In this document: in pieces, positions 1 to 64,000 of the stretch | How the letters are laid out: each line of letters opens with the position of its first letter | How positions within the stretch are numbered: the first letter of the stretch is position 1 | Origin: Hymenobacter taeanensis | Lineage (GTDB): Bacteria > Bacteroidota > Bacteroidia > Cytophagales > Hymenobacteraceae | Length of the DNA: 64,000 nucleotides | Direction: 5' to 3' | NCBI RefSeq assembly: GCF_013137895.1 | Contig: NZ_CP053538.1 | Coordinates: 1,425,501 to 1,489,500 of the forward strand | The notes under the pieces: generated by a model | Databases searched by the model: none | Told to the model about the DNA's origin: nothing | What the model saw: the letters and a program-made list of their open reading frames with translations, nothing else | Made by a program: the position numbers and the translations under genes

Positions 1-113
1 CGATTGGAATGATAGGTCTACCTGCCGCTTCCCCACCTCAATGAGCAAGGAGGCAGCGTGCCTGAATACTGCAGAAAATAAATAATAGAGTAAACCCTTT
101 TTCGCAAAACAGA

Positions 114-1199
114 GTGGAAAACGCTAAATCGGTGAAGCTGGTGCTCGAAGACGGCACTGAAATCGAGGGTACTTCTTTCGGCGCCTTTACCTCCGCTGCG
201 GGCGAGGTGGTGTTTAGCACAGCCATGACCGGCTACCCCGAAAACCTAACGGATCCGTCCTTCGCCGGTCAGATTCTGGTGCTGACTTACCCGATGGTGG
301 GTAACTACGGCGTGCCAGGCGAAGAACTGTACGAGTCAATTTCCAAGATTTTCGAATCGGACAAGATTCACATTGCCGGTCTGGTAGTGAATTACTACTC
401 CGAGGAGCACAGCCACTGGAACGCGGCCAAGAGCCTCGGCGACTGGCTCAAGGAGTACAACATCCCCGGCATCTTTGGGGTGGATACGCGCATGCTCACC
501 AAAATCCTGCGGGAGAAAGGTGCTATGCTGGGCAAGATTGTGGCCGAGCAGGATGTAGAGCTGCACGACCCCAACCAGGACAACCTGGTAGCCCAGGTGA
601 GCCCCACCGAGGTGAAGCACTACGGCACCGGTCAGCACAAGATTGTACTAGTCGACTGTGGCACCAAAACCAACATCATCCGCTGCTTCCTGCAGCGCGA
701 CGTGGAGCTGATCCGCGTGCCCTGGGACTACGACTTCACCAAGCTCGACTACGACGGTCTGTTCCTCAGCAACGGCCCCGGCGACCCGAAGATGTGCACC
801 GCCACCATCCAGCACCTGCAAACCGCGCTAGGCCAGGACAAGCCCATCTTCGGCATCTGCCTGGGCTCCCAGCTCATGGGTCTAGCCGCGGGCGGCGACA
901 CGTTTAAGCTGAAGTACGGCCACCGCAGCCACAACCAGCCGGTGCTGCTCACGGGCACCAAGCGCAGCTACATCACCAGCCAGAACCACGGCTTCGCGGT
1001 AGACACTAACACGCTGCCCGCCGAGTGGGAAATGTTGTTCGAGAACCTGAACGACGGCACCTGCGAAGGCATCAAGCACAAGACCAAGCCGTTCTTCTCC
1101 ACCCAGTTTCACCCCGAAGCCGCCGGTGGCCCCGAGGACACGGAGTACCTGTTCGACGACTTCCTGAAAGCCGTGGCCGAGCACAAAGCATCGAAGTAG
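114..1199 (+). CDS. carA: carbamoyl phosphate synthase, small (glutaminase) subunit
   Basis: CarA hydrolyses glutamine and passes ammonia to CarB for carbamoyl phosphate, the shared precursor of arginine and pyrimidines; it is cytosolic. The protein has 361 residues, normal for the family. Residues 1-150 are the CarA N-terminal domain (MTGYPENLTDPSFAGQ is typical), and the second half is a class I glutamine amidotransferase with the nucleophile in GICLGSQ (Cys249) and the His-Glu pair in TQFHPEA. The residue after GICLG is Ser where many homologues have His or Asn. The start is a GTG at 114, chosen because the family N-terminus begins there and there is no ATG nearby. carB follows 896 bp downstream, unusually far, because a repeat-bounded ORF and another gene lie between them. 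Confidence 0.96.
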   Translation: MENAKSVKLVLEDGTEIEGTSFGAFTSAAGEVVFSTAMTGYPENLTDPSFAGQILVLTYPMVGNYGVPGEELYESISKIFESDKIHIAGLVVNYYSEEHSHWNAAKSLGDWLKEYNIPGIFGVDTRMLTKILREKGAMLGKIVAEQDVELHDPNQDNLVAQVSPTEVKHYGTGQHKIVLVDCGTKTNIIRCFLQRDVELIRVPWDYDFTKLDYDGLFLSNGPGDPKMCTATIQHLQTALGQDKPIFGICLGSQLMGLAAGGDTFKLKYGHRSHNQPVLLTGTKRSYITSQNHGFAVDTNTLPAEWEMLFENLNDGTCEGIKHKTKPFFSTQFHPEAAGGPEDTEYLFDDFLKAVAEHKASK

Positions 1200-1226
1200 A
1201 GTGGCCTAGCACATCAGCCCTCTAGA

Positions 1227-1594
1227 CCGTCATGCTGAGCTTGTCGAAGCATCTCTACCGCTTCGTCGCTAAATATCAAAAAGACCTGACCGGATGCGCC
1301 AAGCCGATTTGCCCGAACAGTGGAAAATTAAATTGCGAGACTACCTGACTGCGAAGGGGAGTAGCAGTGAGATGCTAGGTACTACTGATTTCCCAACTGA
1401 TAGCGTAGTGCGCATCCTATTTGAAGACGACTCAAAAGTTGAATTCAAATATGCTTTCGCTATAGAAGCTCCTGAACTCAAAGAAGTAGCTGTTTTTACT
1501 GAACATTGCGGCCACCATTTATTTCAGTTGTACGACGGGATAAACTTGGTAATGGAGAAGCGGTAGAGATGCTTCGACAAGCTCAGCATGACGG
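1227..1594. mobile_element. REP-bounded cassette, family A, enclosing a 90-aa ORF
   Basis: Two 38-bp arms, 1227-1264 and 1557-1594, are perfect inverted copies of each other (outer end CCGTCATGCTGAGC, inner end CTACCGCTTC). Each arm can also fold on itself around GCTTGTCGAAGC. Related arms occur as about 100-bp hairpins at 29786-29888 and 32479-32580, and shorter relatives at 5340-5386 and 36239-36282. Here the arms enclose an AT-richer 90-aa ORF whose stop codon lies inside the right arm. No transposase is present. The arms are seen directly; calling the unit mobile is inference. Confidence 0.6.
1294..1566 (+). CDS. small hypothetical protein carried inside the REP-bounded cassette
   Basis: This is a 90-residue soluble protein of unknown function. 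It has no signal peptide or membrane segment. A stretch VAVFTEHCGHHLF near residues 67-79 contains Cys-Gly-His-His and reads like a conserved motif; I recall similar small proteins with an FTEHCGYH-type motif in other bacteria, but cannot name a family. The gene is more AT-rich than carA and carB on either side and sits between perfect inverted repeats at 1227-1264 and 1557-1594. The last codons (Glu-Lys-Arg-stop) read into the right arm, so the arm supplies the C-terminus. There is no clear ribosome-binding site. Coding status is likely because the frame fills the cassette. Confidence 0.55.
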   Translation: MRQADLPEQWKIKLRDYLTAKGSSSEMLGTTDFPTDSVVRILFEDDSKVEFKYAFAIEAPELKEVAVFTEHCGHHLFQLYDGINLVMEKR

Positions 1595-1630
1595 CCAGTT
1601 ATCCACCACTCATCCCAACGCACCACTTTC

Positions 1631-1999
1631 ATGCAAGAAAAAGGTAGAGGTTTTCCGAATTGGGGATATGTGTTGTTGGGCGCTTTGGCTTTCGCAGGGT
1701 TCTATTTCATCAAGAACATGGGGCAGCGAACAATTTTGAAAGCAGTGCTGGGTGAGCCAGCTGATTTGATTAACAAGGCCATGAGTTCGGCCCGGGTTTC
1801 GTCTCGAATAACCAGTAGAACGGGAAGAATAACCGCCAAGAACTTCAAGCTGGAGAAGCTTGGTGCTAAAAAGGATTCGCTCTCCTTCCGGTTCTTCCTG
1901 GATGGGGAGCGTGCTGACGCCACCGTCCGGCTCTGGATGGCCAAGCGCCCGTCCGGCGACTGGGAGATAATAAAAAGCGACACCGTCTTTACCGAATAG
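1631..1999 (+). CDS. membrane-anchored protein, possibly Coa1/Tim21-like
   Basis: This 122-residue protein has one N-terminal membrane segment (about residues 11-28, GYVLLGALAFAGFYFI) followed by a small beta-rich domain. The pattern of the soluble part, a polar stretch, then alternating hydrophobic residues, a Gly-containing turn, and a final segment ending in GDWEIIKSD, resembles the cytochrome-oxidase-assembly (Coa1/Tim21) fold, in which a membrane-tethered domain ends in a Trp-containing strand. That is a shape resemblance, not a firm assignment. It lies 36 bp after the family A cassette and upstream of carB, on the same strand. Its role in relation to carA and carB is unknown. Confidence 0.6.
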   Translation: MQEKGRGFPNWGYVLLGALAFAGFYFIKNMGQRTILKAVLGEPADLINKAMSSARVSSRITSRTGRITAKNFKLEKLGAKKDSLSFRFFLDGERADATVRLWMAKRPSGDWEIIKSDTVFTE

Positions 2000-2095
2000 A
2001 AAATTTGCCCTGCATGTGCCAGTAGGTTGCGGCAGGGGTTGCCCGACTGCCTTTTAACATGACCGCACCAGCGGCCTGTTACCCTAACCCTTAGA

Positions 2096-5000
2096 ATGGA
2101 AAAACCACAGAAAGTTCTCATCCTCGGTTCCGGCGCGCTGAAAATTGGCGAGGCCGGTGAGTTCGATTACTCCGGCTCCCAGGCCCTTAAGGCGATGAAA
2201 GAGGAAGGCATCCGCACCATCCTCATCAACCCCAACATCGCCACCGTGCAAACGTCGGACAACATTGCCGACGACGTGTACTTCCTGCCCGTGACGCCCT
2301 ACTTCGTGGAGGAAGTCATCAAGAAGGAAAAGCCCGATGGCATTCTGGTGGCGTTTGGTGGCCAGACGGCCCTGAACTGCGCCGTCGCGCTGTTCCGCGG
2401 CGGGGTGTTTGAGAAGTACAACGTGAAGGTGCTGGGCACGCCCGTGCAGAGCATCATCGACACCGAGGACCGGGACATATTCAAGGAGAAGCTCGATCAG
2501 ATTGGGGTGCTCTCAGCCCGCAGCGTGGCCGTGACGACCATGGAAGACGCGTTGGCCGCAGCCGAGAAAATCGGTTTCCCCATCATTGTGCGGGCGGCGT
2601 TTGCGCTGGGTGGCCTAGGCAGTGGTTTCGCCAATAACATGGACGAGCTGCGGGCCTTAGTGCAGAAATCCTTCACGACTTCGGACCAGATTCTGGTGGA
2701 AGAGTCGTTGAAAGGATGGAAGGAAGTGGAGTACGAAGTAGTGCGCGACCAGTATGACAACTGCATCACGGTCTGCAACATGGAGAACTTCGACCCCATC
2801 GGTATTCACACTGGGGAGAGCATTGTGGTGGCCCCCTCGCAGACGTTGAGCAACCGCGAGTACCACAAGCTGCGCAGCATCGGCATCAAGACCATCCGCC
2901 ACCTCGGCATTGTGGGCGAGTGCAACATTCAGTACGCCCTCGACCCCGTGTCGGAGGACTACCGCGTAATTGAGGTGAATGCCCGTTTGTCGCGCTCATC
3001 AGCGCTGGCCTCTAAGGCTACGGGTTACCCGCTGGCCTTTGTGGCGGCTAAGCTGAGCCTGGGCTACTCGCTCTCGGAGTTGAAAAACAGCGTAACGCAG
3101 ACCACGTCGGCCTTCTTTGAGCCTGCTCTAGACTACGTGGTGGTGAAGCTGCCGCGCTGGGACCTGGCCAAGTTTGAGGGCGTGAACCGGCAGATTGGCT
3201 CGGCTATGAAGAGCGTGGGCGAGGTAATGGCCATCGGCAAATCCTTTGAGGAAGCCATTCAGAAAGGCCTGCGCATGCTGGACACCGGCAAGCGTGGCTT
3301 CGTGGCCAACAAGCCCGAGCAGGTTGACAACGCCACCATTGATAAGCTGCTGAGCGAGCCAAACGAGGAGCGCATCTTCGCCATCAACCTGGCATTTGAG
3401 GCCGGTTACACCCTGGAGCAAGTGCATGATCTGACCAAGATTGACCACTGGTTCCTGCAGCGCCTCTACACCATTTTCGAGCTGAGCAATAAGCTGGCTG
3501 CCCACCGTGGCAGTGGCCTAGGCGCCCTGGAAACTGGCCTACTGCGCGAAGCCAAGAAAGCCGGTTTCTCTGACCAGCAGATTGCAGTGAAGCTGCTAGG
3601 CGAAGGCGACGTGAAAGCAGACGAGCTGCTGGTGCGGGCCCATCGCAAGGCCCTTGGCGTGCTGCCAGTTATCAAACAGATTGACACGCTGGCGGCCGAA
3701 TTCCCGGCCAAAACCAACTACCTCTACAGCACCTACCACGGCACCGAAAATGACCTAGAGCCGGAAACCAGCAAGTCTATTGCGGTGCTGGGCTCAGGCG
3801 TGTACCGTATCGGTAGCTCTGTGGAGTTCGACTGGTGCGGCGTGAATGCCGTGCAAACGGCCGCCGAAGAGGGCTACAAAACCATCATCATCAACTACAA
3901 CCCCGAAACCGTCAGCACCGATTACGACGTATCGGACCGGCTGTATTTTGAGGAATTGAGCTTTGAGCGGGTGATGGATATTCTAGAGTTTGAGCAGCCG
4001 GAGGGTGTGATTCTCTCCACCGGCGGCCAAATTCCCAACAACCTCGCCACCCGCCTCGCCGACGCCAAAGCCCCCATCCTGGGTACGGCTCCGGCCCGCA
4101 TCGACGAGGCCGAAAACCGCCACAAGTTCTCGAGCATCATGGATGAGTTGGGCATTGCTCAGCCCCGCTGGAAGGAGTTGACCTCCCTCGACGCCATGTT
4201 CGAGTTTGTGGGCGAGGTAGGCTACCCCGTATTGATCCGTCCGAGCTACGTGCTATCGGGCGCGGCTATGAACGTGGTTTCCAACGCGTTTGAGATGCAG
4301 GCGTTCCTGAAAGCTGCCGTCGAAGTAAGCGCCGAGTACCCTGTGGTGGTATCGGAGTTTATTCAGGAAGCGAAGGAAATTGAGTTGGACGCGGTAGCAG
4401 ACAAGGGCGAAATCGTGAGCTATGCCATTTCGGAGCACGTGGAGTTTGCGGGTGTGCACTCCGGCGACGCTACCATGTACTATCCGCCCCAAAAGGTGTA
4501 CGTGCGCACCATTCGGAGGCTGAAAATCATTGCCGAGAAGATTGCCAAGCGCTACGAAATCAGCGGGCCGTTCAACATTCAGTTCCTGGAGAAAGCCGGC
4601 GAAATTCGGGTGATTGAGTGCAACATCCGCGCTTCGCGCAGCTACCCCTTCGTGTCGAAAGTATCGGGCAACAACTTGATTAAGAAGGCCACGCAGGTGC
4701 TGCTGGGCAAGAAAGTGACGCGCGACGAGAGCGAGCGGGTGTATGACCTACCCTTCGTGGGCGTGAAAGCGCCCCAGTTCTCCTTCACCCGCCTGCCCGG
4801 CGCCGACCCGGTGTTGCGCGTGGACATGGTGAGCACCGGCGAAGTAGGCTGCCTCGGCGACACCGCCGACGAAGCCCTGCTGAAGTCGATGCTGAGCGTG
4901 GGCTACAAGATTCCGCAGAAGTCGGTGCTGATTTCCGGTGGTCCCATCAAGTCGAAAGTAGCGTTGCTCTCGGCCACGGAGCTGCTCGTTAAGAAGGGCT

Positions 5001-5326
5001 ACACCATCTACGCTACCCAGGGTACGCACCGGTTCTTCGCCGAAAACGGCATCCCCAGCAGCCTGCTCTTCTGGCCCGATGATTACCAGGAGCCCAACGT
5101 GCTGACTTACCTGAAGGAGAAGAAGATTGACCTGGTCATCAACATCCCCAAGAACCTCTCTAAGGGCGAGTTGGACAACGACTACAAAATCCGCCGCACG
5201 GCTATCGACTTCGGCATCCCGCTGCTCACCAACGCCCGCCTAGCCAAAGCCTTCATCCAAGCCTTCTGCCGCCTGGAAATGAAGGACCTGAAGATCAAGA
5301 GCTGGAACGAGTATAAGGCGATGTAA
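2096..5326 (+). CDS. carB: carbamoyl phosphate synthase, large subunit
   Basis: CarB makes carbamoyl phosphate from bicarbonate, two ATP and ammonia supplied by CarA. The protein is 1076 residues, full length. Two ATP-grasp halves are visible: the first starts with LILGSGALKIGEAGEFDYSG, the second near residue 563 with VLGSGVYRIGSSVEFDWCG. Both have the expected ATP-grasp signatures (VEVNARLSRSSALASKATG and VIECNIRASRSYPFVSKVSG). The C-terminal MGS-like regulatory domain starts near residue 950 (SVLISGG). The start ATG at 2096 matches the family N-terminus. A strong hairpin with a T-run follows 14 bp after the stop. Confidence 0.98.
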   Translation: MEKPQKVLILGSGALKIGEAGEFDYSGSQALKAMKEEGIRTILINPNIATVQTSDNIADDVYFLPVTPYFVEEVIKKEKPDGILVAFGGQTALNCAVALFRGGVFEKYNVKVLGTPVQSIIDTEDRDIFKEKLDQIGVLSARSVAVTTMEDALAAAEKIGFPIIVRAAFALGGLGSGFANNMDELRALVQKSFTTSDQILVEESLKGWKEVEYEVVRDQYDNCITVCNMENFDPIGIHTGESIVVAPSQTLSNREYHKLRSIGIKTIRHLGIVGECNIQYALDPVSEDYRVIEVNARLSRSSALASKATGYPLAFVAAKLSLGYSLSELKNSVTQTTSAFFEPALDYVVVKLPRWDLAKFEGVNRQIGSAMKSVGEVMAIGKSFEEAIQKGLRMLDTGKRGFVANKPEQVDNATIDKLLSEPNEERIFAINLAFEAGYTLEQVHDLTKIDHWFLQRLYTIFELSNKLAAHRGSGLGALETGLLREAKKAGFSDQQIAVKLLGEGDVKADELLVRAHRKALGVLPVIKQIDTLAAEFPAKTNYLYSTYHGTENDLEPETSKSIAVLGSGVYRIGSSVEFDWCGVNAVQTAAEEGYKTIIINYNPETVSTDYDVSDRLYFEELSFERVMDILEFEQPEGVILSTGGQIPNNLATRLADAKAPILGTAPARIDEAENRHKFSSIMDELGIAQPRWKELTSLDAMFEFVGEVGYPVLIRPSYVLSGAAMNVVSNAFEMQAFLKAAVEVSAEYPVVVSEFIQEAKEIELDAVADKGEIVSYAISEHVEFAGVHSGDATMYYPPQKVYVRTIRRLKIIAEKIAKRYEISGPFNIQFLEKAGEIRVIECNIRASRSYPFVSKVSGNNLIKKATQVLLGKKVTRDESERVYDLPFVGVKAPQFSFTRLPGADPVLRVDMVSTGEVGCLGDTADEALLKSMLSVGYKIPQKSVLISGGPIKSKVALLSATELLVKKGYTIYATQGTHRFFAENGIPSSLLFWPDDYQEPNVLTYLKEKKIDLVINIPKNLSKGELDNDYKIRRTAIDFGIPLLTNARLAKAFIQAFCRLEMKDLKIKSWNEYKAM

Positions 5327-5339
5327 GAGTAAGCGTAAC

Positions 5340-5386
5340 AAAAAGAAACGTCATGCTTGGCTATGCTCAGCATGACGTTTCTTTTT
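5340..5386. terminator. carB terminator built from a family A palindrome
   Basis: Arms of 18 bp (5340-5357 and 5369-5386) pair perfectly and end in A5/T5 runs, so the structure can terminate in both directions. The core CGTCATGCT/AGCATGACG is the outer half of the family A REP arm. It therefore appears to be a repeat that doubles as a rho-independent terminator. Confidence 0.75.
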
Positions 5387-5403
5387 GATTTTGTGAATCC
5401 TAG

Positions 5404-5772
5404 ATGAACAAGCGCAAGAAGGTAACTCCTGCTAAATCAGGAAAGGTTTATAACCGCATAATGGCGGTAGTTATATCAGTATTAATTATTCTATGCGTGC
5501 ATTCTTCTTTTAATAAGAAGCAGAAAATGTTGAATTACTCTATTACACAGGGCAAAGTCATTTGGCTTGGCACTCCATCAGGCATTAGAGTAGGCCCAAA
5601 ACAAGTAGAATGCAGGTACTACGTCAATGGCAAACCTCATCAACAAACATTTGAAAGGAAACTAGATCAATTGAAGCTTGGCGACTGTCTCGAAATAAAA
5701 TACAGTCAGATAGATCCGGACGCATCCGAAGTTAATTATGAAAAAGGGCCGTTTACTTGTCAGACTAAATAG
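5404..5772 (+). CDS. hypothetical single-span membrane protein
   Basis: This 122-residue protein has a lysine-rich N-terminus, one membrane segment (about residues 18-38, IMAVVISVLIILCVHSSF) and an extracytoplasmic domain with three Cys (in VECRYYV, GDCLEIKY and FTCQT). Base composition is much more AT-rich than the surrounding arginine genes, which suggests recent acquisition or weak constraint. The Gly-Lys-Val...Cys-Arg-Tyr-Tyr-Val-Asn-Gly pattern loosely recalls DUF3592-type domains. It lies between carB and argF' but has its own AT-rich leader after the carB terminator. The function is not recognised. Confidence 0.55.
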   Translation: MNKRKKVTPAKSGKVYNRIMAVVISVLIILCVHSSFNKKQKMLNYSITQGKVIWLGTPSGIRVGPKQVECRYYVNGKPHQQTFERKLDQLKLGDCLEIKYSQIDPDASEVNYEKGPFTCQTK

Positions 5773-5837
5773 TCAACCTTAAGGCCATTACCCTCACTAC
5801 CAAATCACAGTGTGCCACTGTGACCAAGCATTCTCCA

Positions 5838-6782
5838 ATGAAAAACTTCACCTCCTTCGCCGATGCGGGCGACTATAAAGCGCTGTTGCAGCAAGCCCTG
5901 GAAATCAAGGCGAATCCGTACGGGTACCAGCACATTGGCAAGAACAAGACCGTCGGGCTGATTTTTTTCAACCCCAGCCTGCGTACCCGGCTTAGCTCGG
6001 TGAAGGCGGCCTACAACCTGGGCGCACAAGCCTGGGTGCTCAACGCTGGTGCTGATTCCTGGACGCTGGAAATGGCCGATGGCGCGGTAATGAACGGCGG
6101 CACGCAGGAGCACATCAAGGAAGCTATTGCCGTGATGAGCCAGTACTGCGACGTGCTGGGCGTGCGCACCTTCCCCACGCTCAAGGACCGGGAGGCCGAC
6201 TACAGCGAGGAAGTATTCAACAAGATTTTAAAGTACGCCACGGTACCGGTTATCAGCTTGGAAAGCGCCACGCTGCACCCACTGCAGTCGTTTGCCGACC
6301 TGATTACGGTAGCGGAAACCAAGCAGAAGGAGCGGGTGAAAGTGGTGCTGACCTGGGCCCCACACGTACGCGCCCTGCCCCAGTGCGTACCCAACTCGTT
6401 CTGCGACTGGTTCTCGGAAGTAGACTGGGTGGACTTTGTGATAACGCACCCCGAAGGCTACGAACTGGACCCCAAGTTCACGAAAGGAGCCCGGATTGAG
6501 TACGACCAGAAGAAGGCCCTGGAAGGTGCCGACTTTGTGCAGGCCAAGAACTGGAGCAGCTATAAAGACTACGGCCAGGTCATCAGCAATGACCCTAGCT
6601 GGATGCTGACGCCCGAGCACATGGCTGGCACCCACGACGCCAAGTTCCTGCACTGCCTGCCCGTGCGCCGCAACGTGGAGGTGTCGGATGCTATTCTGGA
6701 CTCTCCCAACTCCCTGGTAATTCAGGAAGCAGGTAACCGGGTGTTCTCCATGCAAACCGTACTGCACGAACTGTTGAAGTAA
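5838..6782 (+). CDS. argF': N-acylornithine carbamoyltransferase (acetyl or succinyl type)
   Basis: This cytosolic enzyme transfers the carbamoyl group from carbamoyl phosphate to an N-acylated ornithine, the Bacteroidota and Xanthomonas variant of arginine synthesis. The protein is 314 residues from ATG 5838; a GTG at 5820 would add six residues, but MKNF matches the Bacteroides homologue. Visible signatures are the carbamoyl-phosphate loop SLRTR (47-51), HPLQSFADL, TWAPH and HCLPVRR. The residue that separates acetyl from succinyl enzymes (Glu92 in Xanthomonas, Pro90 in Bacteroides fragilis) falls in NGGTQEH and is Gln90 here, so the acyl group cannot be called. It is on the same strand as carA and carB, so carbamoyl phosphate supply and use are adjacent. 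Confidence 0.93.
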   Translation: MKNFTSFADAGDYKALLQQALEIKANPYGYQHIGKNKTVGLIFFNPSLRTRLSSVKAAYNLGAQAWVLNAGADSWTLEMADGAVMNGGTQEHIKEAIAVMSQYCDVLGVRTFPTLKDREADYSEEVFNKILKYATVPVISLESATLHPLQSFADLITVAETKQKERVKVVLTWAPHVRALPQCVPNSFCDWFSEVDWVDFVITHPEGYELDPKFTKGARIEYDQKKALEGADFVQAKNWSSYKDYGQVISNDPSWMLTPEHMAGTHDAKFLHCLPVRRNVEVSDAILDSPNSLVIQEAGNRVFSMQTVLHELLK

Positions 6783-6798
6783 CAGATATACTGAATTA

Positions 6799-6838
6799 AA
6801 AAAGAGAGCCCCTGGCCTAGGCCAGGGGCTCTCTTTTT
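6799..6838. terminator. perfect 40-bp palindromic bidirectional terminator
   Basis: A perfect palindrome centred at 6818/6819, with a GC-rich stem and A/T runs at both ends, lies between the convergent argF' (ends 6782) and the minus-strand lipoprotein gene (ends 6855). Its tip is the overrepresented octamer on both strands (TGGCCTAGGCCA). Confidence 0.92.
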
Positions 6839-6854
6839 GCTACCTATAACTGGC

Positions 6855-7385
6855 CTACAGCGGGTCGGCGGTTACTTTGAAGCGCGAGTCAGCGCGGATA
6901 GTGATGTCCTTGCTGATGGCTTTGCGGATGCGGGCTTCGGTGGAGAGCGTGTAGCTGCTAGCCTTAATATACTTGTCGAGCTTCTCGGTGGTGGCGTTAA
7001 GTTGGATGGTGTTGACACCCATGGGCACGTTATCCATGGAGGCCAGCAGAATCCGGTCGTTACCGTCGGTGCTGATGTAGAGGCTGATGCTACTCAGGAA
7101 GTCAAAGTTCTCGGAACTGGGGTCGGTAACGGTGAGCGTGAGGCGGTCGAGCTTCACATCCTTTACCAGGTTGGCGCTGGTGTTTTCGTTCTTGAACTTC
7201 TCGTCGGAGCGGGTAGGAACGGTAAGGGGCGAAACGGGTGTAACCACGTTTACCGGGAAGCCGCTGGCAATTTTAACTGACTGCGAGTCTTCGATGTAGA
7301 AGGTCAGCAGCTTATCAAGTTTGTCGCAGCTAGACACAAAAGCCAGCAGGACCAAGAGGGGAGCTAGAAAGAGGACTTTTTTCAT
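6855..7385 (-). CDS. hypothetical lipoprotein
   Basis: The start is set at ATG 7385 (MKKVLFL), which gives a 176-residue protein with a classic lipoprotein signal: hydrophobic core LLVLLAFV followed by the lipobox ending in SSC (Cys20). An upstream start at 7421 would bury the signal and is rejected. The mature part is beta-rich with no recognised domain; it contains the segment LDRLTLTVTDPSSENFDF and a repeated Leu/Ile-Asp-Lys pattern. It is probably anchored in the outer membrane facing the periplasm or the surface. It is convergent with argF' and followed by the shared palindromic terminator. Confidence 0.75.
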   Translation of the reverse strand: MKKVLFLAPLLVLLAFVSSCDKLDKLLTFYIEDSQSVKIASGFPVNVVTPVSPLTVPTRSDEKFKNENTSANLVKDVKLDRLTLTVTDPSSENFDFLSSISLYISTDGNDRILLASMDNVPMGVNTIQLNATTEKLDKYIKASSYTLSTEARIRKAISKDITIRADSRFKVTADPL

Positions 7386-7471
7386 GTTTGTTGCAGTTTG
7401 AGCGGAAGTTACGCAATCCACTTCAACTCAGATTCAACATCTACCTTAAGTCCTGCATAACCTCTTAAAAC

Positions 7472-7548
7472 TATTATTCCGAGCAAATCCTGAATTTCGG
7501 AATGGCCGCTAGACCTCTCCCTGATTCTCGAATCTGCTCGGAATAATA
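7472..7548. repeat. 77-bp inverted repeat (TATTATTCCGAGCA arms)
   Basis: Arms 7472-7486 and 7534-7548 are inverted copies (TATTATTCCGAGCA and TGCTCGGAATAATA), with a short internal echo (TTCGGAATGG) between them. It lies in the gap between hmgA and the lipoprotein gene, both on the minus strand. The TTCCGAGC core is shared with the fragment at 21181-21226, so this may be a separate REP family. Confidence 0.6.
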
Positions 7549-7569
7549 TGCTACTGGCCTAGGCTGCCA

Positions 7570-8778
7570 TTAATCCATCATGTCGGCGGAACGGGGCGGG
7601 TCGGGCACGAAGCCGGGCTGCCAACTCATGGGGTAGCGGCCGTCCACGTACGGCAGGGCGGCTTCGGTGAGGTAGAGCGGGCGGAATGTGTCCACCATAA
7701 CGGCTAGCTCATGAGTTTCTTTTTTGCCGATGCTGGCCTCTACGGTACCGGGGTGCGGGCCGTGCGGAATGCCGCTGGGGTGCCAGGTAAACGAAGCCAG
7801 ATCCACACCCTTGCGCGACATGAAGTTGCCGGCCACGTAATACAGCACCTCGTCGGAGTCGACGTTGGAATGATTGTAAGGTGCCGGAATGCTCAGCGGG
7901 TGATAATCAAAGAGACGCGGCACGAAGGAACAGATGACGAAGTTGTGGCCCTCGAAGTGCTGGTGCACGGGTGGTGGCTGGTGCAGGCGGCCCGTAATCG
8001 GCTCAAAGTCATGAATGCTGGTGGCATAGGGATAGAAGTAGCCGTCCCAGCCCACCACATCAAACGGTGAGTGGCCATAGGTGAGCGTGTGCAGCAGGCC
8101 ATCTTTCTTGATCTTCACCACATACTCGCCCGACTCCCGCTCGTCACCTTCCACCAACTCATGCGGAGGCCGAATGTCCCGCTCGCAGTAGGGCGAGTGC
8201 TCCAGCAGCTGCCCGAAGTGGTTGCGGTAGCGGCGGCACGTCTCCACGGGGCTAAATGACTCGATGATGAGCAGGCGCACGGGGCCTTCCTCGAAGTGCA
8301 GCTGGTGAATGATAGTGCGCGGAATGATAACGTAGTCGCCGGGCTCAAACTTCACCTTGCCCAGCTGGCTCCACAACTCGCCACGGCCTTCATGCACGAA
8401 GATAACCTCATCGGCCAAGGCGTTTTTGTAGTAGTACTCCATGCGCCGCTCCGTGGGGTTGCAGATGCTGAGCGTCACGTCGGCGTTGCCGAGCATGGTT
8501 TGGCGGGCTTGCAGGTAGTCGCCGCCGGTGGTGGTTTGGGCTAAGGTGCGCAGATGAGCGGGCTCTAGGGGCCGGTCTTTGAGCAGCTTGGGCGCAAACG
8601 GCTCCGGCTGGCCTACCGTCCTGATTTCGGTGGGCGGATGCTTGTGGTAGAGCAGCGACGAGACACCGTGGAAGCCCAGCGTGCCCACCAGCTGCTCCGA
8701 GTACAGGGAGCCATCGGGCTGGCGGAACTGGGTATGGCGCTTGCGCGGAATCTGGCCGAGGCGGTGGTAGAAAGCCAT
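7570..8778 (-). CDS. hmgA: homogentisate 1,2-dioxygenase family protein
   Basis: The family opens the ring of homogentisate in tyrosine and phenylalanine breakdown, using Fe(II). From ATG 8778 (MAFYHRLG) the protein is 402 residues, shorter than the roughly 430-450 of well-studied enzymes. Visible features are the N-terminal cupin with GDYVIIPRTIIHQL and the C-terminal part with PPPVHQHFEGHNFV, YNHSNVDSDEV and IPHGPHPG. The iron-ligand Glu six residues after the first His of the human enzyme is His here, so ligands probably differ in this short subfamily (NHSN and DSDE may serve instead). No other homogentisate-pathway gene is nearby, so substrate is inferred from family only. Longer upstream starts run into a repeat and are rejected. 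Confidence 0.75.
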   Translation of the reverse strand: MAFYHRLGQIPRKRHTQFRQPDGSLYSEQLVGTLGFHGVSSLLYHKHPPTEIRTVGQPEPFAPKLLKDRPLEPAHLRTLAQTTTGGDYLQARQTMLGNADVTLSICNPTERRMEYYYKNALADEVIFVHEGRGELWSQLGKVKFEPGDYVIIPRTIIHQLHFEEGPVRLLIIESFSPVETCRRYRNHFGQLLEHSPYCERDIRPPHELVEGDERESGEYVVKIKKDGLLHTLTYGHSPFDVVGWDGYFYPYATSIHDFEPITGRLHQPPPVHQHFEGHNFVICSFVPRLFDYHPLSIPAPYNHSNVDSDEVLYYVAGNFMSRKGVDLASFTWHPSGIPHGPHPGTVEASIGKKETHELAVMVDTFRPLYLTEAALPYVDGRYPMSWQPGFVPDPPRSADMMD

Positions 8779-8848
8779 GGTGCAGAAATGAGTTGGGTGG
8801 GAAATACGGTGGGTAGGTAGGTTACGTGAAGGTAAGAAGGTTTGCGGG

Positions 8849-8889
8849 ACCCCACCCCCAGCCCAGCGTGGGACTGGGGGGGGTGGGGT
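8849..8889. repeat. short family B inverted repeat
   Basis: ACCCCACCCCCAGCCC is followed at once by an imperfect inverted copy ending in GGGGTGGGGT. It shares the CCCCACCCCC start with the elements at 28280-28378 and 40231-40776. It lies upstream of hmgA, between the divergent hmgA and transglutaminase-like genes. Confidence 0.5.
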
Positions 8890-8920
8890 AAAGCTTGCAA
8901 CCATTTGAATCTTATCATGG

Positions 8921-8948
8921 TTGAACCCTCACTCCTATAGTATCTTTG
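8921..8948 (+). promoter_or_regulatory. Bacteroidota-type promoter of the transglutaminase-like gene
   Basis: A TTG at 8921-8923 and a perfect -7 box TATCTTTG (TAnnTTTG) at 8941-8948 are 17 bp apart, within the known spacing for the Bacteroidota housekeeping sigma factor. The start codon lies 48 bp downstream. Confidence 0.7.
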
Positions 8949-8995
8949 CGTTTTATTCCAGCCGCTTATTAGTCCTCTTGCCCGTGCCCTCTTCT

Positions 8996-10000
8996 ATGTC
9001 CCGCTTGCTGCCGCTCTTGCTAACTGGCCTAGGCCTGTTATCCGTTGCCTCAGTGCCTAAACCAGCGGAGCCACGTACCCGCACGTTTAACTTCGAGTAC
9101 ACTGCTACGGTGCCCGCCCAGGGTGCTGGCGTGAAGGAGGTAGACCTGTGGCTACCCGTGCCGCACGATGACAAGTCGCAGGACATCCGGGACCTCAAAA
9201 TCACGGCACCCGTAGCCTACGAGGTAAAAACCAGCTCTTATGGCAACCGTGTGTTACACGTGCACGCCACGGGCGCGGCACTGCAGGGCTTCACAGTGAG
9301 CATGAAGCTGCAGGCTACGCGCCGGGAGCACCTTAACCCTACGCTGACGGGCCAGCCCGTGTCGCGCAAAGAACTGGCCCCCGCCGACCCCAACATGAAC
9401 CGCTGGCTAGCCCCGGATAGTCTCGTGCCCTTAGACCCCAAAATCCGGCTGTGGGCGCACGAGGTCATCACGAAAGCCAACGCCAAAACTGATCTGGAAA
9501 AAGCCAAGGCCATTTATGAGCACGTAGTAAATACCGTGACCTACGACAAGACCGGCCAGGGCTGGGGCCGCGGCGACATCTACTACGCCTGCGACGCCCG
9601 CCGCGGCAACTGCACTGATTTTCACGCTGTGTTCATTGGCTACTGCCGGGCAGTGGGCATTCCGGCGCGCTTCAGCATTGGCTTCCCGCTGCCACCTGAG
9701 CGCGGCACTGCCGAGGTGAAAGGCTACCACTGCTGGGCCGAGTTTTACACCAAGGAAACCGGCTGGGTACCCGTTGATGCCTCCGAGGCAGCCAAGAACC
9801 CCGCCAAACGCGCCTACTTCTTCGGGGCCCACGACGAAAACCGCTTGGAGTTTACCCGGGGCCGCGACTTGGTGCTAGCCCCGCGTCAGCATAGTGGGGC
9901 GCTCAACTACTTCATCTATCCTTACGCCGAAGCCGATGGCCAGCCGGTGAGTGGCCTACAGCAGCAGTTCCGGGTGCAAGACCTCGTAGCGGTTAAGTAA
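8996..10000 (+). CDS. secreted transglutaminase-like (papain-fold) protein
   Basis: From ATG 8996 the protein is 334 residues with a signal peptide (LLPLLLTGLGLLSVASV). Residues 30-115 form a beta domain common in front of this fold. Residues 165-265 are a transglutaminase core with the triad in GNCTDFH (Cys206), YHCWAEF (His245) and VPVDAS (Asp261). Family members act as cysteine proteases or amide-bond enzymes in the periplasm or at the surface; the substrate here is unknown. The start was placed at the signal peptide, not at the upstream frame extension from 8921, because a good promoter (8921-8948) overlaps that extension. A bidirectional terminator follows the gene. Confidence 0.85.
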   Translation: MSRLLPLLLTGLGLLSVASVPKPAEPRTRTFNFEYTATVPAQGAGVKEVDLWLPVPHDDKSQDIRDLKITAPVAYEVKTSSYGNRVLHVHATGAALQGFTVSMKLQATRREHLNPTLTGQPVSRKELAPADPNMNRWLAPDSLVPLDPKIRLWAHEVITKANAKTDLEKAKAIYEHVVNTVTYDKTGQGWGRGDIYYACDARRGNCTDFHAVFIGYCRAVGIPARFSIGFPLPPERGTAEVKGYHCWAEFYTKETGWVPVDASEAAKNPAKRAYFFGAHDENRLEFTRGRDLVLAPRQHSGALNYFIYPYAEADGQPVSGLQQQFRVQDLVAVK

Positions 10001-10016
10001 GGCTGCTATTTATAGC

Positions 10017-10061
10017 AAAAAGAAAGCGCCCGCAGCTACTAGCTGCGGGCGCTTTCTTTTT
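10017..10061. terminator. bidirectional terminator
   Basis: Inverted arms AAAGCGCCCGCAGCT and AGCTGCGGGCGCTTT with a 3-nt loop, flanked by A and T runs, lie between the convergent transglutaminase-like gene (ends 10000) and the protease gene (ends 10086). Confidence 0.92.
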
Positions 10062-10085
10062 GGATTTAGGTGTTAGGTTGGTCGG

Positions 10086-11768
10086 TTATTTCATTGAAAG
10101 GCCTTGCATTAGGGTAGCGCGGCCGTCATGAATGACCTGCAGGGCCTGCTGCATCTCGGCGTCGTTCTGGTTCAGGACCTGGAAGTAGGCAGCTTTGCCA
10201 TATGTAGTCCGGGCGATGAGAGCCTTGAGCTGGCTGCGCACCAGCGTGGCGCAGCGGCGCAGGCCTGCAGCATCGGCGGGTATACCATCCTGGGTGGCCA
10301 TGCCTACCAGGCGCTGCAGCTGAATATCAGTAATACGGAAGCTTTGGTTGAACTGCTCGAAGCGCAGGCCTTCCAGCTCCGCTTTGTGGTCCTGCACGTA
10401 GTCGAGGGCATACTTGCGAATCAGGTTGTGGCTTTGCAGGCGGGTGTAGTATGCCGAGAAAGCCATGGTGTCGCGGGCCACAAACACATCGGGCATGATG
10501 CCGCCGCCGCCGTACACGGTGCGGCCGTGCGTGGTGCGGTAGCGCAGAGAATCGGCAAAGTGAATGCTGTCGGCGTGGAAGAACTCGCCGTGCTGCTGCC
10601 GGTTCACCAGGTCCTTTTCGTAGGCCTCTAGGCCACCCTGGTACGACTTCTGAATGCTGCGGCCTGAGGGCGTGTAGTAGCGGGCAATGGTGAGGCGCAG
10701 CTCTGAGCCATCATTAAGCGCAATAGGCTGCTGCACCAAGCCTTTTCCGAAGGTGCGGCGGCCTACCAGCAGAGCGCGGTCATGGTCTTGGAGGGCGCCG
10801 GCCAGTACCTCAGAAGCGGAGGCGCTGCCTTCATCTACCAGCACCACCAGCGGGCCCTGCTCAAACTCGCCGGCTACGCGGGAGTAAGTTTGGGAGTCAT
10901 ACTGGTCACCCTTACCATCGGTGTATACAATCTTCTTGGTGCCCCCGATAAACTCATCGGCCATTTTGGTGGCGCGGTCGAGGTAGCCGCCGGGGTTACC
11001 GCGCAAATCGAGAATGAGGTGGGTAAGCCCCTGCCGACGCAAATCACCGAGGGCAGCCTTAAACTCGTCGTAAGTACCACTAGCAAAGCGGCTTACCTTG
11101 ATGTAGCCAGTCTGGTTATCCACCATGTAGGCCACGTCTACCGAGGAGTTTGGGATGCGGTTGCGCGTTACCTGCACGTTCATGGGCTTGGCCATGCCAC
11201 GCCGCACAATCTGGAGCACCACGTTGCTGCCGCGGGGCCCGCGCAGCCGGTTAAACATCTGCTCAGTGGTGGTATGAATCCCGGACACCTTCTCGCCGGC
11301 CACCGCCAGAATTTTGTCGCCGGGTTGCAGCCCTGCTTGTTCAGCGGGCCCGCCGCTCACCGGCGACACCACCGTTACGGTGTCGTGGAAGATATTGAAC
11401 TCCACTCCTACACCGTCAAAATCACTCTGCAGGAACGAAGAAGCCTGCTGCTGCTGCTTGGCCGGAATAAAGACGGAGTGCGGATCCAGGCGCTCCAGCA
11501 TCCGGCTGATAGCGTAGTCCGAGAGCTCCTCGGCATTCACCGAGTCTACGTAGTCGCGGTCAACGTAGCTCAGAATTTCCTTGAACTTGAGGTAGCCCCG
11601 GGCGGTGCCATCGGGGTTTTGACTGGAAGGCCGAAAGGGGTTGGCCCCCAGCAATATTCCACAAGCCAACGCCAGAGCCAGCAGCAATGGCTGGCGCACC
11701 TGCCGCCGCGTATTTCGCGGGGCCGGCTCCGTCGCGGGTAGCGGCGAGACGTTCGGCTCGGTGTTCAT
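10086..11768 (-). CDS. S41-family carboxyl-terminal processing protease
   Basis: This 560-residue CtpA/Prc-type serine protease cuts proteins near their C-terminus in the periplasm. In order there is a cytoplasmic N-terminus, a membrane anchor or uncleaved signal (about residues 27-43, QPLLLALALACGILL), an N-terminal helical region, a PDZ domain (about 115-200, with VSPVSGGPAEQAGLQPGD) and the S41 catalytic domain. The Ser-Lys dyad is in GSASASE (Ser317) and FGKGLVQ (Lys342), 25 residues apart as expected. The C-terminal 100 residues are helical and not assigned. The gene is divergent from ruvX across a 420-bp AT-rich gap. Confidence 0.95.
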   Translation of the reverse strand: MNTEPNVSPLPATEPAPRNTRRQVRQPLLLALALACGILLGANPFRPSSQNPDGTARGYLKFKEILSYVDRDYVDSVNAEELSDYAISRMLERLDPHSVFIPAKQQQQASSFLQSDFDGVGVEFNIFHDTVTVVSPVSGGPAEQAGLQPGDKILAVAGEKVSGIHTTTEQMFNRLRGPRGSNVVLQIVRRGMAKPMNVQVTRNRIPNSSVDVAYMVDNQTGYIKVSRFASGTYDEFKAALGDLRRQGLTHLILDLRGNPGGYLDRATKMADEFIGGTKKIVYTDGKGDQYDSQTYSRVAGEFEQGPLVVLVDEGSASASEVLAGALQDHDRALLVGRRTFGKGLVQQPIALNDGSELRLTIARYYTPSGRSIQKSYQGGLEAYEKDLVNRQQHGEFFHADSIHFADSLRYRTTHGRTVYGGGGIMPDVFVARDTMAFSAYYTRLQSHNLIRKYALDYVQDHKAELEGLRFEQFNQSFRITDIQLQRLVGMATQDGIPADAAGLRRCATLVRSQLKALIARTTYGKAAYFQVLNQNDAEMQQALQVIHDGRATLMQGLSMK

Positions 11769-12190
11769 AAGGCGTTGAGAAAGTAAATGTTGTTACTATG
11801 TGCGGCGGAAATGTAACAAATATGTATTCAAAACTATTGAAACTTTTCTAAGAAACACGTCATCTTTCAATAACAACCATAAACTTCAAATATCAGTGCA
11901 ATTTTTTATTATTTAATACCAAAATGAGCCTATTTTAGATAGAAAATACAATTCTTAGCAACTTGATAGCCGATACACAAACAACACTTTTTTGTAACTA
12001 TATCAAGGCAAACCCTTCTCATGAGCATCTTCATGGGGGCCCTACCACCTACGCAGCGCCTCTCGCCACAGATTTACCAGTACCAGGAGAGCACTGTCAT
12101 CTTTCCGGCGCAGCGCCGTATCTTTGCCCCTTGGTTCGCTTAACTTCTTGGCGTACCGGACCTTTGCTTTTTCAAGTCAATTCTTTTGTG
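11769..12190. other. AT-rich intergenic region between ctp and ruvX
   Basis: This 422-bp gap is strongly AT-rich between about 11800 and 12000. A minus-strand -7 box candidate (TAGTTTTG, 11829-11836) could serve the protease gene, but no convincing -33 element is placed with it. The ruvX -7 box lies at 12119-12126. No coding sequence is supported: the open frame that runs from 11963 into ruvX has no codon character. Confidence 0.5.
12119..12126 (+). promoter_or_regulatory. -7 box upstream of ruvX-def
   Basis: A perfect TATCTTTG (TAnnTTTG) lies 64 bp before the ruvX ATG. The expected -33 position has CTTTCC rather than TTG, so only half of the promoter fits well. Confidence 0.5.
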
Positions 12191-12601
12191 ATGGGCCGAA
12201 TTCTTGCCATCGACTACGGCAACAAGCGCGTGGGGCTGGCCGTAACGGACCCGCTTCAGCTGATTGCCACTCCCCTCGAAACCATTCATAGTCAGGATGT
12301 AGTGGCCTACCTGAAGGCATACCACCTGCGTGAGCCGCTGGAGGCGCTGGTGGTAGGCATGCCCCGCACCCTGAGCAACGAGGCCACCGACTCCACCAGC
12401 GCCGTAGTAGGCCTCATTCGGCGTTTGCGGCGGGAGTTTCCGGAGGTGCCCGTGCATGAGATTGACGAGCGGTTTACCTCCCGCATGGCACATGCTGCCA
12501 TGCTGGCCGGGGGCCTAAGCAAAAAGGACCGCCGCGACAAAGCCACCGTAGACCGCGTAAGCGCTACTATCATTCTGCAATCTTTCCTCGAATCCCGATG
12601 A
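12191..12601 (+). CDS. ruvX: RuvX/YqgF-type Holliday junction resolvase-like protein
   Basis: YqgF proteins are RNase H-fold nucleases tied to rRNA maturation and proposed as Holliday junction resolvases. From ATG 12191 the protein has 136 residues, the family norm. The first strand ILAIDYGNKRVGLAV carries the conserved Asp (Asp8), VVGMP is the middle motif, and VHEIDERFTS carries the conserved Glu. The upstream frame extension (from 11963) lacks homology and contains a promoter, so it was removed. The stop overlaps the def start by 4 bp (ATGA), which indicates translational coupling. Confidence 0.93.
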   Translation: MGRILAIDYGNKRVGLAVTDPLQLIATPLETIHSQDVVAYLKAYHLREPLEALVVGMPRTLSNEATDSTSAVVGLIRRLRREFPEVPVHEIDERFTSRMAHAAMLAGGLSKKDRRDKATVDRVSATIILQSFLESR

Positions 12602-13197
12602 TTTACCCTATTGTTGCCTTCGGCGACCCGGTGCTGAAAGCCCCGGCCAAACCCATAGCTTCTGACTTCTCCCCGGCTGAACTCAAGCAGCTGGTGCAGG
12701 ACATGTACGACACCATGTACTACGCCCACGGTGTGGGCCTGGCCGCGCCCCAGGTGGGCAAGAGCATCCGGCTGTTTGTGATTGACTCTGAGCCCATGCT
12801 GGATGAAGACGAAGAAGGCAACCCTATTATCCCGGAGCCTACGGCGGCGCCCGTAAAGCGCGCCTTCATCAACCCCCAAATAGTAGAGGAAACCGGCGAG
12901 GAATGGGCCTTTGAGGAAGGGTGCCTGAGCATTCCCGGCATTCGGGAAACGGTGTACCGCAAGCCAGTGATTACGCTCCGCTACGAGGATGAAGAACGCC
13001 AGCAGCACGAGGAAACCTTCTCGGGCATGACGGCCCGCGTGATTCAGCACGAGTATGATCACCTGGAAGGCGTGCTGTTCACCGACTATGTATCGGGGCT
13101 GAAAAAGCAGCTGCTGAAGGGCAAGCTCAGCCGCATCAGCAAAGGCGACGTGAAGGCCGACTACCGGATGAAATTTGCCGGGCAGGGCCGCCGCTAG
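12598..13197 (+). CDS. def: peptide deformylase
   Basis: This enzyme removes the formyl group from new N-termini. The protein has 199 residues. All three signature motifs are present: GVGLAAPQ (45-52), EGCLS (107-111, metal ligand Cys109) and HEYDH (151-155, two metal His and the catalytic Glu). An acidic insertion near residues 66-80 is typical of Bacteroidota versions. The start overlaps the ruvX stop. A terminator follows at 13222-13267. Confidence 0.97.
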   Translation: MIYPIVAFGDPVLKAPAKPIASDFSPAELKQLVQDMYDTMYYAHGVGLAAPQVGKSIRLFVIDSEPMLDEDEEGNPIIPEPTAAPVKRAFINPQIVEETGEEWAFEEGCLSIPGIRETVYRKPVITLRYEDEERQQHEETFSGMTARVIQHEYDHLEGVLFTDYVSGLKKQLLKGKLSRISKGDVKADYRMKFAGQGRR

Positions 13198-13221
13198 GCC
13201 AGGTAGCCGCAGTAGGTTTAC

Positions 13222-13267
13222 AAAGCTGAGTAACCGTACTTTGTCTGGCGGTTACTCAGCTTTTTTT
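13222..13267 (+). terminator. terminator of ruvX-def
   Basis: The stem AAAGCTGAGTAACCG/CGGTTACTCAGCTTT is followed by a T-run, 25 bp after def. Confidence 0.9.
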
Positions 13268-13296
13268 ATAGGTCTATTTCTACCCACTCTATATCT

Positions 13297-14046
13297 ATGC
13301 GACGACTGATTGGCGCTGCAGCCGTTTGGCTGGCGCTAGGGCTAGCGGGCTGTACTAAGCCAATAGAAGGCACTGTTTTATCGCCGGGGCGCATGACCCT
13401 GAACCGGCAGCCCTATCAGGTAACAGCCAAGCCGGAGATATTTGAATCCAGCTTTTTCCCCGATGCCCAGGTTGCGCAGGACAGCCTTACGTTTCGCTTT
13501 TACCGCAATTTCCTCGGCAACCTCCCAATTAACTCAGGAAGGGTTGTTGCCTGTGAGCCGCTGACGGGCGGGGCGCAAGCTTTTACTACCCTGTTTCCCA
13601 AGGGCCGCTTTCCGGTGGAGTTGACCGTGGCCCAATTCGGCGGCGACGAGCGGGTGGCCTTTGCCCGCATTCTTTTTTCAGAAGCGCCTGTGGTGAAGTG
13701 GGAGCCGGCCCTGCTGCCCGGCCAGCAACCGCTGCCTTTGTTTGGAGAAAAGTATTATGGCTACCCCGTAGATGGGGGCACAGGGCTGTTTATCGATGCC
13801 CACCGCCTACTCCCATTCACTACTTTTCTGCAAGATAATGCCGTTTGGGAGCAGCTATTTATCAAGAGCTTCCGGCTGGAAACATCTTCCCCGCTGCTAG
13901 GCCTGTTGTATGCCACCCCACGTGATACCGTTGCTACTTTCTCTACTGGCCTGGGCGATGGTACTTATGCTTCCTATGTGGGCCTAGATGCCCAAAACCG
14001 CCCCTGCCGGCTACTAACTGATTTTCAGCTTATTAACTGGCAATAG
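13297..14046 (+). CDS. DUF4241-domain lipoprotein
   Basis: This 249-residue protein has a lipoprotein signal ending in GLAGC (Cys19). The mature part has the order of motifs typical of DUF4241: VVACEPL, FPKGRFPVEL, an Arg-Val-Ala strand, VKWEPAL, YPVDGGTGLFID, STGLGDGTYASY and a final LLTDFQL. The function of DUF4241 is not known; most members I know of are cytosolic, so a lipid-anchored version is unusual. The next gene starts 24 bp later on the same strand, so the two are probably co-transcribed. Confidence 0.8.
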   Translation: MRRLIGAAAVWLALGLAGCTKPIEGTVLSPGRMTLNRQPYQVTAKPEIFESSFFPDAQVAQDSLTFRFYRNFLGNLPINSGRVVACEPLTGGAQAFTTLFPKGRFPVELTVAQFGGDERVAFARILFSEAPVVKWEPALLPGQQPLPLFGEKYYGYPVDGGTGLFIDAHRLLPFTTFLQDNAVWEQLFIKSFRLETSSPLLGLLYATPRDTVATFSTGLGDGTYASYVGLDAQNRPCRLLTDFQLINWQ

Positions 14047-14070
14047 TTTATGTGCCTTAGCGTATAGGTA

Positions 14071-15048
14071 ATGCAGTACTGGCGAGTATATATTATGTTG
14101 TGCGCGTATCTCGTGGCTGCTCAGCCAGCACGGGCCTGGGGGTTCTTTAGCCATAGGCTCATCAACCGGCTGGCGGTGTACACGCTGCCGCGGGAGATGA
14201 TTGGGTTCTATAAAGCCAACATTGACTACCTCACCGACAACGCCACCCGCCCCGACTCCCGCCGCACGGTGGTGCCCGGCGAAGCCCCGCGCCACTTCCT
14301 CGACGTGGACGTGTACGGCGACTCCGCCGTGTACAAGCTGCCCCGCTCCTACGCCGATGCGGTGGCCCTGCTGGGCGAAGACTCTTTGCTGCGCCACGGT
14401 ATAGTACCCTGGCAGGTGGTCCGCATGAAAGGCCAGCTGACGGAAGCCTTCCGGGCTCACGAAACCGACCGGATCCTGCACCTCTCCGCCGACCTAGGCC
14501 ACTACATTGCCGATGCCTGCGTGCCGCTGCACGCCACCCACAACTACAACGGGCAGCTTACCAACCAGCGCGGTATTCATGCCCTCTGGGAAAGCCGCCT
14601 GCCGGAGCTGCTGAGCTCGGGCTACGACTTCTTTACCGGCCCCGCCCCCTACCTGGATAGGCCTACGGATGTTATCTGGGCCGCGGTGGGCCGCTCGGCG
14701 GCGGCCACCGACTCGGTGCTCCGCTTTGAGCGGGAACTGACCTTGAAATTCCCCGAAGACCGCAAGTATGGGTTTGAGCAGCGCGGCAACTTAACGGTGC
14801 GCGCCTACTCCCGCGACTTCGCCCGCGAGTACCACCAGCGCCTCAACGGGCAGGTAGAGCGGCAAATGCGACTGGCGCTGCGGCTGGTGGGTGCCTTCTG
14901 GTACACCGCATGGGTTGATGCCGGCCAGCCCGACCTAGATAAGCTGCCCCGCTCCCCCTCCAGAAGGGAACAGGAACGCCTGGCCCTTGAGGCCAAGCAA
15001 ACGGCCGAGCCAACTACTAAAGCCCCCGTACCTGGCCACGAGGAATAG
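14071..15048 (+). CDS. secreted zinc-dependent phospholipase C / P1-nuclease-like protein
   Basis: This 325-residue protein has a signal peptide that ends in ARA, so the mature protein begins WGFFSH. In phospholipase C and S1/P1 nucleases the new N-terminal Trp binds zinc through its amino group, and this start fits exactly. Further likely zinc ligands are His in FFSHRL, RHFLDVD, DLGHYIADACVPLHATHNY and GIHALWE. Catalysis (phosphodiester hydrolysis) is inferred; the real substrate may be nucleic acid or lipid. The C-terminal 35 residues are charged and probably disordered. It sits 24 bp behind the DUF4241 lipoprotein gene. Confidence 0.82.
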   Translation: MQYWRVYIMLCAYLVAAQPARAWGFFSHRLINRLAVYTLPREMIGFYKANIDYLTDNATRPDSRRTVVPGEAPRHFLDVDVYGDSAVYKLPRSYADAVALLGEDSLLRHGIVPWQVVRMKGQLTEAFRAHETDRILHLSADLGHYIADACVPLHATHNYNGQLTNQRGIHALWESRLPELLSSGYDFFTGPAPYLDRPTDVIWAAVGRSAAATDSVLRFERELTLKFPEDRKYGFEQRGNLTVRAYSRDFAREYHQRLNGQVERQMRLALRLVGAFWYTAWVDAGQPDLDKLPRSPSRREQERLALEAKQTAEPTTKAPVPGHEE

Positions 15049-15119
15049 GAGCTACGCCACCGCCCGAGGCCGAAACGATTTATTATGGTTGCAGTAGATG
15101 CGCAAGCCCTGGCTCCGGC

Positions 15120-15407
15120 CGCTGGCGTATCTACTGCTTTTTATTCCTGCATTCCGTAATTCTGATTAGCTGGGGTCTGGCGCTTTTTGAGTATGTATTT
15201 CAAGTGCCTGCTAACCGTATGGGGTTTGAGGAGAACGGTGGCCCCTTCAACCTGTTTCAACTGAAGGTGATTCAGGAAGTAGTATCGCTGACGGTATTCA
15301 CGCTGTGCGCCGTGTTTGTTTTCAAGACGGATAAACTGGCCTGGAACCACGTGGTCGGCTTTGTGTTGCTGGTGGCGGCCGTGTACGTAATATTCAAGAA
15401 ATGGTAA
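15120..15407 (+). pseudogene. 5'-truncated DUF486 (small multidrug-like membrane protein) remnant
   Basis: The frame ending at 15407 reads SWGLALFEYVFQVPANR and then GPFNLFQLKVIQEVVS, WNHVVGF and VYVIFKKW, which is the C-terminal two thirds of a DUF486 (DMT superfamily) membrane protein. A normal member has about 115 residues and starts with a membrane helix containing FMTFAWYGH. That part is missing: the frame upstream of about 15120 has no homology, and only 50 bp separate it from the preceding stop. The first in-frame ATG is at 15204, inside the conserved region, and would give 67 residues. It is probably a dead fragment. Confidence 0.65.
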
Positions 15408-15609
15408 GAGGGTGCAGCCTCGCAGAGTCCCTTGTTAGTGATGTTTGCATACCCACCCAAGTGTTGAGCTTTCTTGGCGGGTTGTTTACGTAAGCATTCA
15501 CAGGAAATAGTAATTTTTGGCCCTGGCCAGGCAACCCCGCTGCTGCGTATGCGTACGGAAACGCGCCCCACTACAGGGGCTTTTCATGTTTCTGTTCTCC
15601 GCCCTGCGT
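15408..15609. other. intergenic region before the patatin gene
   Basis: There are 202 bp without a supported gene. The open frame entering the patatin gene from 15517 is Arg/Cys-rich and lacks homology. No clear -7 box was placed. Confidence 0.4.
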
Positions 15610-17946
15610 ATGTCAAAAAAATACTATTTTCTGCTGCTACTCTGTTTGTGGCTGCTGCACTTACCTACTACGCACGCACAAAAGGTGGGCCTGGTGCTTA
15701 GTGGGGGCGGCGCGAAGGGCCTGGCACACGTGGGGGTGCTGAAGGTGCTGGAGCAAAACCGCATCCCCATCGACTACATTGTGGGCACCAGCATGGGTGC
15801 CATTGTGGGCGGTATGTACGCGGCCGGCTACTCCCCCCAGGAAATTGAGGAAATTGTGCTGAAGCCGGAGTTTCAGAACTGGGTGGCCAACCGCCCCCTG
15901 GAGGGCAAGGTGTTCAACTTCTACGATGCCGACCCCTCCCCCGCTGCCCTGCATCTGGGCCTGGCCGTCGATTCAGCCTTCCGCACGCGCGTAACGCCGC
16001 GCATCATTAACGATGCCACCCTAAACTACGTGCTGGCCACTATGCTGGCTCCGGCCGGCGCCATCTCCAACTACAACTTTGATAACCTGTTTGTGCCTTA
16101 CCGGGCCGTGGCCTCAGAGGTGTTTACTCGCCAGAAGGTTATTCAGCGCAGCGGCTCCCTTTCCGATGCCGTGCGTAACTCCATGGCCTTTCCGCTGGCC
16201 TTCCGCCCCATTCGGCAGGAAGATGGCCGCTACCTGTTTGATGGGGCCGTGGTAGACAATTTTCCTACCGGGGTTATCAAGAATGAGTTTAAGCCCGATA
16301 TTATTATTGGGGTGAACGTGGGGGATGTGGCCTACAACAAATATCCTAAAGAGAAAGACGACCAGCTGCTTACCAGCACCTTGCTCTTCCTGGGTTCGAA
16401 CGGGGCCGATACCACCTCCGTAGGACCCAACGGCATTTTTATTCAGCCAGACCTGACGGACTTCACGGCCGCTGATTTTGGACGGGTGCGCCGCCTGGTA
16501 GCCCTGGGGGAAAACGCAGCCAACGAGAAGCTCCCCCTTATGCTCAAGCGCATTCAGCGCCGGGAGGATACCGTGTCGTTGCAGCAGCGGCGGCGGGCGT
16601 TTCAGGAGCGGGCGCCCCGCCCCACGTTTACCAGCGTAACCGTGCAGGGCCTGCCGCGGCAGCAGCAGGAGTTTGTGCGCCGGTTCTTCCAGCGCAGTGG
16701 CTCTGCTTACTCCCCCAGCGACATTGAGGAGGGCTACTTCCGCTTGGTCAGCAACGACTTTTTTACCAACGTGTACCCCCGGGTGCGTTACTCTGAAGAG
16801 CAAAAGGGCTACGGGCTTCGCATTGATGCCCGCCAGGCCAATAACCTCACCGCCGACCTGGGTGTGCTGCTTTCGTCGCGCTCCATGAGCAACTTTTACC
16901 TGGGAGGGGCCTACCGCTACCTGAGCCGCTACCTGTATACGGTGCGCGCTAATGCCACCGTTGGCCGCTTTTACAATGCAGTGCAGGGAGCTTTTCGAGT
17001 GAGTGTGCCGGGTCAGATTCCACTCTACTTTGAGCCCATCGTTACCTTCAACAACCTTAATTACCAAGATACCGGCGGGCTGCTTGGGGAGAATGCCAAA
17101 ACCAGCCAGCTGGTACAACGCGACCTAAAAACGGGTCTCACCGTTGGTATCAGCCCTAACTACCGCAGCCGATATATACTGGATATAGCCGCGTTTACCA
17201 ACCGCGACCGGTTTGCCAACACCCAGGAGCTAAGTAGCACCGACGTACTGGACCTGAACCGCTTTCAGGGCATCACGGCGGGCGTCCGCTTTGAGCGCAA
17301 CTCCCTCGACCGCCGCCAGTACTCCACCAAGGGCCGCCGGGTAGAATTTACCTTCCGGGGAGTGACGGGCCAGGAGAAATACAGTCCGGGCTCTACCGCG
17401 AATGGGGTGCTCGCCCGCACTAAAAACCAACAATGGGTGCGGGGCTCTATCTTTTCGGAGCAGTATTACTCGCTCAGCAAGAGCGACTCGGTAGGGGCTA
17501 AAACCAATGCCTGGGGCTATCTGGTTGATGCCGTAGCCAGCACGCAGGGTGCGTTTGCTACGTACCGTTCTTCCCTCACTACCTCCGCTGCTTTCCTGCC
17601 CCTGCCCGATTCTCGCACGCTGTTTCTGGATAATTACCGGGGTACAGCTTACGCCGCAGTTGGCTTGCGCTACGTCCGAGGCATCTTCCGGGGCCTGGAG
17701 TGGCGCACCGAAGGCTACGCGCACGTGCTGGTACGCCCCTGGAAAGAGGCCTACGACAACCCCGTGCTGGTGCGCCGCGCCAATAGTGTGAGCCGCCCCT
17801 ACCTGACCCTCATGACGGGCCTGGTCTACCAGACCCCCGTGGGCCCTTTATCCGTGCAAGCCATTCACTACGACGACGACAACCACCGCTTCGGCGTATT
17901 TGCCCATATCGGGTACGTTCTCTTCCGCGAACGGTCACTGGAATAG
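15610..17946 (+). CDS. patatin-like phospholipase with C-terminal outer-membrane barrel
   Basis: From ATG 15610 the protein is 778 residues with a signal peptide (FLLLLCLWLLHLPTTHAQ). The patatin domain covers about residues 25-230: oxyanion loop GGGAKG (32-37), nucleophile in GTSMG (Ser61) and Asp in DGAVVDNFP (Asp211). Residues about 340-420 look like one POTRA domain, and the remainder is a 16-strand-like barrel of the surface-antigen (Omp85) type. This is the PlpD/type Vd layout, in which the lipase is placed at the outer membrane. In Bacteroidota the lipase may remain attached and act on outer-membrane phospholipids (inference). ATG 15586 is an alternative start. Confidence 0.9.
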   Translation: MSKKYYFLLLLCLWLLHLPTTHAQKVGLVLSGGGAKGLAHVGVLKVLEQNRIPIDYIVGTSMGAIVGGMYAAGYSPQEIEEIVLKPEFQNWVANRPLEGKVFNFYDADPSPAALHLGLAVDSAFRTRVTPRIINDATLNYVLATMLAPAGAISNYNFDNLFVPYRAVASEVFTRQKVIQRSGSLSDAVRNSMAFPLAFRPIRQEDGRYLFDGAVVDNFPTGVIKNEFKPDIIIGVNVGDVAYNKYPKEKDDQLLTSTLLFLGSNGADTTSVGPNGIFIQPDLTDFTAADFGRVRRLVALGENAANEKLPLMLKRIQRREDTVSLQQRRRAFQERAPRPTFTSVTVQGLPRQQQEFVRRFFQRSGSAYSPSDIEEGYFRLVSNDFFTNVYPRVRYSEEQKGYGLRIDARQANNLTADLGVLLSSRSMSNFYLGGAYRYLSRYLYTVRANATVGRFYNAVQGAFRVSVPGQIPLYFEPIVTFNNLNYQDTGGLLGENAKTSQLVQRDLKTGLTVGISPNYRSRYILDIAAFTNRDRFANTQELSSTDVLDLNRFQGITAGVRFERNSLDRRQYSTKGRRVEFTFRGVTGQEKYSPGSTANGVLARTKNQQWVRGSIFSEQYYSLSKSDSVGAKTNAWGYLVDAVASTQGAFATYRSSLTTSAAFLPLPDSRTLFLDNYRGTAYAAVGLRYVRGIFRGLEWRTEGYAHVLVRPWKEAYDNPVLVRRANSVSRPYLTLMTGLVYQTPVGPLSVQAIHYDDDNHRFGVFAHIGYVLFRERSLE

Positions 17947-17947
17947 G

Positions 17948-18052
17948 GGTGATGGCGTAATTATGAGATGAGGTGATACAGGGAGAGGTAAGAAGTGAAT
18001 AGCACATCACCCGTACTCCTTTGTCACCTCATCTCTTAATTACGCCATCACC
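17948..18052. repeat. 105-bp inverted repeat (family C)
   Basis: Arms of 29 bp at 17948-17976 and 18024-18052 match at all but about one position (outer end GGTGATGGCGTAATTA, inner end GATGAGGTGA). It fills the gap between the convergent patatin and aquaporin genes and ends 3 bp before the aquaporin stop codon. A half-site TCACCTCATCACCTCA occurs near 32606. Confidence 0.8.
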
Positions 18053-18055
18053 TCA

Positions 18056-18895
18056 TCACGTATTTCCCTCATTTGGGTACTGCGGGGGCTCTTCGCCGGG
18101 GGAATGGGGTGAGGAAGGGCTGGGGCTGCAGCCGGCCACGATGGCACATTGCAGGTTCTCGCCGTGATGGAAGCGCCGGAACAGAACGGTAGCCAGCCAC
18201 ATGGCCACCGAAGGCGCCACCCAGTATACCCACATGCCGTAGTACTCACCAGCGGCCACTGCCGAGCCCAGCGTGCGGGCCGGGTTCAGGCTCATGCCTG
18301 AATAGGGCGTTTCGTACACGATGTATAGAGCCAGCAGGGCACCTATCAGCCAACCGGCCAGCTCCTTGAGCTTTTTGGAATGCAGAGCCAGGAGCAGCAC
18401 CAGCATCAGGATAAAGGAAATGACAAATTCTCCGGCAAAAGCCAGCAGCACGCCCCGCGGCAGCGGTACGGGCTGCGTAACGGTGTAGTTTACGGTAGGA
18501 TGCGCGTAGAGCTTGCCTAGTATCAGCTTCAGCAGCTGCGCCGCGCTAATGGCCCCGGCTACCTGAGCCAGCACGTACCACACGGCATCGGCAGTCCGGA
18601 TTTTGCCTAGTTGCCAGAAGGCCAGCGTAACGGCCGGGTTGATGTGAGCACCCGATTTCTTGCCCCAGGGGCTGTACACTATGAGCACAATCACTACTCC
18701 CATGGCCAGGCCCATCAGCCAGTGCCGGGCCGTGTCGTTAGTTTGCAGAGCCTGCCGCACGGGTGAGGCCGGGTGCTCCAGCAGAGTAGTCAGGAGTCCC
18801 GCATTCGTCACAAAGAAGCCAATACCGAGTGCTTCGGCTAGGTAATGAGACCAATGACGACGGAAGGCGGAACGAAGTTGGGTGAGGAAGAGCAT
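18056..18895 (-). CDS. MIP-family channel (aquaporin or glycerol facilitator)
   Basis: This 279-residue inner-membrane channel has two NPA boxes, HINPAVT (86-88) and SLNPARTLG (204-206, with the selectivity-filter Arg207), and six hydrophobic segments plus the two half-helices. Members move water, glycerol or small neutral solutes. The residue after the second NPA (Arg-Thr-Leu-Gly) favours the aquaporin side, but specificity cannot be fixed. The soluble C-terminal tail (about 240-279) is Ser/Pro-rich and its stop codon lies directly beside the family C repeat. Confidence 0.9.
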   Translation of the reverse strand: MLFLTQLRSAFRRHWSHYLAEALGIGFFVTNAGLLTTLLEHPASPVRQALQTNDTARHWLMGLAMGVVIVLIVYSPWGKKSGAHINPAVTLAFWQLGKIRTADAVWYVLAQVAGAISAAQLLKLILGKLYAHPTVNYTVTQPVPLPRGVLLAFAGEFVISFILMLVLLLALHSKKLKELAGWLIGALLALYIVYETPYSGMSLNPARTLGSAVAAGEYYGMWVYWVAPSVAMWLATVLFRRFHHGENLQCAIVAGCSPSPSSPHSPGEEPPQYPNEGNT

Positions 18896-18987
18896 GGAGC
18901 AACCACGGGCAGGAAGAGTGGCCTAGCTACAACGAAACCCACCGTACGCAGTTACTACGCCCGAGCTTACAGCTGCCCGCCCCTGGC

Positions 18988-20997
18988 CTAGCGCTGCACC
19001 AGAATCAGGGCCGAGGAGGCAGGCACTTCCACGGTCAGGGTTTCGCCCGCGCCCTCTACCGTCCGGATTCCCTGCTGACTGATTTGGTCGCCGGCCAGCA
19101 CCACGGAGTAACGCCCGCCGGGAATGGGCAGCCTGGCGGTCTGGCGGTTACCGTTAAAGAGCACCACAATGTTGTTCCAGGTATCGCCGCCGGCGTAGCC
19201 TTTCAGGCGGTACCCGATGGTAGTGGCCGGCAGGTTGGGCAAAAACTCCAGGTGCTGCTGCACCAGCTCTTGGGTGGGTAGCCGGAAGGCCGGGTGGGCG
19301 CGCCGCAGGGCAATGAGCTGGCGGTAAAACTGGTTGATGCGCAGGTACTGCGCTTTCCGCGCCCAATCAAGCTGATTAACGCTATCGGGGAGGTTGTAGG
19401 AGTTGTGGGAGCCGCCTTTAGTCCGCAGGAAATCATCACCCACGGGCAGGAACGGCACACCCTGCGAGGTAAACACGATGGTGTTGCTGAGCAAATCCAT
19501 CTTTATCAGCTCCTCTTCTGATGCGCCGGGGTTGGAAACCGTGAGCTTATCCCAGAGCACCCGGTCGTCGTGGCAGGCTACGTAGTTGATGGCCTGCATA
19601 GGTGAAGTGGCCCAGGGCGCTTTCGAGTAATTGACCTTGGCGTAATCAAGCTGGGGGTGCTGGGTGGCGGCCACAATGCCAAACTTCACACTCTCCTCCA
19701 GCCCCGGCTGCCCGCTGGCAAAGCCGGGCTCAGTCTGGCGGGCGTAGTGGCCCTTCACGCCGTCGCGCAGCTCATCGCCGAAGGCGGCAATGCGGTCAAG
19801 ACGGCCTACGTTGGCTTTCACGGCCCGCTCCTGCTCAGGCAGGGGGCTGGCGCCGGCGGCCCACCCTTCGCCGTACACGAAAATGCTATGGTCAATCTGA
19901 TCCAGGGCCACGCGCACGGCCCGCATCGTCCGGATATCCAGAATGCCCATGAGGTCGAACCGGAACCCATCAACGTGGTACTCCCGGGCCCAGTAGGCCA
20001 CCGACTCCACGATGAGCTTGCGCACCATGGGCCGCTCCGAGGCTACTTCATTGCCGCAGGCGGCAGCATCAGAATAGGAGCCATCGGGGTTGTGGCGGTA
20101 GTAGTAGCCAGGCACCAGCTGCTCAAAGGAGCTGCGGCCGGCGTCGGCGGTGTGGTTGTACACCACGTCCAGCACCAACCGTAGGCCACTGCCGTGCAGG
20201 GTTTGCACCATCTGCTTCATCTCCCGGATGCGGCTGGCCGGGTCGGCGGGGTCGGTGGCGTAGGAGCCCTCCGGCACGGAGTAGTTCAGCGGGTCGTAGC
20301 CCCAGTTGTAGCGGTTCTGCTGGAGCAGGCTTTCGTCTACGGAGGCGAAGTCGTTGGTGGGCAGCAGGTGCACGTGGGTCAGGCCGAGCTCTGTGAGGTG
20401 GTCTAGGCCAGTTTTTACCTCTTCCGGGCCGCGGGTGCCGCTTTCAGCCACGCCCAAAAACTTGCCCTTGTGCTGCACCCCCGACTGCGGGTGCATGGTC
20501 AGGTCGCGCACGTGCACTTCGCCAATTACCACGTCGGTGGCCTGCCTGAGTCTGGGGCGCAGGTCGTCTTCCCACTGCGGCGGGTTCACGGTGGCGGGGT
20601 TTAGCAGGGCGCCCCGGTGGCCGTTTATGCCTACGGCGTGGGCGTAGGGGTCTGGCACTTCAGCCAGCTGCTTGCCCTTAATGGTGGCCTGCACCACGTA
20701 GAACCGGCCCGGCGGCTGGGCCGGCAGCGTGTAAGTCCAGGTGCCGCCCGTTGATTTCTGCATGGCGTATTCGGCCACCGGCGTGCCCCCAGCGCCTTCC
20801 GCATAGAGCTTCAGCGCCAGCGTTTCCGCAGTAGGCGCCCACACCCGCAGGTGCGCTTGGCCCCGCACGAACGTCAGGCCTAGGTCGGGACCATCATAGG
20901 TAGGGTACAGGGCATACGGGTCTGTAATGCGAGCGGTGCGGCAGGTGGTGAGCGTCGCCAAGGAGAGCAGCAGCGGTAGGAAAAGCCAGGATTTCAT
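18988..20997 (-). CDS. pulA: type I pullulanase, lipoprotein
   Basis: This debranching enzyme cuts alpha-1,6 links in pullulan and starch. From ATG 20997 it has 669 residues with a lipoprotein signal (lipobox ending in TTC, Cys19), so it is exported and lipid-anchored. Residues about 35-125 are a CBM48-like beta domain; the GH13 core follows, with the pullulanase box YNWGYDP (230-236), nucleophile in DGFRFD (Asp348), acid/base in YGEGW (Glu377) and NYVACHDD (His476-Asp477). The last 80 residues form the usual beta domain. It stands alone, with no Sus transporter beside it. Confidence 0.95.
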   Translation of the reverse strand: MKSWLFLPLLLSLATLTTCRTARITDPYALYPTYDGPDLGLTFVRGQAHLRVWAPTAETLALKLYAEGAGGTPVAEYAMQKSTGGTWTYTLPAQPPGRFYVVQATIKGKQLAEVPDPYAHAVGINGHRGALLNPATVNPPQWEDDLRPRLRQATDVVIGEVHVRDLTMHPQSGVQHKGKFLGVAESGTRGPEEVKTGLDHLTELGLTHVHLLPTNDFASVDESLLQQNRYNWGYDPLNYSVPEGSYATDPADPASRIREMKQMVQTLHGSGLRLVLDVVYNHTADAGRSSFEQLVPGYYYRHNPDGSYSDAAACGNEVASERPMVRKLIVESVAYWAREYHVDGFRFDLMGILDIRTMRAVRVALDQIDHSIFVYGEGWAAGASPLPEQERAVKANVGRLDRIAAFGDELRDGVKGHYARQTEPGFASGQPGLEESVKFGIVAATQHPQLDYAKVNYSKAPWATSPMQAINYVACHDDRVLWDKLTVSNPGASEEELIKMDLLSNTIVFTSQGVPFLPVGDDFLRTKGGSHNSYNLPDSVNQLDWARKAQYLRINQFYRQLIALRRAHPAFRLPTQELVQQHLEFLPNLPATTIGYRLKGYAGGDTWNNIVVLFNGNRQTARLPIPGGRYSVVLAGDQISQQGIRTVEGAGETLTVEVPASSALILVQR

Positions 20998-21180
20998 GCG
21001 GAGCGGGAATGGGTCCACAAGTTCGGAGTTTTAACCGTTGCACGATGCGTGTTCAGGTGCCCGACTGGCCTATGGGTGTAGCAGTTGCTTTATCGGATTT
21101 TCTCTGGCCAGATCAGGCATGACAGCCAGTCGTGCTTGTCAAGCAGCTTACCGGGTACAAGACTGGCCTGGCAGCCGACC

Positions 21181-21226
21181 TAGATTCCTCGCTCCCGGCT
21201 TGATGCGCAACCTGCTCGGAATGACA
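21181..21226 (-). repeat. fragment of a TTCCGAGC-type REP repeat
   Basis: Read on the minus strand it starts TGTCATTCCGAGCAGG and ends GAGGAATCTA, a composition typical of REP-like repeats in this phylum. It shares TTCCGAGCA with the arms at 7472-7548. It lies in the 253-bp gap between the pullulanase start and the hydrolase stop, which otherwise shows no supported gene. Confidence 0.4.
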
Positions 21227-21250
21227 GTTCTTTGGAAAGCAGCTGCGTGG

Positions 21251-21985
21251 CTACAATCGTTGCGCGAATGCGCGTAGCAGCTGCGCAACCTCTTCTGGGG
21301 CCTCATAGGGCAATAGGTGGCCTGTGCCGCCGATAATTTCCAGGGGCGTACCTGTGGGTAGCAACGGCAGAGTTTCCAGGCCGTGCACCGAGGGCGACAT
21401 CACATCATCCTGGTCGCCGGCCACGATGGTGCAGGGCACCAGCACGTTGCACATCCGGGCGCTGATGTCTTCGCGGCTGGCGTGCAGCAGCCAGGCATCC
21501 CAGGCCAGGCGGGTGGTTTGCATGTTGTCCTTCAGAATTTGCTGATGGATATCTTCTGGCAGTGGCCTGACGGTTATTTTCTGGAAGGTTTTCTCGGCTT
21601 CGGCCAGCTTACCGTAGCTGCGCATGCTGGCCATCCGCTCCTCATCGGTCATGGGTTCTGGGGTGGGAGGCGAGGGCGTCAGCAGGGCCACGCCCACCAA
21701 GCCCGCGGGTTGGCGGGCCGCCAGCGCCAGCGCAATTTTGCCGCCCATGCTGTGGCCCACCAGCACGTAGCGCCCCACCTGCTTTTCCGCAATGATGCTG
21801 GCTATCTGGTCGGCGTAGGCATCAATTGAATAACCACCCCCAACGGGCGGCACCGATTCGCCAAAGCCAGAGAGGTCGGGGGCCAGGAAGGAGTAGGCGG
21901 GGGCCAGCAGCGCCGCCACCTGCTGAAATTCGCGGCCGGAGCCGGCCCAGTAGTGCAGGCCGATAAACGTGAGGGAGTCGGGCAT
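21251..21985 (-). CDS. alpha/beta-fold hydrolase
   Basis: This 244-residue cytosolic protein is of the BioH/esterase type. The nucleophile elbow is GHSMGG (Ser about 98), an Asp follows in VAGDQDDVMSP, and the catalytic His is in GGTGHLLPYEAP. A cap insert rich in Met and charged residues covers about 115-165. Its N-terminus (LTFIGLHYWAGSGREF) contains the oxyanion strand but lacks the usual HG pair. The substrate is unknown. It lies 55 bp downstream of the broken oxyR on the same strand, so the two may once have been co-transcribed. Confidence 0.88.
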   Translation of the reverse strand: MPDSLTFIGLHYWAGSGREFQQVAALLAPAYSFLAPDLSGFGESVPPVGGGYSIDAYADQIASIIAEKQVGRYVLVGHSMGGKIALALAARQPAGLVGVALLTPSPPTPEPMTDEERMASMRSYGKLAEAEKTFQKITVRPLPEDIHQQILKDNMQTTRLAWDAWLLHASREDISARMCNVLVPCTIVAGDQDDVMSPSVHGLETLPLLPTGTPLEIIGGTGHLLPYEAPEEVAQLLRAFAQRL

Positions 21986-22040
21986 ACCTGCTTCTACGCG
22001 AACTAGGCGTTTCGGGTCCGGCAGTTGCGCTATAGTTGGC

Positions 22041-22969
22041 CTAGCGCCACTTTATCTTCTGCTGGGCCTTGCCCGCCTGTAGCCGCTCGGGCACCTGGCG
22101 CAGAATAATATCGCGCAGGGTGGTAAGTAGCGGCAGGCGCACGAACCCGTGGTGCACCACCAGGCTGATTTCCCGGACGGGCTCAGGCGCCTCAAACCGC
22201 TTCACCATGGGGTTATTGAGCTCGGGCAGCACCGAGAGCTCGGGCACCAAAGTATAACCGTGGTTGTGGCGCACCAGCTGCTTGAGCGTTTCAATAGAAC
22301 CGCTTTCGTAGGTGAAGGGTCGGGTGGTATCCACGGGGCCGGGGAGCAGATGTTGAGCACCTGGTGGCGGAAGCAGTGGCCCTCCTGCAGCAGCCATAGG
22401 CCTGGGGCCCCCATATCCTGGGGGCTGATGGTGGCCTGCGGGTACAGCTCGTGGTTTTCGGAAATGTAGCCCAGAAAGGGTTCTTCCAGCACCGGAATCT
22501 CGCGCAGCTGCCGGTCGTCGAGGGGTGTTACCAACAGGCCTATATCGAGCTGGTTGTCTTTGAGCTGCTGAATAATCTGGGCCGACTGCAACTCCTCTAC
22601 CTGCACCCTCAGCTTGGGGTAGCGCTCCACCAGCTCCACCAGAAATAGCGGCACTAAGTAAGGCGCCAAAGTCGGGATGATGCCCAGGCGCAACTCCCCC
22701 ACCAGCTCATCTTTCTCTACCTGCACTACCTCGCGCAGCTGTTGCACCTCGCGCAGCACCCGCCGGGCCTGCTGCACCACTTTCGCGCCCACCGCTGTGG
22801 GCTGCACGCCCTTGGTGGTGCGGTCAAAGAGCAATACGCCCAATTCCTCCTCCAGCTTTTGCAGCTGCATGCTCAACGTAGGTTGCGTGACATGGCACTT
22901 CTCCGCTGCCAGCACAAACTGCCGGTGGGTATCAAGCGCCACTAAGTACTCAAGCTGCTGAATATTCAT
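22041..22969 (-). pseudogene. oxyR: OxyR-type LysR regulator interrupted by a frameshift
   Basis: The first frame (start 22969) gives an N-terminal HTH (MNIQQLEYLVALDTHRQF) and most of the sensor domain, including GHC and NIC at Cys199 and Cys208, the same positions and 9-residue spacing as the redox pair of E. coli OxyR. Just after Cys208 the reading leaves the family. The rest (VDTTRPFTYESGS, HGYTLVPELSVL) continues in another frame to 22041. The break falls in 22334-22345, a run of C and G blocks, and the summed length is one base short of a 309-residue protein. It could be a real mutation or a homopolymer sequencing error. The gene is divergent from katA with 178 bp between, the classic OxyR-catalase arrangement. 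Confidence 0.85.
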
Positions 22970-23147
22970 TGATTAACCTTTTGAACAACTCCGCGCCCTC
23001 CGCGGGAATCTGCATCAGAACAAATATAGACACACACTATACTACTATAAAAACAATCGATTTTACTTATACCTAACTAAGCTCAACCTTTGCCGCAGAT
23101 CTGCTACCAAAGCGGGCCGCAGCCGACACCCCTTACTCTCTTTTCCT

Positions 23148-24662
23148 ATGGAAGAATCAACTCAACCGAAGAAGCTTACCACTGCTTCTGGTCGCCCCAT
23201 ATTCGACAATCAAAATTCTCTGTCGGCCGGCGCACGCGGCCCCCTGTTGCTCCAGGACTACTTCCTGCACGAGAAGTCGGCCCACTTCAACCGCGAGCGT
23301 ACCCCCGAGCGCGTAGTGCACGCCAAGGGCAGCGGCGCCTACGGTAAGTTCACCGTCACCCACGACATCACCCACCTGACCCGCGCCAAGCTCTTCAGCA
23401 AAGTAGGCAACGAGTGTAAGATGTTTGCCCGCTTTAGCACCGTAGGCGGCGAGAAAGGCTCAGCCGACACCGAGCGCGACCCCCGCGGCTTCGCCCTGAA
23501 ATTCTACACCGAGGATGGCAACTGGGACCTGGTGGGTAACAACACGCCCGTATTCTTCGTGAAAGACCCGCTGAAGTTCACCGACTTCATTCATACCCAG
23601 AAGCGGGAGGCGCGCAGCAACCTGAAGTCACCCACCATGATGTGGGACTACTGGAGCCTGAACCCCGAGAGCCTGCATCAGGTCACTATCCTGATGTCGG
23701 ACCGCGGCACACCCTACGGCTACCGTCACATGCACGGCTACGGCTCGCACACCTTCTCCCTGATCAACGCCGAGAATGAGCGCGTGTGGGTGAAGTTCCA
23801 CTTCCACACCCAGCAGGGCATCAAGAACCTAACCAGCGAAGAGGCTACCCGCCTGAAGGGTGAAAACCCCGATTTCGCGCAGCAGGACTTGGTAGAGGCC
23901 ATCGACAACGGCGACTTCCCGCGCTGGACGATGTTCATCCAGACCATGACCGAGGAGCAGGCCCGCGACTTCCGCTGGAACCCCTTCGACCTGACCAAAG
24001 TGTGGCCCCAGGGCGAGTTTCCGCTGCAGCAGGTAGGCGTGATGGAGCTGAACCAAGTGCCCAACAACTACCACGCGCATGTAGAGCAGGCCGCCTTCGC
24101 CCCCGCCCACGTGGTAGACGGCATCGGTTACTCGCCCGACAAAATGCTGCAGGGCCGCATCCTGAGCTACCCCGATGCGCACCGCTACCGCCTGGGTGCC
24201 AACTACGAGCACCTGCCCGTAAACGCCTGCCCCTTCGGCTTCAGCAACTACCAGCGCGACGGCCAAATGGCCCTCGGCGACAACGGCGGCCCCGGCCCCA
24301 ACTACTTCCCCAACTCCTTCGACGGCCCCGTGGAAGACAAAACCCAGGGTGAGCCCGCCCAGGAGCTCAACGGTTTTGCTGCCCGCTACGACCGCAACGA
24401 AGGCCCCGGCAACGACGACCACTACACCCAGGCCGGCAACCTGTTCCGCCTCCTCGACGCCCAGGCTCAGCGCAACCTCATCGACAACATCGTCGGCTCC
24501 ATGAGCGGCATCAACGGTCCGAAAAAGGACCTCATCACCCAGCGCCAGCTCTGCCACTGGTTCCGCGCCGACATCCGCCTGGGCATGTACATCGCCAAAG
24601 GTCTGGGAGTTGATGTAGAAATGCCAACCCAGCACCCCCAGCCTGCCGAAGCAGCTGTGTAA
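23148..24662 (+). CDS. katA: monofunctional haem catalase
   Basis: This enzyme breaks down hydrogen peroxide. The protein has 504 residues, the small-subunit class. The catalytic His58 is in RVVHAKGSGA, Asn131 is in VGNNTPVFF, and the proximal haem ligand is Tyr340 in RILSYPDAHRYRLG. There is no signal peptide, so it is cytoplasmic. The intergenic region 22970-23147 shared with oxyR contains an AT-rich tract at 23015-23070 and a partial -7 box (AACCTTTG, 23085-23092). Control by OxyR is inferred from the arrangement; since oxyR is frame-broken, control may be lost or altered. A strong terminator follows. Confidence 0.97.
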   Translation: MEESTQPKKLTTASGRPIFDNQNSLSAGARGPLLLQDYFLHEKSAHFNRERTPERVVHAKGSGAYGKFTVTHDITHLTRAKLFSKVGNECKMFARFSTVGGEKGSADTERDPRGFALKFYTEDGNWDLVGNNTPVFFVKDPLKFTDFIHTQKREARSNLKSPTMMWDYWSLNPESLHQVTILMSDRGTPYGYRHMHGYGSHTFSLINAENERVWVKFHFHTQQGIKNLTSEEATRLKGENPDFAQQDLVEAIDNGDFPRWTMFIQTMTEEQARDFRWNPFDLTKVWPQGEFPLQQVGVMELNQVPNNYHAHVEQAAFAPAHVVDGIGYSPDKMLQGRILSYPDAHRYRLGANYEHLPVNACPFGFSNYQRDGQMALGDNGGPGPNYFPNSFDGPVEDKTQGEPAQELNGFAARYDRNEGPGNDDHYTQAGNLFRLLDAQAQRNLIDNIVGSMSGINGPKKDLITQRQLCHWFRADIRLGMYIAKGLGVDVEMPTQHPQPAEAAV

Positions 24663-24688
24663 ACCCAACTTCGCACACCATTGCAACA

Positions 24689-24723
24689 AAACAGCCGCTC
24701 CGAATACCCGGAGCGGCTGTTTG
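24689..24723 (+). terminator. terminator of katA
   Basis: The inverted arms AAACAGCCGCTCCG and CGGAGCGGCTGTTT are 27 bp after the katA stop. Confidence 0.88.
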
Positions 24724-24790
24724 CGTTTGTGCATTTATGTGCCACTTTTGAGTCACTTGGCATCATGCGCCACCTGATTTATCGCCTGAT

Positions 24791-25150
24791 ATGAGCCTGT
24801 TTAAACGGTTTCTTGCACTAAATACTTATCTGTCATACGCCTTTATAGCATTCTGCTTCGCCTTTGCTTTGGGGTGTGCAGTTTATTTCATCTTCGTACG
24901 CACACCTCAGTTTTTATTCACGATTAAAAAAGACCTGAGCAAAAATGCAAGATTGATGGCTTTAATTGGAGAGGAGACTGGCTATACGGTGTATTATTCA
25001 GGAGAGGAAGCGCCTCAAAGGATTTTCAGAGTAAAGATTACTGGTGGTTGTACTAATGCAAGTCTAACTGTAAGCGGCACTTACAACAATGAGACTTATG
25101 TCGTAACTGATGCAGTTATCATTAAATGCTTGCGCACCAACAAACTATAG
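24791..25150 (+). CDS. hypothetical membrane-anchored protein
   Basis: This 119-residue protein has one long hydrophobic segment (about residues 15-40, YAFIAFCFAFALGCAVYFIFV) followed by a small beta-rich domain with one Gly-Gly-Cys turn (KITGGCTNASLTVSG). The layout, a membrane anchor plus a domain ending in a Val-rich strand, is similar to the protein at 1631-1999 and again suggests a Coa1-like fold, but weakly. The gene is AT-rich against its neighbours, as are those at 1294 and 5404. It is convergent with the M16 gene pair; the gap of 46 bp carries no obvious terminator. Confidence 0.5.
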   Translation: MSLFKRFLALNTYLSYAFIAFCFAFALGCAVYFIFVRTPQFLFTIKKDLSKNARLMALIGEETGYTVYYSGEEAPQRIFRVKITGGCTNASLTVSGTYNNETYVVTDAVIIKCLRTNKL

Positions 25151-25196
25151 AGCAACCTTATCAGCTGAGGAGGGAAACTAGTTTTCTAACTTTAGT

Positions 25197-26657
25197 TTAT
25201 AGCGCCTTCTTCCGGCTCTCCTTAAACTTCTTGATCTGAGGGTCGATGATTTTCTTGTCGCCGACTACCACAATGGTCATGGCCTCGGGGCGGACGTATT
25301 TGCGGGCGGTTTCGGATACTTGCTGGGGCGTAACGGCGTTAATATTCTTCACCTGCTCGGTGAGGTAGCTGTCGGGGAGGCCGTGCAGGTCGAGGGTGTT
25401 AAGCTGACCAATGATGCCGCCCGGCGTGGAGTTGCGCAGTACAAACAGGCCCGACTCATAGTTCTGAATGCCTTTCAACTCCTCGGCGGTGGGCGGGGTT
25501 TTCTGAAGGCGCTCAATCTCGTACACGATTTCCTTGAGCGAGTTACCGGTTTCCTGGGTCGTCACGTCGGCATTCTGGCTCCAGTTGCCGGCCCGGTAGT
25601 GCGTCTCAATGAAGCTATAGGGCGAGTACGTATAGCCCTTGTCCTCGCGGATGTTGCGCGTGATGCGCGAGCCGAAGGAGCCGCCCAGCAGAGAGTTCAT
25701 CACCCGCACCTTCATATAGTCGGGATGCGAAGGATCGACGACGGGCATGCCAATGACGATGGTCGACTGGGGGGCACTAGGCCTGTCGATGGTCATTACG
25801 TCGGGTCGGATCTGGGCTTTGGCAATTTCAATGTGGGGTACCGGGCCTTTGGTCCAGTCGCTCCAGCTTTTCGTGATGGCCTGGCGCAGCGCGGCTTGGT
25901 CAAACTTGCCGGCCACGTACACGCTGGTGCGCTGGGCACCGTACTGGTTCTGGTAGAAGGCCTTCACCTGCTCCATGGTTAAGGCATCGATGGCGGCATC
26001 GGTGGGGATAGGCCTACCGTAGGGATGGTTGCCGTAGAGCGAGGCCGTAAACTTCTGGCGGGCCTGAGTGCCGGGCTGAGCACGGGCCAGGTTCATCTGG
26101 CGCTTAAAGTCGCTTTTGATGCGGGGCAGCTCGCTGGCCGGTAGAGCGGGGTGCTGCACTACATCAGCCATCAGAGCGGCTAGCTCGGGCGCAAACTCCG
26201 ACAGGCAGGAGGCCCAGATATTGGTTTGGTCCTGGCCTACGGAGATGTTCAGAGAGCCGCCCATGCGGGCCACTCTATCGGCCAGCTGGCTGGCGCTGAG
26301 GGTGCTGGTGCCCTCGTTCATCAGCTTGCCCAGCAAGTCAGCCACGCCTACCTCATCGGCCACTTCATGCACGTTACCGGCCTGAATGGCTACCATCATC
26401 GTGACCTTGGGCACCTGGCCGTACGGCACCAGCCTGGCTTTCAGGCCATTGGGCAGTTCAAATTCTTCCTTAGCCGGTAGGGCAAAGTCGCGGGGTGTGC
26501 CGCCGGGCGGGGGCGTTTCTTTGGGCGTGCTTGCTACTACGGGAGCGGCGGGTTTGGCAGTGGCCCCCGGTTTGGCGGCAGGTTTAGTTTGGGCTGAGGC
26601 CTCTAGGCCAGTGGTGAGCAGGGCCGCACTTAGCAACCCGATATAAAACGGTTTCAT
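25197..26657 (-). CDS. M16-family peptidase homologue without the metal-binding motif
   Basis: This 486-residue protein has a signal peptide (LLSAALLTTGLEASAQ) and an Ala/Pro/Lys-rich linker to about residue 55, then the two M16 domains. At the place of the HxxEH zinc motif it reads VADLLGK (Asp107...Gly110-Lys111), so it cannot bind zinc in the usual way. In two-subunit M16 enzymes such as mitochondrial processing peptidase, one subunit is inactive and binds substrate. The active partner is encoded 9 bp upstream in the same operon, which supports a heterodimer in the periplasm. Confidence 0.9.
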   Translation of the reverse strand: MKPFYIGLLSAALLTTGLEASAQTKPAAKPGATAKPAAPVVASTPKETPPPGGTPRDFALPAKEEFELPNGLKARLVPYGQVPKVTMMVAIQAGNVHEVADEVGVADLLGKLMNEGTSTLSASQLADRVARMGGSLNISVGQDQTNIWASCLSEFAPELAALMADVVQHPALPASELPRIKSDFKRQMNLARAQPGTQARQKFTASLYGNHPYGRPIPTDAAIDALTMEQVKAFYQNQYGAQRTSVYVAGKFDQAALRQAITKSWSDWTKGPVPHIEIAKAQIRPDVMTIDRPSAPQSTIVIGMPVVDPSHPDYMKVRVMNSLLGGSFGSRITRNIREDKGYTYSPYSFIETHYRAGNWSQNADVTTQETGNSLKEIVYEIERLQKTPPTAEELKGIQNYESGLFVLRNSTPGGIIGQLNTLDLHGLPDSYLTEQVKNINAVTPQQVSETARKYVRPEAMTIVVVGDKKIIDPQIKKFKESRKKAL

Positions 26658-26666
26658 AGATCGGGG

Positions 26667-28109
26667 TTAGCTCTTGGCCAATGGGTTTACAACTACAATA
26701 GTGCGGTTAGTGGGCCGCAGGTATTCCTGAATGGTGCGCTGCATGATGGCCGGCGTGATTTTGCGAAACTCGCCTTCCAGCGTGTTGATGCGCGAGGGGT
26801 CGTTATCAAACAACGCAAAAGCCGCCAGCATATCGGCCCGCCCAAAGTTATCGGAGCCCGAAAGCTGATCGTAGAGGCTGGAGCGCAGCTTCACCATGGC
26901 CAGATCAAGCGTCGGCTGATCAATGCCGCCTTTGGCTAACCGGTTTATTTCCTGATCAAGCACGCTCACCACAGAATCGGATTTCACCGTTTGGTCGTAG
27001 GTAAGGTTACCCATCCAGAGCATGGGGCCGGCATAGTTGAAGGCATTGCCGAGGTAGTTGATGCCGCCGCCTACGTCATCGGTCAGGCCGCGCTTCTGCA
27101 CCATGGCTTGGTAGAGGCGCGAGTCTTTGCCTTGCAACAGAATCTGGTCGAGCAGGATGAGGGCGTAGTACTCGGGGGTGTTGCGCTCCGGCATGTGGTA
27201 GGCAAAGGCCAGGGCGGGCTTGGTGGCCAGCTTATCATCCTTGGTGAAGCGCTGCTCCTTTTCCTGGCGGGGCTCCGTGAGGTCGGGCTTGGGCGGCTGG
27301 GTTACGGCCGGGATATTACCGAAATACTTCTGTACCCAGGCCTTGGCCTCGGCGGGCTCAAAGTCGCCGACTACGGCAATGGCGGCGTTGTTGGGCGCGT
27401 AATACGTCTTGAAGAACGACTGCGCATCTTCTAGGGTAGCGGCGTCGAGGTCCTTCAGGTCGCCGTAGAAGTTGTGGGCGTTGTTCCAGTTTTTGTTGGC
27501 ATACTGGGGCATGTCCAGCCACGGAAAGCCGCCGTAGGGCTGGTTGAGCACGTTCACGCGCACCTCGTTTTTCACCACGCCCTGCTGGTTGGTGAGGTTA
27601 GCCTGGTTGATAGCAAGGCCCCGCATCCGGTCGGCTTCGGCCCAGATAATGGTTTCCAGCTTGTGGGACGGCACCACCTCAAAATAGTTGGTGAAGTCAA
27701 AGCGCGTGGAGCCGTTGAGCACCCCGCCGTTCTTCTGAATCAGCTGAATGAACTCCATCTTACCCAGGTTCTGGGAGCCCTGAAACATCAGGTGCTCAAA
27801 CAGGTGAGCAAACCCAGTCCGGTCGCGCGGCTCATTCCGAAACCCAATGTTGTAGTAGGCGGCCACCGTAGCCGTGGGGGCCGTATGGTCGGGCGACAGT
27901 ACTACCTTCAGCCCATTCGGCAGGGTGTAGTACTCCACCGGAATCTGAAACGACGACGCGGCTGACGATGCCGAAGTAGCCTCGGCGGTGGGCGGTGGGG
28001 CGGTGCTGGTGGTGGCAACAGTCGTGGCTTTGGGGCTGCAGGCACCCAACGTCAGCAGGAAAGCTGCGCCCCAGCCCAGTGCCTGGCCTAGCGGAGTAAA
28101 TTGCTTCAT
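26667..28109 (-). CDS. M16-family zinc peptidase, lipoprotein (active subunit)
   Basis: This 480-residue protein has a lipoprotein signal ending in LGAC (Cys24) and a Thr/Ala/Ser linker. The zinc motif HLFEH (102-106) is intact in GFAHLFEHLMFQG, with the downstream Glu in ETIIWAEADRM. The C-terminal M16 domain is present. It is the first gene of a two-gene operon; the second encodes the inactive homologue. The likely role is breakdown of peptides in the periplasm or at the outer membrane. Confidence 0.93.
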   Translation of the reverse strand: MKQFTPLGQALGWGAAFLLTLGACSPKATTVATTSTAPPPTAEATSASSAASSFQIPVEYYTLPNGLKVVLSPDHTAPTATVAAYYNIGFRNEPRDRTGFAHLFEHLMFQGSQNLGKMEFIQLIQKNGGVLNGSTRFDFTNYFEVVPSHKLETIIWAEADRMRGLAINQANLTNQQGVVKNEVRVNVLNQPYGGFPWLDMPQYANKNWNNAHNFYGDLKDLDAATLEDAQSFFKTYYAPNNAAIAVVGDFEPAEAKAWVQKYFGNIPAVTQPPKPDLTEPRQEKEQRFTKDDKLATKPALAFAYHMPERNTPEYYALILLDQILLQGKDSRLYQAMVQKRGLTDDVGGGINYLGNAFNYAGPMLWMGNLTYDQTVKSDSVVSVLDQEINRLAKGGIDQPTLDLAMVKLRSSLYDQLSGSDNFGRADMLAAFALFDNDPSRINTLEGEFRKITPAIMQRTIQEYLRPTNRTIVVVNPLAKS

Positions 28110-28279
28110 ATCAATAAAATAGGAAGTGAGGAGTGAGAATACGCCCCTAACCTACACAAACTGAAGCAAAGAATTAATCCTACCCTATATAAGAAAAGCA
28201 ATTAATCAACAAACCGACTTAGCAAGGGTATTGGCGGCTGGTTTCGGTCAATGAATAGGTGGTGGAGTGGCCTAGGGAA

Positions 28280-28378
28280 ACCCCACCCCCGTCCCCTCCC
28301 CTCCGGGAGAGGGGTGCCAAATGACTTCTATGCCAGAACGCACCCCTCTCCCGGAGGGGAGGGGACGGGGGTGGGGTG
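28280..28378. repeat. 99-bp REPIN-like hairpin, family B
   Basis: Two 39-bp arms, 28280-28318 and 28340-28378, are inverted copies (CCCCACCCCCGTCCCC... and ...GGGGACGGGGGTGGGG), each with its own small stem (CCCTCTCC/GGAGAGGG type). About 21 bp separate them. It has no T-run, so it is a poor terminator. It lies in the gap upstream of the M16 operon and downstream of the GH1 gene. Confidence 0.85.
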
Positions 28379-28403
28379 CCGGATAGCTCAAAGCACTTCT
28401 ACC

Positions 28404-29741
28404 CTACTTCTCCACCTTTAACGTGGCGGGGCGGCTGGTGAACTCGAAGACTTCGCCATGGGGCATGATGGTGATTTGGCCGAACTCGCGGATCATCATT
28501 TTGTAGCTCTCCCCTACCGGCCTGATACGGCGGTCGAGGTCGTAGAGGCCGCAGGCATTGACAGAGAGGCGCTTCTCGGCGAGGCTAATATCCCAGTCGA
28601 GCTGGTCGAGGAGGCTGTACCAAGTGAACCCCACCACGGGCACGCCATCTTGGCGAATGCGCTGCACGTTTACCCACTGCTTCCAGAGCCAGCATTCGGC
28701 GTCTTTCTTATCGAAGGTGTTGGTTTCAGTGTGCATCACGGGCTTGCGGTAGCGCTCGTAATATTGGCGCGTCATGGTGTACCAGCCCAGCACATCTTCG
28801 GCGGCGCACCACTCGCCGTTGGGCTTAATAATGCGCTCATTGCGGCCGTAGTAGTCGTTGCCCATAATCTGGTAGCCGGGCGGCTCACCGGCCATAAACC
28901 ACTCCAGCTCCTGGCGGGTGAGGCCGTTATCGAGGCAGTAGAGCAGCACCTCGGCATCGAGAGTGTGGGCGTAGAGCAGGTCCAAGGACAAGAAGCGGAG
29001 CTTGTTGCTGAGGCGCACCGCGTCGCTTTCCACGGCGCGCATCTCATGAATGTACTCCGCTGATTCACTCTGCACGATGATGCAGTCGGGGCGGTACCGG
29101 GCAATTTGCTGGTTACCCATAATGCTGGCCGCCGCGCAGTGCTTCATGGCCGTGATGAAGGCGCGGTCATCCTTAAGCTGCTCATTCCAGATGCCATCTT
29201 TAGCGGAAGCGCGCGCCGTGACGTAAATCTCATTTACGGGCGTGTAGAAGCGCACCCAGGGGTAGCGCTTGGCCACGGCCCCACAGTACTCCGCGAAGTG
29301 CACCGGCAGCTCAGGGTTCTGGAAGTTGCCAATCCAGTCGGGCACCCCAAAGTGCATTAAGTCCAGAATGGGCGTAATGCCCAGGCGCTGAATTTCGGCC
29401 ATGGCCTTATCGGCAAACTCCCAGTCAAACTTGCCCGGCGCTTTATGAATGAGATAGTACGGCAGGTTGTAGCGCAGCACCTTCAGGCCCAGCTCCTTCA
29501 CCAGGCCCAGGTCCTCCTTGTAGCGGGTGTAGTGGTCCGTTTCGGCCAGCAGGTCGCGCCGGATGGTGCCGCCTGCAATAGTAGGATACGAGCACTCAAT
29601 GCCGGTAGCGAACATGAAGTTGCCGGGGTTGCCGGTAGGTAGGCCACTGCCGTCGTGGCCGGCCGCACCGCCGTGCTCGTCGCCCTCATAATTGCCGTCG
29701 CCGTACTTGTCTTTAATATGCGTCAGGAAGCTTTTGGCCAT
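28404..29741 (-). CDS. glycoside hydrolase family 1-like protein
   Basis: This 445-residue cytosolic protein has a (beta/alpha)8 fold of clan GH-A. The acid/base is in FYTPVNEIYV (Glu171) and the probable nucleophile in VMHTETNTFD (Glu339); DLMHFGVPDW matches the beta-glucosidase HW motif region. The N-terminal 40 residues are Gly/His/Asp-rich and probably disordered. The match to GH1 is by motif order; the nucleophile motif differs from the usual TENG, so another clan A family is possible. It lies downstream of the GMC and gluconate-dehydrogenase-type genes on the same strand, each separated by a palindromic repeat. Confidence 0.78.
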   Translation of the reverse strand: MAKSFLTHIKDKYGDGNYEGDEHGGAAGHDGSGLPTGNPGNFMFATGIECSYPTIAGGTIRRDLLAETDHYTRYKEDLGLVKELGLKVLRYNLPYYLIHKAPGKFDWEFADKAMAEIQRLGITPILDLMHFGVPDWIGNFQNPELPVHFAEYCGAVAKRYPWVRFYTPVNEIYVTARASAKDGIWNEQLKDDRAFITAMKHCAAASIMGNQQIARYRPDCIIVQSESAEYIHEMRAVESDAVRLSNKLRFLSLDLLYAHTLDAEVLLYCLDNGLTRQELEWFMAGEPPGYQIMGNDYYGRNERIIKPNGEWCAAEDVLGWYTMTRQYYERYRKPVMHTETNTFDKKDAECWLWKQWVNVQRIRQDGVPVVGFTWYSLLDQLDWDISLAEKRLSVNACGLYDLDRRIRPVGESYKMMIREFGQITIMPHGEVFEFTSRPATLKVEK

Positions 29742-29785
29742 GAGAACAGGGTGCGTTGATTACGCGAGCAATCAAGTGGAATATT

Positions 29786-29888
29786 AAAGGGCATGCTGAG
29801 CGCAGCCGAAGCATCTCGCGTGCCGATGCTGCCATGCTAATTCAACGGATGCGAGCGAGATGCTTCGACTCCGCTCAGCATGCCCTTT
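29786..29888. repeat. 103-bp REPIN-like hairpin, family A
   Basis: Arms AAAGGGCATGCTGAGC... and ...GCTCAGCATGCCCTTT (29787-29819 and 29855-29888) are inverted copies enclosing about 35 bp. They are related to the arms of the 1227-1594 cassette (shared ATGCTGAGC and GAAGCATCTC). It fills the gap between the GH1-like and GMC genes. Confidence 0.88.
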
Positions 29889-29905
29889 AGAGGAATACTC
29901 AGCTC

Positions 29906-31597
29906 CTACCCATCCAGCCGCTGCCGGGCTGCCAGAAACTTGTCGGCGGTGCGGAGGCTAAGGGCCATAATGGTGAGGGCCGGATTGACGCTGAGGGCGC
30001 TGGGGAAGACGGAGTTGTCGCAGATATAGAGGTTGGGCACATCGAAGGCGCGGCCGTCGGCATTCACTACCGCGTCGTCGCCGGAGAGGCCCATACGGGC
30101 GGTGCCAATGGTGTGGGCGTAGCGCTCAAAAGACCAGATATCGTGAGCCCCGGCGGCCTCCCAGATCTGGCGCATGAGCTTTTCGGCGTGAGCGTTCATG
30201 CGCTGCTCATTTTCCTGGGCCGTGAAATGGATGCGCGGCTTGGGCAGGCCCCGCCCGTCTTTTTCTTCGGCCAGCTCCAGGAAGTTGCTTTCGTGGGGCA
30301 GGCAGTCGCCGAGGATGTTAATGCCAGCGGTGTGGTTGTAGCTGCGCATGTAGTCGCGCAGCGGCTGGCCCCAGAGCTTGCGCTGGCGCGCCATCTGGGA
30401 GGCAAACGTCACGGGCATTACGCCGATGCTTTGCAGCAGGTAGCCGCCCGCAAAATCGGCATCGGCGGGCCGGTGAGTATCTTCAGAAATCAGGCCACCG
30501 GGAATGCCTTTGTAAGGCCGAATATCCTCATCGAAGGTGCCCCATACCTGCATGCCCGTATGGGCCATAAAGTTTTTGCCTACCTGCCCGCTGGTGAGGG
30601 CCAGCTCATTGAGCAGCAGCAAGCGGGGAGTTTCTACGGCCCCGGCGCACAGAAACAGGTGGCGGCAGCGCTGGCGCTTTTGCTCCCCCTGCTGGGTATA
30701 CACCACGGCCGTTACATGGCCCTTGGCATCGCGCTCAATTTCCGTTACAAAGGCCTCCGACCGAATTTCGGCCCCGTAGGCCTCTGCTAATGGCAGGAAG
30801 GTGACGTCCATGCTGGCCTTGGCGCCGCGGTTGCAGCCGGCCTGGCAGAAGCCTCGGTTGGTGCAGGCTTCGCGCCAGCCAATACCCTCCTGGTAATAGC
30901 GCGCCGACAGCGCCGCATTGGCCGCGGGTGAGGTCTTGATGCCCAGGTCGGCGCAGGCTTTCTGCATGAGCAGCGCGGCTCCATTGAGGGGCAGCGGTGC
31001 CAGCGGGTAGCCTTTGCGGCGCTTGGCATCCCAGGGATAGGGCGTAGGCCCGCTGATGCCCAGGAAGTGCTCCAGCTCCTCATAGTAAGGCTCCAGCTCC
31101 TCAATCCCGAACGGCCAATCCACGCCCTTACCGAAGTCAGTGAACAGGCTTAGGTCGCCGCGGTGGGCGCGGGGCGTGTAGGCCGTGTAGTGCAGGGTAG
31201 AGCCGCCCACGCCGGTGCCGGAGTTGTTATTGCCGAAGGCCACCGGGTTCTGGCCCGCCGAAAGGCGCTCATCGTTCCAGAACAGGAAATGCTGAGCTTT
31301 TTCGTCGGTAGCGTAGTCCTGGGTAGGGTCGCGGCGGGGGCCGGCTTCCAGGGCTACTACTTTCAGGCCAGCCATGGCCAGTCGGGCCAGCAAGGGCGCA
31401 CCCCCGGCACCGGTACCTATTACCACGCAGTCTACCTCGTCCACGGGGTCGGGGAGCGGGGCAGCCTGTTCCATTTCACTGGGTGCTTCAACGGGCAGCG
31501 CATCGTTTTCAGCCAGGATGCTTTTGAGCAAGGGGTCCTGAACTTCCGGTTTTATAGGGTTCAGCACACCCTCTTCCAGTACTTCTTCGTCGGGCAT
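29906..31597 (-). CDS. GMC-family FAD-dependent oxidoreductase
   Basis: This 563-residue flavoprotein oxidises alcohols or sugars. After a 45-residue acidic N-terminal tail, the FAD-binding strand reads VIGTGAGGAPLLARL, then GVGGSTLHYTAY, and the C-terminal part has the family signature HTIGTARMG...LYICDNSVFPSALSVNPALTI, with the catalytic His/Asn pair. There is no signal peptide. The neighbour 135 bp upstream encodes a gluconate 2-dehydrogenase subunit 3-type protein, the usual partner of such enzymes, so a two-subunit sugar or sugar-acid dehydrogenase is likely. The exact substrate is not visible from sequence. Confidence 0.92.
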   Translation of the reverse strand: MPDEEVLEEGVLNPIKPEVQDPLLKSILAENDALPVEAPSEMEQAAPLPDPVDEVDCVVIGTGAGGAPLLARLAMAGLKVVALEAGPRRDPTQDYATDEKAQHFLFWNDERLSAGQNPVAFGNNNSGTGVGGSTLHYTAYTPRAHRGDLSLFTDFGKGVDWPFGIEELEPYYEELEHFLGISGPTPYPWDAKRRKGYPLAPLPLNGAALLMQKACADLGIKTSPAANAALSARYYQEGIGWREACTNRGFCQAGCNRGAKASMDVTFLPLAEAYGAEIRSEAFVTEIERDAKGHVTAVVYTQQGEQKRQRCRHLFLCAGAVETPRLLLLNELALTSGQVGKNFMAHTGMQVWGTFDEDIRPYKGIPGGLISEDTHRPADADFAGGYLLQSIGVMPVTFASQMARQRKLWGQPLRDYMRSYNHTAGINILGDCLPHESNFLELAEEKDGRGLPKPRIHFTAQENEQRMNAHAEKLMRQIWEAAGAHDIWSFERYAHTIGTARMGLSGDDAVVNADGRAFDVPNLYICDNSVFPSALSVNPALTIMALSLRTADKFLAARQRLDG

Positions 31598-31609
31598 ATT
31601 CGGTGGAAT

Positions 31610-31744
31610 TGTGAAAGTGTGATTGAGTGACGTAGTGAGGTGTGAAGTAGTGAGTTTGTCGTTCGGCTGGCCCAGACCGCGCTACTGGCGCCTGTAACGC
31701 AGAGAGAACATCAACTCATTAGGTCACTTGATCACTCTTTCACC
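31610..31744. repeat. inverted repeat, family C-like
   Basis: Imperfect arms at 31610-31640 and 31714-31743 (GTGAAAGTGTGATTGAGTGAC against GTGAAAGAGTGATCAAGTGAC when inverted) enclose about 73 bp. The right arm overlaps the last codons of the gluconate dehydrogenase subunit gene. Confidence 0.65.
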
Positions 31745-32334
31745 GCTTCCGGCTCGCGGGGCTCTAGTTGATTGGGCTCAATGTGGGTCCAGCCGGGCAC
31801 GTCGGCCATGCCCACGTACCCGATTTCCTCCTGAGCCAGTGGGTGCGAGTAGTAGGCTTCGGTTAGCTCGGCCAGCAGTTCTTCAAAAAAGCGGTTGATG
31901 GGCAGCTGCTGCCAGTTCTCGCCGGGAGCAGTGCCGTTAGCAATGACTTCCATAACCTGGTCCTGCTGCGCCTCGGGTAGTTGCTGGAATGGCAGTTGGA
32001 ACAGCGCCTGGGCAGCCTGGTTGATACCACCCAGGCCCAGGCGGTAGGCCTCCCGGTCGGGCGGCATGGCATCATAGCGCCACCCATCGGAGTCGCCTTC
32101 CGCGAGGCGCTTGTCTACCACGGGGGCTAACTCAATGGGTTCTGCGCGTTCCGGCTGGGGGTAAATGCGCGCTGCCACGGCTCGCAGCAGCTCGTAGGTC
32201 CCCTCATCGAAGAACTGCGGCGTGTAAGGCGAAGTATCGAGGCGGGACAGCAGGGCGGCGCGGGTAGCTTCCGTCACGAGCTCGGTCTGGAGCAGGGCGC
32301 GCACGGTGCCTTCGGGGTAGTGAGGGGATGCCAT
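31732..32334 (-). CDS. gluconate 2-dehydrogenase subunit 3 family protein
   Basis: This 200-residue protein matches the small subunit that accompanies GMC dehydrogenases. Typical parts are FFDEGTYELLRAVAARIYPQ near residues 40-60, an LGLGGINQAAQALF helix, and YYSHPLAQEEIGYVG near the C-terminus. There is no Tat or Sec signal, unlike many periplasmic members, so the complex probably acts in the cytoplasm. It precedes the GMC gene on the same strand. Its last few codons lie in a palindromic repeat arm, which appears to supply the Ala-Val-Lys-Glu end. Confidence 0.88.
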   Translation of the reverse strand: MASPHYPEGTVRALLQTELVTEATRAALLSRLDTSPYTPQFFDEGTYELLRAVAARIYPQPERAEPIELAPVVDKRLAEGDSDGWRYDAMPPDREAYRLGLGGINQAAQALFQLPFQQLPEAQQDQVMEVIANGTAPGENWQQLPINRFFEELLAELTEAYYSHPLAQEEIGYVGMADVPGWTHIEPNQLEPREPEAVKE

Positions 32335-32417
32335 TCGGGTCTGGAAATCAGCCGGTGAGATAGAAGAACTCAGCCTTTACTGACGAGCTAGGCCAGTGCA
32401 AGGTTTCTACTGAACAA

Positions 32418-32453
32418 TAAAAGCGCTCCATCTGCTTAGAAAAGGCGCTTTTA
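32418..32453. terminator. probable terminator between the SDR and gluconate dehydrogenase genes
   Basis: The short stem AAAAGCGC/GCGCTTTT with an 18-nt loop has A and T runs on both sides. It is weak as a hairpin. Confidence 0.5.
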
Positions 32454-32478
32454 AATGTGGTAGTTAGTATAGAACAAA

Positions 32479-32580
32479 CCGTCATGCTGAGCTTGCCGAA
32501 GCATCTCTACTGCTTCGCTGCAATAGGCCTAGGCCAGAGATTAGCCAGAGGTAGAGAGGCTTCAGCAGGCTCAGCATGAC
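32479..32580. repeat. 102-bp REPIN-like hairpin, family A
   Basis: The left arm 32479-32516 is almost identical to the left arm at 1227-1264 (GTCATGCTGAGCTTG...), and the right arm 32551-32580 is its degraded inverse (GTAGAGAGGCTTCAG...CAGCATGAC). The loop carries CTAGGCCA. Compared with 1227-1594, this is the empty form, without an ORF. Confidence 0.85.
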
Positions 32581-32622
32581 ATCCCTTTACTATCTTATTA
32601 TTACTTCACCTCATCACCTCAC

Positions 32623-33624
32623 TTACTGGTCGCTACTCATTTTGCCCCCCGTGACGTGGACGAGCGAGCCGGTCATGAAGGAGCCGTCCTGGGAGGCCAG
32701 CAGCACATAGGCGGGAGCCAGCTCTTCGGGCTGGCCGGGGCGGGCCAGGGCCACCTCGTGGCCGAACTTCTCGATTTCCTCCTTGGGCATAGTGCCGGGA
32801 ATATTGGGCGTCCAGACGGGGCCGGGCACCACGCAGTTCACCCGAATGCCCCGCTCACCAAGGTAAGTAGCCAGGCTCTTGGTGAGGGCATGAATGGCCG
32901 ACTTGGTGCAGGCGTAATCCACCAGAATCGGGATGCCGGTGAGGCCTACAATGCTGCCCGTGTTGATGATGCAGTCGCCCTGCTGGAGGTGCGGAATGGC
33001 GGCCTGCGCCATCCAGATATAACCGAGAATGTTGGTATCGAAGGTGCGGCGAATCTGCTCCTCGGAAATGTCCTCGAACTTCTCGGCGCTCATCTGGAAG
33101 GCGGCGTTGTTGACGAGAATATTGAGGCCGCCCAGCTCTTTGCGGGTCAGGCGCACGGCTTGTTTGCACTGTTCCGGGTCGCGCACATCTAACTGCAGCA
33201 AGAGGCACCGACGGTTCTGAGCTTCCACGAGGCGCTTCGTTTCCTCGGCATCCACAGTATTTTCATTGTAGAGTACCGCTACGTGAGCCCCCTCCATGGC
33301 AAAGGCCACCGCCACCGCCCGCCCGATGCCGGAGTCAGAGCCCGTGACCAGAGCAATCTTGTCCTGCAGTTTCCCGGCGGCCCGGTACGTAGAGAAGCTC
33401 ATGGCCGGCTGCAAATCCATATCAGCCTGCTTGGCCGGATAAGGTAACTTTTGGGCATGCTTTTTCATCTCCTTCGCCGTAGGCCTCTTCACGGGCTCAG
33501 GCGCCGCAGAGGCTGCAGCCGCGGCTTTCTTAGCGGCTGGAGTAGCCGCTGTTTTTTTAGCTGGAGCTGCCTTAGCCTCCGATTTGGCAGTAGTAGAAGG
33601 GGTAGAAGTTTTCTTAGCAGCCAT
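32623..33624 (-). CDS. SDR-family oxidoreductase with a histone-like Lys/Ala N-terminal tail
   Basis: This 333-residue protein has a C-terminal two thirds (about 88-333) that is a classical short-chain dehydrogenase: cofactor loop TGSDSGIGRA, NNAA, and the Ser-Tyr-Lys set in TGSIVGLTG and VDYACTKSA. It is closest in style to the general-stress SDR group (YhdF/YhxC-like). Residues 1-55 are almost only Ala, Lys, Pro, Thr and Ser with PAKK and AAKK repeats, like histone H1/Hc1 tails, which suggests nucleic-acid or polyanion binding. The tail is encoded in the same open frame with no other credible start. It may be part of a carbohydrate/redox stress cluster with the neighbouring genes. Confidence 0.9.
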   Translation of the reverse strand: MAAKKTSTPSTTAKSEAKAAPAKKTAATPAAKKAAAAASAAPEPVKRPTAKEMKKHAQKLPYPAKQADMDLQPAMSFSTYRAAGKLQDKIALVTGSDSGIGRAVAVAFAMEGAHVAVLYNENTVDAEETKRLVEAQNRRCLLLQLDVRDPEQCKQAVRLTRKELGGLNILVNNAAFQMSAEKFEDISEEQIRRTFDTNILGYIWMAQAAIPHLQQGDCIINTGSIVGLTGIPILVDYACTKSAIHALTKSLATYLGERGIRVNCVVPGPVWTPNIPGTMPKEEIEKFGHEVALARPGQPEELAPAYVLLASQDGSFMTGSLVHVTGGKMSSDQ

Positions 33625-33742
33625 TAGCGTAGTGTGGGTTGGTTGTTTTTCTGCGTACGCAGATTTGGGCCCCGGCAGCTAACCCCACCCCCGGAGGATG
33701 TGGCGCATCAAGCCAGGGTGGGCCGGAGGTGGGATAAAACAA

Positions 33743-33772
33743 AACCCGCCCCAGCTTACGCCGGGGCGGGTT
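33743..33772 (-). terminator. terminator of the Old Yellow Enzyme gene
   Basis: The stem AACCCGCCCC/GGGGCGGGTT reads into a T-rich stretch on the minus strand, 34 bp after the stop of the OYE gene. Confidence 0.85.
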
Positions 33773-33805
33773 CTATAAGTGCCATTGCAGACAGGAAGCT
33801 GCTAC

Positions 33806-34939
33806 TTAGTTATTCTGGTAGTCAACGGGCTCCTTCAAGTCTACGCCCTGTTCTTGCAGGGAGGGGTAGTCGATATAGCCTTTGTCGCCGGGCACGTAGA
33901 ACGTGCTGGGGTCGGGGGTGTTGAGGGCGGCCCCGCTGCGGAAGCGCTCCACTAGGTCGGGGTTGGCAATAAACGGCACACCGAAAGCAATTACATCGGC
34001 TTCGTTGTTGGCCAGGGCTTCTTCGGCAGTTTCCTGAGTGTAGCCACCGTTTAGGATGAAGGTGCCATTGAAGATTTTGCGCAGGTGCGCAGCTACGGCT
34101 GGGGCACTGGGCTGGGCCATGGGGTGACCGGGCAGGGCCTCAATTACGTGCAGGTAAGCCAGGTTGAACTGGTTGAGCTGCTCTGTTACGTAGCTGAAGG
34201 TGCGTACCGGGTCGGAGTCCTTGATGCTGCTGCTGCCCTGGGGCGAGAGGCGGATACCTACGCGGTCGGCGCCCAGCTCGTCTACCACGGCCTTCACCAC
34301 TTCCAAGGTAAAGCGGGCGCGGTTTTCTACGCTGCCACCGTACTCATCGGTGCGCTGGTTAGAACCGTCCTGAATGAACTGATCGAGCAGGTAGCCATTG
34401 GCGCCGTGGATTTCGGCGCCATCAAAACCGGCCAGCTTGGCGTTGCGAGCCGCCTGGCGGAACTGGTCTACAACGCCCGGAATTTCACTCAACTCCAGGG
34501 CGCGTGGCGTAGGTACATCCTCAAAGCCCTGGCCGGTGAAGGCCTTAGCTCCTTCAGGCTTGATGGCCGAGGGGCCTACGGGCAGCTCGCCGTTGTGGAA
34601 GAAAGGATGCGACACGCGGCCTACGTGCCAAAGCTGAATGAAAATGCGGCCGCCGGCTGCATGCACCGCGTCAGTTACCTTCTTCCAGCCAGCTACCTGC
34701 TCCTCGGTATAAATACCAGGGGTATTGATGTAACCCACGCCCTGAGCTGATACCTGCGAACCTTCCGTGATGATCAGGCCCGCCGAAGCGCGCTGCACGT
34801 AGTACTTTATTACCGAGTCGGTGGGTACGGTTTCCGGGTTAGTGGCGCGGCTCCGGGTCATGGGGGCCATGGCAAAACGGTTGGGCAGCGTGAGGGCGCC
34901 CACCTGAACGGACGAGAAAAGATGCGGAGTGTGATTCAT
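33806..34939 (-). CDS. Old Yellow Enzyme-type alkene/ene reductase
   Basis: From ATG 34939 the protein has 377 residues. It is an FMN-dependent TIM barrel that reduces activated C=C bonds or nitro compounds with NAD(P)H. Visible signatures: LPNRFAMAPMTRSRA at the N-terminus, the substrate-binding His/Asn pair in GAEIHGANGYLLDQF, and the FMN-contacting QRTDEYGGSVENRARF. The 56-residue upstream extension has no homology and was dropped. It is divergent from the NmrA-like gene at 35156, so both may respond to electrophile stress (inference). Confidence 0.94.
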   Translation of the reverse strand: MNHTPHLFSSVQVGALTLPNRFAMAPMTRSRATNPETVPTDSVIKYYVQRASAGLIITEGSQVSAQGVGYINTPGIYTEEQVAGWKKVTDAVHAAGGRIFIQLWHVGRVSHPFFHNGELPVGPSAIKPEGAKAFTGQGFEDVPTPRALELSEIPGVVDQFRQAARNAKLAGFDGAEIHGANGYLLDQFIQDGSNQRTDEYGGSVENRARFTLEVVKAVVDELGADRVGIRLSPQGSSSIKDSDPVRTFSYVTEQLNQFNLAYLHVIEALPGHPMAQPSAPAVAAHLRKIFNGTFILNGGYTQETAEEALANNEADVIAFGVPFIANPDLVERFRSGAALNTPDPSTFYVPGDKGYIDYPSLQEQGVDLKEPVDYQNN

Positions 34940-35155
34940 GATGAAGTCGATGTACAGGAACCTGCTATGTGCGGATTCAGCGCATAGCAACTCGGGTAGG
35001 TACATATATGTTTCCACCATGGTTACATTTATTTTTATTCTTTCTTTAAGATGCTGAGGGTCTGTCAATAGTTGCAGCCTGTTAAACTGTAGCTCACCGC
35101 CAACCAAGTGGCCTACGTGCTCTGCTTGCTGCTTGAGTCATAGTAACCTTCTGTT

Positions 35156-36175
35156 ATGCCCGGCTGTATTACCAGCTTCAGGCTTTACCCCCATGGGCAG
35201 ACTGGCCTTTCTTACTTAACTTTTACCTCCTCTATTTTGACAGAACCTACTACTCCCCAGCCCCGTACCACGTCAGCTCCTGCTACCATTGTAGTAGCAG
35301 GCGCTACCGGCGACCTGGGTTTTCGCATTGCCAAGCACCTACTGCAACGTGGCGCCACTGTGCAGGCCCTGGTGCGGCCGGGTAGCAGCTCTAAGCCGGA
35401 GGCTATTGCCCTGCGCCAGCTGGGAGCCAGCCTTACTGAGGTAGACTACAACAGCCTTATTTCCCTGACGGAGGCCAGTGCTGGCGCCGGCTGTGTGGTT
35501 TCGGCGTTGTCGGGGCTGCGCGAGGAGATTGTGGGGATGCAGACCCGGCTGGCAAAAGCGGCCGTGGCAGCAGGCGTGCCGCGCTTCATCCCCTCCGACT
35601 ATTCCATTGATTACACGAAGCTACCGAAAGGCTCTAACCGCAACCTCGACCTGCGCCGGGAGTTTAATGAGCGGCTAAATGAGCTGCCTCTCCAGGCCAC
35701 GTCCGTCCTCAACGGTATGTTCGCGGACCTGCTGACCGGGCAGGCGCCGGTCGTGCTGTTTGGGCCCAAGAGGGTGCTCTACTGGGGCAACCCCGATCAG
35801 CCCCTGGATTTCACTACCACCGAAGATACCGCCGCCTTTACCGCCCTCGCGGCTCTTGACTCTACCACGCCCCGTTACCTGCGCGTGGCCGGCGAAGTAG
35901 CCACCATCCGAGACCTGCAGGCAGCTGCTACTGAGGCCACCGGTGAAAAGTTTGGCTTGCTGCGAGCAGGTGGCCTAGGGTTCCTAGCTGGCATGATCAA
36001 GGTCACGCGCACCCTCATGCCAGCCACTAACGAGGTATTTCCGCCCTGGCAGGGCATGCAATACCTCCACAACATGTTCACGGGTCTCCCCAAACTACAG
36101 CCCCTGGACAACGACCGGTACCCCGAGCTCCGCTGGACCTCCGTGCGCGAGGTGCTGGCATCACGTCAGAAGTAA
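35156..36175 (+). CDS. NmrA/isoflavone-reductase-like NAD(P)-binding protein
   Basis: This 339-residue frame contains the dinucleotide-binding loop VVAGATGDLGFRIAKHLL (about 45-62), a VSALSGL strand and PRFIPSDYSIDY, all typical of the atypical-SDR NmrA group. Members reduce aromatic compounds or act as redox sensors. The start is uncertain: the first 40 residues lack homology, and a TTG at 35237 (Leu-Thr-Glu-Pro) is a likely alternative to the ATG at 35156. It is divergent from the ene-reductase gene and followed by a short family A hairpin. Confidence 0.82.
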   Translation: MPGCITSFRLYPHGQTGLSYLTFTSSILTEPTTPQPRTTSAPATIVVAGATGDLGFRIAKHLLQRGATVQALVRPGSSSKPEAIALRQLGASLTEVDYNSLISLTEASAGAGCVVSALSGLREEIVGMQTRLAKAAVAAGVPRFIPSDYSIDYTKLPKGSNRNLDLRREFNERLNELPLQATSVLNGMFADLLTGQAPVVLFGPKRVLYWGNPDQPLDFTTTEDTAAFTALAALDSTTPRYLRVAGEVATIRDLQAAATEATGEKFGLLRAGGLGFLAGMIKVTRTLMPATNEVFPPWQGMQYLHNMFTGLPKLQPLDNDRYPELRWTSVREVLASRQK

Positions 36176-36238
36176 GGCGGCGCAGTTCTCCCACAGTTAG
36201 CTTCCCCTAACCAGGCCGTGTGCACAGCAAACAATAAG

Positions 36239-36282
36239 AACGTCATGCTTCATCTGGTGTCCGCTTGTCGAAGCATGACGTT
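36239..36282. repeat. short family A hairpin
   Basis: The arms AACGTCATGCTTC and GAAGCATGACGTT are perfect 13-bp inverted copies around an 18-bp loop. They may also serve as the end of the NmrA-like transcript, although no T-run is present. Confidence 0.75.
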
Positions 36283-36296
36283 CCCAGCCTCCCAAA

Positions 36297-36327
36297 TTGA
36301 AAGTTGAAGATTCCTGCTGTATCTTCG
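36297..36327 (+). promoter_or_regulatory. promoter driving the SAM riboswitch and metH
   Basis: TTG at 36297-36299 and TATCTTCG at 36320-36327 (one base from TAnnTTTG) are 20 bp apart. The predicted start of transcription falls at about 36334, at the first base of the riboswitch. Confidence 0.6.
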
Positions 36328-36334
36328 CAGAGTT

Positions 36335-36447
36335 ACTTATCCAGAAAGACCGAGGGATTGGGCCCGACGACGTCTTAGCAACCTGAAATAAAACAAGGTG
36401 CTAATTCCCTTTTCAAACCGTTTTGGCGGTTTTGGAAGAAGATAAGA
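36335..36447 (+). ncRNA. SAM-I (S-box) riboswitch
   Basis: The leader contains the conserved elements in order: CTTATC (P1 left), CGAGGGA, GGCCCGACGA, TTAGCAACC, AAGGTGCTAATTCC and GATAAG (P1 right). These are the SAM-I core blocks with the expected P1 pairing (CTTATC/GATAAG). It lies directly upstream of metH. SAM binding is expected to switch off expression when methionine is plentiful; whether it acts on transcription or translation is not clear, since no strong T-run terminator follows. Confidence 0.93.
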
Positions 36448-36519
36448 ACAGGACGCGCTTCTCGCACGGCTCTCTCTGGATAGGCACTTTTTCGCTGCCG
36501 AATTACTTGAAGAGCCAAT

Positions 36520-40230
<3,711 letters not shown>

Positions 40231-40776
40231 AGGCGCCCCACCCCCTAGCCCCCTCTCCGAAAAAGGAGAGGGGGAGCCTGACGATTACAGACCGTGCTAA
40301 GCTTTCTACTTGACTTATGTCCCAGGACAAGATTTTCACCGCAGACAAAAGGCTGTACGGTAAGTTGAATTTGAAAGGTAGGAGTCGCGCCATGCGGCAT
40401 GAGCCCACGAAAGCAGAGGAAACACGATGGCAAGCAGTACGGGGTGGGCAGCTTGGCACCAAATTCCGACGCCAGCACAGTATTGACCGCTACATCATTG
40501 ATTTTGTCAGCCTTAGTTCTAAACTGATTGTGGAGGTTGATGGAGAGATCCACAACCAGCCTGACCAGCAAGACTATGATACTGGCCGCTCCGCCCTGTT
40601 ACAGGAACTCGGCTATAGAATTCTACGCTTCTCCAACAACCAAGTGCTGCACGAACCAGACCAGGTGATAGCAACTATTAAATCTGCTCTGTAACCCAAC
40701 AACTGCCCCATCACCTAAAAGTCCGTTCGGCTCCCCCTCTCCTTTTTCGGAGAGGGGGCCGGGGGGTGGGGCGCCT
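40231..40776. mobile_element. REP-bounded cassette, family B, enclosing a DUF559 nuclease gene
   Basis: The arms at 40231-40279 and 40728-40776 are 49-bp inverted copies differing at about four positions. Each begins GGCGCCCCACCCCC at its outer end and contains its own hairpin CCCCTCTCC-loop-GGAGAGGGG. The left arm starts at the base after the metH stop, and the right arm ends 37 bp before the metF ATG. The unit thus splits the metH-metF pair without touching either coding region. Related arms without cargo occur at 28280-28378 and, degraded, at 8849-8889. Arms and positions are seen; mobility is inference. Confidence 0.7.
40317..40694 (+). CDS. DUF559 (Vsr-like, PD-(D/E)xK fold) endonuclease-domain protein
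   Basis: This 125-residue protein has the DUF559 signature: MRHEPTKAEETRW, LGTKFRRQHSI, YIIDFVSLSSKLIVEVDGEIH and LGYRILRFSN. The Asp in IDF and the Glu-x-Asp in VEVDGE correspond to the metal-binding residues of Vsr-like nucleases. Biochemical function in this family is largely untested. The gene lies between inverted repeats and seems to be the cargo of that element. It is somewhat more AT-rich than metH and metF. It may nick or cut the repeat DNA itself (speculation). Confidence 0.85.
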   Translation: MSQDKIFTADKRLYGKLNLKGRSRAMRHEPTKAEETRWQAVRGGQLGTKFRRQHSIDRYIIDFVSLSSKLIVEVDGEIHNQPDQQDYDTGRSALLQELGYRILRFSNNQVLHEPDQVIATIKSAL

Positions 40777-40813
40777 ACCAGAACGACCCGTCAACCTTTG
40801 GTTGGTCCGCTAT

Positions 40814-41770
40814 ATGAAAGTAACCGAACACCTGACCCGCGCCGACGGCAAGACGCTGTTTTCCTTCGAGGTATTGCCCCCGAAAAAGGGCGAGAACATC
40901 CAGAACCTGTTCTCGAATATTGAGCCCCTGATGGAGTTCAAGCCGCCGTTTATCGACGTGACGTATCACCGCGAGGAGTACGTGTACCGCCAGCATCCCA
41001 ACGGGTTTCTGGAGAAGAAAACCGTGCGCAAGCGCCCCGGCACGGTAGGCATCTGCGCGGCCATCAAGAACCGCTTCGATGTGGACACGGTGCCTCACCT
41101 GATTTGTGGGGGCTTCTCGAAGGAGGAAACCGAAAACGCGCTCATCGACCTGCACTTTCTCGGCATTGATAACGTGCTGGCCCTGCGCGGCGACCCAATT
41201 AAAAGTGAAGGTCACTTCAAGCCGGACCCCGACGGGCACGCTTACGCCGCCGACCTCATTGGGCAGGTAGCTAACCTCAACAAGGGCGAGTACCTGGATG
41301 AGGAGCAGGACGACACCTGGGCCACCAACTTCTGCATTGGCACGGCCGGCTACCCCGAGAAGCACTTTGAGTCGCCGAACTACGGGGCCGATTTGCGCTA
41401 CCTTAAGCACAAGGTAGACCGCGGCGCGGAGTACATCGTTACTCAGATGTTCTTCGACAACGAGCAGTTCTTCAACTTCGAGAAGCGCTGCCGCAACGCG
41501 GGCATTACCGTGCCCATTATTCCTGGCCTTAAACCCCTGACCACCAAGAGCCAGCTTACTATGCTGCCCCGTTCCTTCTACCTCAACCTCCCTGAGGAAC
41601 TAGCTGATGCCGTCCAATTAGCCCCTGACAACGCGGCGGCCCGCGAAATCGGGATTGAGTGGTGCATCAACCAGAGCAAGGAGCTGATGGCTCATGGCGT
41701 ACCCTGCCTACACTATTATAGCATGGGCAAGTCGGAGAGCATCCGGCGGGTAGCGGCGGCGCTGTTTTAA
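40814..41770 (+). CDS. metF: methylenetetrahydrofolate reductase
   Basis: This FAD enzyme makes the methyltetrahydrofolate used by MetH. The protein has 318 residues from ATG 40814 (MKVTEHLTRADGK); a GTG at 40766 would start inside the repeat arm and is rejected. Motifs: FSFEVLPPKKGE (catalytic Glu), FIDVTYHREEY, NVLALRGDP and YIVTQMFFDNEQFF. It follows metH on the same strand and was probably once directly adjacent; the DUF559 cassette now lies between them. If no transcript ends in the cassette, the SAM riboswitch may still control metF. Confidence 0.96.
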   Translation: MKVTEHLTRADGKTLFSFEVLPPKKGENIQNLFSNIEPLMEFKPPFIDVTYHREEYVYRQHPNGFLEKKTVRKRPGTVGICAAIKNRFDVDTVPHLICGGFSKEETENALIDLHFLGIDNVLALRGDPIKSEGHFKPDPDGHAYAADLIGQVANLNKGEYLDEEQDDTWATNFCIGTAGYPEKHFESPNYGADLRYLKHKVDRGAEYIVTQMFFDNEQFFNFEKRCRNAGITVPIIPGLKPLTTKSQLTMLPRSFYLNLPEELADAVQLAPDNAAAREIGIEWCINQSKELMAHGVPCLHYYSMGKSESIRRVAAALF

Positions 41771-41783
41771 TGGTGTCGTGATA

Positions 41784-41870
41784 AAGGGTGAAATTGTGAA
41801 AAGTTATTCAACTGCCTTCGCCTGCCTGGCGTAACGTAAAGACATTTATATTCACAATTTCACCTTTCAC
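41784..41870. repeat. 87-bp inverted repeat (GTGAAATTGTGAA arms)
   Basis: The arms at 41784-41801 and 41852-41870 are inverted copies of AAGGGTGAAATTGTGAA with one or two differences, with 50 bp between. It lies in the 111-bp gap between metF and the TPR gene. The GTGAAA motif links it loosely to the repeat at 31610-31744. Confidence 0.75.
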
Positions 41871-41881
41871 AACCTCACCGC

Positions 41882-42361
41882 TTGTCTACCCTCGATGACC
41901 TCTTTGCCCGTCTGCGGGAAGCCAGCACGCCCACCGAAATTGAGGCACTGCAGGATGGCATCTGGCAGATTTGGTTGATGACGGGGCACCCGCTGCTGGA
42001 TAAGTATCTGGAGTCGGGGATGCGGGCTATGGCGGCCGGTGACTATACTCTGGCAATCCGGGAGTTTTCGTTTTTGATAGACGCCAGTCCCGATTATGCC
42101 GAGGGCTGGAACAAACGGGCAACGGCCCATTACCTGCGCGGTGAGTACCGGGCCTCCCTCGATGACGCCCGCCAGACCCTGCGTTTGGAGCCCCGTCACT
42201 TTGGGGCGCTGTCAGGGCGAGCTACTATGCTGCTGCACCTTGGCGATGTGGCGGGCAGCTTACGGGCCCTGCAACGCCTTGAGCACTTGTGCCCTAACTG
42301 GCCTGGCCTACAAACCCGCCTGCGCGATCTGCGCGACCAGTTAGACGAGCCCGGCTTGTAA
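41882..42361 (+). CDS. tetratricopeptide-repeat protein
   Basis: This 159-residue cytosolic helical protein has a TTG start at 41882, directly after the inverted repeat; no ATG precedes the conserved part. Residues about 45-140 hold two to three TPR units (for example AMAAGDYTLAIREFSFLIDASPDYAEGW and the following WNKRATAHYLRGEY). TPR proteins bind partners; no enzymatic role is visible. The N-terminal 40 residues (LDDLFARLREA...IWQIWLMTGHPLLDKYL) are a conserved leader in similar small proteins. No operon partner is obvious. Confidence 0.8.
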   Translation: MSTLDDLFARLREASTPTEIEALQDGIWQIWLMTGHPLLDKYLESGMRAMAAGDYTLAIREFSFLIDASPDYAEGWNKRATAHYLRGEYRASLDDARQTLRLEPRHFGALSGRATMLLHLGDVAGSLRALQRLEHLCPNWPGLQTRLRDLRDQLDEPGL

Positions 42362-42571
42362 GAAGTGAGCACTTACTCTTGGGGGTTCACACATATAGTT
42401 GTAAATTTCCCCGATCAAGGATTTCGTTCTGCCGCCTTCGAAAGTAAGCCGGGCTCCTTTTTTCAACCCAAAGACCCTTAATTCCACATCATCTATACTA
42501 AATTCAGTAGATAAGAGCTTTTCTATAATTATAATAATACCAATATTTAATTTCAATTGCTGTTGAATCAA
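42341..42571 (-). CDS. possible small hypothetical protein
   Basis: This is a 76-residue frame in the AT-rich gap between the TPR and TonB-domain genes, on the opposite strand. The sequence (for example FSIDDVELRVFGLKKGARLTF) reads like a small beta-rich protein, but there is no recognised family. Its 3' end overlaps the last 21 bp of the TPR gene. It may equally be a chance frame. Confidence 0.3.
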   Translation of the reverse strand: MIQQQLKLNIGIIIIIEKLLSTEFSIDDVELRVFGLKKGARLTFEGGRTKSLIGEIYNYMCEPPRVSAHFLQAGLV

Positions 42572-42622
42572 TGCCTAATAAAGTGACCGCGCTCTTCCCT
42601 CCCCAAATCCCACTCATTTCGC

Positions 42623-43198
42623 ATGAAAAAACTATTACCACTCCTTGTTCTTGCTTTGCTGTTAGGCGTGTTCTCTGCACAGGCTCAGAAAATGCGCAAG
42701 AACGAATGGGAAAGCGGCCTGCTTGAAAAGGGCGAAAAAGTAGGCGTGTGGGAATACTACTCCTACACCCGCGACGGTCGGCAGGTGATTACCCAGAAGT
42801 ACGATCATACGGCCAAGAAGCTCGTGTTTTTCCGCGACTTCGATGATGTGGCCTACCCAGTTCAAACTACAGCTGGCACCTGGAACCGGGAGCACCTAAC
42901 TCAGCCACCGCTTTTTTTGGGAGGCGATGCCGCATTGGCCCCCTTCATGAGCAAGCTTAACTATCCTGCTCAGGCCCAGAGCAAGAACATCCAGGGTAAA
43001 GTAGTGGTGGCTTTTGTAGTAGATACCCTGGGCCGGGCCGTAGACCATAAGGTGATGCTGGGCATTGGCGGAGGCTGCGATGAGGAAGCGTTGCGCGTGT
43101 GCCGCGCTATTCCCAATCAGTGGCTGCCCGCCCGCATTGGGGGCCGCGCGGTGGTAGTGCAGCACGAGCTGCCCTTTACATTCCGACTCGCGAAGTAG
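42623..43198 (+). CDS. secreted TonB C-terminal-domain protein
   Basis: This 191-residue protein has a cleavable signal peptide (LLPLLVLALLLGVFSAQAQ). The central part has a MORN-like stretch (KGEKVGVWEYYSYTRDGRQV), common in Bacteroidota, and residues about 110-190 are a TonB C-terminal domain (YPAQAQ, GKVVVAFVVDTLGRAVDHKV, DEEALRVCRAIPNQWLPARIGGR in separate strands). Unlike true TonB it has no membrane anchor, so it is a free periplasmic form and may not transduce energy. No ExbB or ExbD is nearby. Confidence 0.82.
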   Translation: MKKLLPLLVLALLLGVFSAQAQKMRKNEWESGLLEKGEKVGVWEYYSYTRDGRQVITQKYDHTAKKLVFFRDFDDVAYPVQTTAGTWNREHLTQPPLFLGGDAALAPFMSKLNYPAQAQSKNIQGKVVVAFVVDTLGRAVDHKVMLGIGGGCDEEALRVCRAIPNQWLPARIGGRAVVVQHELPFTFRLAK

Positions 43199-43293
43199 CC
43201 TGATCTTTCTCTTACCACCCGCAGGCAATGGCTGCGCGGCCGGGCTGGTCTGGGCTGTGCAGCCATTCCTGCTTCTGACGCGTACATTACGGC

Positions 43294-43830
43294 ATGAAAC
43301 GAGCTATTCTTTTCCTACTGCCAGCCTCTGCCCTTCTGGCCTCTGCTCTCACCGCCTGCGACAGCACGCCCCGGGAACGGCAGGAAGCCGTGAGCCAGGG
43401 TGCCCGCCGCTTAGATACCATTGCCGACCGTGCCGCCGAAAAGCTGAAGGTGGCGGGCCACCGTGCCGCCCGCTTCGACTCGGCTTCCAAGGCCCGCTCC
43501 CGCCAGCCCCTCGATAAGGCGGCCGAGGCAACGTTTACCAGCGAGCTTTTGGGCACCTACGCCACCATTGAGCAACTCACGCCCACCACTATTGAGCCCG
43601 CCTTTGTGCAGTTTATGCAGCAGGTGCGAGCCAAACGCAAGCAGTGGACCCAGCGCGACTGGGACTACGCTACTGCCATCAGCCGGCGCCTTAACCAGCA
43701 ATTCCGCGACATTCGGCTGGATATTAAGGGGCGCGATGAAATCCACATTCGGGCGCTGCAGGCTGAATTTACTGCCCTTGAGACCGGCCGAGATGTTAAG
43801 GATCTGGGGCAGGCAGTAAAGCAGCCCTAG
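43294..43830 (+). CDS. hypothetical helical lipoprotein
   Basis: This 178-residue protein has a lipoprotein signal ending in LTAC (Cys22). The mature part is almost wholly alpha-helical and charged (Arg/Ala/Glu/Gln-rich), with possible coiled-coil character between about 30 and 60 and between 105 and 165. It has no known domain. It lies upstream of the cell-wall amidase gene on the same strand, but a terminator-like hairpin (43851-43876) separates them, so co-transcription is doubtful. Confidence 0.72.
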   Translation: MKRAILFLLPASALLASALTACDSTPRERQEAVSQGARRLDTIADRAAEKLKVAGHRAARFDSASKARSRQPLDKAAEATFTSELLGTYATIEQLTPTTIEPAFVQFMQQVRAKRKQWTQRDWDYATAISRRLNQQFRDIRLDIKGRDEIHIRALQAEFTALETGRDVKDLGQAVKQP

Positions 43831-43850
43831 GCCACTCCTGCGTTTTTCCT

Positions 43851-43876
43851 GAGCCCCGCCGTGCGCGGGGCTTTTG
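43851..43876 (+). terminator. terminator after the helical lipoprotein gene
   Basis: The stem AGCCCCG/CGGGGCT is followed by TTTT, 20 bp after the stop at 43830 and 18 bp before the amidase start. Confidence 0.8.
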
Positions 43877-43893
43877 TTTGTTCGTGCCGTTTA

Positions 43894-45414
43894 ATGAAGA
43901 TTTTGCACAAGCTCATAAGTGGCCTAGCACTGGCCGGCAGCCTCCTGATGGGGGCTACTGCCTGGGCGCAGCAGTCTCGGCTAATTGAAACCGCCGAAAC
44001 AGTACCCGCCGCCAACCAGTGGCTCAGCCCCGGCGACCGGCTGCAGGTACGCGTAGTAGGCCAGCCTGGTGCCCGCGTAACGTTCCTGAACGGGCAGCCG
44101 CTCACGGAGCTGGCGCCAGCACTAACCAACGGGAAACGGGGCATATACCAAGGCACCTACCTAGTACAACCCACCGATACCCTCCAGGACCGCCCAATCA
44201 GCTTTCAACTGCTTACTCCAGATAGCCTCACGGCCACTGCTCGAAGCAAAAACACCATCCGGTTCCTGAACCCCAGTGTTCCAGTGCTGGCCACCACACG
44301 CGGGCCCCTGGCCTACTTAAACTATGGCCTGGGCGAAGACCGCCTGGGAGGCGCTAAGCTCGGCTACCTCGACTCACTGGTGGTTCTGCACCTGACCGGG
44401 CGCGTGGGCGACCTGTACCGGGTGCAGCTCAGCCGGCACCAAACTGCCTGGGTACCGCAGGAAGTGGTACGGCTGCTGCCCCCCGGTGGCTTTGTGCCGG
44501 CATCTCTCACCGGCTCCTGGAGCGTACAGGGCGACTCGCTGCTTGACTACGTGCGGGTGCCCCTCACCGCCCGCCTGCCCTATCGTTCCCAGCTCCTCAC
44601 CAAGCCCAGCCGACTAGTAGTGGATATTTATGGGGCCACCTCCAATACCAACTGGATAACTCAGCGCGCTGGTCTGCAGGAACTAGGCGACGTAACCTAT
44701 GAGCAGATTGAACCCGATGTGGTTCGGATGGTGCTGCACCTGCGCCACCGCCAAAGCTGGGGCTACCATATTGGGTACCGCGGCAATGTGCTGGAGATTC
44801 AGGTGAGGCGCCCGCCCCAGAAGCTGCGGTTGCGGGGCCTGACCATTGCCGTAGATGCTGGCCATGGGGGCAGCAACGGCGGCGCTACCGGCGCTAGTGG
44901 GGCACGAGAAAAAGATCTTACCCTTGCTATTGCCCGGCAGCTACGCCGGGAGTTGGAGCAGGCCGGGGCCCTGGTACTCATGACCCGCGACCAGGATGTT
45001 ACCGTTGAGAATGGGGCCCGGGTGCAGTTGCTGCGCCAGCGGCAACCCCATTTGCTGGTGAGTATTCATGTAAACTCCTCGGGCAGCCCTACCGTGCGAG
45101 GCACTAGTACGTTTTACCGTTACGTAGCGTTTCGCCCGCTTTCAGTGGCCTTGTATGAGCAAATGCTGGCTACTGGCCTACCGGGCTTTGGCAACGTAGG
45201 CAACTTCAATTTCGGGCTGAATGGCCCCACGGAGTACCCCAATGCGCTGGTAGAAACTGCCTTTGTATCGAACCCCGAAGACGAGAAGCTACTGGTATCG
45301 GCGGAGTTTCAACAACGGATGGCCAAGGCTATGCGGCAAGGAATTGAGAATTTCCTGAAAGGCTGCCGGGCCAAAGGCCCCAAAGGTTGGCTGCTAGGCC
45401 AGTCGGCGGAGTAA
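43894..45414 (+). CDS. N-acetylmuramoyl-L-alanine amidase (amidase_3)
   Basis: This enzyme cuts the bond between muramic acid and the stem peptide of peptidoglycan. From ATG 43894 it has 506 residues with a signal peptide (LALAGSLLMGATAWAQ). Residues about 40-305 form an unassigned beta-rich region that may contain an SH3-like (about 145-195) and an AMIN-like part (about 225-305). The catalytic domain starts near 315: zinc ligands His324 (DAGHGG), Glu339 (AREKDL) and His392 (SIHVNSS), and a Glu in ALVETAFVSN. The insertion typical of AmiA/AmiC autoinhibition helices is not clear. It acts in the periplasm on cell separation or turnover. Confidence 0.93.
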   Translation: MKILHKLISGLALAGSLLMGATAWAQQSRLIETAETVPAANQWLSPGDRLQVRVVGQPGARVTFLNGQPLTELAPALTNGKRGIYQGTYLVQPTDTLQDRPISFQLLTPDSLTATARSKNTIRFLNPSVPVLATTRGPLAYLNYGLGEDRLGGAKLGYLDSLVVLHLTGRVGDLYRVQLSRHQTAWVPQEVVRLLPPGGFVPASLTGSWSVQGDSLLDYVRVPLTARLPYRSQLLTKPSRLVVDIYGATSNTNWITQRAGLQELGDVTYEQIEPDVVRMVLHLRHRQSWGYHIGYRGNVLEIQVRRPPQKLRLRGLTIAVDAGHGGSNGGATGASGAREKDLTLAIARQLRRELEQAGALVLMTRDQDVTVENGARVQLLRQRQPHLLVSIHVNSSGSPTVRGTSTFYRYVAFRPLSVALYEQMLATGLPGFGNVGNFNFGLNGPTEYPNALVETAFVSNPEDEKLLVSAEFQQRMAKAMRQGIENFLKGCRAKGPKGWLLGQSAE

Positions 45415-45866
45415 GGCTAGCGCTGCGTAAGCTTGACAGACAAACAGAATCCGCTGGCTTCTGCTTACTGGGGTTAGAAGACAGTAGCAGAAAAACGGAT
45501 GCTTAAGCGGCAGTCAGCCCGTTAGGCTGCGCTGGTTGGCACGACGGACCTCTACCTACTAGCCCCGCCCTAAACCACACTACAGGCCCAAACGCCTATA
45601 TAGGCGCCGGATATATAGATGTATCTACACCTTTTTCTGGTGAAGCTCGTACGTGCTGAGGAGTAGCTTCCTGTTGAGGTCAGCTAATACTACCCAGCAA
45701 CATACTTTAGCTATAGCTACTTAGCAAAAAATACCTTATTCCAGGCAAAAAAGCTCGCGTAAGGTTCTACCTTACCGGTTACCAATCCGTACAGCCGGAA
45801 CCGTGTTCCGGCAAGCTGCTTGGCCGTCTGTTCTTTCACCTACTTTCCCACATCACCACTCCACTT
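45415..45866. other. intergenic region upstream of the MFS gene
   Basis: These 452 bp have no supported gene. The region is mixed in composition with an AT-rich part (45590-45760). A 12-bp palindrome GCCTATATAGGC lies at about 45591-45602, and further AT-rich pseudo-palindromes follow (GGATATATAG, TAGCTATAGCTA). They could be regulator sites for the carrier, but nothing links them to a known regulator. Confidence 0.4.
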
Positions 45867-47270
45867 ATGGCAAATGCTTCTTTACTAGACCGCAGCCGTA
45901 CAATTGCCGGGCCGGGCTACAACCGCTGGCTGGTGCCACCGGCCGCCTTGGCCATTCACCTGGCAATTGGACAGGCCTACGCCTTTAGTGTGTTCAAGAA
46001 ACCATTGGGCGCACTGCTCAGCGGCGACGTAGACCACCCGGCCGCCGGCGACTGGACTCCCGCTCAAATCGGCTGGATTTTCTCCATTGCCATTGTGCTG
46101 CTAGGCCTATCGGCGGCCATTTTTGGTAAGTGGCTGGAAAGAGTAGGGCCGCGCAAAGCCATGATGGCCTCCGCCCTGTGTTTTGGGGGTGGCTTTCTGA
46201 TTGCGGCGCTGGGGGTGCATTTGCACAGCCTGGCTTTGCTGTATTTCGGGTATGGCTTTGTGGGTGGCATTGGCCTGGGCATTGGCTATATCTCGCCCGT
46301 GAGCACGCTTATTAAGTGGTTCCCTGACCGCAAAGGCGTGGCTACGGGCATGGCCATTATGGGCTTTGGTGGCGGCGCCATGATTGCCTCGCCGCTGTCG
46401 GTGGCTCTTATGGCTCACTTCAAGGATATGGCGCCTATGGGCGTGGCTCCCACCTTCATTACACTGGGCATCATATACTTTCTTTTCATGCAGTTTGGCG
46501 TCTGGACCATTCGGGTGCCTGCCGATGACTGGGCTCCCGCGGGCTACGTACCTAACGCTGAGCACAGCGCCCTGATTACCTCAGGCAACGTATCGGCCGA
46601 TAATGCAATCAAAACGCCACAGTTCTGGCTGCTATGGGTAGTACTGCTTACCAACGTAACAGCCGGCATTGGCGTGCTGGAAACTGCTTCTCCTCTAATT
46701 CAAGACACTTTCTCGGATAAGGCCATGGGAGCTGGCCGTGGTGTAACGGTGGCCGCCGCGGCGGGTTTTGTAGGCCTGCTCAGCTTGTTTAACCTCTTGG
46801 GCCGCTTCTTCTGGTCCTCGGCTTCGGATAAGCTGGGCCGCAAGACTACCTACATGATTTACTTTGGGCTTGGGGTGCTGCTGTACGCCGTAATTCCTAC
46901 CCTGGCGCACAACCTGCAGCTGGCCTTGTTTGTGCTGGTGGCATGCGTTATCATTAGTATGTATGGCGGAGGCTTTGCCACCGTTCCGGCGTACTTGTCT
47001 GACCTGTTTGGCAAGTACCAAGTGGGGGCTATTCACGGCCGCTTGCTCACAGCCTGGAGCACGGCTGGTGTCCTGGGTCCACTCATCGTTAACTATTTAC
47101 ATGAGAGCCGCAAGGCCGAAGGCTTCACGGGCGCGGCCGCCTATCAAACGGTGTTTTACGCCATGGCTGGCCTGCTGGTAGTAGGCCTATTAGCCAACTT
47201 GGCGGTGAGAGCCGTAAACGAGAAATACAATGAGAAAGGCCCCGTAACGGTAGAGGCCGGCGGCCATTAA
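45867..47270 (+). CDS. OFA-family (oxalate/formate antiporter-type) MFS transporter
   Basis: This 467-residue inner-membrane carrier has 12 hydrophobic segments. The first helix reads PAALAIHLAIGQAYAFSVF, followed by the loop GWIFSIAIVLLGLSAAIFGKWLERVGPRK, an MFS signature. A soluble C-terminal end and a central loop near residues 215-240 are also as in this family. OFA members swap carboxylates such as oxalate, formate or pyruvate; the substrate here is open, and no oxalate-degrading genes are nearby. A 49-aa membrane protein gene follows 24 bp later. Confidence 0.92.
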   Translation: MANASLLDRSRTIAGPGYNRWLVPPAALAIHLAIGQAYAFSVFKKPLGALLSGDVDHPAAGDWTPAQIGWIFSIAIVLLGLSAAIFGKWLERVGPRKAMMASALCFGGGFLIAALGVHLHSLALLYFGYGFVGGIGLGIGYISPVSTLIKWFPDRKGVATGMAIMGFGGGAMIASPLSVALMAHFKDMAPMGVAPTFITLGIIYFLFMQFGVWTIRVPADDWAPAGYVPNAEHSALITSGNVSADNAIKTPQFWLLWVVLLTNVTAGIGVLETASPLIQDTFSDKAMGAGRGVTVAAAAGFVGLLSLFNLLGRFFWSSASDKLGRKTTYMIYFGLGVLLYAVIPTLAHNLQLALFVLVACVIISMYGGGFATVPAYLSDLFGKYQVGAIHGRLLTAWSTAGVLGPLIVNYLHESRKAEGFTGAAAYQTVFYAMAGLLVVGLLANLAVRAVNEKYNEKGPVTVEAGGH

Positions 47271-47294
47271 TTCTCCTTTCCCTAATCAGACTTC

Positions 47295-47444
47295 ATGATG
47301 AGTGCACAACCTAATTCCTCTGCGTCGGCTCCGGTAGAAACCAGTTCAACGGTTTCTCTGGCTATTGCCTGGCTATTCGTTGGCATCCCGCTGGTGTGGG
47401 GTGTAGCCCAAACCTTTATCAAGGCTCTGACTTTATTTCAGTAA
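47295..47444 (+). CDS. MFS transporter small subunit (single membrane helix)
   Basis: This 49-residue protein has a Ser/Ala-rich soluble start and one helix, AIAWLFVGIPLVWGVAQT, then KALTLF. The pattern AWLFVGIPL.WG..QT..KA matches the small proteins annotated as MFS transporter small subunit behind OFA carriers. It is 24 bp after the carrier stop and on the same strand, so co-translation is likely. There are two adjacent ATG codons (47295 and 47298). A terminator follows at 47467. Confidence 0.85.
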   Translation: MMSAQPNSSASAPVETSSTVSLAIAWLFVGIPLVWGVAQTFIKALTLFQ

Positions 47445-47466
47445 GCTCAACCTTCAGATTATCAGT

Positions 47467-47496
47467 AAAAGAAGCACCCAATCGGGTGCTTCTTTT
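47467..47496 (+). terminator. terminator of the MFS operon
   Basis: The arms AAAAGAAGCACCC and GGGTGCTTCTTTT with a 4-nt loop lie 22 bp after the small subunit gene. Confidence 0.92.
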
Positions 47497-47547
47497 GTTA
47501 GAACAAGGGTGCATCTTTGCGTACTCTTCAGCGCTGGCCCGTTTCTT

Positions 47548-47982
47548 ATGACTTCCGCCTTCAATGCTGGCTCAGCGGTGGTGCTACTCACCACTTTCGC
47601 CGACTCGTTTGCCGCTCACTTAGCTAAAAGCCAACTGGATGCCGAAGGCATTCCGTGTTTCCTCGGCAATGAGCATCGCCCCTATGGCCCCGTCTCGGGC
47701 GGGGTGCGCCTGTATGTGCGTGAGCAAGATGTAGCAGCCGCGCACGAGCTATTGCAGCCGCAGCATTCGCCTATGCACGCCCTCCCCGATCAGCCCAACA
47801 GCCTGGAGGAGCAAGCCAGCCCCCTTTGCCCCCGCTGCCACCACCACGATGTGGTATGCCGCCACACCCCGCAGCCCTCTGATAGCCTGTTCACAAAGCT
47901 CCGCTTGTGGCTCCTGGCCCCTGAGGCTCCACAGTGCCACTGCTTCAACTGCGGGCATGAGTTTGAGCTGACGGGTGAGTAG
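47548..47982 (+). CDS. DUF2007 domain protein with C-terminal zinc ribbon
   Basis: From ATG 47548 the protein has 144 residues. Residues about 10-65 match DUF2007 (VVLLTTFADSFAAHLAKSQL, GIPCFLGNE, GVRLYVREQDVAAAHELL), a small alpha-beta domain of unknown role that is often described as signal transducing. The C-terminal part carries CPRC and CFNC pairs about 40 residues apart, a likely zinc ribbon. It is cytosolic. A partial -7 box CATCTTTG lies at 47512-47519. A terminator shared with the convergent lipoprotein gene follows. Confidence 0.8.
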   Translation: MTSAFNAGSAVVLLTTFADSFAAHLAKSQLDAEGIPCFLGNEHRPYGPVSGGVRLYVREQDVAAAHELLQPQHSPMHALPDQPNSLEEQASPLCPRCHHHDVVCRHTPQPSDSLFTKLRLWLLAPEAPQCHCFNCGHEFELTGE

Positions 47983-48043
47983 TTACCGGCTACATTGCAC
48001 CCGGCACGGCCCTCACATATGGTAGGCGCTGGCGTGGCCTACA

Positions 48044-48092
48044 AACCGTAAAGAGCCCTCGGCGCATGTGCTGCCGAGGGCTCTTTACGGTT
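48044..48092. terminator. bidirectional terminator-like hairpin
   Basis: Perfect 20-bp arms (AACCGTAAAGAGCCCTCGGC and its inverse) lie around a 9-nt loop, between the convergent DUF2007 and beta-propeller genes. Confidence 0.85.
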
Positions 48093-48115
48093 ATACTGGC
48101 AAGCGTGGCGCCTGG

Positions 48116-49663
48116 CTAGCGCCAGTCGGGCAGGAAGGCGTTTTGAAAAAGACGGGCCCGGTTGCGGCCGTCCAGTTCAACAGTATATACATCTGGGGTA
48201 GAATTTGGCACATTGTTCACCTGCACAAATAGGATACGCGCCCCATCAGGAGAGTAACGCGGGGTAATGTCATTAAACCCAAGCGGCTTACCGGTGCTGG
48301 TGCTACTGTTTACTCCCGCCGAAACATCAACTAGGCCACTGCCATCGAGGTTTTGCGTAAAAATATGGGCGTTCAGCTGCCGGCCCATAATGTCGCTGAA
48401 GCCATCCACGTCGCGCGTGTACATTACCCGTCGCCCATCAACGCTGAAGGAAGGTGAATCGAGGCGGCCGGGCACGTTGCCTACCAGCAAACTACCATTT
48501 GAGCCATCGGCGTTGTACAAGTACAGCTCTGAGTCATACACACTGATACCAACCGTTTGCACCACAATGCGGTTGCCCTGGGCCGTCCAGTCGCACTCGC
48601 GGAAGTGGCGCCCGGCCGGGGCTGTTGCCAGCAGCGCTAGGCCAGTACCATCCCGGTTGATGCGGTAGAGCTTGTCGTAGCTGCTGTAAATGAGCTGAGC
48701 CCCGTCCGGTGACCAGTGGTACCCTATGCCTTGGTTAAAGTACCCGTCTACGGGTAGCAGCGTTATCTGGCGGGCATCAGAACCATCCCGGTTCATGGTG
48801 TAGAGCTGGAATTGCCCGGTTGCGTTCGAGGTATACGCTATTCGGTCGCGGTTGGGGCTGAGCTGAGGCGCAGTCTCAATGAAGGCAGATGTGGTGAGCC
48901 GCTGCAACGTGCTACCCGATTCATTGCTGGAATAAATGTCGGTATTGCCGTTTACCTCCCGCGCAAACAGGTAGCGGTTGTCGGGGAGGGGGCCGGTCCG
49001 GAAGCTCCACAGGTTAGACCGGGTGGCGCTTCCGCCCGCATTGCGCACCGTTACTTGCCAGAAGTACGTGGTATTATAGCGTAGGCCAGTGGCAGTTACA
49101 GTGGTATCTCGGCTATTGGTCAGCAGCGACCTGCTACTACCGTTGCTGCCTTCGTACAATACCACATCGTACTTCAACGAGTCGGAGCGGGTGGCATTCA
49201 CGGGGTGCCATTCCAGCTTCACATCGGGGCCGGGCACCTGCGCCTGGTCAGCGGGCGACGGGCGGTTAGGGGCCGATGGGGCCGCTGTGTTCAGGCTTTT
49301 TGCCAGCAGAATAGTTACTGTAGTAGTCTTGTTTTCATCTATAGTTACGGCTACGGTTGTTTGCTGATAATCAGCTTTACTAGCTACCAGCGTAAGCCGG
49401 CCAGTGGGCACGTTGCTCAGGTCAAATACCCCTTGTGCATCCGTCACCAGCGAGGAAGTGGCGGGGGTGGTAGTGATGGATACACTCGGCAAGAGCTGGT
49501 TGGTACGCGCATCGCGCACAATCCCCTGCACGCTTCCGTAATACACCGGCTCAACCGGGTCGTCTTCACAAGCACTCAACACTACCAATAAGGGCAGCAA
49601 CAGCAGATAAAGGCTTCTGCTCAGCGTAAAGCGCTTAACTAAGCGCGAATAGACAACCAGCAT
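48116..49663 (-). CDS. lipoprotein with carboxypeptidase-regulatory-like, Fn3-like and TolB-type propeller domains
   Basis: From ATG 49663 the protein has 515 residues with the lipobox VLSAC (Cys32). In order: a carboxypeptidase-regulatory-like beta domain (about 42-115, GSVQGIVRDARTNQLLPSVSI), an Fn3-like domain (about 130-225, NTTYFWQVTVRN) and a TolB/PD40 beta-propeller (about 230-515) with repeated (I/L)SPDG-type turns such as WSPDGAQLIYSS and YSPDGARILFV. It should be exposed at the outer membrane as a binding scaffold. It lies next to the curli locus on the same strand, 137 bp after the CsgH-like gene; a role there is only a guess. Confidence 0.88.
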   Translation of the reverse strand: MLVVYSRLVKRFTLSRSLYLLLLPLLVVLSACEDDPVEPVYYGSVQGIVRDARTNQLLPSVSITTTPATSSLVTDAQGVFDLSNVPTGRLTLVASKADYQQTTVAVTIDENKTTTVTILLAKSLNTAAPSAPNRPSPADQAQVPGPDVKLEWHPVNATRSDSLKYDVVLYEGSNGSSRSLLTNSRDTTVTATGLRYNTTYFWQVTVRNAGGSATRSNLWSFRTGPLPDNRYLFAREVNGNTDIYSSNESGSTLQRLTTSAFIETAPQLSPNRDRIAYTSNATGQFQLYTMNRDGSDARQITLLPVDGYFNQGIGYHWSPDGAQLIYSSYDKLYRINRDGTGLALLATAPAGRHFRECDWTAQGNRIVVQTVGISVYDSELYLYNADGSNGSLLVGNVPGRLDSPSFSVDGRRVMYTRDVDGFSDIMGRQLNAHIFTQNLDGSGLVDVSAGVNSSTSTGKPLGFNDITPRYSPDGARILFVQVNNVPNSTPDVYTVELDGRNRARLFQNAFLPDWR

Positions 49664-49800
49664 TGAGGTGGGTGGGGATAATGGAAGGAGAGAACTGGGT
49701 AGGTTAGAGCATTGGCTTGCTTGCGTTTGCAGCTGCCAGGCCACTTGCGCACTTTCTTGAGTCGATCAAATAACTAAAAGCCCGCCATGCTGGTTGAAAG

Positions 49801-50163
49801 TTAAGGGCGGGAAGCCACGTGCCGGACGGAGTCTTGAGCCACTAACTGGCCTGCCGCATCTAAAATGCGTAACTGCCCTACAAAGCTGGTGCGCTCATCT
49901 AGGTTAAGCCGTACTTCCGACAGCGTAACAGTTTGCCCAGGCTTCAGCTCAAAATGCCCCTGTTGCTTGTTAGACGACTGCCCGCCCGGGCCCCGGCGCA
50001 GCAGCAACAGCTCATACTTATAAGTAGCCGCTTGGGCAGCCAGACTGCGACAGTGCCCGGTCACAATCACGTCTTGTGCAGTTTCTTTTGTACTAATCCA
50101 AGCACGACAAGGGTTAAGCACATCAATACACGTGCTACAAAGTATAAATAGAAGTGCGTACAT
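49801..50163 (-). CDS. csgH: CsgH-like curli accessory protein
   Basis: This 120-residue protein has an N-terminal signal-like segment (MYALLFILCSTCIDVL). The mature part is beta-rich with the pattern LLRRGPGGQSSNKQQGHF, PGQTVTLSEVRLN and VGQLRILDAAGQLVAQDS, which matches CsgH, a small periplasmic protein that keeps curlin from forming fibres too early, described mainly from alphaproteobacteria. Its location directly behind two curlin genes on the same strand agrees. The assignment is by motif and context. Confidence 0.75.
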   Translation of the reverse strand: MYALLFILCSTCIDVLNPCRAWISTKETAQDVIVTGHCRSLAAQAATYKYELLLLRRGPGGQSSNKQQGHFELKPGQTVTLSEVRLNLDERTSFVGQLRILDAAGQLVAQDSVRHVASRP

Positions 50164-50365
50164 AAATGGGATTATAACGATGGTAGTTTTAGTTATAAAT
50201 ATACAGCACTTTCTTTCTATAGCAATATTAGCAACCGTTATATTTCAAATCTTCATCTAAAAATTATCTTATTTATGACTTACTGGCTTATACAAACACT
50301 AAAGGGCCAGCTCTCTTGCGAGGCTGACCTTCATTGTGTCAAGTAAGAAGCTAGATGCTGAGGGC

Positions 50366-50953
50366 CTACTGGCCTATACGCCCTTGCTCAATAGTGAGCT
50401 TAATACCGTTGCCTCGCATATCTACCTCATATTTTGGTGGAGCCAGGGTTTCTGTTCCTCGCTGTATAAGTGCGTTATTGTTACCGGTTTGGGTGAGCTT
50501 TACATCGGCCCCATTTGTAATTACATCTCGCAGTAGCTGGTTGCCGTCACCGTATTGGTTTAGCTCGGTAGTGTTATTATCGCCTTTCACGGCGCTGGTT
50601 ACTTTGTTGTCGTTGCCGTCCTGCGTGATGCGCGTGGCATTGCCGCTGCCCATCTGCCGAAGCATTGCCTCGTTATAGTCGCCTACCTGCATAATATAGG
50701 CTTGGTTGGCCGTGTTGCCAGGGTTGTTCTGAATAGTACTAGCCTTGTTATTATCGCCCTTCTGAACGATTTCGGAGAGGTTTTGCACGTTCTGCAGCAC
50801 TACCGGCAGGTTGCGCCAGTCGGCACCTATGTCCTCGGCCAAGCGCTGCTCGGCAGTGGCTGCCTCACTACGGCCTAGCTGCTGAGCAACGGCGCCAGTG
50901 CCAGCCCCTATGCTGACAATACCAGCTACTAGTAGAGTACGTATATAATGCAT
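50366..50953 (-). CDS. curlin-repeat protein, probably CsgB-like
   Basis: From ATG 50953 the protein has 195 residues with a signal peptide (LLVAGIVSIGAGTGAVAQQ). From about residue 60 it has degenerate curlin repeats of the type Q-x-G-x2-N-x-A (QKGDNNKAS, QVGDYNEAM, QMGSGNATR, QDGNDNKVT, QYGDGNQLL, QTGNNNALI). The repeats are less regular than in the neighbouring larger curlin, and the C-terminal 30 residues are outside the pattern, as in the nucleator CsgB. It is probably co-transcribed with the csgA-like gene upstream, although a hairpin (51001-51042) lies between them. Confidence 0.85.
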   Translation of the reverse strand: MHYIRTLLVAGIVSIGAGTGAVAQQLGRSEAATAEQRLAEDIGADWRNLPVVLQNVQNLSEIVQKGDNNKASTIQNNPGNTANQAYIMQVGDYNEAMLRQMGSGNATRITQDGNDNKVTSAVKGDNNTTELNQYGDGNQLLRDVITNGADVKLTQTGNNNALIQRGTETLAPPKYEVDMRGNGIKLTIEQGRIGQ

Positions 50954-51000
50954 AGAGCTTTCCATTAGAACGGAGTGGGGATACGTTATTTAGCTAACCG

Positions 51001-51042
51001 AAGCCGGGCACCAACTTCTCCGGCAAGAAGCTGGCACCCGGC
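51001..51042 (-). terminator. imperfect hairpin between the two curlin genes
   Basis: The outer arms GCCGGG and CCCGGC are followed by an inner stem (CCAACTTCT/AGAAGCTGG) with a few mismatches. It has no T-run, so it may reduce read-through between the curlin genes or stabilise the upstream mRNA. Confidence 0.5.
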
Positions 51043-51078
51043 CGGCAGTTATCTACGCTAGCAAACTAGCGCAGTAGC

Positions 51079-51879
51079 TTAGTGATCCTGGTTTACGAGG
51101 GCCGAGTTGCTGTTGCCACCCTGCAGGATAGAGCTCCGCTGGTATGACTCGGTTGCCATGGCTGGTACGTTGCCAGCACCAGTGTTGTCGCGGCCCTGGT
51201 AGGTAGCAGCGGTGTTGCTGTTGCCCGTCTGCACCTGCACAGCCGTGCTGAAGTTGGTGTGCTGGAAGATGTTGCCGCTGTTGCTGTTGCCAGTCTGGTC
51301 CTGAGAAGCCAGGTTAGAGTTACCGAACTGGTTGATGTTAGCAATGTTGTTTGTGCCTTCACCATCACCGGCACCACGCTGACGCTGCTGAGCCCAGTTG
51401 TCGTTGCCGTTGTCGGTAGATTTTGGGTTAGCATCACCCGTTACCTGGTCTACGTTGATGCCGGCACGGTTACCTGAACCACGCTGCAATTGCAGAGTAG
51501 TGTTTCTGCTGCCATAAATGTTGGCTTGCGCACGGTTGTCGGTACCTACCTGCTCCTGACGGCCATAGTTACGGTCGCCTTCCAGCTGGTTGAGCTTAGC
51601 AATGTTCTTAGTCCCGGTCTGGTCAACCACTGCAATGTTTTCGTTGCCTGCCTCAACGCCAGCACCACCCTGCACTACTTCTGAGCAGTTATCGATCTGG
51701 GCTGCGCTTGGAGCAGTGTAAGAGTTTGGGTTGCCAAGGGTAGCTGAACGAGGAGATACTGTCACGGTACCACAGCCAATGCAATCGTTTACGAGACGGA
51801 ACGCTTGGCGAGTGGTGCTTTGAGCGTTTGCAACGCCAGCAAATAACATTGCAGCTGCTAACAAGTGTACTTTTTTCAT
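51079..51879 (-). CDS. major curlin-type (CsgA-like) amyloid subunit
   Basis: This 266-residue protein has a signal peptide (MKKVHLLAAAMLFAGVANAQ). After about residue 75 it is built of Asn/Gln/Gly-rich units N-x-A-x3-Q-x-G-x2-N (for example NIAVVDQTGTKNIAKLNQ, NRAQANIYGSRN, NIANINQFGNSNLASQDQTG). Such repeats stack into the cross-beta fibre of curli. It is the largest curlin here, so it is probably the main subunit. Three Cys lie in the non-repeat N-terminal region (a CIGC pair near residue 33 and one in DNCSEV), which is unusual, since known CsgA lacks Cys. Export is expected through CsgG. The promoter is at 51967-51996. Confidence 0.9.
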   Translation of the reverse strand: MKKVHLLAAAMLFAGVANAQSTTRQAFRLVNDCIGCGTVTVSPRSATLGNPNSYTAPSAAQIDNCSEVVQGGAGVEAGNENIAVVDQTGTKNIAKLNQLEGDRNYGRQEQVGTDNRAQANIYGSRNTTLQLQRGSGNRAGINVDQVTGDANPKSTDNGNDNWAQQRQRGAGDGEGTNNIANINQFGNSNLASQDQTGNSNSGNIFQHTNFSTAVQVQTGNSNTAATYQGRDNTGAGNVPAMATESYQRSSILQGGNSNSALVNQDH

Positions 51880-51966
51880 AATAAAGGAAAAGTTAAAAAG
51901 TGGATGGGTTGGGAATGAATTAAGGAACTTTACTGTGTATTATTTGGCCCTACCGGAAGAACAGTA

Positions 51967-51996
51967 CAAACATATATAATAAAAGTTAATATTCAA
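51967..51996 (-). promoter_or_regulatory. promoter of the curlin genes
   Basis: On the minus strand a TTG (51996-51994) and a perfect -7 box TATGTTTG (51974-51967) are 19 bp apart. It gives a leader of about 80 nt. The surrounding 52000-52085 is AT-rich. Confidence 0.65.
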
Positions 51997-52085
51997 GTAA
52001 CTGGATAATAATTTATTTAAAATTTTTGTGAGAAAAAGTCAATTCACCTAAAACAGGACTTTAAGTCACTCATTTTTAGAGATTT

Positions 52086-53495
52086 TTACTTATCAGCTGA
52101 GGTTGACCGCATCTTGGATTGAATTAGATAAACCAGTCCAGCCCGTACGGCAGCAGAGTTGTCGTTGTAGCGGCCCACGTTGGCTCCATCAATGTCATCA
52201 CGCAAAAACAAGCGCCCGTCTATCCCCCCCGTTACACTCACGCGGGAATTCACCTGATACTCTAGCCCTGCTCCTATAGTAACGTGCGGTACAACTCTGG
52301 GCTGATCTGCTCGGCCTGGTACTGAGCCAGAGGCTCGTAGGGTAGCTCCGGCAGCGCCCATCAGGTAAGGAGTAAACCGGTCTGTAGGGAGTAGCCGCGT
52401 CTGCACGCCTGCCTCGGCGTAGTAGAAGCGCTGATTAAAAAACCGCTCTGAGGCCAACCGGCCCTGCCCGCCCGCTACAAACGGGCTCCAGCGCCCACCG
52501 GGCAGTTGGTAGCTCAGCATCCCGTGTACCACAGGCCGGGTTTGGGGGGAGGCATAGTCGCCGGCATAGCGCTGGGCGCCAGCAGTCAGGGATAGGCCTA
52601 GCGCGGGCTGCCGCTGCATTACCTGGCGGCCCAGCACATCATAATGCTTACCGTACTCCCGCTCCTGAACGTACTGCCGCATTTTTGGCCCCCTAAGGTC
52701 GGTGGAGTCTTTGGGCAGCCACAAGCCATCCAGCATGCCTTCATAAATAAGGGCCTGCACAGCTTTCTCAATGGCTTCCTTCACGGCCATTTCGCTGGGC
52801 TCATTATAGGTGAAGCCCGTCTCTGTCTCCAGCAGCCGCTTGAAATTCACAAACCGGAACAGGCTGGCATCAACCTGCTGGGAGAGGATGGTTTTGGAGG
52901 TGTACACCGTTTTAAGGATGCGCCCGTTGCTGGTGCTAATGGCGCGCAGGTACACTGTAACCCTATCCTGGCGATACTGCCCCGATGCCCCGGCCCCAAA
53001 GTAGCGTAAGCCCGCGCCCCCGGTAAGCATATTGGCATCATAAGAGATGATTCCGCCTTCCAGCATAGTGCCGGCAAACAGCAAGGGCGGCAGTACGGGC
53101 TGCTTCACGCCCGTCTGCTCCGTAAATTCTGCTCTTGTAGAGCGGATAATCTTGCGCTCATTGAGCAGGTTGCCCAGGTTTTCACGCTCGATGGGGTCAA
53201 ACCAGCCCGATTCTTCCAGAGCGCGGAGCAGGATGGTGGTGGTACCCTGCGTGATGGCCGTAGAAAAGCTGGACCCGTTGGTTTGAGGCTTGTACTGGCC
53301 GGTCTGGTCGCGGAATTTATAAACGGCTACTACGGTGCGCAGTCTGGGCGTGGGCAAGTCCTGCATGGCCTGGTTGCCGTTTACCTCAGCCCCTAAACGG
53401 GCCCGCTCCGTAGAAAAAGGCTGATGGAAATAGGGGCTGCAGCCAGTAAGCAATAGCCCAACCAGTCCACCTAAACAGGTAGAAAGTGATTTCAT
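52086..53495 (-). CDS. csgG: CsgG-type curli secretion channel with extra C-terminal barrel-like domain
   Basis: From ATG 53495 the protein has 469 residues, against about 277 for E. coli CsgG. The lipobox is LLTGC (Cys19). Residues about 45-270 form the CsgG domain (VVAVYKFRDQTGQY, TTILLRALEESGWFDPIERENLGNLLNERKI, GGIISYDANM and VTVYLRAISTSNGRI in separate parts), which assembles the nine-subunit outer-membrane channel for curlin. Residues about 290-469 are an added beta-rich domain with alternating aromatic and polar residues (GARILxx type strands, YLMGAAGATLRA, GAGLEYQVNSRVSV) like a small 8-strand outer-membrane barrel. It lies in the order csgE-csgF-csgG. Confidence 0.93.
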   Translation of the reverse strand: MKSLSTCLGGLVGLLLTGCSPYFHQPFSTERARLGAEVNGNQAMQDLPTPRLRTVVAVYKFRDQTGQYKPQTNGSSFSTAITQGTTTILLRALEESGWFDPIERENLGNLLNERKIIRSTRAEFTEQTGVKQPVLPPLLFAGTMLEGGIISYDANMLTGGAGLRYFGAGASGQYRQDRVTVYLRAISTSNGRILKTVYTSKTILSQQVDASLFRFVNFKRLLETETGFTYNEPSEMAVKEAIEKAVQALIYEGMLDGLWLPKDSTDLRGPKMRQYVQEREYGKHYDVLGRQVMQRQPALGLSLTAGAQRYAGDYASPQTRPVVHGMLSYQLPGGRWSPFVAGGQGRLASERFFNQRFYYAEAGVQTRLLPTDRFTPYLMGAAGATLRASGSVPGRADQPRVVPHVTIGAGLEYQVNSRVSVTGGIDGRLFLRDDIDGANVGRYNDNSAAVRAGLVYLIQSKMRSTSADK

Positions 53496-53564
53496 GTACA
53501 AGAACGAATAGGTGCTAGTATGTTGACCCAGGCAGCAAGCCTGTTAAATACCAAGCGTATAGCC

Positions 53565-53987
53565 CTAGGGAATAGAGGGAATAGTAACGGTGGTCTGGTT
53601 GCCCGTAGCGGGGTCACTAATTTGAATTACTACGCCTGAGTTACCCGGCGTAACCTGAATCTGGTAGCCGCCCACCGTATAGTTGCCGGCCCGTACGGCG
53701 CCTTTTCCAAACTGATCAGAGATAAAGCGGTCAGTGAGTTGGCTCAGAATCTGCCGGTTTAGGCCCGCCGCAAAATCAGCCAGCGGATCGGTGGCGGCGC
53801 GGGCCTGCGAGGCATTGGGGTCTTTGTTGGTATCCTGGGAGGTTGCTGAGCTCAGCAACCAGGAGTAGTTAAAGCTGTTGCCCCCGCCAAAGCTGGGGTT
53901 TTTGGGCTCATACACGAAATCTTGCGCGGCGGCACTACGCGCCGTAAATAACAGGCCTAGCCCAACTAAGAGAGAAAAAATTTTCAT
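53565..53987 (-). CDS. csgF: curli assembly protein CsgF
   Basis: CsgF caps the CsgG channel on the cell surface and anchors the curli nucleator. From ATG 53987 the protein has 140 residues with a signal peptide (LLVGLGLLFTARSAAAQ). The mature protein begins DFVYEPKNPSFGGG, the conserved segment that binds CsgG, followed by NYSWLLSSA and a C-terminal beta part (VTPGNSGVVIQISDPATG). The upstream frame extension overlaps csgE and is rejected. Confidence 0.93.
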   Translation of the reverse strand: MKIFSLLVGLGLLFTARSAAAQDFVYEPKNPSFGGGNSFNYSWLLSSATSQDTNKDPNASQARAATDPLADFAAGLNRQILSQLTDRFISDQFGKGAVRAGNYTVGGYQIQVTPGNSGVVIQISDPATGNQTTVTIPSIP

Positions 53988-54027
53988 ACGCACTGGGTAA
54001 ATAAGGAAGGGTGAGAGGTGGGATGCG

Positions 54028-54657
54028 TTAAAAGGTTTCGAGGGGCTGCTTCGCTCCTCTTTCCAGCTGCCGGCTAACATTGCTGGCTTCCTGCAGAAAA
54101 GCCACCACGGTGCCGATAGCTTCCGCCACAGCGGCTTCTATATATTCGGCTTTGGGCTGCAGGGGCATTTCCAGCAAGTCGCTTTCGTTGACGCTAACCA
54201 TAATTAGCGTAGCCGTGCCGCGGCTGGGCTTTTCCAAAAGGGTTATCACGTAATCATCGGTGCCGGCCGGCGCTTCAAACTGCGTGTAGAACAGGTCGTA
54301 GAAGTCGTGGCCAACTTTGCTGATCGTCTGATCTACAATGAGCCCCTCTATCTCCATGGTGCGTTGCTGCCGGGGTGCCTGGGCCGAATCGGAGGTGGCC
54401 TGCAGGAGTAGGCGCAGGGCTTCTTCCAGCTTTTTGGCGGGCAACGGCGCGGCCTTTGATTCCCGGACGGGGGCTTGCTGCTTTTGCTGCTCCTGTGGGT
54501 TTTCTCGCACCGGAATGCGCCGTCGCTCCTGGCCTGCTGCTAGTTGGGTTAACAGTAGTAAGCCGCTCAGGCAAATCAGCCGGCTTGCACAAGCTGCCAG
54601 GCTGCTAGCCACTGCTCTGCTTCTTCTCGCCATGTGTGCGAACCAATTAGCTGCCAT
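54028..54657 (-). CDS. csgE: curli assembly protein CsgE
   Basis: CsgE is the periplasmic adaptor that feeds curlin into CsgG. The protein is 209 residues, longer than E. coli CsgE (about 129), because of a hydrophobic signal (LICLSGLLLLTQLAAG) and a Gln/Arg/Pro-rich linker to about residue 95. The CsgE core follows: EGLIVDQTISKVGHDFYDLFY, ITLLEKPSRGTATLIMVSVNE and EAAVAEAIGTVVAFLQE in separate pieces. ATG 54633 is an alternative start that shortens the signal region. It is the first gene of the csgEFG run. Confidence 0.92.
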   Translation of the reverse strand: MAANWFAHMARRSRAVASSLAACASRLICLSGLLLLTQLAAGQERRRIPVRENPQEQQKQQAPVRESKAAPLPAKKLEEALRLLLQATSDSAQAPRQQRTMEIEGLIVDQTISKVGHDFYDLFYTQFEAPAGTDDYVITLLEKPSRGTATLIMVSVNESDLLEMPLQPKAEYIEAAVAEAIGTVVAFLQEASNVSRQLERGAKQPLETF

Positions 54658-55133
54658 AGTATGATGTATTCAAACCAAACGCTATGCTTAGCATGAGCAA
54701 ACACCCTTAAGCATAGATGTAAAAAAAAGTATGGGCTAATAGGAATAAATAGATGCATAAATGTAAATATTTAATTAAATAATCCAAGTATCCTGGCATA
54801 TTTTTGTCCTTAAATAATCGCGACTTGAACAAAATAAGGAAACGCTCCATACTTCCCTCTGGCAGTTTATGGGCCTTTGAATCATAATACAGTATACAGT
54901 CGGACTGCCAGATCAGCTTTAAGCTCCTGTTACACTATTGGTGGCTGCCCTGGAATTGATTGTTCTTACTCCCTATAAGGAAAGCTGTTACTTGAGTCTT
55001 ATTACCAAGCTATGTACCTCTATTACGCCATAGCAGAATGGGCACAAAGTAGCTAGGCCTACTGCTCCCTCACCTACACCATGGCTGATGAAGGTGGGAG
55101 CAGTAGGCCTAGCCGTTTACTATCGGTTATAGC
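54658..55133. other. AT-rich intergenic region with inverted repeat 55052-55113
   Basis: These 476 bp between csgE and the GH3 gene (both minus) have no supported gene. 54700-54850 is AT-rich and should contain the csgE promoter, though no perfect TAnnTTTG was placed. Near the GH3 stop an inverted repeat has 17-bp arms, GCTAGGCCTACTGCTCCC and its inverse (55052-55069, 55097-55113), without a T-run. It may end or protect the GH3 transcript. Both arms contain TAGGCCTA. Confidence 0.6.
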
Positions 55134-57827
55134 TTACTCAATCACGGTGCGTTTGCCCTGGAGCTTTACGTCAGTCTTCAGCACGTTGCCCTTGGCTACG
55201 GCCTCGGGGAGCGGCTGGCCGCCGCCGGCAAACAACTGCACCATACCTGCCTCTTCCGCGCGCTGGGCCTGGGCATTCAACTGCGACAGTTGACGGGGAG
55301 TAAGCGTGAACTTCACCGTCTTTTTCTCCCCGGCCTGCAGTGGCACGCGCCGGAAGCCTTCCAGAGCGTGCAGGGCCACGCGGCCTTTAGCATCGGGGTG
55401 GCGCACGTAGAGCTGCACTACCTCGTCGCCGGGGCGCTGGCTGGTGTTCTGCACCTCCACGCTCACCTGCACGGGCTGACCGGTTTTGGCTTTGGAAGGC
55501 GCCTTCAGGTTACTGTACTTGAAGGTGGAGTAGCTCAGGCCGTGGCCGAAGGGATAGAGCGGGGTATCCTTGAAGTAGCGGTAAGTGCGGCCGGCCATGT
55601 CGTAGTTATCGAAGGGTGGCAGCTGGCTCTCCGACTTATAAAACGTCACGGGCAGGCGGCCGGCGGGGTTATAGTCGCCAAAGAGCACATCGGCAATGGC
55701 CGTACCAGCGGCCTGCCCGCCGTACCAGCTGTTCACAATGGCCGGCAGGTTGGCTGCCTCCCACTGGCACCCGATGGCGCTGCCAGTCATCATTACAAAC
55801 ACCACCGGCTTACCCGTGGAGTGCAGCACCTGCATTAGCTCGGTCTGCACTTTAGGGAGGGCAATGCTGGTTCGGTCACCGCCGCTGAAGCCTTCCACGT
55901 TCACTTTCATCTCCTCGCCTTCCAGCCGCGGCGAGATGCCGCCCACAAACACAATGGCGTCGGCGTCTTTCACCTGGCCTAGGATGTTCTGGGCGTTCAT
56001 GGGCACCACGCGGGCCCCGGTGAACTTCAGAATGGTGCGGCTCACGGCTTGGAAATACTCAATCTTGATGGCCAGCTTCTTGCCGGCTTCCACCTTCATG
56101 ATGTGCTGCATGGTAGACACGCCCCGGCCCTTCCAGTTATCTAGTACCAGCTGGTTGTTGATGAACAGGCGGTAGCCATCGTCGCCGGTAACCTGGAAGG
56201 CCATCTCCTCCGACTTCTCGGGGGTGAACGTGCTCAGGTAGCGCGCCGATACGTTTTCCGAGGGCAGACCCGGTACAATCTCCAGCTTGGTGTTGGCCAG
56301 GTAGCGGTCTAGGCCAGGTTCCTGCACCGTAGCCACGGGCTTGCCCTCCAGGTTAGTGCCTTTGAAGTACTCGGCCCGGAAGCCCGGCTTACCCTCGTAG
56401 GCCAGGTCCTTGTTGAGGTCGAAGGTTTCATACACGATGTTGCTGGCGTAGTCAACGCCCTGAATGTACGTGACCTGGGTATTGGGCCCTACTTTCTCCC
56501 GGATGCCCATGAGGGGCGTCACGTTGCGGGTGGGAAAGCCATTGTAGTTGCCCAGCTGCACACTTTCGTTGTCGGCGTTGGGGCCAAGCACAGCAATCTT
56601 CTTCAAGCCTTTGCGCAACGGCAGGGTGTTATTCTCATTCTTAAGCAGTACCATCGACTCCTGTGCCATTTTGAGGGCGTGGGCCTGGTGCGGGGCGCTT
56701 TCCACTACGCTCATCGGAATCTGGGCATACTTCACGCGCTCCACGGGGTCAAACATGCCCAACTGAAAGCGAATCTTATACAGCCGCTTCACCGATACAT
56801 CGAGCTGCTTTTCCGTAATCAAGCCTTTCTGCACCGCTTCCAGCAGAGAGTTGTAGGTGAAGAGCTTGCCGGTGGCGCACTCAATATCGGTGCCGTGCAG
56901 CACGGCGTTAGCGGCAGCAGTAGCTGCATCGGGGTCGGTTTTATGGTGCTGCCAGAAGTCGTTGAGGCCGTCGCAGTCGGAGGTAACGTAGCCCTTGAAC
57001 TTCCACTTGTCGTAGAGGATTTCGTTCATGAGCTTGTCGCTACCACAGCAGGGCTGCCCGGCGTAGGCATTGTAGGCACACATCACGCCGGCCACTTTGG
57101 CATCCACTACCAGGTCGCGGAAGGCGGGCAGGTAGGTATCCCAGAGGTCGTAGTCGCTGATTTGGGCGTTGAACTCATGGCGCAACTGCTCTGGGCCGCT
57201 GTGCACGGCAAAGTGCTTGGCGCAGGCCGTAATCTTAAGATACTTAGGGTCGTCGCCCTGGAACCCTCGTACCAACGCTGAGCCTAGCTGGCCCGTCAGG
57301 TAGGGGTCTTCCCCGTAGGTTTCCTGGCCCCGGCCCCAGCGCGGGTCACGAAAGATGTTGATGTTGGGCGTCCAGAAGGTGAGGCCCTGATAAATTCCCC
57401 GCTCCCCGCGCCGCACGTACTCTTGGTGCACCGCCCGGGCTTCATCGGAGGTGATGGTGGCCATCCGCAGCATAGCGTCCTCATCGAAGGTGGCAGCCAG
57501 GCCTATAGCCTGCGGAAACACCGTGGTTTTCATGCTGGTGCGGGCCACGCCGTGCAGAGCCTCATTCCACCAGTTGTAGGCGGGTATCTCCAGCCGGTCT
57601 ATCGGGGCTGAAGCGTTAAGCATCTGCGACACTTTTTCCGGCAAGGTCAGGCGGCCCACCAGGTCATCTACCCGCTGGTCGATGGGCAGGTCGGGGTTGC
57701 GGAAGGGCAGATCGGCGACGGGAACTGGGGCAGACTGCGCGGTAGTGGGAACTCCGGGCTGAGAGTTTTGGCTGGGAATGCCGCCCGTAAGAGCTGCCAG
57801 CCACAACATGATGAGTGGGTTTTTCAT
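55134..57827 (-). CDS. glycoside hydrolase family 3 enzyme with PA14 domain
   Basis: This 897-residue secreted enzyme has a signal-like N-terminus (PLIMLWLAALTGG). It is probably a beta-glucosidase or beta-xylosidase. The GH3 barrel covers about 45-350 with YNWWNEALHGV, NINIFRDPRWGRGQETYGEDP and the nucleophile in VTSDCDG (Asp284). The second GH3 domain is interrupted at about 475-610 by a PA14 carbohydrate-binding insert (GFRAEYFKGTNLEG, DDGYRLFINNQLVLDNW). The C-terminus (about 770-880) is the Fn3-like domain. The order of motifs resembles the xylosidase/arabinosidase branch, but specificity is open. It is divergent from the sigma/FecR/Sus genes and is a plausible member of that unit. Confidence 0.94.
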   Translation of the reverse strand: MKNPLIMLWLAALTGGIPSQNSQPGVPTTAQSAPVPVADLPFRNPDLPIDQRVDDLVGRLTLPEKVSQMLNASAPIDRLEIPAYNWWNEALHGVARTSMKTTVFPQAIGLAATFDEDAMLRMATITSDEARAVHQEYVRRGERGIYQGLTFWTPNINIFRDPRWGRGQETYGEDPYLTGQLGSALVRGFQGDDPKYLKITACAKHFAVHSGPEQLRHEFNAQISDYDLWDTYLPAFRDLVVDAKVAGVMCAYNAYAGQPCCGSDKLMNEILYDKWKFKGYVTSDCDGLNDFWQHHKTDPDAATAAANAVLHGTDIECATGKLFTYNSLLEAVQKGLITEKQLDVSVKRLYKIRFQLGMFDPVERVKYAQIPMSVVESAPHQAHALKMAQESMVLLKNENNTLPLRKGLKKIAVLGPNADNESVQLGNYNGFPTRNVTPLMGIREKVGPNTQVTYIQGVDYASNIVYETFDLNKDLAYEGKPGFRAEYFKGTNLEGKPVATVQEPGLDRYLANTKLEIVPGLPSENVSARYLSTFTPEKSEEMAFQVTGDDGYRLFINNQLVLDNWKGRGVSTMQHIMKVEAGKKLAIKIEYFQAVSRTILKFTGARVVPMNAQNILGQVKDADAIVFVGGISPRLEGEEMKVNVEGFSGGDRTSIALPKVQTELMQVLHSTGKPVVFVMMTGSAIGCQWEAANLPAIVNSWYGGQAAGTAIADVLFGDYNPAGRLPVTFYKSESQLPPFDNYDMAGRTYRYFKDTPLYPFGHGLSYSTFKYSNLKAPSKAKTGQPVQVSVEVQNTSQRPGDEVVQLYVRHPDAKGRVALHALEGFRRVPLQAGEKKTVKFTLTPRQLSQLNAQAQRAEEAGMVQLFAGGGQPLPEAVAKGNVLKTDVKLQGKRTVIE

Positions 57828-58382
57828 CTGTAGAACACAAGTAAATATTCAGTGCCCGACTATGGCCAGCACGCTACTAGCCTACAGCCCAAGGCCCGCC
57901 AGCAGGCCGCGCCATCCAAGAAGGGACGTATTAAGGCCGGCGCTAAAGTAGGCGTACCGTCAACAGCTGACCATCTTCTGCACTCTTGCCAGAAAGAAAT
58001 AAACTATGCAATCGTTTCAGATAGTATTTTTTATAGGATACATAGCACCGATACTATTAATGCCTGGCACCATGCACCACCAGCTACTGCTATTAGCTAA
58101 GGCTGGGGGCAAATGGCCAGTCGAGAACCGTCACAAATAGCTCATTAAATGGCATTCCGCAGTTCTGCCCCAGCTAATAATCTATTAAACACTATGTGAA
58201 AAACACAGCCAATTACCGTCCTGTAGTAGGGGTGAATCTGTTGATGATTACCCGTGAATGCTTGCCTTTTTGTTGCTTGTGAGGAATTTCAGACTTGATA
58301 ATTCACTGACCCTAAACTGTATATTCGCAGGAGAAGCATATCCATTTTCCTCTTTTACTCCGTGCAACCTACTTCCGTCCGC
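57828..58382. other. intergenic region between GH3 and the ECF sigma gene
   Basis: These 555 bp have no supported gene. A frame at 57852-58100 is Lys/Ala/His-rich at first, then composition-random, and is not credited. The region must hold the divergent promoters: the sigma gene's candidate is at 58295-58327. Nothing resembling a known operator was found. Confidence 0.45.
58295..58327 (+). promoter_or_regulatory. candidate promoter of the ECF sigma gene
   Basis: TTG (58295-58297) and TATATTCG (58320-58327, one base off TAnnTTTG) are 22 bp apart, within the known Bacteroidota range. The leader to the ATG would be about 50 nt. Confidence 0.45.
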
Positions 58383-58961
58383 ATGTATGCTTCTTACTCA
58401 GAGGCCACCCTGCTCGACGCTCTACGAGCGGGCGATGAAGGGGCCTTTGCGGAGATGTATAAGCGCTACAGCTTCCGCCTGTTTACAGTGGCTTACCAGA
58501 AGCTGAAAAGCCGTGAAGCAGCCGAGGAGTTGGTGCAGGACTTGTTCGAGAACCTCTGGACGCGGCGGGCTACCATACAGGTAGAGCAGCTCGACCACTA
58601 CCTGTTTTCGGCTATCAAGTACCGCATCATCAACTACATCAAAACGCAGAAGCTGCGCGCGGGCTACCAGCTATACATGCAGGTAAGCGTTTCGGAAAAG
58701 AACACGGAAACCGAAGAGGCGCTGGCCTTGAATGACCTGACGGCAGCATTGCTGGCCGGAATGCAAGACCTGCCCGAGAAGTCGCGGGAGATTTTTCAAC
58801 TCAGCCGGTTTGAGCATTATAGCGTGTCGGAAATCTCCGGGCATATTAATCTATCTGAGAAAACGGTGGAGTATCACCTTACCAAATCCCTCAAACTATT
58901 GCGGCGCTACCTGCGGGATTTCTTGCTTGCAGTGCTGCCGATACTGTTTTTATTGAAATAG
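58383..58961 (+). CDS. ECF-type (RpoE-like) RNA polymerase sigma factor
   Basis: From ATG 58383 the protein has 192 residues; a GTG at 58362 would add seven. Region 2 is at about 10-80 (LRAGDEGAFAEMYKRYSFRLFTVAYQ, EELVQDLFENLWTRR) and region 4 at about 120-180 (LPEKSREIFQLSRF, SVSEISGHINLSEKTVEYHLTK), with the C-terminal hydrophobic end LLAVLPILF that is common in the Bacteroidota SigH/FecI-type factors. It is followed by an anti-sigma gene and a SusC gene with an STN domain, so it probably directs their expression when the SusC ligand is present. Confidence 0.93.
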   Translation: MYASYSEATLLDALRAGDEGAFAEMYKRYSFRLFTVAYQKLKSREAAEELVQDLFENLWTRRATIQVEQLDHYLFSAIKYRIINYIKTQKLRAGYQLYMQVSVSEKNTETEEALALNDLTAALLAGMQDLPEKSREIFQLSRFEHYSVSEISGHINLSEKTVEYHLTKSLKLLRRYLRDFLLAVLPILFLLK

Positions 58962-59101
58962 CAATCAGCTGATTATCAAGCAATTACCAGATTATTTATT
59001 AGTCACCAAAAAGAATTTTCAGAAAAAGCATCCTCGGGTTTAGGGGTCAGAGCAAGTTAGATGACTTGTTAGATAGATGCCCGCCTAAAACCCCTGCGAA
59101 C

Positions 59102-60148
59102 GTGACCGAAGCCCAATTTCAAACTCTGCTCCAACGCTATCTGGACGGCCAGTGTACGCCCGAAGAGGCCCTCGTAGTGGAGCAGTGGTACAACCGTTTG
59201 GAGGAGGCCGAAGGCAAGGTGTTGCGCACCCAAAACCAGGAGGCCGTAGAGGATGCCATCTGGCAGCGCATTCAGCAAAATAAGAAGCCGGAGGTTCCGG
59301 CGCCTATAGTAGTTCAGCATCCGGCCAGCTTCTGGCAGCGCCCCCAGCTTCAGTGGGCGGCCATCCTACTCTTCGCCATGGGCCTAGGCCTGTTGTTCCC
59401 GGCGCTGAAGCACCTCCAGACCACCCAACAACCCAACAACGCAACCGCCAACGGCTGGATGCGCCACAGCAACACCACTGCCCAGGAACAAGCCTTCCGC
59501 CTCCCCGATGGCAGCCTGATTACCCTGCACCCCGGCAGCAGCTTGCGCTACGCTACTGGCCTAGCAGGCCCTAAACGCGAGGTGTACCTGGAGGGAGAAG
59601 CCTTTTTTCAAGTGAGCAAGAACCCGGCTCGTCCGTTTCTGGTGTTCACCAAGCAGGTGGTTACTACGGTACTAGGTACCAGCTTCCGGGTGAAGGCCTA
59701 CGCGGCTGGCAAAGAAGCCTCAGTAGCAGTACGTGAGGGCAAAGTTTCAGTGCAGGCCCGCGAGCATGCCCAGTTGGATGCCACGCCCGTTAAGCCCGCG
59801 GCCTACGGGGTGGTGCTGCTACCTAATCAGCAGGTGGTGTATTCCGTGGCCAAGCAGCACCTTCGGAAGGAACTGGTTGACAAGCCGGTGGTACTAGTGC
59901 CCCAGTCCTTTGAATTTGAGGAACGGCCCGTAGCCGAGGTACTCACGGCCCTGGAAAAGGCCTACGGCGTGGCAATAGCCTATGACAAAGCGAAGCTAGC
60001 GGGCTGTACCGTCAGCATTGCCTTCTACGATGAGCCTCTGTTCGAGAAGCTAGGCCTCTTGTGCAAGTCGCTGGGCGCCTACTACACCATGTCGGAGGCC
60101 CAAATCACTATACACAGCACCGGTTGCCAGCCAAGCCCACAGAGCTAG
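59102..60148 (+). CDS. FecR-family anti-sigma factor
   Basis: From GTG 59102 the protein has 348 residues; a TTG at 59066 would add twelve. It has a short cytoplasmic N-terminus (sigma-binding, TPEEALVVEQWYNR), one membrane helix (about 88-106, QWAAILLFAMGLGLLFPAL), a FecR beta domain (about 140-235, RLPDGSLITLHPGSSLRYA, VYLEGEAFFQV, TVLGTSFRVKAYA) and a C-terminal DUF4974 domain (about 270-340). It receives the signal from the SusC STN domain in the periplasm and controls the sigma factor encoded before it. Confidence 0.94.
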   Translation: MTEAQFQTLLQRYLDGQCTPEEALVVEQWYNRLEEAEGKVLRTQNQEAVEDAIWQRIQQNKKPEVPAPIVVQHPASFWQRPQLQWAAILLFAMGLGLLFPALKHLQTTQQPNNATANGWMRHSNTTAQEQAFRLPDGSLITLHPGSSLRYATGLAGPKREVYLEGEAFFQVSKNPARPFLVFTKQVVTTVLGTSFRVKAYAAGKEASVAVREGKVSVQAREHAQLDATPVKPAAYGVVLLPNQQVVYSVAKQHLRKELVDKPVVLVPQSFEFEERPVAEVLTALEKAYGVAIAYDKAKLAGCTVSIAFYDEPLFEKLGLLCKSLGAYYTMSEAQITIHSTGCQPSPQS

Positions 60149-60324
60149 GCTTCTCTGGGTGCAACCCCACTTAGCTCTGGCCTATACCCCATTACCAGTC
60201 GGGTACGCGCCTTCACTACTACCCCACCCTTAATCCCTTTACTCTTAAAGCACTACAGCATCTGAGTCGATCTTCGCCTCACCTCATTCCATCCCACAAC
60301 CCCACTACCGTTCAGCCAAATCCC

Positions 60325-63300
60325 ATGAAAAAGCTGGTACATTTCCCCCCACCGTTCCATATTACTGCTAAGGCTCTGACGCTTCAGGCGGCCATGCTTT
60401 GCCTCCCGGCAAGCCTTGCCGTTGCTCATGTTGCGGCCCCAGCTTCCGATGCCGCAGTAGCGCAACCCGCCGTAGCCCAAACGGTGCTGGAGCGCAAAAT
60501 CACGTTGCAGGTAGAAGCTCAAACGATTAAAGAAACCCTGGGCCAGATTGCCAAGCAGGCTAATATTCGCTTTGTATATAGCCAGCAGCTGATTGGTGCT
60601 GAGCGCAAAGTGTCGCTGCAAGCACAAGACCAGCCTCTCTCCACGGTGCTAGATGAGGTGCTGTCGCCGCTGAAAATCCAGTATGAGGTGAGCAATGACC
60701 GTGTTGTGCTGCGGGCACCAAAACCAACCTCCGCAATCGTTTCCAATGCAAACGTTTCAGAGCTGGCCAATGTCCCGGTCTCGGGTCGGGTAGTAGATGC
60801 CAAAGGCAATGGCCTGCCCGGCGTAACGGTGGTGGTGAAGAACACTACCATCGGTACCAGCACCGGCTCTGATGGCAGTTTTAGCCTGCAGGTACCGGAA
60901 AACAGTGTACTCGTTATCAGCTTTGTAGGCTTCACGCGCCGGGAAGTTCCCGTTGTGGGTGCTACCAGTAGCCTGAGCATTACGCTAGCCGAGGATTCGC
61001 AAGCCCTGAATGAAGTTGTGGTAATTGGCTATGGTACGGCCCGCAAAAGCGACCTGACCGGCTCGGTAGCTTCCGTAAGCGCAGCGCAGCTTACTCAGGT
61101 GGCCACCGCCGACCCCGTGCAAGCCCTGCAGGGCCGCGTGGCCGGGGTAGAGGTTACGTCGAACAGTGGCCAACCCGGCTCGGGCACCCGCATCAGGGTG
61201 CGGGGTGTGGGCACCATCAACAACAGTGACCCACTATATGTGGTAGACGGGGTGCAGACCAGCGACATCAGCTTTTTGCTACCCACCGATATCGAGTCGA
61301 CTGAAATTCTGAAGGATGCTTCGGCCACCGCCATTTATGGTTCTCGCGGGGCCAATGGCGTGGTGCTCATCACCACCAAGCACGGCAAGGCAGGCCTGAC
61401 CCAGTTTAACGCCACCGGTTACACCGGCTTTCAGGAAATCCGGCATAAGCTAGACCTTACTAACGCTACGCAGTACGCTACGCTTGTGAGTGAGGCATAT
61501 GCCAATGCGGGGGCCCCCATACCCCCCAATTACAGAACGGCCCTGCAGAACGCTATTTCCACCAACGATAAAGGGCCTAATTTCCAGGACTTGATAACGC
61601 AAAAGGGCCTGATTCAGAACTATAGTCTCTCGGCGGCAGGTGGCACTGAGCAAAACCGTTTTCTGGTGAGCGGCAGCTACTTCCAGCAAGACGGCATTAT
61701 CAAGAACTCAGGCTTCAGGAAGTACGTGGTGCGCGTGAATGATGATCTGCAGCTCACCAAGCGCATTAAGGCGGGCGTTTCGGGTACGTTCTCCAGCTCC
61801 AATGCCACCGGCCAGGGCGACGGTACCGGTGGCTCCGTGCCCTATACCATTATCCAGAATGCCATTCTGGCTAACCCGTTATACTCGCCCTACAACTCCG
61901 ACGGCTCCTACCACTTCGACGACCTCGTTAATACGCCCAACGTGCCTCGCTCACTAGAGGAGCAGAAGTACAACAAGAACCAGTATACGTCACTGTTTTC
62001 CACGGCGTACCTGGATATTACCTTAGCAAAGGGGTTGAGCTTCCGTTCCACCTTCGGCATTAACTACAACAACAGCCACCCCAAAAACTACCAACCTCAG
62101 TACTACCTTGGCCCCACTGACCAGCGGGCCCAGAGCGCGCTCATTGAAACGCGTAACGAGTCGGTGTCGTGGGTATGGTCGAACTACGCCAACTATACCC
62201 GGGACCTGGGCAACAACAGCTCCTTCTCCGCCACTCTAGGCCAGGAAGCGCAGCGTAATTATGGTAACGGCATTTCCGTGACGGGCTATAACGTGCCCGC
62301 TGATGCCTCCCTACAGTATATCTCGGCTTCGCGCAGCTCCAGCAATGCCATCCGTAGTTCCCAGTATGACAGCGGCCTGCTCTCCTACTTCGGCCGGGCC
62401 AATTACAACTTCCACGATAAATACCTACTCACGGGTACGTTGCGCTTCGACCAGACCTCCAAGTTTCTGGGGCCGGTGCGCACGGGCACATTCCCTTCGG
62501 TGGGCGCCGCCTGGAACATCTCCAATGAGGATTTCCTGAAAGGCATCTCGGCCATCTCCTCGCTGAAGCTTCGGGCCAGCTACGGGGCGGTAGGTAATCA
62601 AAACGCAGCTCCCAACTATGGTTATGCTTCGGTGGCCCGCGGCAACCAGACCTACACTTTTAACGGTGTAGCGGCTCCTGGCCTGGCCATCACGCAGCTC
62701 AATAACCCCGACCTGAAATGGGAAACCGCAGTTACTCAGGATGTCGGTATTGATGGAGAGTTCTTCGATAGCAAAGTGACCATCACCGCCGACTACTTTA
62801 TCCGGCGCACCAAGGATATGATTGCCCTGCTGCCCGTGCCCGACTACGTAGGCCAGGCCCCAGCCAGCGCCAATGTGGGCTCCCTGCGCAATCGTGGCCT
62901 GGAACTGGCCTTGGGCTACCGCAACCAGATCGGGAAGCTGCAATACAACCTGGGGCTGAACTTCACCAAAATCAGCAACGAAATCACGGATCTGGGTGGG
63001 GCTAACCCTATTGCCAGTGGCAACGTGCTGGTGCAAACCGGCAACACTACGCTTACCAGCGTAGGCCGCGAAATAGCGTACTTCTACGGACTGAAGGCCG
63101 ATGGTATTTTCCGCAATCAGAGCGAGGTTGATGCTTACAAAGGTTCTACTGGTGCCCTCATCCAGCCCGGGGCCAAACCCGGCGACGTGAAGTACCGCGA
63201 CGTGAACGGCGACGGTCAGATTACCTCCCTGGATAATACCTACCTGGGTAGTGCTACGCCCAAGTTCACCTATGGTGGCTCCGTTAACCTCTCCTACAGC

Positions 63301-63777
63301 AACTTCGACTTTAAGGTGCTGCTGTATGGGGTGCAAGGCGCCGAAGCGGTTAATGGTGGTGCCTTCCGGCTGTTGGAGTCAAGCAATTTTGTGGGTGCCT
63401 GGAACAACTTCTACGCGTCTCGGATGGACCGCTGGACGCCCAGCAACCCCAACGCCAGCCAGCCCCGCGTGACCTCCAACGACACCAACGGCAATGACCG
63501 GTTCAGCAGCCGCTACGTGGAGGATGCCAGCTACCTGCGCGCCCGCAATATGGAACTGGGCTACACGCTGCCTACCACGGTAGGCTCGCGTTTCCACGTG
63601 AACGGGTTCCGGGTATTTGCCTCGGTTGATAACGTGTTTACCATCACCAAATACACCGGCTACGACCCCGAGATTTCTACGGCAGGATTCTACAACAACC
63701 CCCTGGCCTACGGCGTGGATTACGGTAATTACCCTCAGGCCCGCACCTACCGCCTGGGCTTCAACCTGCAGTTTTAA
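60325..63777 (+). CDS. SusC/RagA-family TonB-dependent outer-membrane transporter with STN domain
   Basis: This 1150-residue protein takes up oligosaccharide or a similar ligand with its SusD partner. The N-terminal signal has a long polar start. An STN signalling domain covers about 56-127 (TLQVEAQTIKETLGQIAK), then a carboxypeptidase-regulatory-like domain about 150-230 (VPVSGRVVDAKGNGLPGVTV), the plug with the SusC motif EVVVIGYGTARKSDLTGS at about 231, and the 22-strand barrel to the C-terminal Phe. The STN domain is present in the transporters that signal through FecR, which is encoded immediately upstream. It is followed 21 bp later by SusD. Confidence 0.96.
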   Translation: MKKLVHFPPPFHITAKALTLQAAMLCLPASLAVAHVAAPASDAAVAQPAVAQTVLERKITLQVEAQTIKETLGQIAKQANIRFVYSQQLIGAERKVSLQAQDQPLSTVLDEVLSPLKIQYEVSNDRVVLRAPKPTSAIVSNANVSELANVPVSGRVVDAKGNGLPGVTVVVKNTTIGTSTGSDGSFSLQVPENSVLVISFVGFTRREVPVVGATSSLSITLAEDSQALNEVVVIGYGTARKSDLTGSVASVSAAQLTQVATADPVQALQGRVAGVEVTSNSGQPGSGTRIRVRGVGTINNSDPLYVVDGVQTSDISFLLPTDIESTEILKDASATAIYGSRGANGVVLITTKHGKAGLTQFNATGYTGFQEIRHKLDLTNATQYATLVSEAYANAGAPIPPNYRTALQNAISTNDKGPNFQDLITQKGLIQNYSLSAAGGTEQNRFLVSGSYFQQDGIIKNSGFRKYVVRVNDDLQLTKRIKAGVSGTFSSSNATGQGDGTGGSVPYTIIQNAILANPLYSPYNSDGSYHFDDLVNTPNVPRSLEEQKYNKNQYTSLFSTAYLDITLAKGLSFRSTFGINYNNSHPKNYQPQYYLGPTDQRAQSALIETRNESVSWVWSNYANYTRDLGNNSSFSATLGQEAQRNYGNGISVTGYNVPADASLQYISASRSSSNAIRSSQYDSGLLSYFGRANYNFHDKYLLTGTLRFDQTSKFLGPVRTGTFPSVGAAWNISNEDFLKGISAISSLKLRASYGAVGNQNAAPNYGYASVARGNQTYTFNGVAAPGLAITQLNNPDLKWETAVTQDVGIDGEFFDSKVTITADYFIRRTKDMIALLPVPDYVGQAPASANVGSLRNRGLELALGYRNQIGKLQYNLGLNFTKISNEITDLGGANPIASGNVLVQTGNTTLTSVGREIAYFYGLKADGIFRNQSEVDAYKGSTGALIQPGAKPGDVKYRDVNGDGQITSLDNTYLGSATPKFTYGGSVNLSYSNFDFKVLLYGVQGAEAVNGGAFRLLESSNFVGAWNNFYASRMDRWTPSNPNASQPRVTSNDTNGNDRFSSRYVEDASYLRARNMELGYTLPTTVGSRFHVNGFRVFASVDNVFTITKYTGYDPEISTAGFYNNPLAYGVDYGNYPQARTYRLGFNLQF

Positions 63778-63798
63778 CGATACTTTTACGCACTCAAG

Positions 63799-64000
63799 AT
63801 GAAAACTTCCCACGCAGCCCGGCTTGTTGCCTTCACGGTGATGGCGGCGCTTTCACAAGGATGCGACAGCTTCCTGGATAAAGATCCCCTGGGTACTACT
63901 ACGCAGGACAACCTATTCAAAGACCCCACGAACGCGGTGCAAGCCGTAAACGCAGTGTACGACGTAGCCGCCTGGGACCAGGGCCCCAAGTGGGGTGACC
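63799..64000 (+). CDS. SusD/RagB-family lipoprotein (partial, cut by the window end)
   Basis: The first 67 residues are visible. A lipoprotein signal ends in SQGC (Cys22), followed by DSFLDKDPLGTTTQDNLFKD and an AVQAVNAVYDVAA helix, the typical start of SusD proteins. SusD binds glycan on the cell surface and forms the lid on SusC. The rest lies beyond base 64000. Confidence 0.93.
   Translation, partial: MKTSHAARLVAFTVMAALSQGCDSFLDKDPLGTTTQDNLFKDPTNAVQAVNAVYDVAAWDQGPKWGD

Follow-up and report, generated by a model that had tools for sequence, protein, structure and literature searches.

The closest described counterpart of the locus analysed here is the RAYT/REPIN system (REPtron), in which a short single-domain enzyme gene is flanked by palindromes, gene-less palindrome pairs of a subtype matching that of the enzyme are dispersed in the genome, and the enzyme is low-copy and vertically inherited, according to the accessible portions of two papers (PMC8049555, PMC3733652). 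The enzyme of this system is an HUH Y1 tyrosine protein, and its repeats carry a GTAG tag. In the available sections of the second paper, most REPs are described as lying 3' of coding regions, with some intragenic cases, and one group, the CGTC repeats, with a CGTC tag, a stem of 8-9 bp that starts with AT pairs and a loop of 4-5 nt, is reported to lack an enzyme (PMC3733652). Palindromes of another kind, the Rickettsia palindromic elements (RPEs), are located in frame in protein genes and are translated; they are about 150 bp long and, in the part of the source at hand, are described without a nuclease gene (PMC10969869). A DUF559 domain is present in the Caulobacter protein VsrA, on which a DNA damage response of cells that lack a cytosine methylase depends; palindromes are not mentioned in the accessible part of that report (PMC12907096).

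Here, within a window of 64,000 nucleotides (the whole stretch of Hymenobacter taeanensis DNA that was analysed), a DUF559 gene is boxed by two inverted REP-like palindromes between metH and metF. The features of the locus, and of a second palindrome pair in the same window, are as follows.

36520..40230, plus strand: metH, the upstream host gene
40231..40283, plus strand: left arm, a type A REP-like palindrome with the outer tag GGCGCCCCACCCCC, a hairpin and the inner AGCCTGACG
40249..40274, no strand: left-arm hairpin, CCCCCTCTCC GAAAAA GGAGAGGGGG
40317..40694, plus strand: DUF559 (PF04480) Vsr/homing-type nuclease gene, 125 aa
40724..40776, minus strand: right arm, an inverted copy of the left arm
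40733..40758, no strand: right-arm hairpin
40814..41770, plus strand: metF, the downstream host gene
28280..28378, no strand: gene-less inverted pair of related architecture, with hairpins at 28293-28314 and 28343-28364

The arms are 440 nt apart and complementary at 49 of 53 positions (92%), so that the enclosing inverted arms and the roughly four differences between them given in an earlier note on this DNA stand, although the arms are 53 nt long and not 49. Each arm contains its own hairpin of the form CCCCCTCTCC-loop-GGAGAGGGGG, as that note had also claimed, and the positions that it gave at both ends are correct: the TAG codon of metH ends at 40230 and the left arm begins with the next base, whereas the right arm ends 37 bp upstream of the metF ATG at 40814. 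The unit is located 3' of the metH stop codon and out of frame with metH, that is, this copy is intergenic. The enclosed gene is complete, as previously noted; its Pfam profile match spans residues 19-124 with a score of 114.3 bits against a gathering threshold of 20.6, and it is the only plus-strand ORF of at least 80 aa between the arms. Its G+C content is 0.497, compared to 0.613 for metH and 0.574 for the window. The pair at 28 kb, which had been taken for the same arms without cargo, is indeed a cargo-free inverted pair of the same architecture, with an outer CCCCACCCCC tag and a GC hairpin, but its sequence is only loosely similar to that of the arms at 40 kb, so that it is a distant relative. 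In the 4.88-Mb genome to which the window belongs, 31 places match the hairpin pattern CCCCTCTCC-N2-16-GGAGAGGGG and none matches the reversed-pattern control, which excludes a chance origin of the arms and hairpins. This genome encodes two small DUF559 proteins, both genes being boxed, and one of its long ORFs contains a third, weak DUF559 match (23 bits); a search with the Y1_Tnp profile detected no Y1 (RAYT-type) match in it.

Taken at face value, the locus resembles the RAYT/REPIN arrangement in each of the three respects listed above and departs from it in the enzyme, which is of the Vsr/homing type, and in the tags, which are C-rich (CACCCC), the arms ending in GGCGCCCCACCCCC and AGCCTGACG. 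With neither an HUH enzyme nor a GTAG tag, the unit is outside the RAYT/REPIN family. Some DUF559 arms have a CGTC-like inner end; membership in the CGTC REPs was considered and rejected, given that the window hairpin has a 10-bp stem without leading AT pairs and a 6-nt loop. We regard it as probable that the locus represents a palindrome-boxed nuclease element, in which a DUF559 enzyme of the Vsr/I-Bth0305I fold is joined to inverted REP-like arms according to a RAYT/REPIN-like logic with a different enzyme. In the open-access full texts searched, we found no report that brings together DUF559 and inverted repeats, and the association appears to have been undescribed within that literature; subscription papers may differ.

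The modelled structure of the DUF559 domain is closest to a solved DUF559 structure, the homing endonuclease I-Bth0305I and Vsr. Among 26 sequences, the invariant core residues, several of them acidic, include T31, E34, W38, R51, R52, Q53, D62, E73, D75 and H79, and all of these except R52 are invariant or nearly so in 36 sequences; some of these residues presumably are catalytic. I-Bth0305I, which belongs to the EDxHD family, appears from the model to share its catalytic fold with the window protein; unlike I-Bth0305I, DUF559 inserts read through as protein and are boxed by palindromes. A defence function was considered as well and set aside, no PADLOC model matching the window protein at E<=1.

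The boxing of DUF559 genes is systematic. The 59 genomes of the genus and the order yielded 90 DUF559 matches, of which 71 (at least 94.6 bits) were analysed; four matches of 68-94 bits (in G003, G022, G040 and G041) and 15 weaker ones were left out. Boxing was scored as the inverted match between the two flanks of a locus, with a threshold of 18, and 69 of the 71 loci were scorable, the flanks of L050 and L066 being too short. Of these, 56 are boxed, including 53 of the 58 in the genus and 3 of the 11 from elsewhere in the order, so that the rule is strong within the genus and weaker outside it. The link of DUF559 to REP-like arms that was proposed in the earlier note is thus supported. None of 201 dinucleotide-shuffled flanks passed the threshold; the best of these scored 15, compared to a median of 32 for the 69 DUF559 loci. 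When flanks were swapped between DUF559 loci, 19 of 69 still matched because the arms form shared families. Among the 30 best-matching HNH loci, two were boxed, although this is a narrow control because it consists mostly of one conserved gene of similar length. By comparison, 17 of the 30 best-matching Y1_Tnp loci were boxed by inverted repeats; since REPs or inverted repeats reportedly flank relatives of these loci (PMC3733652, in the sections available), the test recovers the expected cases. The earlier note had counted DUF559 genes without arms against its reading. Five of the 58 genus loci fall below the threshold, of which four have worn or unequal arms (both arms in L048, L062 and L087, the right one in L061) and one, L101, has no left arm, with a complete gene-less pair downstream. 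The association is also specific to DUF559: type A or B hairpins are located within 500 bp of 44 of the 58 genus DUF559 loci, both flanks having one and the same type in 33, and within the same distance of none of the 17 Y1 loci and none of the 14 HNH loci of the genus.

The arms match the lineage of the enzyme. In the DUF559 tree, which is built on few columns, has 25 open forks and leaves out L066, L103 and L104, one well-supported clade (100/99) has 20 genus members, all of them with type B/C arms, i.e., a CCCCTCC/GGAGGGG hairpin with a GGGGTGG tag on the inside; the remaining genus loci have type A arms, with the tag outside, or none that are clear. The loop of the type B hairpin varies by DUF559 lineage. 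Of 254 dispersed arms, 198 have a loop that matches that of the resident DUF559 locus, with the commonest class being the right one in 8 of 10 genomes (the exceptions are G026 and G007) and a permutation p of about 1e-4, with the kinship of the genomes left in and with loop classes that were defined after the lists had been seen. Type B hairpins are more common in genomes with a type B gene (rank test, p 1.6e-5), the link between type A hairpins and type A genes is weak (p 0.04), and the two cross pairs of hairpin and gene type show no link (p 0.30 and 0.62), all with kinship left in. Both the loop-match and the gene-presence counts come from hand-entered listings that cover G011 and G031 only in part; G022 and G025 are unscored in the loop-match test, and L066 is left out of the per-genome tests. 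One genome, G024, contains 38 type A hairpins without any DUF559 match, possibly through recent loss of the gene, and G005, G006, G010 and G033 contain 3-5 type A hairpins each, also without a DUF559 match. The dispersed copies take further forms: L198 (G016:C2:193871-194222) is an array of six type A hairpins, the last five of which are spaced by 63 nt, and in L205 (G016:C7:35610-36285) a small gene is located between two type A arms in the same orientation, not inverted.

These distributions bear on the possibility that RAYT (Y1) transposases mobilise the arms in trans, with DUF559 being a passenger that was captured once. Several observations are compatible with such a scenario: Y1 matches occur frequently within the genus, many Y1 loci are themselves boxed, as seen above, and the metH-metF site of other species is taken up by palindromes that differ in sequence. 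Nevertheless, we consider it very improbable: the window genome carries its 31 hairpins without a Y1 match, none of the 17 genus Y1 loci in the control set is close to type A/B hairpins, each DUF559 lineage has its own arm subtype, and L124, L127 and L125 show other palindromes. Specifically, among the four Y1 loci with printed flanks, CCCAGGGCTTCAGCCCTGGG-type palindromes are seen in L124 and L127, and another kind in L125. A CCCAGGGCT-type palindrome flanks the Y1 (RAYT-type) loci L124 and L127 and also occurs as a gene-less pair; the palindrome of L124 and L127 fills the metH-metF gap of G002 as well. Because L124 and L127 have a different palindrome and none of the 17 Y1 loci is near A/B hairpins, two palindrome systems seem to coexist side by side in the genus, which thus offers two parallel REP systems for direct comparison.

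The inheritance of the gene was assessed by comparing sites, with loci assigned to the 'same site' by chaining their shared neighbours. Such chaining may merge sites that are close together, and two lineages are present at each of sites 1 and 5. All 36 pairs of genes with more than 85% identity share neighbours (four of these pairs involve L066), compared to 13 of the 37 pairs at 75-85% identity, and dN/dS is 0.03-0.21 in the 13 pairs, out of 15, that gave an estimate, which indicates purifying selection. Together, the low dN/dS and the uniform location of close pairs imply that selection maintains the gene and that it is mostly passed on without a change of site. At longer range, the same sites are held by different lineages: single-clade origin is rejected for the 7 loci at the 3' end of metH (AU p 0.02) and for the 11 members of the tree at the 3' end of purQ (AU p 0.01), and the 53 rows at 11 shared sites require at least 15 site changes. 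The gene-bearing unit is thus mostly vertical and moves rarely, rather than being a freely jumping element, as reported also for RAYTs, which are low-copy and vertical (PMC8049555, in the part available).

The same data limit two other explanations. A multicopy transposon in its simple form is rejected by the conserved location of all close pairs. Inverted ends, an enclosed gene and gene-less copies would also be expected of a conventional cut-and-paste element, either an insertion sequence or a MITE family, with terminal inverted repeats; yet the arms have hairpins of their own and exist alone, the only plus-strand ORF of at least 80 aa between them is DUF559, there are at most 6 DUF559 matches per genome without recent copies at new sites, and there is no clear target duplication, so that we find this explanation scarcely credible. 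The apparent double copy in G017 (L040 and L066) may be a single locus, L066 being on a 3-kb contig with a shared left neighbour. A different alternative is that the DUF559 protein serves the host in repair or as an epigenetic guard, similar to Vsr, and that its gene merely is located between REP-like palindromes which settled at gene 3' ends by other means. Purifying selection and largely vertical inheritance of the gene fit this alternative, as does the preference of REPs for sites downstream of coding regions (PMC3733652, accessible sections), and a methylation-linked role in repair is a live rival because of the VsrA-dependent damage response of Caulobacter without the cytosine methylase (PMC12907096, available part). 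We nonetheless judge it unlikely, given that HNH and Y1 loci in the same genomes are free of adjacent type A/B hairpins, that the arms match the enzyme lineage and box the gene on both sides in inverted orientation, and that the pattern is found in several phyla; the arms and the in-frame units described below are left unexplained by a host repair function.

The metH-metF gap was compared by eye in 25 genomes of the genus (L136-L160). A boxed DUF559 gene is present in G000, G001, G004, G009 and G016; gene-less pairs are found in G013 (type A) and in G003, G010, G017 and G018 (type B/C); G015 and G023 have no arms; and the other genomes have other sequence, mostly unrelated palindromes. The presence of different inverted palindromes in most species marks the gap as a fast-turnover site. 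The content of the junction accordingly differs among species and is not one insertion shared by all relatives, and the empty site for which the earlier note had called exists in two species; its suggestion of mobility holds in that empty and gene-less sites are found, but not for the gene as a frequent traveller.

Fifteen gene-less arm sites of G016 were also looked up in G027. Arms are kept at three of them (L196, L200 and L206). Between the closely related genomes, the interior between the arms of L200 is inverted relative to L302 (alignment score 51 inverted versus 7 direct), which is a sign of recombination between the arms. L208 and L209 are nearly closed in G027, L204 could not be placed on both flanks, and the other nine sites have different sequence, in seven cases with another inverted repeat (by eye). 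Comparison of these 15 sites gave no convincing target duplication, a feature that the earlier note had proposed to look for; L209 alone permits a TAGCT repeat, which belongs to the arm as well, whereas the other sites are kept, replaced, unplaced or impossible to align at their ends.

In-frame insertion into genes, the match between arm type and enzyme lineage, and the spread over phyla were missed in the earlier note. By reading, the DUF559 frame continues without a stop into a conserved gene at 30 of the 71 loci, and the arms then contribute peptides, for example PHPPAPSPKEERGSQ or PSPLGEGGRGGE. The insertions are found at the ends of host genes, namely purQ-like genes (3', 12 loci, one perhaps a duplicate), metH (3', 4 loci, in G001, G004, G016 and G027) and recQ-like genes (5', 5 loci), and in interior or other positions, namely in addB-like genes (2), leuS (2), a UvrD-like helicase gene (1) and DNA methylase-type genes (4); the names purQ, recQ, addB, hsdR, hsdM and leuS are labels based on Pfam domains and sequence. 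In the named genomes, in-frame inserts are present in leuS (at another place, before VFTTRPDT), metH, and hsdR-, hsdM- and MmeI-type genes. A Pfam scan of 20 fused ORFs detected host domains within the fused ORF in all cases, 11 of 11 from the genus and order and 9 of 9 from the named genomes; the remaining fusions were identified by eye. At one addB-like site, three kinds of insert are found in frame: a DUF559 unit in G002 and G009, a pair of arms without a gene in G016, and an unrelated repeat in G027. These relatives of the window unit resemble RPEs and intragenic REPs in that palindromes are in frame within genes, the window copy being intergenic; in contrast to RPEs, a DUF559 insert can carry a nuclease gene, and the inserts are located in leuS, metH, addB-like, purQ-like and recQ-like genes. 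The presence of DUF559 in restriction-modification genes might reflect ordinary domain fusion or shuffling, which is harder to invoke for the insertions in leuS and metH. In leuS, metH and further conserved genes, a nuclease gene is located within the host reading frame.

Within the palindrome-boxed element reading, the nuclease gene would be a mostly vertical, functionally constrained copy between two arms, and the gene-less arm pairs of the same subtype would be non-autonomous partners scattered in the genome. The DUF559 nuclease might recognise the arms as a hairpin, cruciform or duplex and nick or cut at the arms or at a homologous target, after which host repair would place copies of the arms, or in rare cases of the entire unit, at new 3' ends or at permissive in-frame sites; removal could then become difficult because the unit would be part of a needed gene. 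The action of the nuclease on the arms, and the cutting and repair-driven copying, are suggested by three features, namely the fold, the match of arms to enzyme and the in-frame location of inserts; no cleavage, excision or new insertion was observed in the genomes compared, which counts against the element reading. The slow movement of the gene, the absence of a clear target duplication, the genomes with type A hairpins but no DUF559 match, the weak link of type A hairpins to type A genes, the deviating loops of G026 and G007, the matches between swapped flanks and the partial boxing beyond the genus count against it as well. DUF559, so far a domain of unknown function, gains a testable role.

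A wider survey, a single-protein scan of genome contigs, yielded 80 loci, with groups read from record titles; six loci with short or masked flanks (L224, L250, L262, L264, L276 and L282) were left out. Within Hymenobacter, 16 of the 17 scorable loci are boxed, these being partly the same loci as in the genus set. Outside the genus, where the ungapped arm score misses short or gapped arms, 26 of 57 loci are boxed at the threshold of 18 and 32 at a score of at least 16, compared to none of 285 shuffles. At the threshold of 18, boxed loci make up 9 of 36 in other Bacteroidota, 7 of 9 in Cyanobacteria, 3 of 3 in Alphaproteobacteria, 5 of 6 in candidate phyla and others, 1 of 2 in Spirochaetes and 1 of 1 in Gammaproteobacteria. 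The DUF559 enzyme is a concrete candidate for the enzyme of another large, non-RAYT palindrome family, encoded beside its cognate repeats in several phyla. More tentatively, and with a degree of belief somewhat short of an even chance, we propose a categorically distinct class of mobile DNA, in which a homing-type nuclease of the Vsr fold would copy its own REP-like palindromes, and on rare occasions its own gene, into gene ends and into permissive in-frame sites of essential genes across several phyla; if this is true, such nucleases would be the missing enzyme for a large share of the RAYT-less palindromic repeats of bacteria. Carriage by viruses was rejected: viral contigs contain four matches to the pattern, and a tblastn search with a single protein as query, which reaches close relatives only, detected no relative among them.

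Eight stretches, picked for variety among the 25 listed of 39 plasmid-collection records, were read directly. Inverted C-rich hairpins are present on both sides of the gene in Sphingomonas, Deinococcus and Azospirillum lipoferum (the right one being imperfect in the latter). In Neisseria, both sides have such a hairpin, but the two share one orientation and the left one is worn. In A. brasilense, Sinorhizobium and Photobacterium, C-rich hairpins are found on one side only, and in Picosynechococcus no stem of at least 8 bp was found, only C-rich repeats seen by eye. The Sphingomonas locus (L319) is a boxed DUF559 gene located between sufB and sufC.
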